A DNA stretch of 64,000 nt. It comes from Hyphomonas sp. (GTDB lineage: Bacteria; Pseudomonadota; Alphaproteobacteria; Caulobacterales; Hyphomonadaceae). Below are positions 1 to 64,000 of this stretch, piece by piece; position 1 is the first letter of the stretch, and each line of letters opens with the position of its first letter. The stretch lies in the NCBI GenBank assembly GCA_017792365.1, contig CP051229.1, positions 3,161,725 through 3,225,724 on the forward strand, read 5' to 3'. Under the pieces are notes generated by a model. That model saw only the letters and a program-made list of their open reading frames with translations. It did no database searches and was not told the DNA's origin. Position numbers and translations under genes: made by a program.

Positions 1-1
1 G

Positions 2-193
2 GATAACCGCATTGTCGGGGAAACTGAGATTCGCGGGGAAGGGCCCATTGGCGAACTTCGCGCCGATGCCTATGAAGTCAGGGATAACGGCAAACGCGTG
101 ATTTTCCACGGGAACGTGTGGAGTCGCTTCGTGGCCAAGACCAAGCAGGCGCCAGAGGGCGAAGCGAACATCGTTGTCGAGGCGACGGAGTAG
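2..193 (+). CDS. lptC: LptC, C-terminal fragment
   Basis: Only the last 63 codons are inside the window; the start lies upstream. The fragment reads GEGPIGELRADAYEVRDNG followed by a short beta-rich end, which is the usual C-terminal part of LptC, the bitopic inner-membrane protein that passes lipopolysaccharide from the LptBFG transporter to LptA. The stop is three bases before the lptA start and lptB follows, so the order lptC-lptA-lptB supports the call. A generic OstA-like protein is the only alternative. Confidence 0.85.
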   Translation, partial: DNRIVGETEIRGEGPIGELRADAYEVRDNGKRVIFHGNVWSRFVAKTKQAPEGEANIVVEATE

Positions 194-196
194 GGC

Positions 197-742
197 ATGA
201 AGCGAATGATCATGAATGCCGTGAGCGCCCTGAAGGTGACGCTGTTGGGGCTTGTGTCCGCACTGGCGCTCGGCGCCGCTGCCCCGGCTTTCGCCCAGAT
301 CGGCCAGTCGGGCGAACCGATCATTGTCGAGGCCGACGGCTCGATGGAATTCCTCCGCGAGGAAGGGCTGCTGGTCTGGTCGGACAACGTCCGCGCCGTA
401 CAGGGCGGGACGCGCATTACCTCCGACGTGATGACCATCGTCTGCGCCGAGAGCACACAGCCGCGCAACACGACGTTCGAGAGCTGCGCCGAGATCGAAA
501 CGGTGATCGCGGAAGGCAATGTGATCTACACGACCGCCGAGGAGCGCATTCGCGGCGACCGCAGCGAGTATGACTATCGCACCGACACCATCACGATCAC
601 CGGGAACGTGATCCTGTCGCGTGGGCAGGACGTGGTCGCACGTGGCCCGCGCGTTGTTTATGACGTCGCCAACGGCAGGGCGACGATCACATCCGAGGGG
701 AATGGCTCCGTCGCCGCGATCTTCGAACCCGTCAACAACTAG
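197..742 (+). CDS. lptA: LptA, periplasmic LPS transport protein
   Basis: A 181-residue protein with a clear signal peptide (hydrophobic residues about 14-33, likely cleavage after AFA). The mature part is an OstA-type beta-jellyroll: the stretch from residue 40 (IIVEADGSMEFL) to about 165 shows the repeating pattern of alternating strands such as GNVIYTTAEERIRGD and ITGNVILSRGQDVVARG. LptA bridges LptC and LptD across the periplasm. It sits 3 bases after lptC and 26 bases before the lptB start, so co-transcription is likely. Two cysteines (CAES, SCAE) lie about 20 residues apart and could form a disulfide. Confidence 0.93.
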   Translation: MKRMIMNAVSALKVTLLGLVSALALGAAAPAFAQIGQSGEPIIVEADGSMEFLREEGLLVWSDNVRAVQGGTRITSDVMTIVCAESTQPRNTTFESCAEIETVIAEGNVIYTTAEERIRGDRSEYDYRTDTITITGNVILSRGQDVVARGPRVVYDVANGRATITSEGNGSVAAIFEPVNN

Positions 743-768
743 CTGGCGGCCGTTTGGCAAGGGAAGTC

Positions 769-1545
769 ATGGACGGACAGGTACAGCAACAGACCAAGCG
801 CGACGCCGCGCCTGCGCCGGACGCGGAAGGCCTGCGCGCGCACTCGCTCGCGAAGTCGTTTCGCAAGCGCCAGGTCGTGCGCGATGTGTCCCTGTCGCTG
901 AAGCGGGGCGAGATCGCCGGCCTGCTGGGCCCCAACGGCGCCGGCAAGACGACGTGCTTCTACATCATGATGGGCCTCATCCAGGCTGACGGCGGCAAGG
1001 TTACGATCGACGGAGAGGACGTCACCCACCTGCCCATGTATCAGCGCGCCCGGCTGGGGGTTGGATATCTTCCGCAGGAAAACTCCATCTTCCGGGGCAT
1101 GACGGTCTACGAGAACGTCTACGCTGTCGCCGAGCTGACCGAGGACACCAACGCGCAGCGCAAGGAGCTGACCGAGTCGCTGCTGGAGGAATTGCAGATC
1201 CAGCACCTCGGCGCACAGAACGCCAACTCGCTGTCGGGCGGGGAGCGACGTCGCGTCGAGATCGCCCGCGCGCTGGCCTCACGCCCGAATTTCATGCTGC
1301 TCGACGAGCCCTTTACGGGCATCGATCCGCTGGCGGTCAGCGATATTTCGGACCTCGTGCGGTACCTGAAGGGACGCGGGCTTGGCGTCCTGATCACGGA
1401 CCACCAGGTGCGCGAGACGCTGGAGATCGTGGACCGGGCGTCGATCATCTATGACGGCACGGTGCTGTTCGAGGGCGCTCCCAACGAGGTGCTCGCGAAC
1501 GAGGAAGTACGGCGCGTCTACTTGGGCTCGCGCTTCGAGGCCTGA
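769..1545 (+). CDS. lptB: LptB, LPS export ABC ATPase
   Basis: Cytoplasmic ATPase of the LptB2FG lipopolysaccharide extractor. Walker A GPNGAGKTT (about residue 54), signature LSGGERRR, Walker B MLLDEPFTGIDP and the H-loop ITDHQ are all intact. Length is about 258 residues, a little longer than the usual 240 because of an N-terminal tail. The ATG at 769 is preferred over the in-frame TTG at 754 because AAGGGAAG lies just upstream of it. The last 28 bases overlap the convergent mechanosensitive channel gene. Confidence 0.95.
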   Translation: MDGQVQQQTKRDAAPAPDAEGLRAHSLAKSFRKRQVVRDVSLSLKRGEIAGLLGPNGAGKTTCFYIMMGLIQADGGKVTIDGEDVTHLPMYQRARLGVGYLPQENSIFRGMTVYENVYAVAELTEDTNAQRKELTESLLEELQIQHLGAQNANSLSGGERRRVEIARALASRPNFMLLDEPFTGIDPLAVSDISDLVRYLKGRGLGVLITDHQVRETLEIVDRASIIYDGTVLFEGAPNEVLANEEVRRVYLGSRFEA

Positions 1546-2618
1546 TCGCCGGTTTCCGCCGCCTCGGCCTTTCCGACCTCCCGTTTCATCGCGGCGATTT
1601 CCTCGATGCCTTTCTGCGTGCGGTCCTTTGCTTCCGCCGCCTCCTGCCGCGAGATGTCGCTTTCCGCATCGTTGATGCTGGGCCGCGCTGGCGCAGTATC
1701 CCGTTCCGGCCGGTGACGCGCGTTGGCGTCGCCGCCGTGCCACGAGTCCACGGCGGCCTGCGCCTCTGCGCCGAAGAAGGAGCGGATTCGGAGATCGCGC
1801 TGGGGGAAGGGAATTTCAAGTCCATGCTTGCGCAGCGCGTCGTCGATCGCCCAGCGATAGGCGGCCATCATCGACCCGGGCCGCTTGACGGCTTCCAGCC
1901 GCGGCCAGACCACGAGCTCGAAATCCAGCGCGGAATCGCCGAACCCGACAAGCCAGACCTGGGTGCGGCGGTCGTCCGTATCCGGCAGCGTGAAGGCCAG
2001 CGCCTGCGCCGCTTCGATGCCGGCGGCGCGGACCTTCTCCTTGTCGCTGCCATAGGCGACCGAAAACGGCACATGGATGCGCCGCGTCGCCCGGTTGCGC
2101 GTCCAGTTCGTCAGCCGGTTGGTGATCAGCATCGAGTTGGGGATCAGGACGTCGACATTGTCGTTGGTGACGATGGTCGTCGCCCGCGCGCCGATCGACT
2201 TGATCTCGCCCGCATCGCCGGTGTCGAGCTCGATGAAGTCGCCGACTTCAACGCTGCGGTCGAACAGCAGGACCAGCCCCGCGAAGAAGTCCTTCACGAT
2301 GTCCTGCACGCCAAGACCGATGCCGACGCCGAGCGCGCCGGCGAAGACGGACAGCGTCGTCAGGTCTAGACCCATCACCGATGCTGCGATCACGAGGCCG
2401 ATGAAGAGCACGAGATAGCGCGCGATCTGGGTGACGACATAGAAGCCGGCGGAAGCGTCCACACGCGCGCGGCGCCGCACGCGTTCGAGGAAGCTGCGGA
2501 ACAGCCACGAGATGACGACGGCTGTGGCAAAGACGGCGATGGCGGTCAGAAGGCTGCCGACCGTCACCGATGTGCCGCTGAACGACCAGAGTTCGTTTTC
2601 GAGTAGCTGCAGGAACAT
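1518..2618 (-). CDS. MscS-family mechanosensitive ion channel
   Basis: Small-conductance mechanosensitive channel of the inner membrane. There are two N-terminal membrane helices, then the pore helix region with glycine/alanine-rich FAGALGVGIGLGVQDIVKDF. The beta-domain signature VEVGDFIELDTGDAGEI and the conserved LIPNSMLITNRLTNWTR follow. The C-terminal 70 residues are charged and low-complexity. The ATG at 2618 gives 366 residues; an in-frame GTG at 2723 would add a 35-residue extension without channel features, so the shorter form is preferred, without a strong ribosome site. Convergent to lptB and divergent from rpoN. Confidence 0.9.
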   Translation of the reverse strand: MFLQLLENELWSFSGTSVTVGSLLTAIAVFATAVVISWLFRSFLERVRRRARVDASAGFYVVTQIARYLVLFIGLVIAASVMGLDLTTLSVFAGALGVGIGLGVQDIVKDFFAGLVLLFDRSVEVGDFIELDTGDAGEIKSIGARATTIVTNDNVDVLIPNSMLITNRLTNWTRNRATRRIHVPFSVAYGSDKEKVRAAGIEAAQALAFTLPDTDDRRTQVWLVGFGDSALDFELVVWPRLEAVKRPGSMMAAYRWAIDDALRKHGLEIPFPQRDLRIRSFFGAEAQAAVDSWHGGDANARHRPERDTAPARPSINDAESDISRQEAAEAKDRTQKGIEEIAAMKREVGKAEAAETGDQASKREPK

Positions 2619-2882
2619 CACGGAAAACTGGCGCGGAACCAGCCGGTTGAACAGGCCGGACCAGCGCAGACCGCAAGCATTTTTAATCGCCTGACTGGTG
2701 AATGAGAGGGTCTGCGGGCGCACATTTCTGCATGCGCGGGCATGAAAAACGTAGCGATTGAACTGTTTTGGGTTTGGCTGATCAGATAATGTTAAGTCTG
2801 ATTGGTTAACGTTCAGACCCTAGGAACAGGGGGCCTAGCCGGCGAGATTTCGCCATCAGGCCGGTGATTTGGAGAGTGTGAC

Positions 2883-4385
2883 GTGGCGCTGGCCCATCGT
2901 CTTCAACTGCGGCAGGGGACATCCCTTGTGATGACGCCGCAGCTGCAGCAGGCGATCAAGCTGCTGCAGCTCTCGAACGTCGAGCTTCAGGAATACGTCG
3001 ACGCCGAGATCGAGAAGAACCCGCTGCTGCAGCGCAGCGAGAACGAAGACAGCGACGACAACACGCCCGCCGAAAAGGCGGAGAAATCCGACGGCGAACT
3101 TCACCTCGATGACGCCAAGGGCGCGCATGAGGCCAGCGACCAGCTCGACGCCAGTTCCGACGATGTCTACGAGGCCGACAGCGCGTCCGACGGCGCGGCG
3201 GCGCCGGAGAGCGGCCCCTCGGCCCAGCTCGATTGGTCCAATACCGGCTCGGGCAAGGGCGTCTCGGACGACTTCGATTTTGAATCGATCAGCTCCGAAG
3301 AAAAGACGCTTCGCGATCACCTCGAGGACCAGCTGGCGCTGGCCGGGCTGAACGCCGCCGATCGCCTGATCGCGCACCGCCTGATCGAGGAGACCGACGA
3401 AGCCGGCTTCATGCGCGGCGACGTTGCGGCGATCGCCGAAGCGCTGGGCACCGACGTTGAGGATGTGGAGGCCGTGCTCGGCGTCTGCCAGGGCTTTGAC
3501 CCGGTCGGCGTGATGGCGCGTTCGGTCCAGGAATGCATTGCGCTGCAGCTCAAGGATCTCGACCGCTATGATCCGGCCATGCAGGCGCTGGTGGATAACC
3601 TGGAGCTGGCGGCAAAGCGCGACTTCAAGAAACTGTCGGCGCTGTGCGGCGTCGACCAGGAAGACATTGTCGACATGCTGGCCGAGCTGCGCGCGCTGAC
3701 GCCGCGGCCGGGCGCCGCCTTTGCTGGCGATTCAGCCCCTGCGGTGACGCCTGACGTGTTTGTCCGCTCGGGGCCGGACGGCGGCTATGCGGTCGAGCTG
3801 AACGCCGACACGCTGCCGCGCGTATTGATGGACAGAACCTACTACGCCGAGATTTCCGGCCTGTCCCGCACGGACGAGGAGAAGGAATTCGTCAGCGAGT
3901 GCCAGGCGAACGCCAACTGGCTGATCAAGTCGCTGGACCAGCGGGCGCGCACGATCCTCAAGGTTGCGCGCGAGATTGTGCGCCAGCAGGACGGCTTCTT
4001 CGTCGAAGGGGTGCGGGCCTTGCGTCCGCTGAACCTGAAGACGGTCGCTGACGCGGTCGAGATGCACGAGTCGACGGTGTCGCGCGTGACCTCGAACAAG
4101 TACATGGTGACGCCGCGCGGCGTCTTCGAGATGAAGTACTTCTTCTCGGCGTCGATCCCTTCGGTGAAGGGCGGCGAGGCGCACTCGGCGGAGGCCGTGC
4201 GCCACCGGATCAAGGAAATGATCGACCAGGAGGGGCGTGAAACCGTCCTTTCGGATGACCAGATTGTCGAGCGCCTGCGTGCTTTTGGCATCGATATCGC
4301 CCGCCGGACCGTGGCCAAGTACCGGGAGTCGCTCAAGATTCCTTCTTCGGTCGAGCGGCGTCGCATGCTTGCAACCGGCGGCTAG
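2883..4385 (+). CDS. rpoN: RNA polymerase sigma-54 factor
   Basis: Sigma-54 of 500 residues. Region I is glutamine- and leucine-rich (LQLRQGTSLVMTPQLQQAIK), region II is acidic (about 55-130), and a core-binding and helix-turn-helix domain leads to the C-terminal RpoN box ARRTVAKYRE at 473-482. It directs enhancer-dependent transcription from -24/-12 promoters. The GTG start is preceded by GGAGAG about 10 bases upstream. It stands between lptB and hpf-ptsN, the usual proteobacterial setting. The 264 bases upstream contain no gene and no promoter I would defend. Confidence 0.97.
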   Translation: MALAHRLQLRQGTSLVMTPQLQQAIKLLQLSNVELQEYVDAEIEKNPLLQRSENEDSDDNTPAEKAEKSDGELHLDDAKGAHEASDQLDASSDDVYEADSASDGAAAPESGPSAQLDWSNTGSGKGVSDDFDFESISSEEKTLRDHLEDQLALAGLNAADRLIAHRLIEETDEAGFMRGDVAAIAEALGTDVEDVEAVLGVCQGFDPVGVMARSVQECIALQLKDLDRYDPAMQALVDNLELAAKRDFKKLSALCGVDQEDIVDMLAELRALTPRPGAAFAGDSAPAVTPDVFVRSGPDGGYAVELNADTLPRVLMDRTYYAEISGLSRTDEEKEFVSECQANANWLIKSLDQRARTILKVAREIVRQQDGFFVEGVRALRPLNLKTVADAVEMHESTVSRVTSNKYMVTPRGVFEMKYFFSASIPSVKGGEAHSAEAVRHRIKEMIDQEGRETVLSDDQIVERLRAFGIDIARRTVAKYRESLKIPSSVERRRMLATGG

Positions 4386-4496
4386 ACGCGCAACATTAGG
4401 CACAGCGCCCAACGCGCCTGACCATCCCCTGAAACGAGGACCAGACAGGCGCCGGAAGGCTGCTGTCATGAAAACCCGTCAGAGGAGGTATCCTGC

Positions 4497-5093
4497 GTGC
4501 AAGTCCAGATCGCCGGAAAACGTATTGATGTCGGGGAGGCGCTGCGGGAGCGAATTGCCTACGGGCTGGAAGACCGTGTTTCCAAGTATTTCGACCGGAC
4601 CGGCGAGGCGTTCGTCACCGTTTCCAAGCCGGGCTGGGCGTTCAGTGTCGATTGTTCGATCCACCTGCCGTCCGGCGTGACGCTGCAGGCCCATGGCGAG
4701 GCGGAAGATGCCTATCAGGCCTTCGAGGATTCGCTGGAGAAGATCGAGAAGCGGGTGCGGCGCTACAAGCGCAGGCTCAAGGATCACCACAAAAACAAGG
4801 ACGCGATCCCCGCCATCGAGGTGCAGGAGCAGATTATTGCGCCCTATGGCGATGAAGAGGACGACGGCGCGGACCAGCCGCTCGCCAACGGCGAGTTGGG
4901 TGACGCGCCGGCAATCATTGCAGAATCCGGCGCCCGGATTAAGACCATGACCGTGTCCATGGCTGTGATGCAGCTTGAGCTGACGGACACATGCGCAATT
5001 TTGTTCCGGAACGCCAAGGATGGCGACCTGAACATGGTTTACCGCCGCGCGGATGGGAATATTGGTTGGGTCGATCCCGGCAGGTCCGGCTGA
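4497..5093 (+). CDS. hpf: Ribosome hibernation promoting factor, long form
   Basis: A 198-residue protein with an N-terminal HPF/RaiA S30AE domain (1-100: MQVQIAGKRIDVGEALRERI, ending KRRLKDHHK). An acidic linker and the C-terminal dimerisation domain (140-190: KTMTVSMAVMQLELTDTCAILFRN) follow. The long form brings 70S ribosomes together as 100S dimers in stationary phase. The start is GTG, supported by GAGGAGG 10 bases upstream; no in-frame ATG gives the full domain. Follows rpoN by 111 bases and precedes ptsN, as in many proteobacteria. Confidence 0.95.
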   Translation: MQVQIAGKRIDVGEALRERIAYGLEDRVSKYFDRTGEAFVTVSKPGWAFSVDCSIHLPSGVTLQAHGEAEDAYQAFEDSLEKIEKRVRRYKRRLKDHHKNKDAIPAIEVQEQIIAPYGDEEDDGADQPLANGELGDAPAIIAESGARIKTMTVSMAVMQLELTDTCAILFRNAKDGDLNMVYRRADGNIGWVDPGRSG

Positions 5094-5279
5094 ATTCTTG
5101 CAGTTGATCCTGCGACTCGGGTAAGTGCTCCGCGCATGCTTTTCATGCGGTCGTCAAACTAATGTCTCAGGAGCGCGTTAGAGGGGGCGCGAGCCAGCCC
5201 GGTCGGGGGCGAGGTGAGCGAACAGTACGGAGCGTGAGTAGAGTGCAAAGCGTGACGTTCAGGACGGTGGAGGCTGTGA

Positions 5280-5750
5280 ATGGATAGCCTCGACTACCTT
5301 ATCAACCGGGACCGCATCGTTGCGACCGCCCGATGGAATTCCCGGAAACAGGTTCTGCAGGAAATGTCCGGCATTCTCGCCGAGGCGACGGGGCTGGATC
5401 AGCAGACCCTCCTGGAAGGCGTCATGGAGCGCGAACGGCTCGGCTCCACTGGCGTTGGCGAGGGCGTGGCCATCCCGCACGTGCGAAGCCCGATCGCCGA
5501 GGCGCCCATGGGCGTCTTCGCGCGGCTGGCCGAACCGGTCGAATTCAACGCCATCGACGATCGCCCCTGCGATTTGATCTTCATGCTGCTGACGCCTGAG
5601 GACGCCGGCGCTGACCATTTGCGGGCCCTGTCCCGCGTGGCGCGTCTGTTCCGGCAGGATTCCGTGCGCTCCGCCATTCGCAAGAACCCGAGCGGGGAGG
5701 CGATCTACGCCGTGCTGTGCCCGAACGACGAGGCGAGCAACGCCGCCTAG
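5280..5750 (+). CDS. ptsN: PTS IIA-like nitrogen regulatory protein (EIIA-Ntr)
   Basis: A 156-residue phosphoacceptor of the nitrogen phosphotransferase system. The histidine is in GEGVAIPHVRSP, followed by the conserved LAEPVEFNAIDDRPCDLIFMLLTP and HLRALSRVARLFR. In alphaproteobacteria it signals PEP and glutamine state to targets such as potassium transporters and stress regulators. GGTGGAGG precedes the ATG. The 186-base gap from hpf may hold its own promoter. Its HPr partner is the gene at 61.5 kb; enzyme I-Ntr is not in the window. Confidence 0.95.
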   Translation: MDSLDYLINRDRIVATARWNSRKQVLQEMSGILAEATGLDQQTLLEGVMERERLGSTGVGEGVAIPHVRSPIAEAPMGVFARLAEPVEFNAIDDRPCDLIFMLLTPEDAGADHLRALSRVARLFRQDSVRSAIRKNPSGEAIYAVLCPNDEASNAA

Positions 5751-5803
5751 GGCTGGGACCGGCGCATCCGCGCAGCCTTCGCAGGCCTGAATTTTAGAAG
5801 AGA

Positions 5804-5879
<76 letters not shown>

Positions 5880-6046
5880 GAACCGGGTATCGGGCGGCGC
5901 AAGCCATCCCGAATTTGGGAGCCGGTTGCCTACACTGCTCCCCCTCCGGGATCAAGCCGTTGCTTGAGGGATCCCGAAGGCGGGGTTCAGTGGGGCCGGA
6001 ACCGGCGGGTCCGACCCGAAACGCCTAGAATACCAGAGCTGGATAA

Positions 6047-6502
6047 CTAGAGGGTGTCCTCGTCATCGTCGTCGAGGTCGACATCCTCATCGTCGTCATC
6101 AACTTCGAAGTCATCGTCGGATTCGAGGATGGTGACGTCGTCTTCTGATTCCTCGTCATCCTCGTCTTCGTCGTCCACGTATTTCGAGGACTTGCCGCCC
6201 GATTCGTCGTCCTCGTCTTCGTCATCGGACACGACATCGTCGTCGACCATGTCGACTTCCTTGGTCTCCTCGTCTTCGTCCTCATCCTCGTCGTCAGCGT
6301 CGACCGCTTCGTCCTCGTCCTCATCATCCTCGACGGGGGCGGGTTTGGCTTTCTCGCGGCCGCGCTTGGCCTTCGGCGTCTCGGCGACCGGATCGACCGT
6401 GGTCCCGCATTTCGGGCAGGTCGGCGGAGACTTCCCAAGATCGTAGAATTTCGCCCCGCATTCGAGGCAGACGTGCTTTTCGCCGAGTTCGGTGTTCGCC
6501 AA
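6047..6502 (-). CDS. FYDLN-type acidic zinc-ribbon protein (TIGR02300 family)
   Basis: A 151-residue protein. The N-terminal 35 residues hold a zinc ribbon with two CxxC pairs (CLECG, CPKCG) around the family hallmark KFYDLGKSPP. Everything after about residue 65 is almost pure Asp/Glu, often in Asp runs. The family is restricted mainly to alphaproteobacteria and has no assigned function. The TTG at 6502 is preferred to the TTG at 6508 because GAGGG sits at a proper distance only from the former, and the resulting start MANTELGEKH matches the family. Divergent from aroA-cmk across 187 bases. Confidence 0.88.
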   Translation of the reverse strand: MANTELGEKHVCLECGAKFYDLGKSPPTCPKCGTTVDPVAETPKAKRGREKAKPAPVEDDEDEDEAVDADDEDEDEDEETKEVDMVDDDVVSDDEDEDDESGGKSSKYVDDEDEDDEESEDDVTILESDDDFEVDDDDEDVDLDDDDEDTL

Positions 6503-6689
6503 GATCAAACCCTCGTTCCGACCGCCTGCAGCGCAGTCACCAGTTCATTCCGCAGCCCAGTTTCCAGAGCGGCGCGCGTCCATTCTGGGGCGGGCGCTTG
6601 CCATGATCGCGCCGGGCTGTAAAGCGCTGTATCTCAAAGAACCCGCCGTGGTTTTTCAACCTTCTTCTTCGCGAGCCTGCAAGAGCAAA

Positions 6690-8633
6690 ATGCGCGCAGT
6701 TTCCAAGCCCACCTCACGCATTTCCGGCACGATTCGCGCTCCGGGAGACAAATCATGTTCGCATCGCGCCCTGATGCTGGCTGCGGCCGCCGCTGGACGC
6801 AGCGAAGTCGAGGGTTTGCTGGAGGGCGAGGACGTTCTCAACACGGCGCGCTGCGTTGCGGCGCTGGGCGCAAAGGTCGAGCGCCTGGGCGCAGGGCGCT
6901 GGCGGATCGAGGGCGTCGGGGAGAAGGGCTTTACCTCGCCTTCCAAGGATCTGGACTTTGGCAATTCGGGCACCGGCGCTCGCCTGATGATGGGGTTGAT
7001 TGCCGGGCATGATGTCACGGCGCGGATGGTGGGGGATAAATCGCTTTCCGCCCGTCCGATGGAGCGCGTGCTGGGGCCGCTGCGCGAGATGGGGGTGAAG
7101 GCCGAAACCAGTGAAGGCGGCAGGCTGCCCGCTACCGTTACGGGCGGCGGGCTGAAGGCGATCCGCTACGCGCCGCCGCAGGCCTCCGCCCAGGTCAAGT
7201 CGGCCGTGCTGCTGGCCGGGCTGCGGGCCGACGGCGAGACGGTGATAGAAGAAAAGGAAGCCACCCGGGATCACACCGAACGTATGCTGCGCGCCTTCGG
7301 CGTCGAGGTCGACGTCGAGCCGCGCGCGGATGCGGGACCTGTCGTGAAGGTAAGGGGCGGCCAGAAGCTCTTGGCGGCCAAGGCCGATGTGCCGGGCGAT
7401 CCCTCTTCGGCGGCGTTCGCGGTGGCGGCTGCGATCCTGTCGGCCGACGGCGACGTGACGGTCGAGGCCGTGATGGACAACGAGACGCGCATCGGCTTCT
7501 TCACCGCGGCGCAGGCGCTGGGGGCCGACATCGAGCTCGAGTATGACGGCGTTGCGACCGGCGAAGAGCTGATGAAGGTGCGCGCCAGATCGTCGAAGCT
7601 GAAGGGCGCCGAGATCGACCCCGCGCTGGCGCCGTCGATGATCGACGAATACCCGATCCTTGCCGTGCTGGCCGCCTTTGCCGAGGGCGAGACAATCGTC
7701 AGCGGCGCGGCCGAACTGCGCGTGAAGGAGAGCGACCGCATCGCCGCCATCTGCGCCATGCTGCGCGCCAATGGCGTTGAGGTCGAGGAGACGGCGGACG
7801 GCTTCATCGTGCAGGGCTGCGGGCCTGCGGGCGTGCCGGGCGGCGGAACGGTCGAGGCGCGCCACGATCATCGCATCGCCATGTCGGCGCTGGTGATGGG
7901 CACGGCCGCGAAGGCGCCGGTTGCGGTCGACGATGTCGCGATGATCGCGACCAGCTATCCCGATTTCTTCACGCACATGAAGACGATCGGCGCCGACATG
8001 CGCCATGGCATGGTCGTGGCGATCGACGGCACCACCGCGAGCGGCAAGGGCACCATGGCCAAGCGCGTGGCGGAAGCGTTCGGCCTGCCGTATCTCGACA
8101 CCGGGCTGCTCTATCGCGGCGTGGCGGCGGCGGCGCTGCGCGACGGCGTCGACATGAGCGACGAGGCCAAGTGCGCCGAGATCGCAGCGAAGCTCGAACT
8201 GTCGGACTTCGAGGAGCGCGACCTGCGCGGATCGAAGATCGGCGCGGCGGCCTCGATCGCGGCCAGCCACGGGGCGGTGCGCAAGGCGCTGTTCGACAAG
8301 CAGCGCGCGTTTGCACAGCAGGCCGGCGGCGCGGTGCTGGACGGGCGCGACATCGGCACGGTGATCGCGCCGGACGCTGACTACAAGTTCTGGGTCGATG
8401 CCGACGTCGCCGTGCGCGCCGGCCGCCGCTTTAAAGAGCTGGTCTCGCTGGGCGAGGCTGTCAGCGAGGCGGACGTTCTGGCCCAGCTGAAGGAGCGGGA
8501 CGAACGCGACCGCACCCGCAAGGACGCGCCGGCGCTGGCCGCCGAGGACGCCGTTAAGGTCGACACCTCGGGCATGACGCCGGACGAGGTGGTCGCCGCG
8601 GCGATGAAGGCGATCGAGGGCCAGGCGCCTTGA
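6690..8633 (+). CDS. aroA-cmk: Fused EPSP synthase / cytidylate kinase (AroA-Cmk)
   Basis: One uninterrupted 647-residue frame encodes two enzymes. Residues 1-438 are 3-phosphoshikimate 1-carboxyvinyltransferase of the shikimate pathway: PGDKSCSHRA, GNSGTGARLMMGL, RPMERVLGPLREMGV, SAQVKSA, TRDHTERML, PSMIDEYP, ELRVKESDR. Residues from 441 are CMP kinase: P-loop IDGTTASGKGTMAKR, YLDTGLLYRG, DGRDIGTV, RDRTRKDA. The join is only a few residues (IGADMRHG) and the Met at 8010 would be the normal Cmk start. The ATG at 6690 fits family starts; upstream in-frame codons look non-coding. The AroA half resembles class II (CP4-like) enzymes. Confidence 0.94.
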   Translation: MRAVSKPTSRISGTIRAPGDKSCSHRALMLAAAAAGRSEVEGLLEGEDVLNTARCVAALGAKVERLGAGRWRIEGVGEKGFTSPSKDLDFGNSGTGARLMMGLIAGHDVTARMVGDKSLSARPMERVLGPLREMGVKAETSEGGRLPATVTGGGLKAIRYAPPQASAQVKSAVLLAGLRADGETVIEEKEATRDHTERMLRAFGVEVDVEPRADAGPVVKVRGGQKLLAAKADVPGDPSSAAFAVAAAILSADGDVTVEAVMDNETRIGFFTAAQALGADIELEYDGVATGEELMKVRARSSKLKGAEIDPALAPSMIDEYPILAVLAAFAEGETIVSGAAELRVKESDRIAAICAMLRANGVEVEETADGFIVQGCGPAGVPGGGTVEARHDHRIAMSALVMGTAAKAPVAVDDVAMIATSYPDFFTHMKTIGADMRHGMVVAIDGTTASGKGTMAKRVAEAFGLPYLDTGLLYRGVAAAALRDGVDMSDEAKCAEIAAKLELSDFEERDLRGSKIGAAASIAASHGAVRKALFDKQRAFAQQAGGAVLDGRDIGTVIAPDADYKFWVDADVAVRAGRRFKELVSLGEAVSEADVLAQLKERDERDRTRKDAPALAAEDAVKVDTSGMTPDEVVAAAMKAIEGQAP

Positions 8634-8733
8634 GGCCTGCTGACGCGGCGGCTTTGTCTCGTGAGCTGAATCGCCCATAGCTCCGCGCGCCTCGCGGCGG
8701 ACGCGGAGTGTCTTCCTTTTGGCGTGAAGCCGC

Positions 8734-9504
8734 CTAGCTGGAATCGAGATGGTCGATGGCCGCTTCGACGAACTCCCACGCGGCGATGCGTTCATCGCGT
8801 AGCGCGGGCAGCGGCTTGTTGCGGAAATAGACGCCGGGCGAACCGGCGCCGAGAAAATGCTTCGGCAGGCGGGCGAGATAGCGCGCAAGGTGCATCATGC
8901 GGGCGCGCTGGCTGACGAGCGTGCGGCGCAGCGCCTCGATGCGGCGGGCGAGCGGCAGGTTGGAGGCGGCGCGCACGGCGACGCAGAGGGGGCGCTTGGG
9001 CGGCTTGCGGCCCTGGTTGGTCCAGTCGCGGTGGAGAATGCGAAACGGGGTGCGCCATGTCTCCGGGTTGTCCGGATCGACGGGCGGCTTTTCGATGCGC
9101 GGCTTCTCCGGCACGTAATGCCGGGCGAGGTTGGCGTTGAGCGGGATGATCACCATGCGCGTGGTGCCGAACGGGCGGTAGGGCTCGGGCGGCCTTGGGA
9201 GGGTGATAGGTTTTGCACGACGGCGGATGGCGCGGCCCGCCTCGGTCATCAGGAGGAAAGTGATGGCGTTCGCCATCAGGAGCTGGCGCACCAGCCGCTC
9301 GGCCGGGATCAGCCAGCCGAGAATGGCGCGGCGCTCCTGACCCGACAGCGGCGCACGCCGGACCAGCGCCGCCGCATCGCCGTGAGCCGCGAACATGGAC
9401 GCAATGAAGCCCTGCGCCGCGCGCCAGAGATCAGGGATCGTCCAGCGACGCGGCGCAGCCATCCCCGGCGCCAGAAGCGCTGTGTGCTCTGCTGCAATGC
9501 TCAT
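8734..9504 (-). CDS. Conserved hypothetical protein
   Basis: A 256-residue protein I do not recognise. No signal peptide or convincing membrane span is visible. The N-terminal half has a helical Ala/Leu-rich segment (TIPDLWRAAQGFIASMFAAH) and the middle is proline-rich with many basic residues. A tidy block, RTPFRILHRDWTNQGRKPP, looks conserved, and the C-terminus is helical (LVSQRARMMHLARYLARLP). Codon usage matches its neighbours. It separates aroA-cmk from the antiporter and is transcribed towards aroA-cmk. A cytoplasmic lineage-specific protein is the most that can be said. Confidence 0.75.
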   Translation of the reverse strand: MSIAAEHTALLAPGMAAPRRWTIPDLWRAAQGFIASMFAAHGDAAALVRRAPLSGQERRAILGWLIPAERLVRQLLMANAITFLLMTEAGRAIRRRAKPITLPRPPEPYRPFGTTRMVIIPLNANLARHYVPEKPRIEKPPVDPDNPETWRTPFRILHRDWTNQGRKPPKRPLCVAVRAASNLPLARRIEALRRTLVSQRARMMHLARYLARLPKHFLGAGSPGVYFRNKPLPALRDERIAAWEFVEAAIDHLDSS

Positions 9505-9704
9505 GTGGGGGAGTATGGGGCGGTGCGGGGAGGGGTGGGATAGACTTGGGATATCTACTGGCCAGGGATGGCCGCCTCGCGATCCGGCGGCGCCTTATCG
9601 GCTCCCCCTTCTATGCACCGGACACTTGTGCAGCGTGACGACCCTTTCCGCTTTCACTTCTTGTCTGCATGATCCCTTGCGGAGCTGTGCGCGAGGGACG
9701 GGAT

Positions 9705-11612
9705 ATGGGCGATTTCCTGCTGCTGGGGACGATCTTTCTGATCGCCGGGGTGATGGCTGTGCCGATTGCCTCGATGCTGCGGCTGGGGTCGGTGCTGGGC
9801 TATCTCATTGCCGGCATCGCCATCAGTCCGGTGCTGTCGCTTCTGAATGTCGATGTCGTCTCGGTGCAGCACTTCGCCGAGTTCGGCGTGGTGATGATGC
9901 TGTTTCTTGTCGGGCTGGAGCTGGAGCCGAAAGTGCTGTGGACGATGCGTGCGCGGCTGCTGGGGCTGGGCGGCGGGCAGGTGATTGTCACGGCGGTGAT
10001 CGTCGGCGTGATCGCGTACTTCGTTGCGTCCGACAGGGAGTGGGGCGTGGCGCTGGCCGTTGGCCTGACGCTGGCGCTGTCGTCGACGGCGATCGTGCTG
10101 CAGACGCTGAACGAGAACGGGCTGATGAAGTCCGACGGCGGGCAGGCGAGTTTCTCGGTGCTGCTGTTTCAGGACATTGCGGTGATCCCAATGCTGGCGC
10201 TGATGCCGCTGTTGGCGAGCCCTGAGCTTGTTGCGCAGGTGGCGGAGGCGGCGTCGCACGCAGGCGAGGAGGATCACGGGCGCGAGCTGAGCATCGTGGC
10301 TGGACTGAACGGCTGGCAGACGGCGCTGGTGACGCTGGGCGCGGTGGCGGCCGTGGTGCTGGCGGGGAATTACCTGACGCGGCCGCTGTTCCGCTTCATC
10401 GCGCGGGCGCGGCTGCGCGAACTGTTCACCGCCGGCGCGCTGATGATCGTGGTCGGCATTGCGCTGTTGATGACGTTGGTGGGGCTGTCGCCGGCGCTGG
10501 GGACGTTCGTTGCCGGCGTGGTTCTGGCGAACTCGGAATACCGGCATGAACTGGAAAGCGACATCGATCCCTTCCGTGGCCTGCTGCTGGGCCTGTTCTT
10601 CATGACGGTCGGCGCGGGGATCGACTTTGCGCTGCTGGCGGAGAATGCCGCCGAGATCCTGTCGTGGACGCTGGGCCTGATCGCGGTGAAGGCGGCGGTG
10701 CTTTATGCGCTGGGGAGCGCGTTCAGGATCAGGGGCGCACAGCGCTGGCTGTTTACCCTCGGGCTCGCGCAGGCGGGCGAGTTCGGCTTTGTGCTGCTGG
10801 CTTTCTCCGAGACCGAGGGCGTGATCCCGGCCGTGCTGGCGGATAAGCTGTTGCTGGTGGTGGCGCTGTCGATGCTGCTGACGCCGGGCCTGTTCATTCT
10901 CTACCAGCGGGTCATCGCGCCGATGTTCGACAGGAGCCAGCAGCGCCGCGAGGACGACGTGATCGAGGAGGAGAACGGCATCATTCTCGCCGGCTCGGGA
11001 CGGGTCGGCACGATCATCACGCGCATGCTGAAGGCGGCGGGCCACAAGGTGACGGTGATTGACTATTCGCGCCAGCTCGATATCCTGCGCACGTTCGGCA
11101 ACCATGCCTATTTCGGCGATGCGACGCGTCCGGGCCTGCTGAGTCGGCGGGCATCCGCAATGCGAAAGTGCTGGTGATCGCGATCGACGACCGCGAACAG
11201 ATCAACGAGCTGGTGGAATACGCAATCCGCAATTTCCCGGACCTGCACGTCGTGACGCGCGCGGTGGACCGGCATCACGTCTATCAGCTGTGGGCCCGGG
11301 GCTGCCGCGACATCATCCGCGAGACGTTCGACTCGTCGCTGAGGATGGGGCGTTCGACGCTGGAAGCGCTGGGGCATTCACGGGCGGCGGGCGACGAGGT
11401 GGTGGAAGTCTTCACCGAGATGGACCGCGGCGTGATGGTGGAGGCGGCGAGCGCCTATGATCCCGCCATCCCGGCCCACGAAAACCGCCTATATCGACCG
11501 CATCCTCGAAATGCGCGCCGGCTGGGAACAGCAGTTCAATGAGCGGATCCGTGAGATCCCGGCGGGCCGAGGCGCGGGGCCGGGTGGGGTGAAGGCGGAT
11601 TGGTGGGTGTGA
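9705..11612 (+). CDS. KefB/KefC-like CPA2 cation:proton antiporter (two frame breaks)
   Basis: Residues 1-385 are a CPA2 Na+/H+ exchanger domain with about 12 membrane helices (HFAEFGVVMMLFLVGLELEP, LALSSTAIVLQTL, GLAQAGEFGFVLL). A TrkA-N/RCK nucleotide-binding domain follows (GSGRVGTIITRML). The frame breaks near 11141, where one G appears missing, moves to another frame from 11168, then returns to the first frame near 11481-11487 in an A run. Read through, it gives about 635 residues ending at 11612. The ATG at 9705 has GAGGGACGG upstream and starts at the first helix. Potassium efflux is likely; the exact ion is not shown. Confidence 0.85.
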
Positions 11613-11644
11613 GGGCGCAATTCAAAGCCCGAACCTTAGAGTTC

Positions 11645-11734
11645 GCATCCCCCGCGCAGGTCTGGTCAGCGGGCGGAGCCCGCTTCGAGTCGGCAAAGGC
11701 GCTGACGCGCCTGACCTCGCCTGCGCGGGGATGC
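11645..11734 (+). repeat. Composite hairpin repeat (REP/BIME-like), copy 1
   Basis: Starts GCATCCCCCGCGCAGG and ends with its inverted counterpart CCTGCGCGGGGATGC. The centre holds the small hairpin AAGGCGCTGACGCGCC and the word TCTGGT shared with the copies near 20.1 and 32.5 kb. Like those copies it is intergenic and in plus orientation. This copy has lost part of the left palindrome's right arm. Confidence 0.65.
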
Positions 11735-11873
11735 GGGGAGAGGGTCGCGTTCAATGACGGAGAGGGTCGCGCTTGAGGGGGAGAGGTGGTGCGTCCAATG
11801 CCGGAGAGGGTAGTCCGCTTGGGTCAGAGAAGGTGGTGTGCTCAATCGCGGAGAGCGTAGCGTGTTCGATGGC
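11735..11873 (+). repeat. Six degenerate ~24-base tandem units
   Basis: Units begin at 11735, 11759, 11779, 11803, 11827 and 11850 (lengths 24, 20, 24, 24, 23, 24). Each begins with a variant of GGAGAGGGT, and most end with a variant of TCAATGNC. They are diverged, directly joined and lie between the composite repeat and rpsA. There are no unique spacers, so this is not a CRISPR array. Confidence 0.6.
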
Positions 11874-12165
11874 AGACCAAGCGCAGGCTCGACGGCGTGC
11901 TCCTGCCTTGACTTTCCACAGCTGAAACCCCAATAAGCCGCCTCCCGTCTGTGGAGAACTGGCGGCTTTGGTTGATCGGCGGCGAGCCGGGGACCGGGGC
12001 TGGCCGGTGTTTCTGCGTTTCGGCGTTGGCAGACCTCAAGTGAACGAGGCGCGCGCCGGGTGATGGTTTTGCGTGGGACGGGAAAACCTGACTTCAGCCG
12101 CATGGTGCGGCGAGACCGCCGGGACAACCGGCTGGCCTGCAATTAATGACGTTACTGGAGACTGC

Positions 12166-13899
12166 ATGACCGCGACCGATATGAACCCCTCGACCGAGGA
12201 TTTTGCTGCGCTGCTTGATGAGACGATGTCCGTCGCGCGCATGGAGGAGGGGAAGGTCGTACCGGCGACCGTTACGGGGATCGCCAATGATTTCGTCACC
12301 GTCGACGTTGGCCTGAAGACCGAAGGCCGCATCGCACTTCGTGAATTCTCGCAGGACGACAAGCAGCCGGATGTCGGCTCGGTCGTCGAAGTCTACCTCG
12401 AGCGGATCGAGAACGCGCTGGGCGACGCCGTCCTGTCGCGCGACAAGGCCCGCCGCGAGGAAGCCTGGACGCGCCTCGAGAACCAGGCCGCCCAGAAAGA
12501 GACCGTCAAGGGCGCCATCGTCGGCCGCGTGAAGGGCGGCTTCACGGTCGACCTCGGCGGCGTCAACGCCTTCCTTCCGGGCTCGCAGGTGGACATTCGT
12601 CCGATCCGCGACGTCGGCCCGCTGATGGGTCAGGAACAGCCGTTCGCCATCCTGAAGATGGACCGTCCGCGCGGCAACATCGTGGTCTCGCGCCGCGCCG
12701 TGCTGGAAGAGAGCCGTGCGGAACAGCGCGCCGAGATCGTCGGCAACATGGCCGAGGGCGAAAAGCGCAAGGGCGTGGTCAAGAACATCACCGATTACGG
12801 CGCGTTCGTGGACCTCGGCGGCATCGACGGCCTGCTGCACGTCACCGACATGAGCTGGAAGCGCGTATCGCATCCTTCGCAGGTTGTGGAAGTCGGCCAG
12901 GAAGTCGACGTCCAGATCATCAAGATCAACCCGGAAACTCAGCGTATCTCGCTCGGCATGAAGCAGCTGATGGCCGATCCTTGGGAAGGCGTTGGCGCGA
13001 AATACCCGATCGGCGCGCGTCTCAAGGGCCGTGTCACCAACATCACCGATTACGGCGCATTCGTTGAGCTGGAAGACGGCGTTGAGGGCCTGATCCACGT
13101 CTCGGAAATGAGCTGGACCAAGAAGAACCTGCACCCAGGCAAGATCATTTCCTCGTCTCAGGAAGTCGACGTCATGGTGCTGGATGTGGATTCGGAGAAG
13201 CGCCGCATCTCGCTGGGCCTCAAGCAGGTCATGTCCAACCCGTGGGAGCAGTTCCAGGCGGAACACCCGGTGGGTACGGATGTCGAGGGCGAGATCCGCG
13301 GCATCACCGAGTTCGGCATGTTCATTGGCCTCGGCCCGGACCTCGACGGCATGGTCCACATCAACGACATCGACTGGAACACGCCGGGCGAGGAAGCCGT
13401 GAAGGCCTACAACAAGGGCGACACGGTGAAGGCCCGCGTTCTCGAGATCGACGTCGAGAAGGAGCGTATCTCGCTCGGCATCAAGCAATTGTCGGAAGAC
13501 CCGGTCGATTCCATCGAGCTGCGCAAGAATGCGGTCGTGACCTGCACGGTAACGGAAGTGACCTCGGGCGGCATCGAAGTCTCGCTGGCCGACGGCAACA
13601 TGACGGCCTTCATCCGCAAGTCCGACCTGTCGCGTGATCGCGGCGACCAGCGTCCGGAACGCTTTGCGGTTGGCGACAAGGTCGACGCGCTGGTCACCCA
13701 GTACGACCGCGCCGGCCGCAAGGTCTCGCTGTCGATCAAGGCGCGCGAGATCAAGGAAGAGAAGGCCGCTGTCGAGCAGTACGGATCGGCTGACTCGGGC
13801 GCATCGCTCGGAGACATCCTCGGCGCGGCCCTCGGCAGCTCGGCTGCCGCGAGCGCCGACGAGGACGAAGAAGAAACCGCCGACGCCGACAAGGAATAG
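12166..13899 (+). CDS. rpsA: 30S ribosomal protein S1
   Basis: A 577-residue protein with six S1 OB-fold repeats, starting near residues 27, 110, 197, 284, 371 and 458. Repeats 3 and 4 have the canonical [11 protein letters not shown] and [11 protein letters not shown]; repeats 1, 2 and 6 are divergent, as usual. It binds mRNA leaders and delivers them to the 30S subunit. The ATG at 12166 follows GGAGACTGC and gives the family start. The Ala/Asp/Glu-rich tail is normal. In most proteobacteria it directly follows cmk; here two genes separate it from the cmk part of the fusion. ihfB follows. Confidence 0.97.
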
Positions 13900-13951
13900 G
13901 CGGAAAGCAAGGCCCGGACGGCGAGCGCCGGACGGCCCTTCAGAACCGATT

Positions 13952-13996
13952 GTCATCCCGCTAGCGCCGCGCGCGCTGCGGGATGACTTCGTTTTT
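13952..13996 (+). terminator. Intrinsic terminator after rpsA
   Basis: Perfect inverted repeat GTCATCCCGC (13952-13961) / GCGGGATGAC (13978-13987) followed by TTCGTTTTT. It lies 53 bases after the rpsA stop. The arms are also the outer arms of a repeat family seen at 33.9 kb, so the terminator may derive from such a repeat. Confidence 0.65.
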
Positions 13997-14111
13997 GGCG
14001 GTGCGCGCATCTGCGTCAGCGGCGATCACAATTCGCTTCGCGCCTGTTCAAAACTAAACTAAATCGCGAAAACCCCTTGTGTTTTCTGCGCTCTGGCGAG
14101 AGGCTGCCGCC

Positions 14112-14417
14112 ATGCTGAGATCTGAACTCATCGCGAAACTCTCGGAGGAAAGTCCCGACCTGAAGACCCGGGAGGTCGAGCGGATCGTGGACACCATCTT
14201 CGAGGAAATCACCAGCGCCATGGAGCGCGGCGACAGGGTGGAGCTGCGCGGCTTCGGCGCCTTCTCGGTTCGCAAGCGCGACGCCCGCACCGGGCGCAAT
14301 CCCCGCACCGGCGCGCCGGTGCGCGTCGGCGCCAAGCACGTGCCTTTCTTCAAGGCCGGCAAGGAGCTGCGGGCCCGGCTGAACGGCGGAGAAGACCCGG
14401 AAGACCGGCATAATTAG
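14112..14417 (+). CDS. ihfB: Integration host factor subunit beta
   Basis: A 101-residue HU/IHF-fold DNA-bending protein. The DNA-binding arm contains [20 protein letters not shown] with the conserved PRTG and the Pro that intercalates DNA; it ends [13 protein letters not shown]. It pairs with IHF alpha, not present here. The ATG at 14112 follows GCGAGAGG and matches the family start MLRSELI; an in-frame upstream ATG adds 11 unlikely residues. Placement after rpsA is the standard proteobacterial arrangement and distinguishes it from HU. Confidence 0.95.
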
Positions 14418-14555
14418 CGCTCGCCGGGGCCGGAACGGTCAGTTCTCTGACCGCGCACATCCCTGATTTTCATAGAGATAGTTTGCCTGAAATGGCGATC
14501 CTCGCCATAATGTCGCAGTGAAGCGCTGCGTGCGCGGGAACAGGGGAGACACCTA

Positions 14556-14966
14556 GTGCTCAAGGAATTCAAAGAATTTGCGATGAAGGGGAACCTCGTC
14601 GACCTGGCGGTCGGGTTCATCCTCGGCGGCGCCTTCGGGACGATCGTGAAATCCCTCGTCGATGACATCCTGATGCCGCCGCTGGGCCTGTTGATGGGCG
14701 GCGTCGACTTCGCGGAAATGAAGTACGTGCTGCAGCCCGCGACCGTGTCGGGCGGCGAGGACGTGGCGGAAGTTGCGATCAATTATGGGATTTTCATCAA
14801 TAATCTCATTGCCTTCATGATCGTTGCCTTCGCCATGTTCCTGATCGTCAAGGCGATGAACAACATGCAGCGCAAGAAGGAAGAAGCCCCGGAGGCGGTC
14901 CCTGAGCCATCCACAGAAGAGAAGCTGCTGACTGAGATCCGGGACTTGCTCGCCAAGCAGGCCTAG
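14556..14966 (+). CDS. mscL: Large-conductance mechanosensitive channel MscL
   Basis: A 136-residue inner-membrane channel that releases solutes on hypo-osmotic shock. It shows the N-terminal amphipathic helix [14 protein letters not shown]1 [20 protein letters not shown], a periplasmic loop, TM2 (about 80-102, [20 protein letters not shown]) and the charged C-terminal bundle. The GTG start has AGGGGAG upstream. The gene stands alone, 138 bases after ihfB, with its own terminator. Confidence 0.96.
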
Positions 14967-15008
14967 GATACTCCGTGCTCCTAAGTAGAGTTGAGTAGAG
15001 TGTGAAAG

Positions 15009-15034
15009 GGGCGGCCGTCAGTGCCGCCCTTTTT
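15009..15034 (+). terminator. Intrinsic terminator after mscL
   Basis: Stem GGGCGGC (15009-15015), 7-base loop, GCCGCCC (15023-15029), then TTTTT. It is a textbook rho-independent terminator 42 bases beyond the mscL stop and before trpF. Confidence 0.85.
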
Positions 15035-15105
15035 GCGTCTGGCGTCCGGTTGCGGTAGAAGCCAAAGCTCTCGCGATTTCAGGGACATAGGAGACCCGTG
15101 CTGCG

Positions 15106-15792
15106 ATGATCCGGGTCAAGATCTGCGGCCTCACGACAGCGGAGATGGTCGAAACGGCGATTCGGCTGGGGGCGGACCGCGTCGGTTTCGTGGTGGTGCC
15201 GACCAGCCCGCGCGCTGTCTCGCTGGAGGATGCGGGGCGATTTTCGCGACTTGCTCACAGCCTTGGCGCTGAACCGTGGATTGTCGCCGGGCTGGGGAGC
15301 GAAGGGGGACAAGCCGGTGGAGAGGCTGTTGAGAACCTGCTGCGGCTTGTGGAGCAATATCCAGAGATCGGCGCGATCCAGCTGCATGGGCGCGAGGCGC
15401 CCGGGCCGTTTCACGATTTCAAACATCGGCTGGCCGGGACAGGAACGACAACGCGGCTGGTGAAGGCGCACGGCGTGGCGGATGCTGGCGACCTGGCGGC
15501 GCTGGCGGATTTCGATGGCGCCGATGTCTACCTCCTGGACGCCAAGCCGCCCAAGGGCGCGAACCGCGAAGGCGGGTTCGGCGAGGCGTTCGACTGGGCG
15601 ATCCTGCAAGGGTTCGATCCCGGCAAGCCATGGGTCCTGTCTGGCGGCCTGACTGCTGGGAATGTCGCCGACGCGATCGCGATCAGCGGTGCGGGCGCGG
15701 TCGATGTGTCGTCAGGCGTGGAACGCGCGCCGGGGGTCAAGGACGAGGCCAAGGTGCGCGCCTTCATCGAGGCGGCGCGGGGCGCGGGATAA
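15106..15792 (+). CDS. trpF: Phosphoribosylanthranilate isomerase
   Basis: A 228-residue TIM-barrel enzyme of tryptophan synthesis that converts phosphoribosylanthranilate to CdRP. The catalytic cysteine is in VKICGL and the catalytic aspartate in VYLLDAK; the phosphate-binding end is LSGGLTAGNV and VDVSSGVERAPGVKD. AGGAGACC precedes the ATG. It is first in the trpF-trpB-trpA-accD-folC order, but trpB is 2.9 kb away because a transporter and a small gene lie between. Confidence 0.95.
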   Translation: MIRVKICGLTTAEMVETAIRLGADRVGFVVVPTSPRAVSLEDAGRFSRLAHSLGAEPWIVAGLGSEGGQAGGEAVENLLRLVEQYPEIGAIQLHGREAPGPFHDFKHRLAGTGTTTRLVKAHGVADAGDLAALADFDGADVYLLDAKPPKGANREGGFGEAFDWAILQGFDPGKPWVLSGGLTAGNVADAIAISGAGAVDVSSGVERAPGVKDEAKVRAFIEAARGAG

Positions 15793-15804
15793 TCTGCGCG
15801 CGGG

Positions 15805-16098
15805 CTAGCTGGCCTTGCGGGGGTCGTGGACAGGCTCGCGTGCGACGAACTCGATGGAATCCTTGTCGCCAACCAGTCCCGCGAGATCGACTGCGAAGCT
15901 CTGGCCGTCTTCCAGGGTCAGACGGGCGTCGCCCTTGGTCGCCATGTCGAGCAGCAGCTGGTGGTCGGCGATCATGATGCCGCTGACATGCTGGTCGTCG
16001 CCGGATCCGTTGATGGTCAGCGCGTAGGCGACATTGATCTGGCCGCCTGCGTGGTAGTGAGCGACGCCTTCGCCGCGGATGCTGTGGCGTTTGAACAT
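15805..16098 (-). CDS. Small hypothetical protein
   Basis: A 97-residue protein without signal peptide or membrane span, family not recognised. Its N-terminus FKRHSIRGEGVAHYHAGGQ carries two histidines in HYH. The rest alternates short hydrophobic strands (VSGIMIADHQLLLDM, DARLTLEDGQSFAVDL), suggesting a small beta-rich fold. AGGAAAGG lies 7 bases before the ATG at 16098, which sets the start; longer in-frame extension upstream is low-quality. It runs opposite to trpF and ends 12 bases beyond the trpF stop. Confidence 0.6.
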   Translation of the reverse strand: MFKRHSIRGEGVAHYHAGGQINVAYALTINGSGDDQHVSGIMIADHQLLLDMATKGDARLTLEDGQSFAVDLAGLVGDKDSIEFVAREPVHDPRKAS

Positions 16099-16249
16099 GG
16101 GTGAGCCTTTCCTGCCGGGAATTACGCGCGGCGCGGGAAGCGGTTGCCGGAGGGCGGCGGGCGGGTACACGCAGCGCGGCAAATGACCTAGGCTGGCCGC
16201 ACGTATGCATCGCTCGGGCACGGAATGCGCGCGGGGGAGAGGAGTCGGT

Positions 16250-17020
16250 TTGCTTCTGGAAGCGCATGGGCTGGTCAAGCGCTATGGCGGCGTGGCGGTG
16301 GTCGATGGCGTCGGCTTCGAGCTGGCGGCGGGCGAGACGCTGGCGCTGATCGGTCCGTCGGGCTGCGGCAAGACGACGACCCTGAAAATGCTGAACCGGC
16401 TTATCGAACCCGACGACGGGCGCGTGATGCTGGGCGGCGCGGAGGCGCACGACCTGCCGGCGCATGAATGGCGCCGGCGGATGGGCTTCGTGATCCAGTC
16501 GGCCGGACTGTTTCCGCACCGCACGATTGCGCAGAACATCGCCGTCACGCCTCGGCTGCTGGGGTGGGATGGGGCGAGGATCGCGAAGAAGGCGGATGCG
16601 CTGCTGGAGATGGTCGGGATGGAGCCCGGCGAGTTCGCCGACCGGTTGCCGGCGGAATTGTCGGGCGGACAGCGCCAGCGCGTCGGTCTCGCGCGGGCGC
16701 TGGCGGGCGAACCGGACATCGTACTGATGGACGAGCCGTTTGCGGCGCTGGACCCGCTGACCAAGGACAGCCTGATCGAGGACATCGTAGCGCTGCGCGC
16801 GAAGCTGGGCTTCGCCATCGTGATGGTGACGCACGATTTTTCTGAGGCGCTGCGCCTCGCCGACCGCATCGCGGTGATGGACGCGGGCCGCATCGTGCAG
16901 ATGGGGCCGGCGGCAGAACTGATCGCCAGTCCTGCAAGCGATGCGGTGCGCGACCTCCTGGCTGCGCCGCGGCGGACGGCGCGTGCGGTGAGCCGGGCGT
17001 TTGCCGGCGCGCTGGAGTAG
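16250..17020 (+). CDS. ABC transporter ATPase, OpuC/ProV-type (betaine/choline class)
   Basis: A 256-residue ATPase: Walker A GPSGCGKTTTLKMLNRL, Q-loop FVIQSAGLFPHRTI, signature LSGGQRQRVGLARAL, Walker B VLMDEPFAALDPLTKD, H-loop VTHDFSEAL. KMLNRLIEPDDG and Q-loop SAGLFPH are typical of quaternary-amine uptake ATPases. No CBS pair follows, unlike ProV. The TTG at 16250 has GGGGGAGAGGAG just upstream; an ATG at 16205 is the alternative. The permease/binding-protein gene starts 6 bases after the stop, so the two form a complete transporter. Confidence 0.88.
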   Translation: MLLEAHGLVKRYGGVAVVDGVGFELAAGETLALIGPSGCGKTTTLKMLNRLIEPDDGRVMLGGAEAHDLPAHEWRRRMGFVIQSAGLFPHRTIAQNIAVTPRLLGWDGARIAKKADALLEMVGMEPGEFADRLPAELSGGQRQRVGLARALAGEPDIVLMDEPFAALDPLTKDSLIEDIVALRAKLGFAIVMVTHDFSEALRLADRIAVMDAGRIVQMGPAAELIASPASDAVRDLLAAPRRTARAVSRAFAGALE

Positions 17021-17026
17021 GCCGCG

Positions 17027-18541
17027 ATGTTCGAGGAGGAATGGGCGGTCTTTCCCCAGCTTTATGGCGGCCATCTGGCGCTGTCGCTGAGCGCGCTTGG
17101 CGTGGGGCTTCTGGTATCGGTGCCGCTGGGCGTGGCGGCGGCGCGAATCGAGAAGCTGGCTACGCCGGCGCTGGGCGCAGCCAGCGTGGTGCAGACGATC
17201 CCCGGCCTTGCGCTGCTGGCTTTGATGGTGCCGCTGATGGGCGGGCGCATCGGCTTCTGGCCGGCGTTTGCGGCGCTGACGCTGTATTCGGTGCTGCCGA
17301 TCCTGCGCAATACGATCGTCAGCCTGCGCGGCGTTGACCCGGATGTGCGCGAGGCGGCGCTGGCCGTGGGGATGACGCCGCAACAGCGCCTGATGGATGT
17401 CGACCTGCCGCTGGCCGCGCCAGTGATCGTGGCGGGCCTGCGCACGGCTGCTGTCTGGGTGGTGGGCGCGGCGACACTGGCGACACCGGTCGGCGCGGAC
17501 AGTCTGGGCGGGTACATCTTCCAGGGCCTGCAGACGCGCAACTGGGGCACGGTGATCTTCGGCTGCATCGCTTCGGCCGTGCTGGCGCTGGCGCTTGACC
17601 AGGTCATCGCGCTTCTGGAGCGTGGCGCCGTGAAACGCTCGCGCGGTTACCTGCTGGCGGCGTTGGCGGGGTTTGTCGCGATCCTTGTTCCGGCGAGCGG
17701 ACTTGTGGGCGGCGCGCAGGCGGGCGGCGCGCAGGTCGAGGGATCGCTGTCCGGGCGGACGGTGACGGTGGGGGCGAAGACGTTCACCGAGCAATTCATC
17801 CTTGCCGACGTGCTGCGCCGCGCGCTGGAGGCGGAGGGCGCGAGTGTGCGCGTGCGATCCGGGCTTGGCTCGACCGTGGCGTTCGATGCGCTGGCGAGCG
17901 GGGAGATCGATGTCTATGTCGATTATACCGGCACGGTGTGGGCGACGGTGATGAACCGCGACGACCCGGTGAGCCCCGGTGAGATGTACGCCCAGCAGCA
18001 GGACTGGCTGATGGAGGAACGCGGCGTCGAGGCGTTCGTGCGGCTGGGGTTCGAGAACGCCTACGCCTTCGCCACCACGCGCGAGACCGCCGAGCGACTG
18101 GGCCTCGCCAGCATCGCGGACATGGCCGGCACAGGAGCAAGCCTTGCCAGCGATCCGGAATTCTTCGGCCGGTCGGAATGGACGCGGACCCGCGACGCTT
18201 ATGGTCTTGGCGATATTCGTACGCGCGGGATGGATTCGACCTTCATGTATGATGCGGTCCGTTCCGGCGAGGTCGATGCGGTGACGGCCTATACGACGGA
18301 CGGGCGGATCGACGCTTTCGACCTTGTGCTGATGGATGACCCGCTGGAGGTTCTGCCGCCTTATGACGCCTTCATCCTGCTGGCGCCGGGCGTCGACGCC
18401 GACGTGAAGGCCGCGCTGGCGCCGCTGCGCCGCTCGATCACCAACGAACAGATGCGCCGCGCGAACGCGATGGTCGATCTCGAGCGCCAGTCAGTCGCGC
18501 AGGCGGGCGAGTGGTTGTGGGGGGAGATCGCACGGCAGTAG
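17027..18541 (+). CDS. Fused permease / substrate-binding protein of a betaine/choline/ergothioneine-type ABC transporter
   Basis: A 504-residue fusion. Residues 1-225 are a BPD-type permease with 5-6 helices and an EAA-like loop (DPDVREAALAVGMTPQQRLMDVDLPLA). Residues 240-500 are a type II OpuAC binding domain (VGAKTFTEQFILADVLRRAL, GSTVAFDALASGEIDVYVDYTGT). This architecture is that of OpuF/EgtUBC-like importers, where the binding domain is tethered to the membrane permease. Substrate cannot be read from sequence; choline, glycine betaine and ergothioneine are all possible. It splits the trp block. Confidence 0.87.
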   Translation: MFEEEWAVFPQLYGGHLALSLSALGVGLLVSVPLGVAAARIEKLATPALGAASVVQTIPGLALLALMVPLMGGRIGFWPAFAALTLYSVLPILRNTIVSLRGVDPDVREAALAVGMTPQQRLMDVDLPLAAPVIVAGLRTAAVWVVGAATLATPVGADSLGGYIFQGLQTRNWGTVIFGCIASAVLALALDQVIALLERGAVKRSRGYLLAALAGFVAILVPASGLVGGAQAGGAQVEGSLSGRTVTVGAKTFTEQFILADVLRRALEAEGASVRVRSGLGSTVAFDALASGEIDVYVDYTGTVWATVMNRDDPVSPGEMYAQQQDWLMEERGVEAFVRLGFENAYAFATTRETAERLGLASIADMAGTGASLASDPEFFGRSEWTRTRDAYGLGDIRTRGMDSTFMYDAVRSGEVDAVTAYTTDGRIDAFDLVLMDDPLEVLPPYDAFILLAPGVDADVKAALAPLRRSITNEQMRRANAMVDLERQSVAQAGEWLWGEIARQ

Positions 18542-18595
18542 GAGGCGCTTTCGCGCCCGGCCGGGCCCCCGCCTTCGCGGGGGATGCGGGTTGAG
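18542..18595 (+). repeat. Composite hairpin repeat, right half
   Basis: Starts GAGGCGCTTTCGCGCC, a small hairpin, then the palindrome CCCCCGCCTTCGCGGGGG (18566-18583) and the shared tail ATGCGGGTTGAG. It is the right half of the element seen complete at 20.1 and 32.5 kb, directly after the transporter stop. No T-run follows. Confidence 0.65.
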
Positions 18596-18720
18596 ACCGT
18601 CAGGCTGACTTGCCGCCGGTCGGCTTTTCGGGACTGGCGCCGTGATGTGGCAGGTGGATGTGACGGATTGCGCAGCACAGCCTGCTTGGAACATTCCCCG
18701 TCGCGGTCTATTTGAACGCC

Positions 18721-19944
<1,224 letters not shown>

Positions 19945-19974
19945 GGTTGGGGCCTCTTTCCAGCATTTGAACCT

Positions 19975-20192
19975 GAAGGACGCTGGCGCGTCCTGGCCGG
20001 ATGCCCGCCTTCGCGGGCAACACGGTTGAGGGGGTGGTGCGGTGAGAGAGTTCTCGTGTTCTTGATAGCCGTGTCCCCCGCGCAGGCGGGGGTCTGGTTG
20101 GCGGCGGCAGTCCGCCTGTTGTTGGTATCGTGGTTGAAGGACGCTTCTGCGTCCTGTCCGGGTCCCCGCCTTCGCGGGGAATGCGGTTGAGG
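19975..20192 (+). repeat. Two hairpin repeats between trpB and the GIY-YIG gene
   Basis: A right-half copy (19975-20035: GAAGGACGCTGGCGCGTCC, then GCCCGCCTTCGCGGGC at 20003-20018) is followed by a complete copy (about 20068-20192). The complete copy has CCCCCGCGCAGGCGGGGG (20075-20092), TCTGGTTGGCG, small hairpin GGACGCTTCTGCGTCC, CCCCGCCTTCGCGGGG (20164-20179) and tail ATGCGGTTGAGG. This fills nearly all of the 293-base gap. RNA from it would fold into several strong stems; no T-run marks a terminator. Confidence 0.75.
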
Positions 20193-20237
20193 GGGGTGTG
20201 AGCCGTCGATAGATTTGTAGGGGTTGGGGGGCGACGC

Positions 20238-20546
20238 ATGGCGTTCTGGGTTTACATTCTGGCGAAGGATCGCAACTCGACTTTCTATGTCGGGCATACG
20301 GATGATCTGCCGCGTCGCATCTGGGAGCATCGGGCTGAGGTGCGACCGGGGTTCACTTCGAAGTATGGTGTGAAGCGACTGGTCTATGCCGAGCCGTTTG
20401 CGACACGCGAAGAGGCGAAGGCGCGGGAGACGCGGTTGAAGCGGTGGAACCGGATCTGGAAAATGAACCTGATCGAGCGGGACAATCCGGATTGGGATGA
20501 TCTCTATCTGACGATCAATCAGTGGTGTTCGAGCCCAGCGGGGTAG
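20238..20546 (+). CDS. GIY-YIG nuclease-fold protein (UPF0213/YhbQ-like)
   Basis: A 102-residue single-domain GIY-YIG protein. The two signature strands are WVYILAK and FYVGHTDDL, followed by the catalytic-type arginine in PRRIWEHR and the glutamate in REEAKARETRLKRWNR. Such stand-alone proteins are common in alphaproteobacteria, often beside repeats, and their role (DNA repair or a mobile remnant) is not settled. GGTTGGGGGG lies upstream of the ATG. It sits in repeat-rich DNA between trpB and trpA, which suggests late insertion. Confidence 0.88.
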   Translation: MAFWVYILAKDRNSTFYVGHTDDLPRRIWEHRAEVRPGFTSKYGVKRLVYAEPFATREEAKARETRLKRWNRIWKMNLIERDNPDWDDLYLTINQWCSSPAG

Positions 20547-20705
20547 TTGTGTCGGTGTTGGCCGCGTCCTTCGACGGGCTCAGGATGAGGGCTGGCATCC
20601 GGGCGGCGCACGGTTGGAATGCGCGCGGGTTGCGGTGTCGGCCTGAACTTTCTGTTTGCGCGGGTTCCAGCGTGGGCTGGATTGTGACACACCCCGTTTC
20701 CGGAC

Positions 20706-20726
20706 CCCGCCCCACAGGGGGGCGGG
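20706..20726 (+). repeat. GC-rich hairpin upstream of trpA
   Basis: CCCGCCCC (20706-20713) pairs with GGGGCGGG (20719-20726) over a 5-base loop, 25 bases before the trpA ATG. The same 205-base gap holds CCTTCGACGGGCTCAGGATG (20569-20588), a short word found widely in alphaproteobacterial intergenic DNA. There is no T-run and no visible leader peptide, so attenuation is not supported. Confidence 0.45.
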
Positions 20727-20751
20727 AGAGTGACGGCCTGATCCTGCGCGC

Positions 20752-21576
20752 ATGACAACCGAACGTATCCAGAAGACCTTCGCAGCCTGCGCGGCGGAGA
20801 ACCGGGCGGCCTTTGTCGGCTACCTGATGGCGTCAGATCCCGATCCTGAAACATCTTTTGAATGCCTGATGGCGCTGGTCGAGGCCGGCGTCGACGTCAT
20901 CGAACTGGGCGCGCCGTTTACCGATCCGATGGCCGACGGGCCGGCGATCCAGAAGGCGGCGATCCGCGCGCTTAACGCTGGCGGAAGCCTGGATGCAACT
21001 CTGGGTTTAGCTGAGCGTTTCCGTAGCGTTAACGACTCTACCCCCCTGATTGTGATGGGATACGCAAATCCGGTGCATCATATGGGCTATGAAGCCTTTG
21101 CCGGACGCGCGGAGGCGGCGGGAATCGACGGTCTGATTACTGTGGATTTGCCGCCGGAAGAGGATGGTCCGCTACGTGATGCGCTTGCGGCGCGAGGCAT
21201 AGCCGCGATACGGCTGGCGACGCCGACGACAACGGAACAGCGCATGGCGCGGATCGCTGACGGCGCTGGCGGGTTTGTATATTATGTCTCCGTCGCCGGC
21301 GTGACCGGCGCGGGCACAGGTTCGGAGGACGAAATCAGGGTCGGGGTTGAGCGGGCGCGGCGTTTATCGCGCCTACCGGTTGCGGTTGGGTTCGGTGTCA
21401 GGACGCCCGAACAGGCCGCAACGTTCGCCAGGCTGGCGGACGGCGTTGTCGTCGGTTCCGCCCTGGTCGAGGAAGTGCGCAAGGCGACCGAGTCCGGGCA
21501 CATTAAATCGTGTGTCAAGGGTGTAAGTGTGGTTGCTAAGTCACTGTCAAACGCCATACGTTCGGCGCGAGCGTAA
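20752..21576 (+). CDS. trpA: Tryptophan synthase alpha chain
   Basis: A 274-residue TIM barrel cleaving indole-3-glycerol phosphate to indole. The catalytic glutamate and aspartate are in ELGAPFTDPMADGPAIQ; the active-site loop TGAGTG follows FVYYVSVAGV; the phosphate site is VGFGVRTPEQA and VVGSALV. The reading frame is intact and of usual length. accD starts 12 bases after the stop, so trpA-accD are co-transcribed, probably with folC. Confidence 0.96.
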   Translation: MTTERIQKTFAACAAENRAAFVGYLMASDPDPETSFECLMALVEAGVDVIELGAPFTDPMADGPAIQKAAIRALNAGGSLDATLGLAERFRSVNDSTPLIVMGYANPVHHMGYEAFAGRAEAAGIDGLITVDLPPEEDGPLRDALAARGIAAIRLATPTTTEQRMARIADGAGGFVYYVSVAGVTGAGTGSEDEIRVGVERARRLSRLPVAVGFGVRTPEQAATFARLADGVVVGSALVEEVRKATESGHIKSCVKGVSVVAKSLSNAIRSARA

Positions 21577-21588
21577 CGGAGACATCCA

Positions 21589-22485
21589 TTGAACTGGCTG
21601 ACCAATCTTCCGCCGGGCCTCAAATCGATCTTCGCAAAGAGTGATGACGGAGACGGGGACACCCTCTGGGTGAAGTGCCCCAAGACCGGCGAACTTGTTT
21701 ACCGCGACGACCTTGAAGCCTCGATGTGGGTGACGCCTTCCGGCGCCCACCTGCGTATGACCCCGACCCAGCGCATGGACGCGCTGTTCGGCAAGGGGCT
21801 GTGGAAGGAAATTCCGCTGCCGGACGTCGTGCAGGATCCGCTGAAGTTCAAGGACGACAAGAAATACGTCGACCGCCTGAAGGCCTCGCGCGCCAAGACG
21901 GGCCGCACCGACTGCATGATGGCGGCGCAGGGCGAGATCGGTAACCGCAAGGTGGTCGCGCTGGTCCAGGACTTCGCCTTCATGGGCGGTTCGCTGGGCA
22001 TGGCTGCGGGCGAAGCGTTCATCACGGCTGCGGAAACGGCTGTCGCGCGCAAGGCCGCGCTGATCTGTGTGACCGCATCGGGCGGCGCGCGGATGCAGGA
22101 AAGCGCCTTTGGCCTGATGCAGATGCCGCGTTCGGTCATCGCAATCGAAGACGTGAAGCGCGCCAAGCTGCCCTACATCGTGATCCTCACCGACCCGACA
22201 TCGGGCGGCGTGATGGCGTCCTATGCGATGCTGGGCGACGTGCACATCGCCGAGCCGGATGCGATGCTGGCCTTCACCGGCGCGCGCGTGATCGAACAGA
22301 CGATCCGCGAGAAACTGCCCGCCGGCTTCCAGCGGTCTGAATTCCTGCACGAGCGCGGTCAGGTGGACATGGTCTGCCATCGCCGGGACATCCCGGAGAA
22401 GCTCGCCTCGATCCTTGAGATGCTGATGCCCGAGCAGCAACGTCCGCGCAGGACGAGCCGCGCCAAGGCCGAAGCGGAAAGATAG
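21589..22485 (+). CDS. accD: Acetyl-CoA carboxylase carboxyltransferase subunit beta
   Basis: Carboxyltransferase beta subunit of fatty-acid synthesis, 298 residues. The crotonase-type core is complete (ALVQDFAFMGGSLGMAAGEA, VTASGGARMQES, DPTSGGVMASYAMLGD, EPDAMLAFTGARVIEQTIRE). The N-terminal region that usually forms a four-cysteine zinc ribbon reads VKCPKTGELVYRDD with one cysteine only, so no zinc site can form. The start is TTG, with ACGGAGAC upstream. Between trpA and folC, the normal alphaproteobacterial order. Confidence 0.96.
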   Translation: MNWLTNLPPGLKSIFAKSDDGDGDTLWVKCPKTGELVYRDDLEASMWVTPSGAHLRMTPTQRMDALFGKGLWKEIPLPDVVQDPLKFKDDKKYVDRLKASRAKTGRTDCMMAAQGEIGNRKVVALVQDFAFMGGSLGMAAGEAFITAAETAVARKAALICVTASGGARMQESAFGLMQMPRSVIAIEDVKRAKLPYIVILTDPTSGGVMASYAMLGDVHIAEPDAMLAFTGARVIEQTIREKLPAGFQRSEFLHERGQVDMVCHRRDIPEKLASILEMLMPEQQRPRRTSRAKAEAER

Positions 22486-22528
22486 CGCGACGGCCTTCGG
22501 GCGCAGCGCTGAACGAGGCTAGACTCCA

Positions 22529-23861
22529 GTGACGAACGCTGCCGCTGTGAACGCGGCGCTTGCAAGGTTCAAGGCTGCGCGCCCGGCGCAACCCTCCGAC
22601 TTCCAGCTCGGCGCGATACGTGGCGCGCTTGCGAGCCTTGGCGATCCCCAGAAGGACATGGGGAAGATCGTCCACATCACCGGCACCAACGGGAAGGGAT
22701 CGACCGCGCAATTCGTGCGGGCGATGGGCGAGGCGGCGGGCCTGCGCGTCAACGTCTTTACATCGCCGCACCTGATCCGCGTGAACGAACGCATCCGGCT
22801 CGACGGTGAACTTGTGAGCGATGATGCGCTGGCCGATGCGCTGAACCGCGTTGCGCAGGCGGACGCCGGCCTCAGCTATTTCGAGGCGCTGACGGCGGCG
22901 GCTTACCTGCTGTTCGCGGAGAACGAGCCGGACCTGTCGGTGATCGAGGTCGGCGCTGGCGGCGCGGGCGATGCGACCAGCGTGATCGACGATGCGGCGG
23001 TGTGCGTGATCACGCCGATCAGCCGCGACCACGAAACCATGTTCGGCGTGTCGGGCGAAGCGGCGATCGCGCGGCTCAAGGCCGGCATCCTGCGCGATGA
23101 CCGCCCTGCGGTGATAGCGGAGCAGAACGCGATCGCGCAGGCCGTGCTGCTCGAAGAGGCGCGCTGGCGTGGCGCGAAGCCTTTGCGGCGGGACGCAACT
23201 GGTCTGCGCGATGGGACGGCGATGCGTTCGTCTATGAGGGCGAGACGCTGAACGCCCGCGCGCCGTGGCTGGGCATTGCCGGGCGCGTGCAGGCGCAGAA
23301 TGCGGGACTGCGTGTGCGGTGGTCGAGCAGCTGGCGGATCCGCGGTTTACGGACCAGGCGATTGCCGCAGGCCTGCGCGGCGCATTCTGGCCAGCGCGCA
23401 TGCAGGCGCTGGGCGAGGGGCCGCTGACCGCCGGGTTTGAGGGTGCCATCAGGATCGATGCGGCGCACAACGAAGCGGGCGCGCGCGAACTGGCCAAGGC
23501 CATCAAGGCCGATCGCCTGGCCGTCGAGGCGGCTGGCGATGCGCCGCCGCACACCGCGGTGATCATGGCGATGCAGGAGTCGAAGGACGCCGGCGCCATG
23601 CTCGAAGCGCTGAAGGATGCTGCGGACGATCTGATCGCCTGCCGGCTGCCTGACAGCGGCGGTCAGGAGGGCGGGCCGGGCGCGAATCCGGCCCACATCG
23701 TCGCCGCAGCGGGCGCGCTGGGCATGCACGCAATGCCCGCAGGAGACGTAACGGACGCAATCGCCCTGGCGCGGGCCGGCGGCGCTGACCGCATCTGGAT
23801 CTGCGGTTCTGTCTACCTGTGCGGCGCGGTTCTAAAGGCGAACGGCGAGACGATTCGCTGA
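22529..23861 (+). CDS. folC: Folylpolyglutamate / dihydrofolate synthase (two frame breaks)
   Basis: Mur-ligase-type enzyme adding glutamate to folates. The first part has HITGTNGKGSTAQFVRAM (P-loop), TSPHLIRVNERIR and VIEVGAGGAGDATSVID. The frame then breaks near 23175 and again near 23310; a missing base at each restores one protein. The last part has VVEQLADPRFTDQAIAAGL, IRIDAAHNEAGARELAKA and IWICGSVYLCG. The histidine-aspartate motif DAAHN is intact. GTG start. Since folC is normally essential and both halves are well conserved, base-calling errors are more likely than a true pseudogene. Confidence 0.88.
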
Positions 23862-24117
23862 GGCGCGTTGCCTCGTTCAAAAAAAACAGAGCGAATGCGC
23901 GGTTTTTTTGCAACACGCCGCAGAAGGTTTGCGTGCAGCGGCATTTTGACCTGAAAGGCGCGACGTAAGGGCGCCGCCACGTTCACACGAAACAGGGCTT
24001 TCCCGCTCCGGAAATTCACTGTGATCTGGCGCGCAATTCAGAGGCCGAAAATGGTCCAGCCCTCCCCGGCGCCCAAGTGGACAACAAGGGTTAAAATACC
24101 TGAGGGAGGGACTATCC

Positions 24118-27100
24118 ATGAAATCGGGAGCATTGCGTTCAACGTCCGTATTGGCGTTGGCATTGTCTGGCATGGCCTGCTGGACGGCGACGGCGCAGGA
24201 AGTCGATCAGATCGCAGAGTCGACACAAGCGCCGCCGGGACAGGCGGAGCGGGTCGTCGTGACGGGGACGAACATCGCCGGCGCCGCGGAATCGGCCGCA
24301 TTGCCGGTCGAGGTCTACACCGCGGATGAGAGCTTCAAGCAGGGCGGGCAGACCGCTCTGGAATTCACGAAGTCGCTCAGCATTGTCGGGTCGACGGTCG
24401 GGGAGACCAACCAGTTCCAGGCGGGTTTCGGCGGCATCGGTTCATCGCAGCTGAACCTTCGCGGTCTAGGCGGCGGACGTACGCTGACGATCTTCAACGG
24501 CCGGCGGTTCTCAGAGAACACCAACATGATCCCGTCGATCGCTCTTGAGCGGACGGAGATCCTGAAGGACGGCGGCGCGGTGATCTACGGCGCTGACGCA
24601 ACCGGCGGCGTGGTCAACTTCATCACGCGCGACGGCTTCGACGGCTTCCTGTTCGATAGCGAATACAAGTTCATCGATGGGTCGGACGGAGATTACGGCA
24701 TTTCCGCCTTGTGGGGCCGTGACTTCGACAACGGGAACATCATGCTCTCGTACGAGCACACCCACCGCAGCGAGCTGGACATCACCGAGCGCGATTGGAC
24801 GATCAATTCGTTCGCGAAAAACAATACGCCGTGGGCGCCGTACCATAACTACGGAACCTATCTTCTGCAGGTTCCTGAGGCCGTTGGGGCCGGATTCGGC
24901 ATCCCAAGCGGCACGATCGGCGTCATCAAGGACTTTACCGACGAGGAGTGCCGGAACAGCACCGGGCCGGTTGAGGGGCAGAGCCTGAGGCTGAGCGGTC
25001 TTCCAGTGTGCTGGTGGAACTATGCGATCCACACGTACAACCTGGTTGAGGAAATCGATCAGCACCGCGTCTACGGTCAGGTGAAGTTTGACTTCTCCGA
25101 CAGCCTGCGCTTCACCGGCCAGCTCGCTTATGGTCAGTCGAATGCCGATGCGATCGGCACGGTGGCCTCCTATCAGGCCAACGTCGGTCCCGGACCGGGC
25201 TCGGGCACGGCGTTCCAGTTCAGGACGCCCGCTTCCAACCCGTACTTCGCGGACTTCCTTGCCCAGAACCCGGGTCAGATCACCGGACCAGCCGCTGGAC
25301 TTCTGCCGTTCGTATCTGCGGCGGATCAGTTCCTGTCGATCTTCTTTGGCCCGTCAGGCGCCCCGCACCTGCCGAATGGCGAAGGGACGATGCCGCGCAC
25401 CCAGCTTGAAAACTGGAACGCCGTGGCGGCCTTCGATGGTGATTTCAACGACTTTGGCGGCGATTGGCTGGACACCTGGAGCGCGTCACTGACGTTCAAC
25501 CATGCGGTGACCGATTCGACGCTTCCTGACACTGTCGGATACCGCGTGCAGGAAGCGCTGAACGGTTTTGGTGGTCCGAACTGTGCGGCGGAGGATCTTG
25601 TCGCCGACAACTTCAGCCAGGACGCGCTGGACGCCAACAATGATGGCACTGTATCGAAAGACGAATGGTATGCTGTCGTCGGCACCCAGAACCCTGCACA
25701 GGCAGGTCAGAACGGCTGTCTGTACCTGAACCCGTTCTCCAGCTCCTATCCTGAGAACGGAACCTTCGGAACGCCGAACCCGCGCTACATTCCGGGCAAT
25801 GATATTCCTCCGGAACTGGCAGCATGGCTGTATGACGACCGCCAGACGGAGAACGCCAACGACAACCTGACGTTCGACGCTCTGGTGTCAGGCGGCACGC
25901 CGATCGCCCTTCCGGGCGGCAATGTCGCCTGGGCGGCTGGCGCCCAGTGGCGCCTGTCGGAAGGCAGGGAAACCACGTCGAGCGAGATCATCGATCCTCG
26001 CTTCATGCCTTGCGCATGGCCAGGCCAGCAGCCGGGCGATGTGGGGTGTGCGCCGACAGGTCAGTCGCCGTACTTCTTCTTCGCGTCCGATGAGCAGAAC
26101 CGTTCGGACAACCAGCAATATTCGTACTTCGGCGAGCTTCAGATCCCGGTCATGGACCGCCTGAGCTTCCAGCTGGCCGTGCGTCGCGAGGAATTCCCGA
26201 AGTCGGATCTCGGCGCGACCGTGTACAAGATTGCGGGCAAGTGGGATCCGACCGACTGGCTAGCTCTGCGCGGTTCGTTCGGCACCAACTATGAATCGCC
26301 GCCGAGCACGCTCGTTCCGGGCGAGATCAACAACTCGCTCAGCCTCATTGCGGCTGCGGGCAACAAGTACCTGCGTGTCGAAACCGAGACGCTGGGCGGC
26401 ATCGAACCGGAAACTGCGGAGGTCGCCAACTTCGGCGCCATCTTCAACTTCGACAACATGCCGGGCAACGGCAACCTTCGGTTCAGCGTCGATTACTTCG
26501 ACTTCAAGATCATCGACGAGATCAAGACGGTCAGCCACAACCAGCTGCTGAACACGACGTTTGTTGGGTCGCCAGGAGCCAACAACCTCATCAACTGTTC
26601 TGCGGCGCTGATCGAGCGGATTACGTTCCTGAACGGTCGGGGTGCAGCGGGTTGTACGCAGGGCACAACGGTCGGGGACGACGTCACGTCGATCCGGTCC
26701 GTGTTCGGCAACGGACCCGGGGCTCAGACCACGGGTATCGACTACGACGTGGCCTACAACTTCGGCGCCCTCGGCGGCGACTGGACGCTCGGCGGCAACG
26801 CCACCAACGTCCTGTCGTACGAGATCTCGGCGTTCGAGTTGAACGGCACCGAGCTGACGCCGGCGATCGACGCGCTCGGCTTCGCGAACTACTCGCGCGA
26901 AGGCGACATCGTCTCGGAATGGAGGGGCAATGCGTACGCCAACTACACGTACGACAACCACAACATCCGTTACGTCGTCCGCTACATCCAAGGCGTCAAG
27001 GATGACCGGTTCATTGGTGGACCGAACGAGAACATCGACGACTTCACGACGTCGAACCTCTACTACCAGTACACCATGCCGTTCGATGAGGACTTCACGC

Positions 27101-27228
27101 TGTCGTTCTCGGTCGAGAACCTGACGGATGAAGACCCGCCGTTCACGGTGCAGCAGTACAGCTATGACCCGTTCATCGGGAACCCGCTGGGCCGCACCTA
27201 CGAGATCGGCATTCGCAAGCAGTTCTAG
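24118..27228 (+). CDS. Large TonB-dependent outer-membrane receptor
   Basis: A 1036-residue receptor. Signal peptide 1-26; TonB-box-like ERVVVTGTNI at about 44-53; plug domain about 60-190 (LNLRGLGGGRTLTIFNGRR, DGGAVIYGADATGGVVNF); long beta-barrel with DEDPPFTVQQYSYDPF near the end and a terminal Phe. It is of the long class common in Caulobacterales and sphingomonads, which often take up oligosaccharides, peptides or aromatic compounds; no substrate can be assigned. The 256-base upstream gap holds only an A/T inverted repeat (23880-23887/23902-23909). A strong terminator follows. Confidence 0.93.
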   Translation: MKSGALRSTSVLALALSGMACWTATAQEVDQIAESTQAPPGQAERVVVTGTNIAGAAESAALPVEVYTADESFKQGGQTALEFTKSLSIVGSTVGETNQFQAGFGGIGSSQLNLRGLGGGRTLTIFNGRRFSENTNMIPSIALERTEILKDGGAVIYGADATGGVVNFITRDGFDGFLFDSEYKFIDGSDGDYGISALWGRDFDNGNIMLSYEHTHRSELDITERDWTINSFAKNNTPWAPYHNYGTYLLQVPEAVGAGFGIPSGTIGVIKDFTDEECRNSTGPVEGQSLRLSGLPVCWWNYAIHTYNLVEEIDQHRVYGQVKFDFSDSLRFTGQLAYGQSNADAIGTVASYQANVGPGPGSGTAFQFRTPASNPYFADFLAQNPGQITGPAAGLLPFVSAADQFLSIFFGPSGAPHLPNGEGTMPRTQLENWNAVAAFDGDFNDFGGDWLDTWSASLTFNHAVTDSTLPDTVGYRVQEALNGFGGPNCAAEDLVADNFSQDALDANNDGTVSKDEWYAVVGTQNPAQAGQNGCLYLNPFSSSYPENGTFGTPNPRYIPGNDIPPELAAWLYDDRQTENANDNLTFDALVSGGTPIALPGGNVAWAAGAQWRLSEGRETTSSEIIDPRFMPCAWPGQQPGDVGCAPTGQSPYFFFASDEQNRSDNQQYSYFGELQIPVMDRLSFQLAVRREEFPKSDLGATVYKIAGKWDPTDWLALRGSFGTNYESPPSTLVPGEINNSLSLIAAAGNKYLRVETETLGGIEPETAEVANFGAIFNFDNMPGNGNLRFSVDYFDFKIIDEIKTVSHNQLLNTTFVGSPGANNLINCSAALIERITFLNGRGAAGCTQGTTVGDDVTSIRSVFGNGPGAQTTGIDYDVAYNFGALGGDWTLGGNATNVLSYEISAFELNGTELTPAIDALGFANYSREGDIVSEWRGNAYANYTYDNHNIRYVVRYIQGVKDDRFIGGPNENIDDFTTSNLYYQYTMPFDEDFTLSFSVENLTDEDPPFTVQQYSYDPFIGNPLGRTYEIGIRKQF

Positions 27229-27250
27229 GCTTCGCGACTGACTGAAGAAA

Positions 27251-27287
27251 GCGCCCCGGCCTGTGATGGGCCGGGGGCGTTCTTTTT
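27251..27287 (+). terminator. Intrinsic terminator after the TonB receptor
   Basis: GCGCCCCGGCC (27251-27261), 7-base loop, GGCCGGGGGCG (27269-27279), then TTCTTTTT. The stem has one bulged G. It ends the receptor transcript and lies just beyond the convergent motA stop. Confidence 0.88.
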
Positions 27288-27308
27288 GGTCTGCGTTTGT
27301 CGGGGAGG

Positions 27309-28172
27309 TTAGACCTTGATCTCGGAGAGTGCTTCTTCGAGCTGCGTGAAGGTCGGCTGGTTGGCAGAGGGGATCTGGCCGCGGCCAATCTCGACCGAGA
27401 CCTGGGCGGCGTTGCCGTGGAGGTGGGCGACCAGCACGTCCTTGATGATCTTGTAGAACGCGCCTTCTTCATCCAGCACCTGGCCGAGACGCGCGGCGAA
27501 CGGGCCGACGAAGCCATAGGCGAGGAACACGCCGAGGAACGTGCCGACGAGCGCCGAGCCGATCAGCTTGCCGAGATATTCCGGCGGCTGCGAGATGGCG
27601 CCCATCGTCTTGATGATGCCGAGCACGGCCGCGACGATGCCGAGCGCGGGCAGGGCGTCGGCCATGTTCTGCAGGGCGTGCGCCGTGCTGTGCGCTTCGT
27701 GATGGTGTTTCTCGATCTGCTTTTCGATGACTTCCTCGACCTGGTGAGGGTCTTCGAGGTTCATTGTCATCATGCGCAGCGTGTCGCAGATCAGGTCGGT
27801 GGCGAAATGGTCCTTCAGGATCTTCGGATACTGCTGGAAGATCTCCGACTCGGCGGGCGTTTCGATGTGCTTCTCGACCGCGACGACGCCCTTGGTCTTC
27901 ATCGTCTTGGTGAGCGCGAACAGCAGCGACAGGAGGTCGGTATAATCGCTCTTCTTCCACTTGGGACCCGCGAGGATCTTGCCGAAACCGCCCAACGTGG
28001 CGAGCACAGTCTTGAACGAGTTGCCGATCAGGAAGGCGCCGACGGCGGCGCCGAGGATCATCATGAGCTCGAACGGCGCGGCCTTGATGATGACGTCGAA
28101 ATGGCCGCCGGCGAGCATGAAGCCGCCGAACACCATGACAAAGACGACCACAACGCCGATGATCTGGAACAT
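27309..28172 (-). CDS. motA: Flagellar motor stator protein MotA
   Basis: A 287-residue proton-channel stator subunit with four membrane helices (about 1-20, 30-52, 168-190, 200-222). Conserved features are the N-terminal MFQIIGVVVVFVMVFGGFML, the cytoplasmic loop FPKIL-like QYPKILKDHFATDLICDTLR, and the channel prolines in MADALPALGIVAAVLGIIKTMGAI. It works with MotB, whose gene is not adjacent. Divergent from the exported protein at 28.3 kb. Confidence 0.95.
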   Translation of the reverse strand: MFQIIGVVVVFVMVFGGFMLAGGHFDVIIKAAPFELMMILGAAVGAFLIGNSFKTVLATLGGFGKILAGPKWKKSDYTDLLSLLFALTKTMKTKGVVAVEKHIETPAESEIFQQYPKILKDHFATDLICDTLRMMTMNLEDPHQVEEVIEKQIEKHHHEAHSTAHALQNMADALPALGIVAAVLGIIKTMGAISQPPEYLGKLIGSALVGTFLGVFLAYGFVGPFAARLGQVLDEEGAFYKIIKDVLVAHLHGNAAQVSVEIGRGQIPSANQPTFTQLEEALSEIKV

Positions 28173-28330
28173 AGACCCACACCCGATTTATCGGTTTTCT
28201 TGCGGCCCTTTATGCCTGATCAACCTTAATGTCCTGTTTCGGGATTCGCGGAAAAGAGATGAAGAAACTCGTAAGAAGGTATGAGTGTGAAGCGATCGTA
28301 ACCGGCCGGACCGGGAGCGAGGATCGATCG

Positions 28331-29323
28331 ATGCGGGGCCGCCTGTCGGCGCTGTTGTTGGCCGCGTTGACGCCGATGCTAAGCGGCGTTGCGCATGCGC
28401 AGGCGCCGGGCCGGGACCTGACGGGTGTGTGGACCATCCGCTCGATGACGCCGATGGAACGCGCGGATGGCGATGTCGGATTGGTCATCCCAGAGGACGA
28501 GGCGCTGCGCCGCGAAGGGCTTGCGGACGAGCGTGCGGAGGCCGCCAACGCGCGATCAGATCTCGACGATGACCTGCTGACCAGCGGTTCGACCGGCGGG
28601 CGCAACGCCTTCTGGTCTGACCCGGGAGACCGGCTGACGCGGATCGATGGTGAGGCCCGCTCATCGGCGATTGTCGAACCGGCAGACGGACGCATTCCCT
28701 TCATCGATCGCGAAGCAAGCACGCAGGCGGCGTTGTACATGCGGCGCGTCTATGCTGCGGGAGAGGGAGATATCGCGGGCATAGAGGACATCCCACAGCG
28801 CGCGCGGTGCCTGATCGGCTTTGGCAATACCGGCGGCCCGGCCATGGCGCCGGTGCCCTATAACAGCACCTACCAGTTCGTGCTGACTGACGATCACCTG
28901 ATGATCATGGTGGAGATGATCCACGACGTACGGATCGCGCCGATCTTTGCGACGAAGCGCGAGGCGCAGGCTGGTCACCGTCCTGACGTCATCAAGCCGT
29001 GGCTGGGCGACAGCGTGGCGTGGTGGGAGGAGGAAACATTGGTCGTCGAGACGATCAACGTCTATCCGCTGCAGACCGTCGAGAGCAGCATGCCGCTGTC
29101 GCCGGACGGCATGGTGACCGAGCGGTTCCGCCGCATGGACGAAGATGGGATCTATTACGCGTTCGAGGTCGATGACCCGGCGCATTATTCCAGCGTGTGG
29201 AAGGCTGAGCAGATGTTCCGGCCGGTGGGTGGAGATGTGCTGGAGTATGCCTGCCACGAGGGCAGCTATGCACGCGATGACCTGCTGGAGGCGGCGCGTC
29301 GCGAAGACCGCGCGGGCCAATAA
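28331..29323 (+). CDS. Conserved exported protein of unknown function
   Basis: A 330-residue protein with a signal peptide (MRGRLSALLLAALTPMLSGVAHAQ). The C-terminal half has features of a widespread uncharacterised alphaproteobacterial family: GDSVAWWEEETLVVETINV, a strand-rich middle, and YACHEGSYA near the end. The N-terminal third is acidic and variable. The ATG at 28331 is chosen because GGGAGCGAGG precedes it and the signal peptide begins there; an upstream ATG at 28229 would bury the signal. Periplasmic or outer-membrane associated; no function is inferred. Confidence 0.75.
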   Translation: MRGRLSALLLAALTPMLSGVAHAQAPGRDLTGVWTIRSMTPMERADGDVGLVIPEDEALRREGLADERAEAANARSDLDDDLLTSGSTGGRNAFWSDPGDRLTRIDGEARSSAIVEPADGRIPFIDREASTQAALYMRRVYAAGEGDIAGIEDIPQRARCLIGFGNTGGPAMAPVPYNSTYQFVLTDDHLMIMVEMIHDVRIAPIFATKREAQAGHRPDVIKPWLGDSVAWWEEETLVVETINVYPLQTVESSMPLSPDGMVTERFRRMDEDGIYYAFEVDDPAHYSSVWKAEQMFRPVGGDVLEYACHEGSYARDDLLEAARREDRAGQ

Positions 29324-29408
29324 GCGCCGCATTCTTGGCTGAGCCTGCAACTACGGGCGGATTGATCCGTTGCGTTGCGAGACACTCTGCCCCCAAGGGA
29401 GGACTTTC

Positions 29409-29969
29409 ATGAAACTGGCACTGAGCGCGGCTGCGTGCAGCCTGGCTCTCGCAGGCTGCAACGCCGAGGATGTTGTCGAACCTGTCACAATCGAGCCTGA
29501 GACCGTTCAGGCGCGGTTGACCGGCGTGGACGGAACCGACCATGGCACGGTGGAGCTCAGCACCTCGAAGTCGGGACGCGCGCTCCTCCGGGTGCAGGTG
29601 CAGGACATTCCGATGGGTTCGCACGGGTTCCATATTCACGAGACTGGCGTGTGCGATCCGGCGGGCGAATTTGAATCAGCCGGCGGACACTTGTCCGGCG
29701 GCGCGGCGCATGGCGTGCGGTCTGACGATGGCAAGCATATCGGCGACCTGCCCAATCTCTTTGTGCCGGCGAGCGGACGGCTGCGCGTGGAATTCTTTCT
29801 CGACGATGTGGCCATCGAGAACGGTCCGGCGCCGTTGCTGGACATGGATGGGGCGGCGTTTGTCATTCACGCCGTTGCGGACGACTACCAGACACAGCCC
29901 TCCGGCAATGCCGGCGCGCGCATCGCCTGCGGCGTGATCGAGCGCAAGCCGGAGTTTGAGATCGGGTAG
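29409..29969 (+). CDS. sodC: Cu/Zn superoxide dismutase lipoprotein
   Basis: A 186-residue secreted SOD. The signal ends LALAGC, a lipobox, so it is probably lipid-anchored. Copper/zinc ligands are visible: GFHIHETGVCD, SAGGHLSGGAAHG, GKHIGDLPNLFV and the late histidine in FVIHAVADDYQTQPSG. The conserved disulfide pair is GVCD and IACGVI, and the active-site arginine is GARIACG. The ATG at 29409 follows GGGAGGAC. It removes periplasmic superoxide; the cytochrome c' gene just downstream on the opposite strand fits an oxidative-stress setting. Confidence 0.93.
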   Translation: MKLALSAAACSLALAGCNAEDVVEPVTIEPETVQARLTGVDGTDHGTVELSTSKSGRALLRVQVQDIPMGSHGFHIHETGVCDPAGEFESAGGHLSGGAAHGVRSDDGKHIGDLPNLFVPASGRLRVEFFLDDVAIENGPAPLLDMDGAAFVIHAVADDYQTQPSGNAGARIACGVIERKPEFEIG

Positions 29970-29989
29970 ACCGCGGCGTGCGAAGCGGA

Positions 29990-30415
29990 TCAGGGATTGC
30001 GGAATTGCTGGTGGCAGGCTGTGCAGCCGGCCATCATGTCGCCGTTGGTGAAGACGAACTCTTCGGCGACCTGCGCCTCGATCGCGTCAGACTGCGTGAT
30101 CTTCGTGGCGTCGACCACCGCGCCGGCATGCATCAGCCAGTCGGATGAACCGGGCGGGCGATCGCCCTGCGTGAGCAGGTTGGCGCCGTCGATCACCTTC
30201 TGTGCTGCGGCCGCGAGCGCAGCCCAGTCCTCATCGGTCTCAGGGGGCGTCTGTTCGGCAGCGAAGAGGGCGTCAGAGCCCGGGATGATGTAGGCGTCGT
30301 GGACGTCGCGGGTGGTGGAGCTGGCGGTGATCGCCGGCGTCTGGGCGATCGCTACAGTCGCGGCGCAGGCGGCCAGTGCGCCGATGATGAGGCCGGGGAG
30401 AGTGGTTCGGGACAT
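29990..30415 (-). CDS. Cytochrome c'-like (class II) c-type cytochrome
   Basis: A 141-residue exported protein. After a signal peptide (GLIIGALAACAATVAIAQ) it is mostly helical, with a single heme-binding motif CTACH close to the C-terminus followed by QQFR. A C-terminal CxxCH plus FR is the class II cytochrome c layout. Cytochromes c' bind NO and other gases. AGAGGAAGC sits right before the ATG at 30415. Tail-to-tail with sodC. Confidence 0.85.
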   Translation of the reverse strand: MSRTTLPGLIIGALAACAATVAIAQTPAITASSTTRDVHDAYIIPGSDALFAAEQTPPETDEDWAALAAAAQKVIDGANLLTQGDRPPGSSDWLMHAGAVVDATKITQSDAIEAQVAEEFVFTNGDMMAGCTACHQQFRNP

Positions 30416-30518
30416 TGCTTCCTCTGGTCGGGACGGAACAGGCTGGTGTGCTAGCACGGGCCAGCCGCACGTGCCGACACGCGGATGCAGTTGCCTCGAG
30501 TCTAGCGTCGCCGGGCTG

Positions 30519-31577
30519 CTAGAGCCCGTAGGCCGCCGCCATGTCGGGGTCTTTCGCGGCGACCTGCTTGGCGAGGTCGACGATGACCTTGGCCTGTTTC
30601 CAGGTGGCGTCGTCCTGCATCTTGCCGTCCAGCATGGCGACGCCCGAGCCGTCGGGCATGGCTTCGAGGATGCGGAGCGCGAACTTCACCTCGTCGACTT
30701 CCGGCGAGAAGACGCGCTTGGCGATGTCGATCTGGTTGGGGTGCAGCGACCACGTGCCGACGCAGCCCATCAGGAAGACGTTCTTGAACTGCTGTTCGCA
30801 GGCCGCGAGGTCCTTGATGTCGCCGAACGGGCCGTAGAACGGCTTGATGCCGGCCTGCACGCAGGCGTCGACCATCTTGGCGACCGTGTAGTGCCACGGG
30901 TCCTGCTGGGCGGTGGCGCGCGGCGTGGTCTCGTCAGCATGCGGGTCTTCGATGACGCGGTACATCGGGTGGCCGCCGCCGACGCGTGTCGTCTTCATGG
31001 CGCGGTTGGCGGCGAGATCCGCCGGACCAAGCGAGATGCCCTGCATGCGCGGCGAGGCGAGGCAGATTTCCTCGACGAGGGCGACGCCCTGAGCGGTTTC
31101 GAGAATGGCGTGGAAGAGGATGGGGCGCTTGACGCCGGCCTTGGCTTCGAGCTGGGCGACGAGCTGGTCGGCGAAGTGGATATCCCACGGGCCCTCGACC
31201 TTCGGCAGCATGATGACGTCGTAGGCGTCGCCCGCCTTGGTGACGATCTCGGTGACGTCATCGAGGAACCATGGGCTGTTCAGCGGATTGACGCGGGTCC
31301 AGAGGCCCGTGCCGAGGGTCTTCCAGTCGCACATCGTGGCCATTTCAATGGCGCCGGCGCGGGCCGCTTCCTTGGCGTCGGACGGGATGGCGTCTTCGAG
31401 GTTGGCGAGGATGACGTCGGCCTTGGCGGCCATGTCTGGCGTCTTGGAGCGGACCTTTTCGTTATGGCCCGGCACGAAGTGGATCATGCGCTCGAGCTTG
31501 ACCGGCAGCTCGCGATAGGGATCGGGCGCGCCGATGGCGAGGGGCTTGAAGAACTGGCGTGGGGTTTTGGTGCTCAT
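30519..31577 (-). CDS. mcl1: L-malyl-CoA / beta-methylmalyl-CoA lyase
   Basis: A 352-residue HpcH/HpaI-CitE family aldolase. The family blocks [22 protein letters not shown]-like [52 protein letters not shown] and [14 protein letters not shown] are intact, including the metal-binding Glu/Asp pair. It closely follows the Mcl1 type, which cleaves malyl-CoA to acetyl-CoA and glyoxylate and acts on beta-methylmalyl-CoA in the ethylmalonyl-CoA pathway. No other pathway gene is in the window. A generic CoA-ester lyase is the alternative. Confidence 0.85.
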
Positions 31578-31638
31578 GTGTCTCGCCCTGCAAAGTTTGT
31601 GCGCTCGCGAAGGTGTTTGGCGCAGGGGGATGAGGGGA

Positions 31639-32406
31639 TCAAGGGGGCGAGCGCCTTTGGCGACGACGAGTCACGAAGATGTAGCCGAGTAAGCCAACCG
31701 GCGCCGAGAGGAGGACCAAAGCCGGAATGATTCTGGCGAGAGTGTTGCTGGTCTGTGCGTCCTCATCGACCGATGGCGGGCCAAACAGCGCTGCGGTGAT
31801 CCGCTGAGAACCGCCGAATACGATGATCTGGGCCCACCGGCCGGATCGAGCAAGTGGTCCGGGTTCAAAGTCAGTATCAGGCGGGCGAGGGACGAAGACG
31901 ACCGATTCGAACTTGTTCTCGCCGCGATCGTACAGGTCGGTCGTGAACCATTGAGTTTCCGCCGGCCGATCTAGCCAGTCCTTGTCGGCCAATTGCCCCA
32001 CCACAATTCGGTTGAGCCGAGGTTGAAGGTTTTCATCCCAGATGTCGAAACCAGGGCTGATTACGATGTGGCTGTGCGGGAATGAGCCGTGGAGCACGCG
32101 CTTTACTCGGTAGGCAAAGTCCGCGGTGCGTTCACAACTCGTGTAGAATGGGTTTTCGACTTCCTCTCCGGCGACAATGCGCTCGGGTATCATTCGCTCG
32201 CGTTCCGCGTGCTCCTGCGGTGAATCCGTCCAGTAGACCGGGACGATCACTTCCAGTTCGAGGACCACCTCGTCTGGCGCGAGTTCCTCAGGCGGGGAGT
32301 TCCAGAAGATCGGGATGCGGGCCGGTATCCACATGCAGGCATCAGCTGGTGCACCAAGCATGAAGGCGAAGAGCGTTGCGGCGAATACTCTGCCAATAAA
32401 TCGCAT
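31639..32406 (-). CDS. Hypothetical protein with signal peptide and C-terminal membrane anchor
   Basis: A 255-residue protein, family not recognised. There is a signal peptide at the N-terminus ([17 protein letters not shown]), an extracytoplasmic domain rich in Trp, Pro and acidic residues, and one C-terminal membrane helix (about 226-246, [19 protein letters not shown]) closed by RRRQRR. That topology is of a single-pass anchored periplasmic protein. No PEP-CTERM or LPXTG motif is present before the helix. It is transcribed towards mcl1, 62 bases upstream of it; co-transcription is uncertain. Confidence 0.65.
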
Positions 32407-32533
32407 GGTGCGTCCCTGACCGTAGGGGTCAATTTAGACTATTCGCGATTGGGTGTCGCGTTTTCCACCTCCCGCGCATTTGGGGTGGAGGACTTTTTCG
32501 TGCTGCCGGTTGTGGGCGCTGGTCTCTGTTTCC

Positions 32534-32653
32534 GCATCCCCCGCGCAGGCGGGGGTCTGGTTGGCGAACGTCGGGTCGCCTTGTGTTGGACATTGTCGAA
32601 GGCGCTGGCGCGCCTGACTGGATCCCCGCCTGCGCGGGGAATGCGGGTTGAGG
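32534..32653 (+). repeat. Composite hairpin repeat, complete copy
   Basis: GCATCCCCCGCGCAGGC... with palindrome CCCCCGCGCAGGCGGGGG (32538-32555), TCTGGTTGGCG, the small hairpin AAGGCGCTGGCGCGCC, palindrome CCCCGCCTGCGCGGGG (32624-32639) and tail ATGCGGGTTGAGG. It is nearly the same as the copy at 20.1 kb. It occupies a third of the 378-base gap between two genes; the rest of that gap shows nothing I can name. Confidence 0.75.
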
Positions 32654-32784
32654 GGATTGTGCGGTCACTCGACGCTGATCTTCGCGAAGGGACGTTCGGA
32701 TCATCCTGTATGCCGTGTTCGTCGGCGCGGTGGAGATCCGGATGGGGGCTGGCGGCGTAGACCTTTCAGACACGGAGACAGTCG

Positions 32785-33363
32785 ATGAGGATCCTATTGA
32801 TCGCCGCGAGCGCCCTGTTCGCCACCGGTTGCGCCACTGCCGGGGTTGAAGAGCCGGCATACACCAGCGTCATGGCTGAGGATTCGTTTGAGGTTCGCGC
32901 GTACGAACCGATGATCCTTGCGGAGACGGTCGTGGATGGCGAAGCGGTGGACTCGCGCATGGACGGGTTTTCGCCGCTGGTCGACTATATCTTCGCCAAG
33001 GGCCGGGACGGCGACAAGATCGCCATGACCGCGCCGGTCACCCAGGAAAAGAGCAGCGACGGCTGGATCGTCGGGTTCACCATGCCGGCTGGTTACAACA
33101 TACAGACGCTGCCGCAGCCGGTGGACGAGGACGTCAAGCTGGTGGAACGGCCGGGCCGCAAGATGGCGGTCGTGTCCTATTCCGGCTTTGCAGGTGAGGA
33201 CCGGATGCGCGAGAAGGAGCGGGAGCTGATGGCGCGGGTGCAGACCGCTGGCCTGGAGCCGGTCGGCGAGGTTGTGCACGCCTTCTACGACCCGCCCTGG
33301 ACGCTGCCCTTCATGCGCCGCAACGAGGTGATGATCGAGGTGCGCGGCTCTACTTCACGCTGA
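32785..33363 (+). CDS. SOUL-family heme-binding lipoprotein
   Basis: A 192-residue protein. The signal sequence ends LFATGC, a lipobox. The rest is a SOUL domain: SFEVRAYEPMILAETVVDG at the start, PLVDYIFAKGRDGDKIAMTAPVT in the core, and YDPPWTLPFMRRNEVMIEV at the end, the usual family hallmarks. SOUL/HBP proteins bind heme or tetrapyrroles, and bacterial members are little studied. The last 14 bases overlap the convergent exported protein gene. Confidence 0.9.
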   Translation: MRILLIAASALFATGCATAGVEEPAYTSVMAEDSFEVRAYEPMILAETVVDGEAVDSRMDGFSPLVDYIFAKGRDGDKIAMTAPVTQEKSSDGWIVGFTMPAGYNIQTLPQPVDEDVKLVERPGRKMAVVSYSGFAGEDRMREKERELMARVQTAGLEPVGEVVHAFYDPPWTLPFMRRNEVMIEVRGSTSR

Positions 33364-33862
33364 TCGTCGCGTAGGCGACTTTGGGGTCGTCCTGCACGCC
33401 TTGTTCGCCGGCGGGGCGGCCGAGGCCGAAGGGGTTGGGGCCGATATAGACCTGATAGTCGCCCGGGCGGATGGGGGTGAAGGTGAAGGAGGCTTCGCCT
33501 TTTTCGTCTAGCTCGATGGCGCGGAAGCTCATGCCCTGCAGGTGAATCTCGATGTCGCTGACCGTGAGGATGCGGAGGTGGATGTTGGCGAGAAATTCAT
33601 TGAGCTCAATGCGGCGGGCGAACGGATTGCCTTGGGCATCCTCGCCTTCGCCGTCGGATGAAAAGGTGAGGCGGTAATAATCGCCTGTGGTGAGGTTGAT
33701 CTGGTTGGTCGACAGGACGGGTACGCCCTCGGGGCCGGTCGTGATGTCGATGCGGACGTCCTGTGGGGGATAGGCGGCGAGGTTGCCGCCCACCTGGGCC
33801 GCCGCGGGGAGTGCTAGCGCAATGGCGGCGAAGAGCGGGGCGAAGAATTGGAGAGAGCGCAT
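33350..33862 (-). CDS. Exported hypothetical protein
   Basis: A 170-residue protein with a signal peptide (FFAPLFAAIALALPAAAQ). The mature part is beta-rich, with DYYRLTFSSDGEG and FTFTPIRPGDYQVYIG resembling a cupredoxin- or Ig-like fold. It lacks the Cys-Met-His set of a copper site, so a metal role is not supported. The ATG at 33862 is preferred over an upstream in-frame ATG because the signal peptide begins there. Convergent with the SOUL gene by 14 bases. Confidence 0.7.
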   Translation of the reverse strand: MRSLQFFAPLFAAIALALPAAAQVGGNLAAYPPQDVRIDITTGPEGVPVLSTNQINLTTGDYYRLTFSSDGEGEDAQGNPFARRIELNEFLANIHLRILTVSDIEIHLQGMSFRAIELDEKGEASFTFTPIRPGDYQVYIGPNPFGLGRPAGEQGVQDDPKVAYATISVK

Positions 33863-33915
33863 GGAGGATCCTGCGGATTGGATTGCAGGGGATGGTCGCA
33901 TCGCCACTTGCGCTT

Positions 33916-34016
33916 GTCATCCCGGAAGCGCGCTGCGCGATCCGGGATCCATTTCAGACGCTCGAGCTGGTTGAGGAATGGATCCCGCATCTCCGCTTCG
34001 CTGCGTGCGGGATGAC
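33916..34016. repeat. 101-base imperfect palindromic repeat
   Basis: Outer arms GTCATCCCGG (33916-33925) and GCGGGATGAC (34007-34016). Inner arms GGATCCATT / AATGGATCC flank a short centre, and each side carries its own small hairpin (GAAGCGCGCTGCGCGATCC; CTCCGCTTCGCTGCGTGCGG). It lies between two divergent genes. The same outer arms make the rpsA terminator. Confidence 0.7.
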
Positions 34017-34085
34017 AACCTGAGGAGTGCGGGACTTGGCCGGACGGGTGTGGCGTTGGATGCGGCTCGCTGGTAGACCGGCGGG

Positions 34086-34703
34086 ATGTTCTACGAACCT
34101 GCTTCCCGCGACAAGAATGTGCTGCCGCACGACCCGCTGAAGGCGATTGTCGCCCCGCGGCCGATCGGCTGGATTTCGACGGTGTCGAGCGACGGGGTGG
34201 CGAACCTGTCGCCCTACTCGTTCTTCAACGCGGTTTCATCGATGCCGGACATGGTGATGTTTTCATCCGCCGGCTGGAAGGATTCGGTCACCAATGCGAA
34301 GGCGACCAGAGAGTTCGTCTGCAATTATGTGAGCGAAGAGCTGGCGGCGGCGATGAACCAGTCGTCGGTGACGGCGCCCAGCGAAATCGACGAGTTCAGT
34401 TTCGCGCAACTGGAAAGGGCCGACTGCCGCCTCGTGAAGGCGCCGCGCGTTGCGGCTGCGCCGGCGGCGCTGGAATGCAGGGTGACGAAGATCGTGGAGC
34501 TGGATCGCGCGGACGGCACGAAGGGCGCGTACGTGATGGTGATCGGCGAGATTGTCGGCGTGCACATTCGCGATGAATTCATCACGCCTGATGGCCGGTT
34601 CGACGCCGCCAAGGCGCGGCCGGTCACGCGGATGGGGTATCGCGACTACGGCGCGCCGGGCGAAATCTTCGAGATGATCCGTCCGCCGGACTGGACCGGC
34701 TAG
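34086..34703 (+). CDS. Flavin reductase-like split-barrel protein
   Basis: A 205-residue FMN-binding split barrel of the flavin reductase family. The N-terminal LKAIVAPRPIGWISTVSSDG followed by NLSPYSFFNAVSSMPDMVMF is the diagnostic FMN-binding region, and EFVCNYV and the C-terminal MGYRDYGAPGEIFEMIRP also match. Members reduce flavins or act as flavin oxidoreductases; the substrate is unknown. No ring-hydroxylating partner is nearby. Confidence 0.88.
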   Translation: MFYEPASRDKNVLPHDPLKAIVAPRPIGWISTVSSDGVANLSPYSFFNAVSSMPDMVMFSSAGWKDSVTNAKATREFVCNYVSEELAAAMNQSSVTAPSEIDEFSFAQLERADCRLVKAPRVAAAPAALECRVTKIVELDRADGTKGAYVMVIGEIVGVHIRDEFITPDGRFDAAKARPVTRMGYRDYGAPGEIFEMIRPPDWTG

Positions 34704-34710
34704 ATCCGGA

Positions 34711-35136
34711 TCAGGCGACCCCCGGATCGCCTGCGGACGGTTTCGACATCCACGCAACGAACGCCGCCAGCGCGCCAAACGCCAGCGCCATGATGAAGAG
34801 CATGGGGCTTTCTTCGGCGCCCGCTTCGCTGCTCATCGGCGTGGCGATGCCGAGCACGGTGAGGTGAGCGACGATGGCGCCGAGGATCACGAGGAGGCTC
34901 AGCGCTGCGCCTTCAAATCTGCGTCCGATGACGAGGATGAGCGCCGCGACCAGCTCCAGCGCGCCGGTTAGGTATTTGAACCACGGGTCGATCCACGGCA
35001 GTTCCAGCCCCCACTGCGCGGCCGTGTTTGCTTCGATGATCTGGAAGATCGGCACGTCGCCGATGAATTTCTGCACGCCCATGAACGCCATGAATGCGGC
35101 GAGCACGTAGCCAAGTATCCGGATGGTCAGCGCCAT
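34711..35136 (-). CDS. DoxX-family membrane protein
   Basis: A 141-residue protein with four membrane helices (about 2-20, 50-68, 78-96, 112-130). The DoxX pattern LAAFMAFMGVQKFIGDV, LTGALELVAALILVIGRRFEG and a final short helix is clear. DoxX proteins are quinol-associated inner-membrane proteins of poorly known role. The ATG at 35136 has GAGGGAGGAAG before it; an upstream ATG at 35271 is rejected. Tail-to-tail with the flavin reductase gene, 7 bases apart. Confidence 0.85.
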   Translation of the reverse strand: MALTIRILGYVLAAFMAFMGVQKFIGDVPIFQIIEANTAAQWGLELPWIDPWFKYLTGALELVAALILVIGRRFEGAALSLLVILGAIVAHLTVLGIATPMSSEAGAEESPMLFIMALAFGALAAFVAWMSKPSAGDPGVA

Positions 35137-35247
35137 GACTTCCTCCCTCGGGCGACCGGCTTGAAAATCGGCCATCAGTCTGCGTTCGTCGGCGCTGTCG
35201 GGGAGGTTACAGCGGCGCTGAGTATATCGCGCTAGGAAGGGCGCTGT

Positions 35248-35279
35248 CATCCGGCAGGGGCGTTGGCCCACGCCGGATG
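35248..35279 (-). terminator. Possible hairpin terminator after trxA
   Basis: CATCCGGC (35248-35255) and GCCGGATG (35272-35279) form a perfect 8-base stem with further GC pairing inside. It lies 25 bases beyond the trxA stop on the minus strand and would end the long tsaE-to-trxA run. There is no T-run on either side, so it may only be an mRNA-stabilising stem. Confidence 0.4.
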
Positions 35280-35304
35280 AAAACGATGATCCTCACAGTC
35301 CCAG

Positions 35305-35629
35305 TCAGGCCGGAGTGGAATCCTCGACCCACTGGACAAGGCGCGACTTGTTCATGGCGCCAAGCTGGGTTGCGGTGACCTTGCCGTCACGGAAGATCAT
35401 GAACGTGGGCATGCCGCGCACGCCGAACCGTCCCGGCGTGATCGGGCTGTCATCGACGTTGAGCTTCACGACCTTGACCTTGTCAGCCATCTCGTTGGCG
35501 AGTTCCTCGAAATGGGGGGCGACCTGTTTGCACGGCGCGCACCATTCGGCCAGAAGTCGACAACCACGGGCTTGTCGGAACCCGGACTTCTTCTTCGAAA
35601 TTGTCGTCGTTGACTTCGATGACGGCCAT
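35305..35629 (-). CDS. trxA: Thioredoxin (two frame breaks)
   Basis: The complete thioredoxin can be reassembled from three frames: MAVIEVNDDNFEEEV, then GSDKPVVVDFW, then AEWCAPCKQVAPHFEELANE running into VKVVKLNVDDSP and VRGMPTFMIFRDGKV. A missing base near 35582 and another near 35550 explain both shifts. The redox site is WCAPC rather than the usual WCGPC. The cis-proline is in GMPTF. It is the last gene of the tsaE-amgK-murU-addB-addA-trxA run, a known alphaproteobacterial order. Confidence 0.85.
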
Positions 35630-35761
35630 TTGCGGCATCCTTCTTTCTGTAATTGCTTCTGCCTGACGGCTCAGCCTGCAAGGTAGGGTGTCATACGGCG
35701 AACGCTACCCCCGCGTTACTAAATCCAGTTTTGAGCGCACCAACACTCAATTTGACGGACA

Positions 35762-38700
35762 TCAGCGGGAAATTGACCGGATCGCGGCGTCGAGTTCGGG
35801 TTCGGGGATCTCCATCAGGCTGGGACCGTCGGTCCAGGCGAGGAGACAGCGAATCCTGCGATTCGCATACGCCGAAGCCAGCACCGCCCGGTAGACCGCC
35901 ATCTGCACCTTGTAGGTTTGCGCTACGCCGGTGATGTCCGGCGGCGCCGGGCGGTCGGTCTTGAAGTCCACGATCAGGATGTCGCCGCTCTTGTCGGGCG
36001 GAATGACGAGACGGTCGACGCGGCCGTTGACGATGTCGCCGCCAAGCCGGCCGACGATCGGCGCTTCTGCGCGGCTGCCGGGCCCGAAGATGGCGGCGAA
36101 GCGCTGGTCGTTGAGCACGGCGAGGGTGGAGGCGGCGATCTCCTTTCGCGCCTCGGCGTCGAGATCGGGCTGGCGGTCGAGGAACCTGGCGGCCGCGTCG
36201 GCGCGCTGTGCATGCGGCAGGGCGGGCAGGCCTTCGAACAGCGTATGGATGAGGCGACCACGCAGCAGGCGGCGCGCGCGGTCGGGACCGAACGGCGCGA
36301 GCACAGGCGGGTCGCCGCCGCCGAGCGCAGTTGGCGCGACGATGCGTTCCGGGTCGGTTTCCTTCTTCGCGTCGGCGGCGATCCATGCCGGAAGCACGGT
36401 TGCGGAAAGCGTGGAGCCGGCGGCGCCGAGGGCGGGCGGCGGTGCGCCGAAACGCTGGACGCCGTCTGCGTCGGCTTCGTGCGCGCGCCTGTCATCCGCC
36501 AGCCGCGACATGCCGGCGGCGCAGGTCTGGTACCGGAATTCTTGGCGAAGCCGTCTTTCGAATTGCCTGTCTGTGCGCCGCAAATTATGAGGCGGTCCTG
36601 CGCCCTCGTGAGGGCGACATAGAGAAGGCGACGGTGTTCGCGCAGCGCCTTGTCGTTTTCGAGCTGCCGCAGGCGCGCCGTCAGTTTGGTGTCGCACGAC
36701 TTCACGCCCGGCCAGAGCAAGGCGCCACGGTCGGCTGGCGTCAGATCGAAGCCGTCGAGAACCGCATCGCCGACGATGAATAGACCGGTCTTCGGCGTGC
36801 GGGGCGCGGCGGTTGTATCCGGGAGGATGACGATCGGCGCCTGCAATCCCTTGGCGCCGTGGACGGTCATGACGCGCACCTCGCCCTGCGGACCGGAGAG
36901 TTCGCGCTTGACCTCGCCGCCTGCCGTTTCGATGGCGTCGAGGAAAAGCTGCAGGCTTGTTGGACCTGCTGCGTCGAACTGGGCCGCGCGGTCGACGAGG
37001 GCGGTGACCGGTTCGCGCGCCGGACCGCCCATGCGACCGAGGATAAGTTCCCAGCCGGGCGCGGTGAGATCGTCATGGCGTTCCAGGGCAGCGGTGAGGA
37101 ATTCGAACGGCGGCAGATGGGCGTTGTCGAGCAGGCGCTGGAGGAAGGCGCGGATGGGTGCATGCCGGGCGTCCGGGGAGGACTGGAGTTTCGACCAGAC
37201 GGTCTGGGCGCGGTCGCGTCCGGCTGCGAGCGTGAAGAGGTCGTGGTCATCATCGAGCCCGCCGAAGGGGCCCTTGAGGATCTCGGCGAGGATGAGGTCG
37301 TCGGCCGGACAGAGCGTGAAACGGATGAGGTTGAGGAGGTCCTGCACGGGGAGACTGTCGAGCAGGGACAGCCGGTCGGCGCCGGCGACGGGCAGCTCGG
37401 CGCGCTTGAGCTGTTGCAGGATGGCGTCGAACAGACCGCCGGTGCGCCCCTTCACGAGGATCAGGAAATCGCCGGCCGCGCAGGCGCGCTGTTTACCGCC
37501 TTCCCAGACAGCTGCGCCGGTATCGATCTGCTCGCGTATCCATTTGGCGATCTTGGCTGCAAGCTGGGCTTTCGCGTTGGTGTCGGACGCCTGGCCGATG
37601 GGCGTATCCCACGGATCGCCTTCCTCGATCACCGGCCTCGGTTCGACAGGCCAGAGCTCGACGCTGCCGGTTTCGTCGCGACGGTGGGCGGTATGCTGGA
37701 TGGCGTCGGCCTCGGTCGGCGGATTGAGCGCAAAGGGGGCGTCGCCATCGAAGCCGGATATGTCGAAGGCGGCGTCGACATAGTCGAGCACTTCCGGCGC
37801 GGAGCGGAACGACATCTCCATGTTGGGCATCTGATGCGCGACGGCGCCGGCGCTGGCGCGTCCGGAGAAGTCGCGCGCTTCGGCCATGAAGCGTTCGGGG
37901 TCTGCGCCCTGGAAGGAATAGATCGACTGCTTCTGGTCGCCGACGACGAAGAGCGTGCGCAGCTTCTCGCGCTCGGCGCCGGCGCCTGAAAATGTCGTTG
38001 GTGAGAGCGCGCAGGATCGACCACTGGGAGGGTGCGGTGTCCTGCGCTTCATCGAGCAGGACATGGTCGATCCCGCCGTCGAGCTTCCACAACACCCATT
38101 CGGCGGCGGCCTGGCGGGTGAGAAGCGCATCGACGGTTTCGATCAGGTCGTCGAAGTCGAGACCGGCGCGCGCCCGTTTGCGGCGCTCAAAGTCTGAGAT
38201 GAGGAGATCAGCTAGGCGCAGCAGGGCGGCGGAGCGATCGAAGAGATTGCGGGCGTCGATCTGCCGGACGGCGTTCAAAACGCGCGTGACTTCCGATCCC
38301 TCGGGGATGTCCTTGGTCTGGAAGAGATCGACCAGCGATGGACAGAGTTTGACCTCGCCGACCTTGTAGGGGTTCTGCTTGCGCAGCTGGCCGTCCTTGG
38401 TGAGCATGGCGCCGAGGTAGGCGTTCAGGCGATTTTCGGCGCTGTCATCGGACAGGACCTGCTCGAGCACGGGCGTCAGTTTTCCCTCTGGCAGGGCGTC
38501 GACGATGCCTGCGAGTTGGGCGCGCGGGAGATCGGCGCCCATGCAGCGATCAAGGATGTCAGCCGCGTCTTCGTCGCCCGCGCCGGTGAGCGTCTTGAGA
38601 CGCGCGACCGCCTGTTCGACGCCGCCGCTGGTGTGGATGAAGCGCTGGATCGATGTGTAGTCGCCTTGCAGCGCGCCGTGCAGGCCGCCGAGTTGGCCGA

Positions 38701-39280
38701 GGCGGCCGCCATTGTCGGCCACGATATGCGCGGCTTCGAGAAGAACAGGATCGCCGCGAACGACCTGGGCGCCGAGCGTGCGGAGCGCGGCTTCCCACAA
38801 CTCAGCGCTGTCGGCGTCATCGAGTTCGCGGAAACCGGGCGGGATGCCGGCTTCGAGTGGGAAGCGGCGGAGGAGCCGGCCGCAGAATGCGTGGATGGTT
38901 TCGATCCTGAGGCCGCCGGGCGTCTCGAGCGCCTGCGCAAACAGCTCGCGCGCCTTGTTGATGTCTTCGGGCGGTTTGTCCTGAAGCTTCGTCAGCTCGT
39001 TGACGAGCGCCGCTTCGTCCATGACGCACCACGCGCCGAGGCGCTGGAACAGGCGCGCCTGCATCTCGGAGGCGGCGGCCTTGGTGTAGGTGACGCACAG
39101 GATGGCGTCTGGCTTTGCGCCATCGAGGAGAAGCCGGGCGACGCGGTCAATCAGGACTTTCGTCTTGCCCGATCCGGCGTTGGCTGCGACCCAGACAGAA
39201 TGATCCGGCAGGGCGGCGTCGGCCTGGCCCTTCGCGGCGGCCTCGTATTCCGGCCATGGCGTGTCGGAGGGCGGCGTCAT
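35762..39280 (-). CDS. addA: AddA, double-strand break repair helicase-nuclease (two frame breaks)
   Basis: UvrD-type helicase plus RecB-like nuclease of about 1170 residues. Order: Q-motif and Walker A VWVAANAGSGKTKVLIDR, LRIETIHAFCGRLLR, Walker B HVLLDEAQDTAP, then after a break near 37990 (AAAA run) FVVGDQKQSIYSFQGAD, MTVHGAKGLQAPIVILPD and RLLYVALTRAQDRL, then after a break near 36537 the nuclease DILIVDFKTDRP and QMAVYRAVL. One missing base explains each break. It processes DNA ends with AddB for RecA loading. Start overlaps the addB stop by 4 bases. Confidence 0.9.
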
Positions 39281-42200
39281 TCCTCGCCTCCGTCTTCAAT
39301 CGTCCATTCCTTGCGACGCGCGAGGCGATCATAGTCGCCGTAATCCCACGCGAACTCGGCGCGCGGCTTGGAGCGGTAGGGCGTGTCCTGCTTTGCGTAG
39401 CCTGCGATCAGGCGCTTCAGGCCCTTGAGCGACTCGTCGACGACCTCGGACGTCCTGGCGTCTTCGAAGATCAGGGGCTGGCCGTTGTCGTCGTTGAGGA
39501 CGGCTTTCGATGTCGAGAACTGGAAATAGATGATCTGCGAGACCGGTGCGGCCTTGATGGCGCCGAACCCGGACTCCTGAGCGATCGCGCCTTCAAGCGA
39601 GAGCTGGGGTTCGAGACCTGTCTGGACCTGTGCGGCGGTTTTCGGCCGGCCGGTCTTAAAGTCGATGATGGCGAGCGTGCCGTCGGTGAGTTGTTCCACC
39701 GGTCGGCGGTGGCGCGCAGCGTCGTCGCCAGCGGAAGCGAAGGTGAGCTTTGCGGTTTCCTCAAGCACGGAATCGATCCGCGACGGCGCGCGCGTAGCGG
39801 ACCAGTCGAGGTAGAAGTCTGCGGCGCGCAGCCAGAGCGTGCGTTCGAGCGCGATCAGCTCTTCGGTGGCGCCTGCTGCAACCAGCTCCTCGACAATGAG
39901 GTCCTCGAGCGAGCCGCCATTGCGCTCGTAGTTCTCGATTGCTGCGTGAACGGCCGTGCCGCGTTCGCGTGCATCGACGGGTTCGCCGACGCGACGCAGC
40001 GCGTCAAGACCAAGCACGCGGCGGGCGTAGTCGGCGTAGGGATCACGGATGAGCTGGACGACGCGGCTTGGCGAGAAGCTGTCGAGCTTGCGCGCCTCGA
40101 CCGGCGGACGCGGTTCGGGCGGTTTCGCTGGTTCGACCTTCTGTGCGATGCGCAGACGGCGGGCCCAGTGGACAGGATCGTGGTCAGGCGCGGAAGCAAG
40201 AGCCTCGTTTGCGGCGGCCTGGGATCCCAGCCCGCCCGCAGCCAGCGTGCGGAGGCGCCAGATCCAGCGGCTGTCGACTGCCGGTTTGTCTTCGACGCGC
40301 TTGGCGCGCAGCAGGATGACGTCCGGCGCATTGGCGAGCTGCGCGAAGTCGTGCGCCGAGAGGCCGATGCGTTCATCGGCGTCGGCGAAGCCGAGCTTGC
40401 GGCGCAGGATGCGGTTGAGGAAGGCGTCGGCGCCGGGAAGGGCGGGCCAAGACCCTTCGTTGAGCCCGGCGATGATGACGCGGTCGCGGCGCTGCAGGCG
40501 GGCTTCGAGCGGCCCCCAGATGGCGATGCGCGGATGCTCGGCGGCGTCGGGCGCAGCCGACATGCCCTGCATCACGGCCTCGGCGAATTGTGGCCAGAAG
40601 TCCGCATCGACGCCGCCCATCTCGTGGCAGACCGCGGCGAGCTGTTCGAGGAAGGTGGCGGTCTGCGCGCCGTCGCGACCGGCCCAGACGTGCTGGCCCT
40701 CGGGCGATTGCGGATTGGCCGCGAGCGACATGGCGAGATGCGAGCAGGCCTCGGCGGCGACAGCGCCTTCGATGCGCCGGCCGGAGAAGACCTGTGCGGC
40801 GGTCGCATGGTGGATGGCGATCTCCTCCACGATGGCCGCTCCGGATCGCAGCAGCGCCGCGTGATCCTGCGGCCAGCCTTTCGGAAGTTCGTCGTGGAGG
40901 TGGAGGATGTGGTGCGCGAGACCTTCGAGATCGCGCCACTTGCGCGGGCCACGCAGGGCCCCGACTTCGGTCGCTGCGATGATGGCGTCCAGCTGCTGGC
41001 GCGAGCGGCCAAGCGACGTGAGCGGATGCTTGAGCAGGCTGAGCAGTAGGACGGGATCGGACGGGTCCTGTGCCCACCGCAGAAGGAGGAGCATATAGCC
41101 GCCCGGCAGCGTGCGGTTGAGCGGCGCGCCGGCCGACGGAGAAATGTCGAGCCCCCAGCGTTCGAGGATCGCGCCGACGCGGCGTCCGAGCGTGCTGTCC
41201 GGCGCGGCAAGGGCTGCGGTGCGGTCGGGCGTCTCCAGCGTTTCGCGCAGCAGGAGGGCGGCGACCAGCGCCTCCTCCGCCTCGTCCTCGGCCTCGACGA
41301 TGCGAAGGCCGGACAGGCCATTGTTGACGAGGGTATTGGGATTGCCCGGCTCGGCGAGGTCCTTGAGGCGCTGGGTCCAGCCGGAGGTGGTTTTCGGCCG
41401 GAGCTAGGCTCTCGTTGATCAGCCGGCGGCGGGCCGATTGCTGCGCTGTTTCCTCGACGCCCGGCCAGACGGGGATTGAGCGCGGGTCAAGACCGAGCGT
41501 GCGCAGTGTGCGTTCGAAGGCGAATTGAGGGTGGCTTGGCGCGCGCGCGACAGCCCTCCATCCGGCGCTGTCGAGATCGGGATCGAGACCGGGCAGCACG
41601 ATGACGCCCATCGGCAACGAGGCGACCGCCTTCATGAGGCGCCGGGACGCGGCCGTCGCGCCGGTGGAGCCTGCGATGATGACGGGGTGATCTGGCGGGT
41701 TGGCTTCCCACTTTTCCGCGAGCGCTGTCGCGGCGGCGCGACGGCGCGCCAGCGGGTCCATCGCACCCTGTTCGGAAAGCCAGTTGGGCCATGCCTCTGC
41801 GACGATTCTCAGGAAGTCGGCGGAGATCTTCCAGTGCTCTGCGAGATGGGCCTCGATCTCGACATTCGAGAGTTCGGACCAGTCGATCTGTTCGGACACG
41901 GCGGACTGGTCGAGAAGGCCCGCGAGCTCGTCGGCGGCTGCGAGGGCGGAACCGGGTGGGAGTTCGGGTTGTTCCTGCGCCCTGCGCCACGCCTGGATGA
42001 GTTTGGCGAGCGCGCCGCGGCGGCGCGGCGTGGAGACAGCGGGCGGAAGCCCCAGCGCCTCCGCGCCGATGCTGGCGGCGCTGTCCTCCTCGTCAACATC
42101 ACCAAGGGTGCGGATCGAGGGGATGATTAGGCCGTTCCCCAGTTCCCGGTAGAACGAAAGCGACAGTTCGCGCGCGGAGCGGCGGTTGGGGACAAAGATG

Positions 42201-42346
42201 ATCGCATCGGCCAGCGCTGCAGGGTCGGTGCGGGCGCCGCAGGCGTTGATCAGGCCGCGTGCGAGTTCATCTAGAAAGCTCGCCGAGGGGGGCAGCGAAT
42301 AGACCGTCGGACCGGATGCATCGAACAAGCCCCCCGCCTGGGTCAC
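39277..42346 (-). CDS. addB: AddB, double-strand break repair subunit (one frame break)
   Basis: About 1020 residues of the alphaproteobacterial AddB type. N-terminal part: ADAIIFVPNRRSARELSLSF, PSIRTLGDVDEE, PVIIAGSTGATAASRRLMKA. After a break near 41396 the second part continues with a helicase-like core, VIIAGLNEGSWPALPGADAF, then the nuclease-like GTLAIIDFKTGRP. The break needs one extra or two missing bases. It scaffolds AddA in end resection. Overlaps of 4 bases with murU and addA indicate one transcript. Confidence 0.88.
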
Positions 42347-43065
42347 TGCGATGACTCCAGTTCGCGAAGCCTAGCGTTGGCTTCATCGCGTCCCTCGGGA
42401 TCGCCGACATGTAGCCAGTACGGCGACATGACGGTGCCGAAGAGACGCTGGCGTTCCGCGAATTCGTTCCAGTAGCGATTGGCCGAGAACGGCTCGACCC
42501 GGTAATCGCGCAGCCTGTTGGCCTGCGTGATATGGGTGCCGGCGAAGACATAGGGGGCGCTGGGCGCTTCCCCGCGTCGGCGGAGCCGGCCGTCATCGTC
42601 AAGGAAGAAGTCGCCGGCGCCGCGAAAGCCGGCAGTGTTTTCCATACGGGCCAGAAGCAACAGGGCGTCCATCTTATCGGGCTTCCACGCTGCGGCCATG
42701 TCGCTGAAGGTCGTATCGCCGGGCGTCGCCCAGGTGACGTCCGTGTTGATGACGAAGAACGGATCCTCGCCGAGCAGCATCAGCGCGTTAATGACGCCGC
42801 CGCCGGTTTCGAGCAATTGCTCGCGCTCGTCCGAGATCAGAATCTGGATGTCCGTGCGTGACTTCAGATGTTCGGTGATCTGCTCGGGCAGGTAGTGAAC
42901 ATTGACGATCGCCCGTTCAACGCCCTGCGCCGCGATCTTGTCCAGCACGCGGTCGAGCAGGGTGCGGCCGCCGACCTCGATGAGCGGTTTCGGGCAATTG
43001 TCGGTAAGCGGGCGCATCCGTTTGCCGAGACCGGCCGATAACAGCATGGCGGTGCGGACATTCAT
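42343..43065 (-). CDS. murU: MurU-type nucleotidyltransferase (MurNAc-1-P uridylyltransferase)
   Basis: A 240-residue sugar-phosphate nucleotidyltransferase: AMLLSAGLGKRMRPLTDNCP, then PKPLIEVGGRTLLDRVL, EQLLETGGGVINALMLLGED and FFVINTDVTW. With AmgK it converts recycled MurNAc to UDP-MurNAc, by-passing the MurA step that fosfomycin blocks. The ATG overlaps the amgK stop (TGATG) and the stop overlaps the addB start (ATGA). Pairing with amgK is the main reason for preferring MurU over a generic mannose-1-phosphate guanylyltransferase. Confidence 0.88.
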   Translation of the reverse strand: MNVRTAMLLSAGLGKRMRPLTDNCPKPLIEVGGRTLLDRVLDKIAAQGVERAIVNVHYLPEQITEHLKSRTDIQILISDEREQLLETGGGVINALMLLGEDPFFVINTDVTWATPGDTTFSDMAAAWKPDKMDALLLLARMENTAGFRGAGDFFLDDDGRLRRRGEAPSAPYVFAGTHITQANRLRDYRVEPFSANRYWNEFAERQRLFGTVMSPYWLHVGDPEGRDEANARLRELESSQ

Positions 43066-44159
43066 CAGGCGCTCCTCAGCATCTGGGGCGCGACCGCCTC
43101 CATGAAGTCGCGCGCTTCGGCGAGGGAGGGGTGCTGCAGCGATTGCGCGAGCAGCCTTTGCGTGCGCGGCTGGAACTCGTCGTAGCGGGGTTTTCTGTCG
43201 CGCACGACGAGCCGCGAGAAGATCCCGACAATGCGCATCAGGTTCATGGCGCCGAGGATGGAGAGGCGTTCGTCGAACGAGGCCCTGTCGCCGCCTGTGC
43301 CATCGAGGTAGGCGGCGATGGCGGCTTCGCGCGCTTCCGGAGAGACGTCGCGGCGGGCGTCCTGCAGCAGCATCGACATGTCCCATTCGCCCCAGCCGAG
43401 GACGGCGTCCTGAAAGTCGAGCAGGCCGACGCGGGCGAGGCCGTCGCGCTTGGGAAGCCAGAGGAGGTTTTCTGCGTGTACGTCGCGCAGGATCAGCGCG
43501 CGCGGCAGGTCTTCGGCGCGGGCGATCATGTTCTCGCGGACGCGTTCCCAGCGCAGCCGCTGGGCGTCCGACATGCGGAAGTCGAGATAGCGTTGCGGCG
43601 CCCACTCGGCGAAGAGGTCGACGTTTGCAGTGAGCGCGAGATAATCGAAGCTGAGGACCGGCCATTCGCCGCCGTCATAGGGGAGGCGCGACGGCACGGG
43701 TTCGCGGTGAACGCGCGCGAGGACGGCGGCGGCGGCCGCGTAGAGTTCGGTTTCGCTGGCGCCGCGCGAGATGGCCTTGGTGTAGAGATCATCGCCAAGG
43801 TCTTCGAGCAGCGCGAACCCCTTGGACAGATCCTGCGCCTGAACGCGCGGTGCAGACAGGCCAAGCGCGTTGAGCCAGGCGGCGATGGCGGTGAAGGCTT
43901 CCACCCGAGAGGCGGCCAGACGTGAGATGGCGTTCCAGCCGAGCGCAAGGCGCTGGTCATCGTCGGCGTCGACCGGGCATGGCGCGCCCTCGACGATGGG
44001 AGCGTCCATCAGCATCACGCTATCGACGCCGCGACGGATGCGTTCATAGCGGCGGGTCGACGCATCGGCGTTCAGCGGCTGGCGCTGCGCGTCGCCCCAG
44101 CCAGAGGCTGCGATGAATGCATCGATCTCTGCGTCGCGAAGGTTGCCGCCCGTGGGCAT
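43065..44159 (-). CDS. amgK: AmgK-type anomeric MurNAc/GlcNAc kinase
   Basis: A 364-residue aminoglycoside-phosphotransferase-fold kinase. The catalytic loop is LILRDVHAENLLWLP, the metal site VGLLDFQDAVLGWGEWDM and the N-lobe GFALLEDLGDDLYTKAI. AmgK phosphorylates MurNAc at the anomeric position for the cell-wall recycling shunt. Position between tsaE (1-base gap) and murU (overlapping) matches the known alphaproteobacterial order. An antibiotic-modifying role is unlikely in this context. Confidence 0.88.
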   Translation of the reverse strand: MPTGGNLRDAEIDAFIAASGWGDAQRQPLNADASTRRYERIRRGVDSVMLMDAPIVEGAPCPVDADDDQRLALGWNAISRLAASRVEAFTAIAAWLNALGLSAPRVQAQDLSKGFALLEDLGDDLYTKAISRGASETELYAAAAAVLARVHREPVPSRLPYDGGEWPVLSFDYLALTANVDLFAEWAPQRYLDFRMSDAQRLRWERVRENMIARAEDLPRALILRDVHAENLLWLPKRDGLARVGLLDFQDAVLGWGEWDMSMLLQDARRDVSPEAREAAIAAYLDGTGGDRASFDERLSILGAMNLMRIVGIFSRLVVRDRKPRYDEFQPRTQRLLAQSLQHPSLAEARDFMEAVAPQMLRSA

Positions 44160-44160
44160 G

Positions 44161-44604
44161 TCAGCGCTGGCTCCAGTCGTCGTGGTCTTCGAGGGTGGCG
44201 ATTCGCCCCCCGTCGCCAGAGGTTAGCCGAACTTCCAGCCGGCGCGCAGGTAGATGTCCGCCAAGCTTGTCAGGCCATTCGATGACGGCGAGGCCATCCA
44301 CAGTTTCCTCCAGGCCCAGTTCCCGGGCTTCTTCGGGGTCTTCGAGCCGGTAGGCGTCGATGTGCCAGATATCGAAACTGTCGGAATTGTAAGTCTGGAT
44401 CAGCGTGTAAGTGGGGCTGGGAACTTCGGTGTCGGCGGTGGTGAGCGACTGGATCAGCGCGCGCGCGAGCGTGGTTTTTCCAGCGCCCAGATCGCCCTGC
44501 AACGCGATCACGTCGCCCGCGCGGCAAAGCGGCGCGATTGCGCGGCCCAGCGCCATCGTGGCGGCTTCGTCGGCAAGCGCAACGGGAATGGAATACGCGA
44601 TCAT
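44161..44604 (-). CDS. tsaE: TsaE, tRNA threonylcarbamoyladenosine ATPase
   Basis: A 147-residue P-loop protein: Walker A LQGDLGAGKTTLARALI, then VPSPTYTLIQTY, WHIDAYRLEDPEEARELGLEE and VIEWPDKL, all TsaE hallmarks. It drives turnover of the TsaBCDE complex that makes t6A37 in tRNA. It is the first gene of the minus-strand run down to trxA. The upstream region is shared with the divergent ferredoxin reductase. Confidence 0.95.
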   Translation of the reverse strand: MIAYSIPVALADEAATMALGRAIAPLCRAGDVIALQGDLGAGKTTLARALIQSLTTADTEVPSPTYTLIQTYNSDSFDIWHIDAYRLEDPEEARELGLEETVDGLAVIEWPDKLGGHLPARRLEVRLTSGDGGRIATLEDHDDWSQR

Positions 44605-44744
44605 CTTGTGACGTTGTGTACTTCGGAATGGGGCGCGGACAAGGCGATCTGGCGCGCTGCAACGAACTGGCCGCGCGGGCCGAATATGCTAACAGGGACA
44701 GCATATACGGGTCTCAAAGGAACCGAGCGGAGGCAGTGGGACGA

Positions 44745-45992
44745 TTGACGGGCAAGTCGCAGAAAGTGGTGGTGCTGGGCGCGGGCCAGGCCGGACTGCA
44801 GACCGTGGTTTCGCTGCGGCAGCTTGGCCATGAGGGCGAGATCGTGCTGGTGGGCGATGAGCCCGAAGCGCCCTACCAGCGCCCGCCGCTGTCGAAGGGC
44901 TATCTGAAGGGGGAGCTGGAGCGCGAGCGGCTCTATCTGAAGGGCGAGGATTATTACGCCGAGCATGAGGTGTCGCTGAGATTGGGCGTCAGCGCCGAAG
45001 CGATCGACACCGCAGCGCGAACGGTGCGGCTGAGCGATGGAGCGACGCTGGACTGGGATGCGCTGGTCATCGCGACCGGGGCGCGGGCGCGGCGGCTGGA
45101 TGTGCACGGCGCCGACCTGGATGGCGTGCTTGAGCTGCGGACGATGGCGGATATCGACCGGCTGAAGCCGCATGCGCGGGCGGGCGTGAATGTGCTGGTC
45201 GTGGGCGCCGGCTATATCGGACTGGAGGCTGCGGCCGCGCTGACCCAGATGGGCGCCAAGGTGAAGGTGCTGGAGGCGGCGCCGCAGGTGCTGGGGCGGG
45301 TTGCGGGTCCGGAGATCGGCCAGTTCTTTCTGGAGACCCACCGCGCGGCGGGCGTCGAGATCATGCTGAATGCGCGGCTAAGCGAGTTTGTCGGCGAGGG
45401 CGGCAAACTGACGGGCGCGCGCCTGGCCGAAGGCGACATTGTGGACTGCGACATCGCGCTGGTCGGTGTCGGCGTAGTTCCAAATATGGAGATCGCAGAG
45501 CGGGCCGGGATACGTTGCGGCAATGGGGTCTGTGTCGACGAGCAGGCGAAAACGAGCGCCGAGAGTGTCTACGCCATCGGCGACGTGGCCCTGCGCCCTT
45601 TGACGCACTATCGCCGAGAAGGGCGGCTGGAGTCGGTGCACAACGCGATCGAGGGCGGCAAGATCGCGGCGGCAGCGATCATGGGCGCGCCGCCGCCGCC
45701 CATCGACGTGCCCTGGTTCTGGTCGGATCAGTACGCCCTGAAGCTGCAGACGGCCGGATTGTGGACCGGGGCCGATGAGAGCGTGTTGCGGGGTGAGCCC
45801 CAATCGGGCCGGTTTGCGGTGTTTTACCTCAAGGAAGGCGCAGTGATAGCGGTTGACGCGGTCAATTCGCCGCCCGATTTCATTGTCGGAAAGAAGCTGG
45901 TCGCCGCTGGGGCAAGAGTTGCGCCCGGCGAATTGGGCGATACATCCATATCCATGAAGGAGATCAGCGCGAAGGCGCTGTCGCCATCCTGA
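44745..45992 (+). CDS. FAD-dependent ferredoxin reductase
   Basis: About 415 residues, putidaredoxin/rhodocoxin reductase type. The FAD-binding dinucleotide fold is VVVLGAGQAGLQTVVSLRQL, with PYQRPPLSKGYLKGE; the NAD(P)H fold is VLVVGAGYIGLEAAAALTQM; the FAD ribityl site is VYAIGDVALRP and the C-terminus has VPWFWSDQYALKLQTAG. It passes electrons from NAD(P)H to a [2Fe-2S] ferredoxin, almost certainly the next gene 26 bases downstream. The TTG at 44745 is the favoured start, with GGAGG 11 bases upstream; a GTG at 44736 is possible. Confidence 0.9.
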   Translation: MTGKSQKVVVLGAGQAGLQTVVSLRQLGHEGEIVLVGDEPEAPYQRPPLSKGYLKGELERERLYLKGEDYYAEHEVSLRLGVSAEAIDTAARTVRLSDGATLDWDALVIATGARARRLDVHGADLDGVLELRTMADIDRLKPHARAGVNVLVVGAGYIGLEAAAALTQMGAKVKVLEAAPQVLGRVAGPEIGQFFLETHRAAGVEIMLNARLSEFVGEGGKLTGARLAEGDIVDCDIALVGVGVVPNMEIAERAGIRCGNGVCVDEQAKTSAESVYAIGDVALRPLTHYRREGRLESVHNAIEGGKIAAAAIMGAPPPPIDVPWFWSDQYALKLQTAGLWTGADESVLRGEPQSGRFAVFYLKEGAVIAVDAVNSPPDFIVGKKLVAAGARVAPGELGDTSISMKEISAKALSPS

Positions 45993-46018
45993 AGCGTTTT
46001 TGAGGAGCCGGTCCAAGT

Positions 46019-46336
46019 ATGCCGAAGATTACCTATGTCGACGCCAACGGCGAGCAACGTACCGTTGAAGCCAAGACCGGCATGTCCGTGATGGAAGCAG
46101 CGATCAAGAACGACGTGCCGGGCATTGACGCGGACTGCGGCGGCGCCTGTGCGTGCGCCACCTGCCACGTCTATGTCGACGAGGAATGGCTGCCCAAGCT
46201 GGACGAGCAGCAGGCGATGGAGCAGTCGATGCTGGACTTCGCCGAGAACGTGCAATCGAACTCGCGCCTGTCCTGCCAGATCAAGATCACCGAAGAGCTT
46301 GACGGCATGGTGACGACGCCCGAGAGCCAGCACTAG
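46019..46336 (+). CDS. [2Fe-2S] ferredoxin, adrenodoxin/putidaredoxin type
   Basis: A 105-residue ferredoxin. Cluster cysteines are visible in [16 protein letters not shown] (spacing C-x5-C-x2-C) and the fourth in [27 protein letters not shown] is typical of the vertebrate-type class. It is the electron acceptor of the reductase just upstream and donor to an unlinked enzyme such as a P450, or acts in Fe-S cluster assembly. The stop overlaps the convergent PepSY gene by 4 bases. Confidence 0.95.
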
Positions 46337-47706
46337 GCTGGCTGGGCTGTTCCCCTGAACCGCGACACGACGGCGTCGACGACCAGCGCCGCCAGCAGCG
46401 TCAGGCCGGCCATCGGCAGGAAGAAGCCGAGCGCGACGATGAGGCCGATCACTCCGGCCGCGATGCGGCGATCGGTCGGCATGCGCGGAACGCCGACGGC
46501 GCCCTTTGGCCTGCGCTTCCACCACATCACTGCGCCAGATACGCTGAGCATCGCGACGCTGAGGGCGGCGAGCACGCCGATCACCAGGTTGGGCCAGCCG
46601 AACAGCGCGCCTTCGTGAAACGAGACGCTGAGCGCGATGATACGGTCAGCGGCGTTGTGATCCGAGAACTGGATGCGCATGACCTCTGCGCCGGTCCAGC
46701 GATCGAGGTGTACCGTCTGCTGTGCGGGGCGATAGGCTGGCATGGCGCGGATCGTCCAGACGCCGTTCTCGCCGCGGGGCGGCTGCACCTGCGCCGGATG
46801 TGCAAGGTTGTATTGAGGCAGCCGCTCAACGATGGCTTGAAGAGGCAGCGGCGTCATGCCGGGGGCAGCTTCAGCCGAGCGGACGCCGCCGGTGCTGGTG
46901 TCGGTATCCGACGACCACAGGCTGGGGCCCATGTCGTGGCCGGCGTGGGGGTCGGATGATTGCAGCGTGACGAACCATTCCTGTCCGGGCGTCTTCAATC
47001 CGGCGAGATCCTTCACCCGCGCATAGCCGGCGCCCCAGACCTGCGTCCACGGCAGGCCGCTGAGCAGAATGACGAGGGCGAGCGCCGACACCCACATGCC
47101 GATCGCGCCATGAGCCTTGCGCCAGAATTCACGACCTGTGGTGCGGTTGCGGAAGTCCGGAACGAAGGCGCGCGCGACCGGTGTTCCCCTTGGCCACCAC
47201 AGGAAGACGCCGGTGACGACAAGGATGATCATCCAGCAGGCCATGATCTCGACGACCAGTGAGCCGGCGTTTCCTGACAGCAGTGTCCCGTGGATCTTCT
47301 TGATGAAGGTCATGAAGCGCGCATCGGACGAGACATCCTTGAGGACTTCGCCCGTCGTTCTGTCGAGCCAGAGATGGCGCGGGCCTCCGGGACCGACGGT
47401 CTCGAACTCGGTGGTGGGGTCCTGAGCGGATGAGGGGAGGATCATCCGCGTCAGGCTGCTATCGGGGCGCTGAGCGAGGGCGGTCGCCAGGAGATCATCT
47501 GCTGTGCGCAGATTGTCTCCGTTTCCTACGGGCGTTGCGCGCTCGTTCACGCTAGCCTCGATGGCAGATTCGAAATGAGGCTTGAACAGGTAGATGGCGC
47601 CCGTCACCGCCAGGATGACGGCGAACGGGACGACCATCAGCCCCGCGAAGAAGTGCCAACGCCAGATGCGCTTTTGCAGCGCTGTTTTCATCGCGGGGGC
47701 CATCAT
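46333..47706 (-). CDS. PepSY-associated transmembrane protein
   Basis: A 457-residue inner-membrane protein with about five helices: one at 17-42 ([17 protein letters not shown]-like start [17 protein letters not shown]), one at 150-170 ([15 protein letters not shown]), one near 205, one near 375 ([22 protein letters not shown]) and one near the end. PepSY motifs lie between, with [11 protein letters not shown] and [10 protein letters not shown]. These proteins accompany siderophore or metal TonB receptors, probably as ferric reductases. It overlaps the receptor stop by one base, so it is in the same operon. Confidence 0.9.
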
Positions 47707-49712
47707 CAGAACCTCGTCCGGACGCCAGCGAACAGCGCGCGGCGTTCGACTGGCTGGTAGATGCGGGAGTTCGGCGCAGCGATCACAGTCGCGCTGATGT
47801 CGCCTGCGGCCTTCTCATCGAACAGATTTCTCGCATCGAGAAAGAGGTCGATATTGTCCGCTGCGCTCCAGCTCGCCGATACGCCGGCGAGGACGTAGCC
47901 GTCCGTGCGCGTCGTGTTGGTGTAGTCGGCCCACGCGCCGTCCGGTATCCACTCGATGTTGGGAGCGATCTGGAACGGGCCCTGCGAGATGCGCAGCTCC
48001 GCGCGGTAGACGTGCTCTGGCACAACGGGCAGCTGGTTGTTGCCGTATTGCGCGTCGTCCTCGAATGCGAAGTCCGAATACTGGTAGATCTGACGCAGAG
48101 TGATCGCCTCGGTCAGGTCCAGCGACAGCCCGGCTTCGATCCCGGAATGGCGCGTCTTGTCTGCGTTGAAGGTTGCAGCGGGGATGTCCGGCCCGATGTT
48201 GAACTGCAGGATCTCGTTGTCGATCTCCGCAGAGTAGAGCGCCACATCCCATTCCGCGATGCCGTGACGGCCGCGCGCGCCGATCTCGCCGGTCCACGCC
48301 GTCTGCGCTTCGACGGGCACGAAGCTCGCCACCTGCGCCAGTTCGATGAAGCCGGGGAATTCGGCGGACTTGCTGAGGTTGGCGAAGAGCTGGATGTCCG
48401 GCTGGACTTCGTAGAGGACGCCGACCCGCGGAGAGAATTCCTCGAACCGGGCTTTCCCGAGAACGCCGGTCGGTCCGCCAGCGAACATGTTGAACTTCTC
48501 GAACTGCTTACGTTCGCCCCATGCATAAAGGCCACCGGCGATCAGCGTCAGCTTGTCGGTGGCGTCGACGCGGCCTTCGGCGTAGATGCGTGCCGTGAAG
48601 GCGGTCTGGTCCGCGTCGTAGGTAAGGGCGCCGCTGTCGCCATTGATGTTGACGAAGCGCTTGGCCTCGACATCACCCCAGCGGCCCTCGGCCCCGACGG
48701 TGAACGCAATCGGGCCAGAGCCCCATTCGTAGCGGCCGAACACCCCCTGATCGAGCGATTCCTGATCGATGACCTGGAAGATCGGGTGGTAGAGCGATTT
48801 GTCGTTGACGAACGCGCCGACGGAGAGGTCGGCGTCGCCAAGCTGAACGGTGGTCTGGTTCTGGAAGCGGATCGAGGAGATGTCGCGCGCCTGATCGCCC
48901 GCGAAATTGCCAAGCTCAGGCGTGCTGAGAACCTGATCAAGCGTCAAAGCGCCGGGCAGCTCCTGATTGATCTCGTTGACCGAGATGTAGAAGCGGGTCG
49001 TGACCGTGTCGCTGACATCGAAGCCGGTATTACCGTGAAAGCGAACCGACTCGCGGCCTGCGTGTTGCCGGTCGCCGCTGGACGTGTCTGCGGCGAGTGC
49101 GCCCCAGGCGTCGAGGCGGTCGCCGGCATAGCCGTAGGAAGCAAGGCCGCGCAGCGTTTCGAAACTGCCGACATCGCCGCGCAGGTAGAGGCCGGGGGCG
49201 GTGCGGCCAGTCGGGGTGACGCCGTTGATGGCGCCGCCGAGCGTGTTCGATCCGAAGCGCAGCGCGTTTGCCCCGCGATAGACTTCAAGGTGATCGAAGA
49301 AGATCGGCTCAAGTTCCTGGAAGTCGCCGTTGTCGTCGGCAAGGTTGATCGGCGCGCCGTCCTGGAGAAGCGTCAGGCCGCGCATGTGGAAGCCGCGGCT
49401 GATGCCCGAGCCGCGGATCGAGATACGGACTTCCTGCCCGTAGCGCGGCTGGACGTAGACGCCTGGCGAGAAGGCTAGCGTGTCCTTCAGCGAGACGACG
49501 TGGCGGTTGGCGTATTCTTCATGCGTGACGACGTCGGCGCCGCCGGGCGTGGCGCGGACCTGTGCTTCCGCCTCATTGGCGAGTGCGTCGGAGGTCACGA
49601 TGATGACCTCAACAGCATCCGGACTGGATTCGGCGTAGGCAGGGACAGCGGTGCAGAGCGCTGCAACGCTGGTCATGAGCCCGAAACTCGGACCCCAAAG
49701 TCTTGTTTTCAT
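47706..49712 (-). CDS. TonB-dependent receptor, metal/siderophore type
   Basis: A 668-residue outer-membrane receptor. Signal peptide 1-27; TonB-box-like VEVIIVTSD near 35; plug 55-165 with FSPGVYVQPRYGQEVRISIRG and YRGANALRFGSNTLGGAING; barrel ending in RRALFAGVRTRF. Size and plug features match FecA-like or copper (OprC/NosA-like) receptors. It is followed by a PepSY protein (1-base overlap) and preceded by a DUF2946 protein, a grouping seen with iron and copper uptake. The metal is not determined by sequence alone. Confidence 0.92.
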   Translation of the reverse strand: MKTRLWGPSFGLMTSVAALCTAVPAYAESSPDAVEVIIVTSDALANEAEAQVRATPGGADVVTHEEYANRHVVSLKDTLAFSPGVYVQPRYGQEVRISIRGSGISRGFHMRGLTLLQDGAPINLADDNGDFQELEPIFFDHLEVYRGANALRFGSNTLGGAINGVTPTGRTAPGLYLRGDVGSFETLRGLASYGYAGDRLDAWGALAADTSSGDRQHAGRESVRFHGNTGFDVSDTVTTRFYISVNEINQELPGALTLDQVLSTPELGNFAGDQARDISSIRFQNQTTVQLGDADLSVGAFVNDKSLYHPIFQVIDQESLDQGVFGRYEWGSGPIAFTVGAEGRWGDVEAKRFVNINGDSGALTYDADQTAFTARIYAEGRVDATDKLTLIAGGLYAWGERKQFEKFNMFAGGPTGVLGKARFEEFSPRVGVLYEVQPDIQLFANLSKSAEFPGFIELAQVASFVPVEAQTAWTGEIGARGRHGIAEWDVALYSAEIDNEILQFNIGPDIPAATFNADKTRHSGIEAGLSLDLTEAITLRQIYQYSDFAFEDDAQYGNNQLPVVPEHVYRAELRISQGPFQIAPNIEWIPDGAWADYTNTTRTDGYVLAGVSASWSAADNIDLFLDARNLFDEKAAGDISATVIAAPNSRIYQPVERRALFAGVRTRF

Positions 49713-49778
49713 TTTGTTATTCTCACAACTCGAAGGCCGGCGCAGATGGCCGGGTCATGCGGCTTGGCCGCAGCGGAT

Positions 49779-50186
49779 CTAGGCTTCGAGTTGGAGAGGC
49801 GGTCCCTGGGATCCGACGGGCGGACCGCGCGGCGCATAGACAACGAGGTCCGTCGTCGGGACGATATCCGGCCGGTAGTGGACCGGCGCGGGCTCACGGG
49901 GGAGCACGACGGCTGGCAGCGGCGCGGAGTGCGCGAGCACGCACAGGGGACACCCGCTGTGCTCGTGCGATGCGTCACCCTCGTCGTGGCCGAGCAGGTG
50001 GGCGAGGTGATGCGCCATCTGCAGGGTGCGCGCGGAAGGCGGTTCGCCGCCCTTGCCGCAGACGAAGCTGGCGACATCGACGCTGTTAGATTGCGCGACG
50101 GCCGCGGACGCAGGCAGCCCGGCCTGAAAGACCAGTGCCAGGGCGACCAGGAAACCGGTCAGCTGTTTGGCGAACCTGTTGCGCAT
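49779..50186 (-). CDS. DUF2946-like exported protein
   Basis: A 135-residue exported protein. The signal peptide covers FLVALALVFQAGLPASA. The mature part has a histidine-rich stretch (MAHHLAHLLGHDEG, ASHEHSG) directly followed by CPLCVLAHSAPLPA, the DUF2946-type cysteine pair. His plus CxxC suggests metal binding. The ATG at 50186 starts the signal peptide; the in-frame ATG at 50222 is less likely. The receptor gene starts 66 bases downstream, so they are probably co-transcribed. Confidence 0.75.
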   Translation of the reverse strand: MRNRFAKQLTGFLVALALVFQAGLPASAAVAQSNSVDVASFVCGKGGEPPSARTLQMAHHLAHLLGHDEGDASHEHSGCPLCVLAHSAPLPAVVLPREPAPVHYRPDIVPTTDLVVYAPRGPPVGSQGPPLQLEA

Positions 50187-50261
50187 CGCCTGCTGATTAT
50201 CATGAGCTAAGGCCGCGTCCACGACAAATTTGCTGTCGGCGGTTCACGAGGTCGCGAAATT

Positions 50262-52757
50262 CTATTCTGCGGCGACCGCGGACGGCCCGAGCTCCAGCTC
50301 GCCGCGCTCGGATTTGGGCGTCACGTGTTCGGGCAGGAAGCAGATGACGGACGCGCCGCGTCCGGGCGTCGACTTGATGGCGACCCAGCCGCCGTGCAGC
50401 TCAACGAATGAGCGAACCAGCGCAAGGCCGAGGCCCGCGCCGCGCTTGTCGCTGGAGTTGAACGTGTCGAAGGCGCTGGCCTGACGTTCCGGCGGAATGC
50501 CCTTGCCCGTGTCGGTGACCGCGAGACGAACGACGCCGTCTTCCTTGGACGCTTCGACGATCACCTTGCCGCCCGGCTCAGTGAAGCGCACCGCGTTGCC
50601 GAGCAGGTTGAACAGGACCTGGCGGATGCGGCGGTTGTCGGCGTGAATATCGCCTATGTCCTCGGCGCATTCGACCGTGATCTTGACCTTCGAATTCTCG
50701 GCGGTGGAGACCACGATATCGACGGTTTCCTCGATCGCCTCGCGCAGCGGGAAGGTGTCGAGATCGAGTTCGAGACGTCCGGCTTCGATCATCGCGAGGT
50801 CGAGGATGTTGGCGATGAGCTTGGAGAGCTGGTCGGCGGCTTCCATGATCGAATGGATCTGGCCCTTCTGGCTCTCCGCCAGCGCGCCCATCTTTTCGCT
50901 TTCCAGAAGCTCCGCGTAGCCGACGATCGTCGTGAGCGGAGAGCGCAACTGGTAGGACATGTTGTGGACGAACTCGGTCTTGAGGCGGTCCGCAGCTTCG
51001 AGCGCATCGGCGCGGTCCTTCAGTGCGGCCTCGACCTTGCGGGCAGCCGTGACGTCCATGAAGGCGATTAGGGTTGCGCCATTGGGCAGCGGCTGTGTGA
51101 TCCATGTGAACGTCTGAGACTGGGTCGTGCGCATGACGCCCTGGTCCTGTTGGCGGAATTCCGGCAGCGGATTGGTGACGCGCGTTTTGATCGTGTTCCA
51201 GACATTGCGGTCGGAGAACAGCGGCGCGCAGGCGTCGACGAGCTGGTCGAAATCCGGCTGGTCGTTCAGCTGATCGCCGAGCTGCCAGAGATCGCGAAAC
51301 GCGTCGTTGAAGAGGCGCAGGCGACCGTCGGAGCCGAACACCACGACGGCTTCGCGCAAGTGGTCGAGCGTCGCCTTCTGGACATTGATGAGACTGTTGT
51401 ACTCGGCGCGCAGCGCGAGTTCGTCAGTCATGTCCTTGAAGACGAGGAGAAGTCCGCCGAGCGGGTGGCGCTGGCGGGTGACCTTGATGATCCGTCCGTC
51501 CGGCAGGTTCCAGAGGTCTTCCGCCACTTCGGTCATTTCGGTGCGGTAGTAGGCGAGCTCGGTATCGCGCCAGCTCTGGTAGTTGGTCTGCTGCGGCAGC
51601 TTGCGGCGCTCGCGCAGGCGGTCGAGCAGCGAGCGGTGATCGGGCTTTTCCAGAAGGTAGCCGGGCTGCAGGTCCCAGAGTTCCTGGAAGGCGTGGTTGT
51701 TGAAGATCAGCTTGCGGTCGGGGCCGAAGATGGCGACGCCGTCAGCGACGTTGTTGAGCGTTTCATCGTGGGCGCGCGCGTCTTTGATGAGGCGTTCGCG
51801 GGTGGTTTCCAGTTCGGTGATGTCGAACGCCATGCCGCCGATGCCGCCCGAGACTGGGAACATGTTGACGCTCATCGCCTTGCGCTCGCCATTGATGACG
51901 ATGTGGCGGGTTTCATCGTTGCCGGCGTTTTCCTTCACGGTGCGCGCGGCCTGACTGACGACGTGCTGGTCGAGCATCACCTGGCGATCGACGACCTGGT
52001 CCATGCTGGATGCGCCGACCGCCTCGATGTAGGCGGGGTTGGCCCACTGGATCTTTCCGGCGCCGGACATGCGCCATGCCGGGAAAGGCGCCTTGCCCAG
52101 CATCTCGAGGAAGGCCATCGGATCGCGGGCGACCGCAGCGCGCGCCTCTTCGAGCCGTGCGCGTGCGCCGGATTCCTCAAGGCCCTTGATGGTTGCATCG
52201 GCGACCCACAACACGGCGCGTGCACCGGCGGTGCGCCCGTCAGCCTCGAGGAAGCGGCCCGACGGACCGATGATCGTGAGCGAGAAGGGCGCGCCGTCCT
52301 CGCGGAGCTGGCGCAGGCGTTCGCGCAGGGTGGTGTCCTGGCCGGCGCCATCGCGGGATTCGAGGTCGGCGAGGCCCTCGAGAATGCGTACCGCGGGGTC
52401 TTCGGACGTGCCATCGTCTGTGAAGCGCAAAAGGCCCATGAGGGCGACCGGAGAGCCATAGAGATTTGGCGCGCCCCATTCGGCGTCTGGGGTGTTCATG
52501 ACGATCGGCTCGTCGCCTTCGCCGGTGAGTTCGGGCGGCGCGCCATCTTCCCAGACCAGAACAATGCCGGGGAACGCGCCGAAAATGCTCTCGGCCCGCG
52601 CAAGCTTCTGCTGCATGTCGCGGGCTTCCTGGCGGAACTTGCGGGCCGTGCCGCGTGCGCCGTCGGAGATGCGCAGCGCCCACAACAGGGCGGCGATCCC
52701 GAACGCAGCCGCGCCGGTTACAAGCAACAGAAGAGGCTGAGTCAGGTTCGCGTCCAT
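50262..52757 (-). CDS. divL: DivL-type PAS tyrosine/histidine kinase
   Basis: An 831-residue membrane kinase: one N-terminal helix (8-27), several PAS domains between about 220 and 570, then the kinase core. The phosphoacceptor box reads FVHNMSYQLRSPLTT, with Tyr602 where histidine kinases have His; that substitution defines DivL. The catalytic domain keeps RQVLFNLLGNAVRFTEPGG, DTGKGIPPE and GAGLGLALVRSFVELHGG. In Caulobacter DivL, at the pole, activates CckA and so CtrA, and reads DivK phosphorylation. The adjoining promoter region carries a CtrA box and four GANTC sites. Confidence 0.93.
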   Translation of the reverse strand: MDANLTQPLLLLVTGAAAFGIAALLWALRISDGARGTARKFRQEARDMQQKLARAESIFGAFPGIVLVWEDGAPPELTGEGDEPIVMNTPDAEWGAPNLYGSPVALMGLLRFTDDGTSEDPAVRILEGLADLESRDGAGQDTTLRERLRQLREDGAPFSLTIIGPSGRFLEADGRTAGARAVLWVADATIKGLEESGARARLEEARAAVARDPMAFLEMLGKAPFPAWRMSGAGKIQWANPAYIEAVGASSMDQVVDRQVMLDQHVVSQAARTVKENAGNDETRHIVINGERKAMSVNMFPVSGGIGGMAFDITELETTRERLIKDARAHDETLNNVADGVAIFGPDRKLIFNNHAFQELWDLQPGYLLEKPDHRSLLDRLRERRKLPQQTNYQSWRDTELAYYRTEMTEVAEDLWNLPDGRIIKVTRQRHPLGGLLLVFKDMTDELALRAEYNSLINVQKATLDHLREAVVVFGSDGRLRLFNDAFRDLWQLGDQLNDQPDFDQLVDACAPLFSDRNVWNTIKTRVTNPLPEFRQQDQGVMRTTQSQTFTWITQPLPNGATLIAFMDVTAARKVEAALKDRADALEAADRLKTEFVHNMSYQLRSPLTTIVGYAELLESEKMGALAESQKGQIHSIMEAADQLSKLIANILDLAMIEAGRLELDLDTFPLREAIEETVDIVVSTAENSKVKITVECAEDIGDIHADNRRIRQVLFNLLGNAVRFTEPGGKVIVEASKEDGVVRLAVTDTGKGIPPERQASAFDTFNSSDKRGAGLGLALVRSFVELHGGWVAIKSTPGRGASVICFLPEHVTPKSERGELELGPSAVAAE

Positions 52758-52775
52758 CGTCGCGCTCCGTCCGCC

Positions 52776-52878
52776 GAATCAGGATCAGCCCCCGGTTGTA
52801 CCGCAGGCCAACGGTTAACCAAGTGGAAGGATTTCAGTTAACGTGGGATTAACGGACTCGAGTCCGCGCGGCGGAATC
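52776..52878. promoter_or_regulatory. Cluster of four GANTC (CcrM) sites
   Basis: GAATC at 52776-52780, GACTC at 52855-52859, GAGTC at 52860-52864 and GAATC at 52874-52878, within 149 intergenic bases. The middle two abut, forming GGACTCGAGTCC. CcrM methylates GANTC, and GcrA reads methylated sites in Caulobacterales promoters. Direct observation of the words; regulation is inferred. Confidence 0.55.
52838..52852. promoter_or_regulatory. CtrA-binding box TTAA-N7-TTAA
   Basis: TTAACGTGGGATTAA is a perfect TTAA-N7-TTAA match, followed by C as in the full consensus. It lies 81 bases upstream of the divL start and 55 bases upstream of the divergent gene start. A further TTAAC half-site is at 52815. 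Which gene it controls is open. Confidence 0.65.
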
Positions 52879-52906
52879 GCCCGGCAACACAAGGGAGGAA
52901 ATCGCC

Positions 52907-53938
52907 ATGAACTCAGGCCCCGATCCGGCGATCGCCGCACAGGCGGAGCTGCACCATCAGTACCTTCTGGGACTCGAACTGATGGTCTCGACACGGGAGG
53001 GGCCGGAGGTGGTTGGCGACTGGATGTTCCGGCTGTTCCGGCGGCAGCACGAGGACAAGTTCTTGTCGAGCTTCCGCAAGCTGGGCCTTGAGGGGCAGCC
53101 GCACGCGGTCGCCTGTGCGAAGTATCACGTCCTGTCGAATGGCATGGGCGGTGTGGCCGTCGAGTACATGGAGGAATCCGACAAGAAGGCCTGGGTCCGG
53201 TTCCGCTATCCGCGCTGGATGTATGACGGGGCGGCGATTTGCGGTGTGCCGGTGGAGGCGAGCCGGGGCTTCCTCAAGGGGTGGTACGCGCAGAACGGCG
53301 TGTCGCTGGGCAATCCGCGGCTGGGCTATGTCTGCGTCTCGGAGGACATGACTGGCCAGTTCGGGCTGTGCGGGTACTTCAGGGAGTACGACCACGACCT
53401 GTCGGAGGATGAGCGGCTGGCGTTTGCGCCGGGCGAGCGGCCGCCGCCATTCGATCCGGATGCTCAACCCGCGCCGCCTGACGCCGAGTGGAGCGAGGAG
53501 CGGCTGGCCAAGGCCAACCGCAACTATGCCGTCGAGTATATCCGTAATGGGGTGCGCGAGCTGGCCAACGTGCTCGGCGACGATCGGGCGGTCGAGCTGT
53601 GCAAGCTGGCGGCGCGGCTGACCGGGCTGCAGCACTATCGGCAGATGGCGCAGGACGTAGGGGGCGTCGACGGCGGCCCGAAGGAGGCAGCGAGGTTTCG
53701 CGACGATGATGGCGGGCATGGGCGATGAGGTCAGCCTGTCGGAGGCTGGGGCGGGGAGTGGCGGGTGCGCCAGGAGGGTCTTCGGATTATCCGCGGGCTG
53801 GAGGGTCGCGAGGCGGAGCGGCTGCTCGAATGCTGGATCGAGATCTGGCGCGGCGCGGTGGCGTCGCACCGTGTTTTCATGGATGTGCGGGCCGAACGGC
53901 AGGGGGATGCGCTGAACTGGACGGTTCGTGCGGCCTGA
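52907..53938 (+). CDS. Hypothetical protein (two compensating frame breaks)
   Basis: About 343 residues, cytoplasmic, family not recognised. Notable blocks are MFRLFRRQHEDKFLSSFRKL, VEYMEESDKKAWVRFRYPRW followed by MYDGAAICGVPVE, and YVCVSEDMTGQFGLCGYFRE; several cysteines are spread through the middle. The frame ends at 53728, but adding a shift near 53696 (TTT run) and another near 53754 (GGGG run) extends it with EWRVRQEGLRIIRG to a stop at 53938. AGGGAGGAAATC precedes the ATG. It shares the CtrA/GANTC intergenic region with divL, which suggests a cell-cycle link; that is inference only. Confidence 0.65.
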
Positions 53939-53950
53939 GAGGGCTGTCCG

Positions 53951-55366
53951 CTAAAACTGGAAGTAGACGAACGGCCGGTACCCTGTCGGGGTGAAGGCGA
54001 TGGCGAAGGCTGCGGCGGTTCCGATCGCGAGGGCCAGCGGGACCGGGCGCAGGCTTCGGAACAGGTCTTCCAGCCGATAGCGGTTGGCGAGGTAGTGGAT
54101 GGCGGCAAGGCCGATCATCAGTGGCCAGACGATGCCGGGCAGGGACTGCGTGCCGGCGGACTGGAAGGTCAGGTAGACCTTTGCAATCTGCACCGCTTCC
54201 TCGAGCGTGGCGGCGCGGAAGAAGATCCATGCGAAGTTGACGAAGTAGTACGTAAGCGCGACGCCGAGGATCATGCCGGCGGCGCCCATCTTCGGAAAGC
54301 GCGCGGCGACGCGGTTTTTCCAGATGCGCTCTATGGCGAGGGCGGCGCCGTGGAGGCCGCCCCAGATGACGAAGTTGAAGCTGGCGCCATGCCACAGGCC
54401 GCCGAGCAGCATGGTGGTCATGAGGTTGACGTCCCGCCGCATATTGCCGCGACGGTTTCCGCCGAGCGGAATGTAGAGATAGTCGCGCAGCCAGCTGGAC
54501 AGCGAGATGTGCCAGCACCGCCAGAAATCCTGGATGTTCGGCGCGAGGTAGGGTGAGTTGAAGTTCGGCGGGAACTTGTAGCCGAGCAGACCGGCGGTTG
54601 CGATCGCCATGTCGGAATAGCCGGAGAAGTCGCAGTAGATCTGCACGCCGTAAAGGAGGACGCCGGCGATGATCGACATCGCATTGTAGTCGGCGGGTGA
54701 GGCGAAGATCAGGTCGACATAGGGCGCGACGTTGTCGGAGATGCAGCTCTTCTTGATGAGGCCGATCAGGAACAGCGTGACGCAGAACTTCACGTCGACG
54801 TCGGACCAGCGGCGCAGGGTCTCCATCTGCGGCACGAAGTTCGAGGCGCGAACGATCGGGCCTGCGACGAGCTGCGGGAAGAAGGCGATGTAGAAGGAGA
54901 CGTCGAGCAGAGAGCGGTCCGCCTTGATGTCGCGGCGGTAGACGTCGACCATGTAGGAGATGGCCTGGAAGGTGTAGAAGCTGATCCCGACCGGCAGGAC
55001 GAGGTTCAGCGTGACCTGGCCGGATGGCAGGCCGACGAGGCCGGCAAGATCGGCGAAGCTGTCGGCGAAGAAGTTGAAGTACTTGAACACGCCAAGCACG
55101 GCGAGCGAGACGGCGACGCCCACTCCGATCCAGACCTTCTTTGCTGCGTCGGTCAGCGGAGAGGTCTCGCCCACGCGTAGGCCGACGAGGTAGCAGGTCG
55201 CGGTGACGAACCAGATCAGGGCGAGGAAGCGCCAGTCCCATGCCGCGTAGAACACGTAGGAGGCGGCGGTGAGCATCATCTTGCGCTGCACGTTCTTTGG
55301 CAGCAGCCACGCGAGAGCGAAGACGAGGGCGAAAAAGAAAAAGAACCGCAGCTCAACGAACAGCAT
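53951..55366 (-). CDS. MBOAT-family O-acyltransferase (AlgI/PatA-like)
   Basis: A 471-residue multi-spanning acyltransferase with about 11 helices. The MBOAT hallmarks are VGISFYTFQAISYMVDVYR, FFPQLVAGPI, FSGYSDMAIATAGLLGY, FWRCWHISLSSWLRDYLYIP and the catalytic-type histidine in GGLWHGASFNFVIWG. It moves acyl groups across the inner membrane onto polysaccharide; no separate AlgX/AlgJ-like partner is adjacent. Its start overlaps the deacetylase stop by 14 bases, implying translational coupling and a shared substrate. Confidence 0.93.
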   Translation of the reverse strand: MLFVELRFFFFFALVFALAWLLPKNVQRKMMLTAASYVFYAAWDWRFLALIWFVTATCYLVGLRVGETSPLTDAAKKVWIGVGVAVSLAVLGVFKYFNFFADSFADLAGLVGLPSGQVTLNLVLPVGISFYTFQAISYMVDVYRRDIKADRSLLDVSFYIAFFPQLVAGPIVRASNFVPQMETLRRWSDVDVKFCVTLFLIGLIKKSCISDNVAPYVDLIFASPADYNAMSIIAGVLLYGVQIYCDFSGYSDMAIATAGLLGYKFPPNFNSPYLAPNIQDFWRCWHISLSSWLRDYLYIPLGGNRRGNMRRDVNLMTTMLLGGLWHGASFNFVIWGGLHGAALAIERIWKNRVAARFPKMGAAGMILGVALTYYFVNFAWIFFRAATLEEAVQIAKVYLTFQSAGTQSLPGIVWPLMIGLAAIHYLANRYRLEDLFRSLRPVPLALAIGTAAAFAIAFTPTGYRPFVYFQF

Positions 55367-56159
55367 GGCTGGCCTCCGCCTGCTGCTCTGCGTTGATCGC
55401 CGTGTCGCGCGCCGCGCGGACGGCCACGACGCTGTATCCCTCTGCCTTCAGCCGCTTGATCAACGTGGAGACGGTGCGAGCTGAATTGCGGAACGGATCG
55501 TGGAGGAGGATGACGCCGCGATGATTATTCTGCGCCAGCTTGTCCATGACCGTGGAGACGATCGTTCTGGTGTTGGTTGTATCCCAATCCTCGCTGTCGA
55601 TGTCGGCGGAGACGCTGATCAGTCCGAGGTTTTCGACGAGCGCGTCGAGCTCTGGCGATGAAGCGAGGTAGGTGAAACGGAATAGCGTCGCGCTCTGATC
55701 GCTGATTTCAGGGGAAGCGGCCAGCGCGGCATTGATCGCATCCAGGCTGCGCTGGATGTTGGCGCGCGCTTCGTCCAGCGAGACGTCGGTGAGGCCGACA
55801 TGAGCCCAGCCGTGTGAGCCGACCTCGTGTCCTGACAGGGCGATGGCGCGCGTCAGGTCGGGACGGGCTTCGGCATGCTCGCCCTGGAGGAAGAAGGTTG
55901 CGCGAACGCATTCGGCGGCGAGGGCTTCGAGGACCTTCGGCGTGCGCCGGCGTTCCGGCCCATCATCGAACGTCAGGACGACTTCGCGCTCTCCCAGCTG
56001 ATCTTCCAGGGGCGGGGATGCGGGCGACAACTCGATCACTCGTGAAACGCCGAGCGCGTCTGGTCCGCAGGCATCAATTGGGTATGGCGAAACCGGTTCG
56101 TCAGCGCAGCCGGCGAGGGCGGTTCCCATGAGGATGACGCACGCGAGCTGTCGGCCCAT
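55353..56159 (-). CDS. NodB-type polysaccharide deacetylase lipoprotein
   Basis: A 268-residue protein with signal and lipobox (VILMGTALAGC). NodB domain: motif 1 VVLTFDDGPERR with the catalytic Asp pair, motif 2 GHEVGSHGWAHVGLTDV with the metal histidines, then LFRFTYLASS (arginine motif), DSEDWDTTN, and ILLHDPFRNSA. It removes N-acetyl groups from a cell-surface glycan or peptidoglycan. The ATG at 56159 is chosen since the lipobox follows at the right distance; an upstream start at 56231 is rejected. Coupled to the MBOAT gene. Confidence 0.9.
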   Translation of the reverse strand: MGRQLACVILMGTALAGCADEPVSPYPIDACGPDALGVSRVIELSPASPPLEDQLGEREVVLTFDDGPERRRTPKVLEALAAECVRATFFLQGEHAEARPDLTRAIALSGHEVGSHGWAHVGLTDVSLDEARANIQRSLDAINAALAASPEISDQSATLFRFTYLASSPELDALVENLGLISVSADIDSEDWDTTNTRTIVSTVMDKLAQNNHRGVILLHDPFRNSARTVSTLIKRLKAEGYSVVAVRAARDTAINAEQQAEASHAVR

Positions 56160-56357
56160 CGCAGGAATGGACGGTCGCCTCAATACGGTGCTGCCGGCGG
56201 TTCCGGGCATTGGGCCAGCTCTTTTAACCACTCGCGCGCAGCAAAACCGGAGCGTGACGACGCGACACGCTCGTTATTTTGCAAGAGCCAAGCCACCGGC
56301 GCCCACAAGAGGAGGGCATAGTCGGAACCCGAAGACCCGGCTGAATGAGCGCGTCCG

Positions 56358-57890
56358 TCAGATTTCCTGGTTGTAGGCGCCGACTTCCTTGAAGCCGGCA
56401 AGGCGCGGCTTGATCTCCTCGCGGAAGAGCTTGCGCATGTCGTCGTCGGATTGCATCGACTCCACCACAACCACCAGTTCCGGCTTGTTGGACGAGGCGC
56501 GGACGAGGACCCACGACCCGTCTTCCAGCGTCACGCGGGCGCTGTTGACCGTGTTCACATCCGTGATCTTGCGGCCGAGGATCGAGCCGCCATCCTTGCC
56601 GAGCTGTTCGTAGGCCGCGACGACCTGGTCGACGACGCCATACTTGGTCTCGTCGTCGCAGTGTGCGGCCATGGTCAGCGACGTGTAGGCCGTGCCGAGA
56701 TCGCCCTTGAGGTCCGACATGGAGCGGCCCGGGTTGCGGTCCAGCATCTTGAGCACTTCGGCGGCGGCGACGAGGCCGTCGTCATAGCCATAGCCGAGCG
56801 GCTCGCGGAAGAAGAAGTGGCCCGATTTCTCGAAGCCGGCGAGGGCGCCGAGTTCCGTGGTGCGGCGCTTGATATAGGAGTGGCCGGTCTTGAAATAGTC
56901 GACCGTGGCGCCGTTTTCTTGCAGCACCGGATCGGTCTTGTAGAGGCCGGTGGATTTCACATCGACGACGAATTTGGCGTTCGGGAAATTCTTTGAAAGA
57001 TCGCGTGCGAGCATCAGCCCGATCTTGTCGGCGAAGATTTCCTCGCCGGTGTTGTCGACAACACCGCAGCGGTCGCCGTCGCCGTCGAAGCCGAGGGCGA
57101 CGTCAGCGCCGTGTTCCTTCAGCGCCGCGGCCATCGCATGCAGCATTTCCGCGTCTTCGGGGTTCGCGTTGTAGTTCGGGAAGGTGTAGTCGAGATTGCA
57201 TTCCAGCTCGATCACTTCGACGCCCATCTTGCGCAGCGCGTCTGGCGCAAAGGCGCCGGCCGTACCGTTGCCGCAGGCGGCGATGACTTTCAGCGGGCGT
57301 TCGATCTTCACGCCCTTGCAGACGGCTTCGATGTACTTCTCGCGCATGCCTTCGACGTGGACGATCCTGCCGCCGGGCTGCGGGTTGAACTTGCCGTTGA
57401 GGACGACGTCCTTGAGCTGGCCCATCTCGTCGGGCCCAAAGGTGAGCGGCTTGTTTGCGCCCATCTTCACGCCGGTCCAGCCGTTCTCGTTGTGCGATGC
57501 GGTGACCATGGCGACGCACGGAATGTCGAGGGCGAACTGGGCGTAGTAGGCGACGGGCGACAGGGCGAGGCCGATGTCGTGAACTTCCATGCCGCCTTCG
57601 AGGAGGCCGAGGATCAGGGCCTGCTTGATGGCGATCGAGTAGGACCGGTAATCATGGCCGACGACAATCTTGGGCTCGACGCCCATGTTGCGGATGACGG
57701 TCGCGAGGCCAAGGCCGAGCGCCTGAACGCCCATGTAGTTCAGCTCAGGAGCTTTTGCCGTTTTCGGATCATCCCCCGGCGCGCCAAACCACCAGCGCGC
57801 GTCGTACTCCCGAAACCCGGTCGGCTTCACGAGCGCTGTTGTTTCAAACTCAAGGGTGTTCGCCTGAATGGCTGGCTTGGGCGTCTTCAT
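56358..57890 (-). CDS. Phosphomannomutase / phosphoglucomutase
   Basis: A 510-residue alpha-D-phosphohexomutase, ManB/AlgC type. Four expected motifs are present: phosphoserine loop VTASHNENGWTGVKMG, metal loop LGFDGDGDRCGVVD, sugar-binding FEKSGHFFFREP with GYGYDDGL, and phosphate-binding RASSNKPELVVVVE. It interconverts hexose-6- and hexose-1-phosphates for nucleotide-sugar synthesis. Its placement beside the deacetylase and acyltransferases points to surface-polysaccharide supply. Confidence 0.93.
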   Translation of the reverse strand: MKTPKPAIQANTLEFETTALVKPTGFREYDARWWFGAPGDDPKTAKAPELNYMGVQALGLGLATVIRNMGVEPKIVVGHDYRSYSIAIKQALILGLLEGGMEVHDIGLALSPVAYYAQFALDIPCVAMVTASHNENGWTGVKMGANKPLTFGPDEMGQLKDVVLNGKFNPQPGGRIVHVEGMREKYIEAVCKGVKIERPLKVIAACGNGTAGAFAPDALRKMGVEVIELECNLDYTFPNYNANPEDAEMLHAMAAALKEHGADVALGFDGDGDRCGVVDNTGEEIFADKIGLMLARDLSKNFPNAKFVVDVKSTGLYKTDPVLQENGATVDYFKTGHSYIKRRTTELGALAGFEKSGHFFFREPLGYGYDDGLVAAAEVLKMLDRNPGRSMSDLKGDLGTAYTSLTMAAHCDDETKYGVVDQVVAAYEQLGKDGGSILGRKITDVNTVNSARVTLEDGSWVLVRASSNKPELVVVVESMQSDDDMRKLFREEIKPRLAGFKEVGAYNQEI

Positions 57891-58111
57891 TCTGGTCCCC
57901 TAAGAGTGGCGCAGAAGCGGGCGCCGATGTCTGAATTGGTTGTGCGCAGGAGTGCAAGATCATTGCCGGACGGGCGCTGCAAGAGCCTGCTAGCAGGAAA
58001 GGATTAAGGTTTCTCGTCGCGCGAGCCTGGCTCGCTGCATCCGGATCAGGCGAACGGACCAAATTTTGCAGTGTTTCCATGTCGATAGTTCGTTGGGCGG
58101 GAAGCGCAGCA

Positions 58112-59214
58112 ATGATTTACAATATTCAGGTGGCGCGCTGCATCGGGATGTTTGTCGTTCTGGCCTATCATGGTCAGGACCTGTTGACCCGCTTTTACGA
58201 CACCGAGCCGACCATGCCGCGCTTCCTGCATGGCGCGATCGACATGTTCTTTGTCGCCTCCGGCTTCATCATGTTTCACATTCTGCGCGATGGCGACCGG
58301 ACGCCCTACCAGTTCCTGGCTGACCGCTTCATCCGCGTCTATCCGATCTACTGGCTGACCACGACGCTGTTCGTTGCGCTGTACCTGATTGGCTTGCAGC
58401 CGGCCTTTGTCAGCCAGATCAACTTTGACGATTTCCTGCATAGCATGGCGCTCATTCCCGATATCAGGGCCGACGGCCGGCGGGCGATGATTGTCGAGCA
58501 GGCCTGGACGCTGATCTTCGAGATGTACTTCTACGTCCTGCTCGGCCTCAGCCTGTTCCTTGGTTCGCAGCTGCGCTCGCTGATCGCGCTGACGGTGATC
58601 TTCGGCATGGGCCCGATTATCCTGCATTACACCGACATGCTGCCGATGCCGCTTGAGTACGTGCTGCGCCCGATCACGCTGGAATTCGTGGCGGGCGGCA
58701 TTCTGGCCATGCTGTATCGTCAGCCCATTGCGCTTCCAAAACGGGCATGGGTGATGATGGGCTGGGCGTCGCTGCTCGGCGGCCTTGCGATCATGATGTT
58801 CTGGAGCGTCCGCTACGAGTGGGCGGTGTGGTCAAACTTCGAGATCAGGGTTGTGGCGTTCGGCGTCCCGGCGACGATGGTTGTGGCCGGCCTTCTGTTG
58901 CTCGAAAAAGGCGAGGCGCGCTGGAGGTCCAAGACGATGCTCTTCCTCGGCGCTGCGAGTTATACGACGTACATCTTCCACATGTTCGGGCTGCAATACA
59001 CGATGACCGTGCTGACCGCCCTGTGGCCCGGCGACAGCAGCATCCGATCCTCACGGTCTACTGGGCCAGCGTCGTCGTCTCGCTCGCAAGCTGCGCGGCG
59101 GTCTACGCCTGGCTCGAGATACCGATGACCAAGGGGCTTAAGGCTGGCTTCCGTAAGCTGCACCCCAACATGTATCGCGAGCGCGCCAAGAACCGGGCGC
59201 TCGCGGGGGCGTAA
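58112..59214 (+). CDS. Acyltransferase 3 family membrane protein (one frame break)
   Basis: About 367 residues with ten or so helices. N-terminal MIYNIQVARCIGMFVVLAYH followed by DMFFVASGFIMF and FIRVYPIYWL are the acyltransferase 3 signature, with the conserved early histidine. The frame shifts near 59038 (one base missing); the restored tail reads PILTVYWASVVVSLASCAAV and ends ERAKNRALAGA. The ATG at 58112, with GGGAAG upstream, fits the family start; an ATG at 58079 is possible. Such enzymes O-acylate exopolysaccharide or LPS. Confidence 0.85.
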
Positions 59215-59244
59215 CGCCAACCCGCCAGCGCCCGACCGGACGGT

Positions 59245-60642
59245 CTAGTAGCGGTAGTGCTCTGGCTTGTAGGGGCCTTCGACGGTCACGCCGATATAGT
59301 CAGCCTGTTCCTTCGAGAGTTCAGTGAGCTTCGCGCCGATCTTTTCGAGGTGCAGCTTGGCGACCATCTCGTCGAGGTGCTTGGGCAGAACGTAGACCTT
59401 GTTTTCGTACTGGTCGCCCTTGGTCCAGAGCTCGATCTGGGCGAGCGTCTGGTTGGTGAACGAGGCCGACATCACGAAAGAGGGGTGCCCCGTCGCGTTG
59501 CCGAGGTTCAGCAGGCGGCCCTGAGAGAGCAGGATCATGCGATTGCCGGAAGGCATCTCGTACATGTCCACCTGATCCTTGATGTTGGTGCGCTTGAAGT
59601 TCTTCAGCTGCGCGACCTGGATCTCGTTGTCGAAGTGGCCGATGTTTCCGACGATGGCCATGTCCTTCATCTCGCGCATGTGCTCGAGCCGGATGATGTC
59701 CTTGTTGCCGGTAGTCGTGATGAAGATGTCGGCGGTCTTCACGGCGTCTTCGAGCTGAACGACTTCATAACCGTCCATCGCCGCCTGCAGGGCGCAGATC
59801 GGGTCGATTTCAGTGACCTTCACGCGTGCGCCTGCACCGCGCAGCGAGGCGGCCGAGCCCTTGCCGACATCACCATAGCCGCAGACCACAGCGACCTTGC
59901 CGGCCATCATCGTGTCGGTGGCGCGGCGGATGCCGTCGACCAGCGATTCCTTGCAGCCATACTTGTTGTCGAACTTCGACTTCGTGACGCTGTCGTTGAC
60001 GTTGATGGCGGGGAAGGGAAGGTGGCCCTTCTCCATCATCTGGTAGAGGCGGTGGACGCCGGTGGTGGTTTCCTCTGACACGCCCTTGATCGCGTGGCGC
60101 TGCTTCACGAACCAGCCGGGGCTTTCCTTGAGCCGCTTGCGGATCTGCGCGAAGAGGGCCTCTTCTTCCTCCGATTGCGGGTTGGCGATCAGGTTTTCTT
60201 CGCCTTCCTCAACGCGTGCGCCCATCAGGATGTAGAGAGTGGCGTCGCCGCCGTCGTCGAGGATCATGTTGGCCGTGCCTTCCTTGAAGAAGAAGATCCG
60301 GTCAGCGAAGTCCCAGTATTCTTCCAGCGTTTCGCCCTTGTGGGCGAAGACGGGGACACCGGCCTTGGCGATGGCGGCGGCGGCGTGGTCCTGGGTCGAA
60401 TAGATGTTGCACGACGCCCAGCGGACTTCAGCGCCGAGCGCGACCAGCGTTTCGATCAGGACGCCGGTCTGGATCGTCATGTGCAGCGAGCCGGCGATGC
60501 GCGCGCCCTTCAGCGGCTTGTCCTTCCCGTGCTGCTCGCGCAGCGCCATCAGGCCCGGCATTTCCGTTTCGGCGATATCCAGCTCCTTGCGGCCGAATTC
60601 GGCGAGGGAAAGGTCTTTGACAGCGTAATCGGCGGCAGACAT
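59245..60642 (-). CDS. ahcY: S-adenosylhomocysteine hydrolase
   Basis: A 465-residue NAD-dependent hydrolase of the methyl cycle that splits SAH into homocysteine and adenosine. Key blocks: [47 protein letters not shown] (catalytic Lys and Asp), NAD fold [18 protein letters not shown], and TTTGNKDII. The C-terminal KPEHYRY closes the substrate channel. The internal insertion typical of proteobacterial enzymes is present. The ATG at 60642 gives the family start. A palindromic operator lies 69 bases upstream. Confidence 0.97.
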
Positions 60643-60710
60643 GCGCGGCTCCGGCAATGAAGGGATGTTTCGCGGCTCTATAGCAGCGCTGCTCAGGGAT
60701 CGCAAATCAT

Positions 60711-60726
60711 ATAAAGATATCTTTAT
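60711..60726. promoter_or_regulatory. Palindromic operator upstream of ahcY
   Basis: ATAAAGATATCTTTAT is a perfect 16-base palindrome in otherwise GC-rich DNA, between ahcY and the divergent EF-hand gene. It looks like the operator of an ArsR-family SAH/SAM-responsive regulator (SahR type) that controls methyl-cycle genes in proteobacteria. The match to that family is from memory; the regulator is not in the window. Confidence 0.65.
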
Positions 60727-60893
60727 GTCTTTTCGCGCCAAGTCGTGCGGGATGGACGGATGCGCCTCCCACATCGGCGAAGCAGGGGCGAACTTTTCAG
60801 GGATTACCTTGCTTGCGACTGAGTCCAGCTATTGCGAAGGCTGTTGCAACGGCGCAACTATTGGCCGACCGGGAAGCTGGAGACCGGACCAAG

Positions 60894-61424
60894 ATGAAGA
60901 TGATCCGCAGAACCATTGCCGCCACTCTGGCGCTGCTGGGCGCAGGCAGCCTGTCGCAGATGGCGTCCGCCCAGACCGGGCCGGACACGATTGACCATCT
61001 GGAAGGCCCGCCGGGTCCCCTGGCGGCCGGCTTCAACCGGCAGGACGCGCGCCTGATGCGTCCGGGCGCCTTGCTGTTGGCGAGCTACGACCGGAACGTC
61101 GACGGCGTGATCACCATGCGCGAGATCGACGACGGCGCAGAAGCCAGCTTTCTGGTCGCCGACAAGGATGGCGATGGCGTGCTGGGCGGCTTCGAGCAGA
61201 GCGACTGGGCGCGTGCAGCCGGCGGCGGCGACGACATTCTGGCCAATCCGATGCTGTTTGACGCCGACCTGGACCGCCAGACGACGCGTGAGGAATTCCT
61301 CGCTGGCGTGAAACGGCTCGCGACATCCGTTGAAACGGACGAACCCGGCGTACTGAGGTTCAGGGACCTTACGAAGCCGCTCGGTGAGCGCGACAACCGT
61401 CGCACTGCGTCGCGCGACTTTTAG
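60894..61424 (+). CDS. Exported EF-hand calcium-binding protein
   Basis: A 176-residue protein with signal peptide (IAATLALLGAGSLSQMASAQ). Two EF-hand-like loops are DRNVDGVITMRE and DKDGDGVLGGFE; a third, DADLDRQTTREE, keeps several ligands. The N-terminal mature part FNRQDARLMRPGALLLA precedes the loops. Periplasmic Ca2+ binding is expected; the role is unknown. The ATG at 60894 (or 60900) starts the signal; GGAGACC lies upstream. Divergent from ahcY. Confidence 0.8.
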   Translation: MKMIRRTIAATLALLGAGSLSQMASAQTGPDTIDHLEGPPGPLAAGFNRQDARLMRPGALLLASYDRNVDGVITMREIDDGAEASFLVADKDGDGVLGGFEQSDWARAAGGGDDILANPMLFDADLDRQTTREEFLAGVKRLATSVETDEPGVLRFRDLTKPLGERDNRRTASRDF

Positions 61425-61457
61425 CGGCGCGCCCGAGCGTTTTCTGTTTTCGCGGGT

Positions 61458-61736
61458 CTACTCGTCTTCGTCGAACTTGCGCGCGACGAGATCGCACAGC
61501 GCGGTCAACGCCGCCTCGGCGTCCTGACCCTGTGTCTCGATCTCGATGACATGGCCGACCCGCGCGCCGAGCATCAGGAGATCCATGACCGATGCGGTGC
61601 CGACGGTCTCGTCGTTGAATGAGACCTGCACATCGGATTTGAAGAGCGCAGCTTCGCGGATGAACGCCGCTGACGCGCGAGCGTGAAGTCCGCGCTGGTT
61701 CACCAGCTCTACCGATCTCTTATGGGTATTGTTCAT
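61458..61736 (-). CDS. HPr-type phosphocarrier protein
   Basis: A 92-residue PTS carrier. The phospho-histidine is in NQRGLHARASAAF, and a serine at the place of the regulatory Ser46 is in GTASVMDLLMLGA. In alphaproteobacteria this NPr/HPr relays phosphate from EI-Ntr to EIIA-Ntr (ptsN at 5.3 kb) and EIIA-Man. It overlaps EIIA-Man by 4 bases (ATGA), so the two are coupled. No sugar-specific PTS genes are nearby. Confidence 0.93.
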   Translation of the reverse strand: MNNTHKRSVELVNQRGLHARASAAFIREAALFKSDVQVSFNDETVGTASVMDLLMLGARVGHVIEIETQGQDAEAALTALCDLVARKFDEDE

Positions 61737-62137
61737 TCAGCGCGCTGGAGGAGATCCGACACGACGCGGATGAACTTGTGGCCCGCGTCGTGGGCGAGCT
61801 GGCAGGCTTCGGCCATGCTGGCCTTGTTCCGCACCTCGGCGAACTTGATCAGCATGGGCAGGTTGGCGCCGGCGATCACTTCGATATTGCCGCCGCCCAT
61901 CACCGAGATGGCGAGATTTGAGGGCGTGCCGCCGAACATGTCGGTGAAGATCACGACGCCCTTGCCGTCATCGCAGGCCTCGCACGCCGCGACGATCTCG
62001 TTGCGCCGCATGTCCATGTCATCATCCGGCCCGATGCATACGGTGCGCGTCGCCTCCTGCGGACCGACGACGTGTTCGGTAGCGGCGACAAACTCGTCGG
62101 CGAGACGACCGTGTGTGACGACGACCATGCCGATCAT
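61733..62137 (-). CDS. PTS EIIA component, mannose family
   Basis: A 134-residue EIIA-Man-fold protein. The phosphoacceptor histidine is in MVVVTHGRLADEF, and VVIFTDMFGGTPSNLAISVM is the diagnostic second motif. In alphaproteobacteria without mannose PTS permeases it acts as a regulator. It lies between chvG and HPr. The usual hprK gene in the gap is missing: only 66 bases separate it from chvG. Confidence 0.93.
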   Translation of the reverse strand: MIGMVVVTHGRLADEFVAATEHVVGPQEATRTVCIGPDDDMDMRRNEIVAACEACDDGKGVVIFTDMFGGTPSNLAISVMGGGNIEVIAGANLPMLIKFAEVRNKASMAEACQLAHDAGHKFIRVVSDLLQRAE

Positions 62138-62203
62138 TGGGAAACCTCGATACAGGCGAACTGGGTTAATCGTGGCGCGCAGACCATCGCGGGGTCAAGC
62201 CTA

Positions 62204-63798
62204 TTAAACGGTAAACGGCGCCTGCGGCAGTTCGACGACAAAACGGGCTCCTGCAACACTCTCGCCACCTTGCGGTCCGGGGCGATTCTCGGCCCAGACC
62301 CTGCCTTTGTGGGTCTCTGCGATCTGGCGGACGATGGAGAGACCAAGGCCGGAATTGTTGCCGAACTTCGCCCCTTCGGGACGGTCGGTGTAGAAGCGGT
62401 CGAAGATCTTCTCCAGCTTGTCGTGGGGCACGCCGGGCCCGTCGTCGTCCACGACGATGCGGATCGCCGGTCCGTTCAGCCGGCTCTTGTGATCCAGCGT
62501 GACCCTGACTTCGCCGTCGGCGGGAGAAAACGAGCGCGCATTCTCGATCAGGTTGCGCATGATCTGGCCCAGCGGCCCCTCGCGGCCCATGACCACTGAC
62601 GGCTTGCCGCGGGTCTCGATCTTCAGGGTCACATTGGCCTGATGCTCCCGCCGCGTATCGCGATAGATTGAGACGATTTCGTCAATCAGGCGCTCGATGT
62701 CGACCGGCGTGAGCTTCTCGCGGACGATCTCGCCTTCAAGTCGCGACAGGTTGGAGATGTCGGTGATGAGGCGGTCGAGCCGGATCACATCGCGTGCAAT
62801 GACTTCCCGCATCCGCTCGCGGACGGCCGGGTCCTCGACCGTGCGCGATGTCTCGACCGCCGACCGGATGGAGGTGAGGGGTTCTTGAGCTCGTGGGCCA
62901 CATCCGCCGCGAAGCGTTCGTTGGACTGGATGCGGTCGTAGAGCGCGGCGGTCATGGCCTCCATGGCGCGGGCGAGGTCGCCGATCTCGTCCTTGCGATT
63001 GTGCAGCGCGCCGAGACTGAGCCGTTCGGCAGCGCCCGTGCGCACGCGATCCGAGGCGATCGAAAGCTTTCGCAACGGACGGGCGATCCCTGCGGTGAGC
63101 AGGGCGGATGTGGTGAGCGCCACGAGGATGGCGACAACGATGAGTGGTATGAGGGCTGCGCGCTCAGCCGCGATGATGTTGGCGACATCGCTGGTTTCGA
63201 TGGTGACTGTGCCGACGACGGCGCCGACGAGCCGGATGGGGACCGTAACCGAAATCACGCGCTCGGCGGCGTCGTTGAACCGTTCTGATGCGACCGTGTC
63301 GCCACGCAGGGCGCCCTGGACTTCCTCCTCCAGCGAAACGGCCTCTTCGATCTCTTCGCTGCCAAAGCCTTCCAGCGTGCGGTTGGCGGCGCGCACGACG
63401 GAGAGCCAGCTGCGCTCAAGCGCGTTGGGCTCCTCGATGGGCGGCAGCTCGCGACCTTCCACTTCATCATTGAGGAGATCGGTGTCGGCGACCACTTCAC
63501 CTTCCGGATCGTGGATGCGCAGGCGCGAGTTTTCGAGCACCGGGATGCGCTTGATCCGCGCCCGCGCCACATCGTCGAGCAGACGCGGGGTCGGTTCGCC
63601 GATCGCTGCGCTGTCGGTGAGGATGGACGAGATCGTGTCGGCCATCTCGTTGAGCGACGCCTTGCGCGCCTGGACGAGATTGGAGCGCACCTCGTTCAGC
63701 GCCAGCGCGCCGGTGATGATAATGATCAGCCCGGCCAGGTTCGACGCCAGGATCAGCCGCGCAATCGGCGAGAAGATCAAAGCGCCGGTGCGCCGCAC
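62204..63798 (-). CDS. chvG: ChvG-type sensor histidine kinase (one frame break)
   Basis: About 531 residues: two membrane helices (about 15-35 and 218-240) around a periplasmic sensor domain, a HAMP (RPLRKLSIASDRVRTG), H-box FAADVAHELKNP, then, after a break in the CCCC run at 62878-62881, DISNLSRLEGEIV, the N-box GQIMRNLIENARSFSP, DDDGPGVP and NNSGLGLSIVRQIAE. One missing C (homopolymer) explains the break exactly. GTG start. ChvG/ChvI (ExoS/ChvI) senses acid or envelope stress. Follows chvI by 25 bases. Confidence 0.9.
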
Positions 63799-63823
63799 TG
63801 CACCGCGCGAACGCGGCGAAGGC

Positions 63824-64000
63824 TCAGACTTCCTTATAGCGGTACCCTACGCCGTAGAGCGTCTCTATCGAATCAAACGTGTCGTCGAGATCGCGAAACT
63901 TCTTGCGCAGCCGCTTGATGTGGCTGTCGATCGTGCGGTCGTCGACATAGACCTGATCGTCGTAGGCCGCGTCCATGAGCTGGTCGCGACTTTTCACGTA
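63824..64000 (-). CDS. chvI: ChvI response regulator, C-terminal fragment
   Basis: Only the last 58 residues are in the window; the start lies beyond 64000. They are the winged-helix DNA-binding end of an OmpR-type regulator: [19 protein letters not shown], then [15 protein letters not shown] and [12 protein letters not shown]. Adjacent to chvG in the standard order, hence ChvI rather than another OmpR-family protein. Confidence 0.9.

Follow-up and report, generated by a model that had tools for sequence, protein, structure and literature searches.

The window analysed here, the whole 64-kb stretch of DNA, carries two divergently oriented genes, divL and an orphan gene, on either side of a 149-base intergenic region (52758-52906) flanked by the divL ATG at 52757 and the orphan ATG at 52907. 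Within this region lies an exact match to TTAA-N7-TTAA, TTAACGTGGGATTAA at 52838-52852, whose far end lies 95 nt before the start codon of divL. Read on the minus strand (TTAATCCCACGTTAAC), the match presents both TTAA half-sites, the seven-base spacing and the C after the second half-site that characterize a CtrA site. A third TTAA, a GcrA/CcrM-type extended site and a pair of overlapping GANTC sites share the same short region (Table 1).

Table 1. Genes and sequence elements of the divL intergenic region, in window coordinates.
Feature	Position	Strand	Description
divL	50262..52757	-	831 aa; PAS domains, HisKA with Tyr for His, HATPase_c
GcrA/CcrM-type extended site, TGATTCG	52775..52781	-	YGAKTCG, contains GANTC; points at divL, 17 bases before its ATG
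Third TTAA half-site	52815..52818	-	23 bp beyond the box's second TTAA, toward divL
Putative CtrA box, TTAA-N7-TTAA	52838..52852	-	Toward divL TTAATCCCACGTTAA, followed by C
Two overlapping GANTC sites, GACTCGAGTC	52855..52864		Two bases from the box
Divergent orphan gene	52907..53728	+	273 aa

Among solved structures, the best match of the protein encoded on the minus strand is 4q20, annotated as 'Sensor protein DivL' (E value 2e-61; the next best match reaches 8e-35). Its phospho-site reads SYQLRSP, with a tyrosine replacing the histidine as is characteristic of the DivL pseudokinase, and this tyrosine is found in nine of ten aligned family members; one DivL, at locus L023 (genome G086), carries an arginine instead (SRQLRAP). 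The genome also encodes CtrA (an NF045991 equivalog with 409 bits at a cut-off of 350, and ~76% identical to Caulobacter CtrA), GcrA and a DivK ortholog (61%), whose gene precedes one of PleD type with two receivers and a GGDEF domain. No box with seven or eight of the eight letters occurs at the ctrA, divK and gcrA loci of this genome. The ctrA promoter (L296:1463-1502) contains TTAA half-sites and CGATTCG shortly before the ATG, a layout that resembles that of divL without the full box.

The original prediction had named the gene divL and had claimed a perfect TTAA-N7-TTAA in the 149-base gap, with no second full match in the other intergenic regions that it covered. The name is upheld by the 4q20 match and the tyrosine phospho-site, the letters and coordinates of the box are exact, and a pattern search finds no other exact site in the entire window; a search allowing one mismatch adds none. 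In dinucleotide shuffles of the window the mean is 0.03 matches, with one match in three of 100 shuffles. Over the whole genome (3,398,407 bases), seven exact TTAA-N7-TTAA sites are present vs 12 of the reversed control AATT-N7-AATT, so the box is not enriched by this control, which is probably an imperfect one because TTAA contains a stop codon and would be rare in coding sequence. When the spacing is varied instead (TTAA-N1..20-TTAA, 40 pairs genome-wide), N7 accounts for seven pairs, while the remaining 19 spacings have 1.74 on average (Poisson P ~0.002).

Comparison with relatives was made in a family set of 105 Hyphomonadaceae genomes, in which the window genome is the sole member of its genus; the relatives named through the DivL alignment include Hyphomonas, Henriciella, Hirschia and Ponticaulis. 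A divL match is present in 103 of the 105, genomes G026 and G032 giving none at the threshold used. The exact box stands upstream of divL, 91-149 nt before the start of the match, in 101 of these 103, and is absent from the two upstream regions L104 and L107. None of the 101 box-bearing promoters has a second box in the same upstream region, and each of 30 family divL loci (4.3-5.5 kb, that of the window included) contains one box, always before divL. Base frequencies were taken from 68 non-redundant promoters (<80% identical); the other 33 box-bearing promoters were left out, either for sharing 80% identity or more with a retained promoter or for not filling the 140-nt frame. Among the 68, the TTAA half-sites are 100% invariant at all eight positions, and a C comes directly after the second half-site in 90%. 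The spacer opens with C in 94%, its six further positions stay at 43-69%, and the columns of the upstream flank reach 28-51%; 41 distinct spacers occur among the 68 promoters. Fixed half-sites around a drifting spacer are what selection on a protein binding site would leave. The box of the window scores 16.95 with the family matrix, near the low end of the range (16.02-28.06), and has T as its first spacer base.

The remaining elements of the promoter recur as well. Counted from the second TTAA of the box, the third TTAA keeps a phased distance of 22-24 bp in 63 of the 68 promoters (22 bp in 46, 23 bp in eight and 24 bp in nine). The extended GcrA/CcrM motif is described as YGAKTCK (PMC7987155), of which the pattern counted here, YGAKTCG, is a subset. 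YGAKTCG is found between the box and the start of the divL match in 76 of the 101 box-bearing promoters, as against none of 101 when the same length is taken upstream of the box. On the opposite strand the counts are 3/101 downstream and 2/101 upstream of the box, and the divL coding sequence has four occurrences per 72,000 bases (30 loci). Plain GANTC follows the same division, with 89/101 between the box and the match start vs 20/101 upstream. With an extended GANTC motif before divL and GcrA encoded in the genome, the divL promoter has two of the features expected of a GcrA/CcrM-controlled promoter. The divL intergenic region holds four GANTC sites and lies where GANTC clusters most densely in the window; the 10-mer GACTCGAGTC beside the box is particular to the window genome among the 101 box-bearing promoters. 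A scan of 52700-52960 for sigma-70-type promoters returned none.

We put at roughly 0.83 the probability that the 15-mer is a CtrA binding site in the divL promoter, by which phosphorylated CtrA would alter divL transcription in a loop running through DivL, CckA and ChpT, with the GcrA-type site as a second input and with the orphan gene not the reason for the box. Phosphorylated CtrA would bind the box and thereby change the transcription of divL, with activation the likelier effect. DivL would stimulate CckA, and CckA would phosphorylate CtrA via ChpT, which would close a transcriptional loop on the kinase pathway. The GcrA/CcrM-type site near the start codon would couple divL to chromosome replication. 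The stimulation of CckA by DivL and the phosphorylation of CtrA by CckA through ChpT are established in Caulobacter and have been tested in part in Hyphomonas neptunium (PMC7200025). Several observations count against this reading: the low score of the window's box with the family matrix, the two family genomes and the sampled promoters of two other families of the order that lack the exact box, the larger genome count of the reversed control pattern, the negative sigma-70 scan and the lack of a box at the ctrA locus of the window genome.

The sign of the proposed regulation may also be the reverse. In this variant CtrA represses divL: the box and the third TTAA would shut off a promoter driven by GcrA, in a negative loop that limits DivL at high levels of phosphorylated CtrA. 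Repression is conceivable because the third TTAA sits at the distance of a -10 element, ~16-18 nt beyond the -35-like TTAAC, with its phasing kept across the family, and a GcrA-type site follows downstream. The arrangement is also reminiscent of the CtrA half-site at the ctrA promoter P1 of Caulobacter. However, expression of the divL homolog of Dinoroseobacter shibae, which has a CtrA site, is reduced rather than raised in ctrA, cckA and chpT mutants (PMC4046655), and on this account activation is favored. Repression is thus the less probable sign of the same reading, and its odds are contained in the 0.83 given above.

The original prediction had offered two readings of the box, a CtrA site acting on divL or one that places the unknown gene at 52.9 kb in the CtrA regulon, and had proposed a comparison of divL promoters in relatives as a check. 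The conservation of the motif in 101 of 103 genomes supports the first reading in that respect, while the second, in which the box serves the divergent orphan, is unsupported and in our estimate improbable. The box is 54 bases from the orphan ATG, and TTAA-N7-TTAA reads on both strands, but the distribution of the gene speaks against this reading. The orphan protein matches no Pfam or NCBIfam model. It is encoded in 28 of the 105 family genomes, its own included, and in the other 27 it lies elsewhere than at divL; no homolog appears at the divL loci of other genomes, for which 0.5 to 2.5 kb upstream were covered, and where orphan and divL fall on one contig in other genomes they are tens of kilobases or more apart. 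The relatives that keep the box have other genes upstream of divL. In two close relatives with the same box (L216 and L217) a co-directional phosphoglucomutase/phosphomannomutase gene lies directly upstream, ending ~195 bases before divL, and in further box-bearing relatives the neighbors differ again, some of them on the opposite strand (for example L222, L233, L266 and L267, according to open-frame composition). With the neighbor varying and the box kept, the orphan is rejected as the reason for the box on position and distribution; judged by these sequence comparisons, the box belongs to divL and not to the divergent gene.

The surroundings of the orphan have their own history. A phosphomannomutase-type homolog is present in the window at 56358-57890, and the segment between it and divL (52907-56231), with the orphan, an MBOAT acyltransferase and a polysaccharide deacetylase, is missing between the corresponding genes in L216 and L217. 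The segment of 52.9-56.3 kb looks like an insertion or rearrangement, extra in the lineage of the window. Orphan proteins of different genomes share up to 88% identity, where the DivL proteins of these genomes are ~59% identical, and the gene sits at scattered positions; this suggests horizontal spread or unusually strong constraint.

Could the conserved site be bound by another regulator, with a recognition sequence like TTAA-N7-TTAA, in place of CtrA? The genome is likewise rich in spacing N17 (eight of the 40 TTAA pairs, comparable to N7), and either another factor or a double-turn CtrA arrangement might account for this excess. The company of the box genome-wide points to CtrA instead. Of six further exact boxes outside the window, one (L005) stands before flgI, one (L006) separates the flagellar rod (flgBC) and fliE genes from fliO-fliP, and one (L004) precedes a DUF1217 gene, which we take to be flagella-associated; half of the six thus adjoin flagellar or presumably flagella-associated genes. 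Moreover, the consensus with its trailing C is the motif TTAA-N7-TTAAC obtained by ChIP-seq for CtrA of H. neptunium (PMC7200025). With these two observations we regard a regulator other than CtrA as quite improbable. A chance match without function, to which three of 100 window shuffles would give some room, is rejected on conservation and is practically negligible, since the box is kept in nearly all family genomes with a divL match while its spacer drifts.

Among the other three boxes outside the window, L002 (L305:171-185; G000:C1:1192070-1192084) is ~60 bases before the gene of an 866-aa histidine kinase that is closest to the DivJ and PdhS models, below their cut-offs; by this box CtrA may affect a further kinase related to the pathway. 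L001 is ~270 bases away from a PCMT gene, on its 5' side, and L003 has no clear assignment.

Beyond the family the box becomes patchy. A non-random sample of 90 divL promoters was examined for four further families of the order; it consists of 60 higher-scoring matches among those listed and 30 picked ones, from a total of 192 genomes outside the family that had a match. The exact box occurs near divL in 11 of 28 promoters in family f3, 2 of 25 in f4 (a further f4 match, 835 bases from the match start, is left out of this count), 0 of 21 in f2 and 0 of 16 in f5. A matrix scan, with the matrix built from the 68 family sites and a hit defined as one reached by at most one of 100 shuffles, gives 16/28, 4/25, 1/21 and 2/16 in the same order, of which the last two counts are close to chance. 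The strict link between box and divL is therefore one of Hyphomonadaceae and part of f3, and not of the whole order.

Related arrangements have been described or predicted in other Alphaproteobacteria. CtrA sites on cckA and divL were predicted in 'cluster B' Rhodobacterales, which lack DivK (Brilli 2010, PMC2877005). These bacteria and D. shibae share with the present case the CtrA site upstream of divL and the feedback of CtrA on its own phosphorelay; they differ in that DivK, DivJ and PleC are lost and DivL is devoid of a kinase domain, whereas here HisKA and HATPase are kept and a DivK ortholog is present (PMC2877005, PMC4046655). In Rhodobacter sphaeroides, osp is activated by CtrA and inhibits CckA, so that CtrA likewise feeds back on CckA activity by transcription, but through another protein and in bacteria without DivK (PMC9430884). 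As for the second input, divL belongs to the GcrA regulon of C. crescentus and B. subvibrioides and is predicted to do so in most of 23 Caulobacterales species (PMC7987155). The extended GANTC motif before divL is common to those species and to the family studied here; the text of that report, in the part available, mentions no CtrA box at divL, whereas in Hyphomonadaceae the GcrA-type site is paired with the box and the third TTAA.

The closest system is that of H. neptunium, a member of the same family with the same CtrA motif, in which DivL, CckA, ChpT and CtrA are essential and CtrA binds its own promoter and controls sciP; the available text of that study differs from our reading in not naming divL (HNE_0399) as a CtrA target (PMC7200025). 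A literature search, largely of open-access main texts without supplements, returned no statement of a link between CtrA and divL in Hyphomonadaceae, and the accessible parts of PMC4432633 and PMC8959179 hold nothing further on CtrA control of divL. DivK is dispensable in H. neptunium, and unidentified factors were proposed to feed into DivL or CckA (PMC7200025); regulation of divL by CtrA together with GcrA would be a candidate for part of these inputs. We offer as a tentative picture that the Hyphomonadaceae divL promoter is a fixed junction at which CtrA, by the box and its phased half-site, and GcrA/CcrM, by replication-coupled methylation, would meet on the pseudokinase that activates CckA, with a direct positive loop from CtrA through DivL, CckA and ChpT back to CtrA and with DivK retained. 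Speculatively, control of DivL dosage might explain in part why H. neptunium tolerates the loss of DivK yet needs DivL.

Given the earlier predictions of CtrA acting on divL in Rhodobacterales and of GcrA acting on divL in Caulobacterales, the box in Hyphomonadaceae adds a further, solid case to a type of site that is already known, as far as the published texts considered here extend. Its presence before divL throughout nearly the whole family makes a strong prediction for the CtrA wiring of budding and stalked Hyphomonadaceae. The link from CtrA to divL that we consider likely here would exist alongside a full-length DivL and a DivK ortholog, whereas the earlier prediction had tied such a link to lineages without DivK (PMC2877005).
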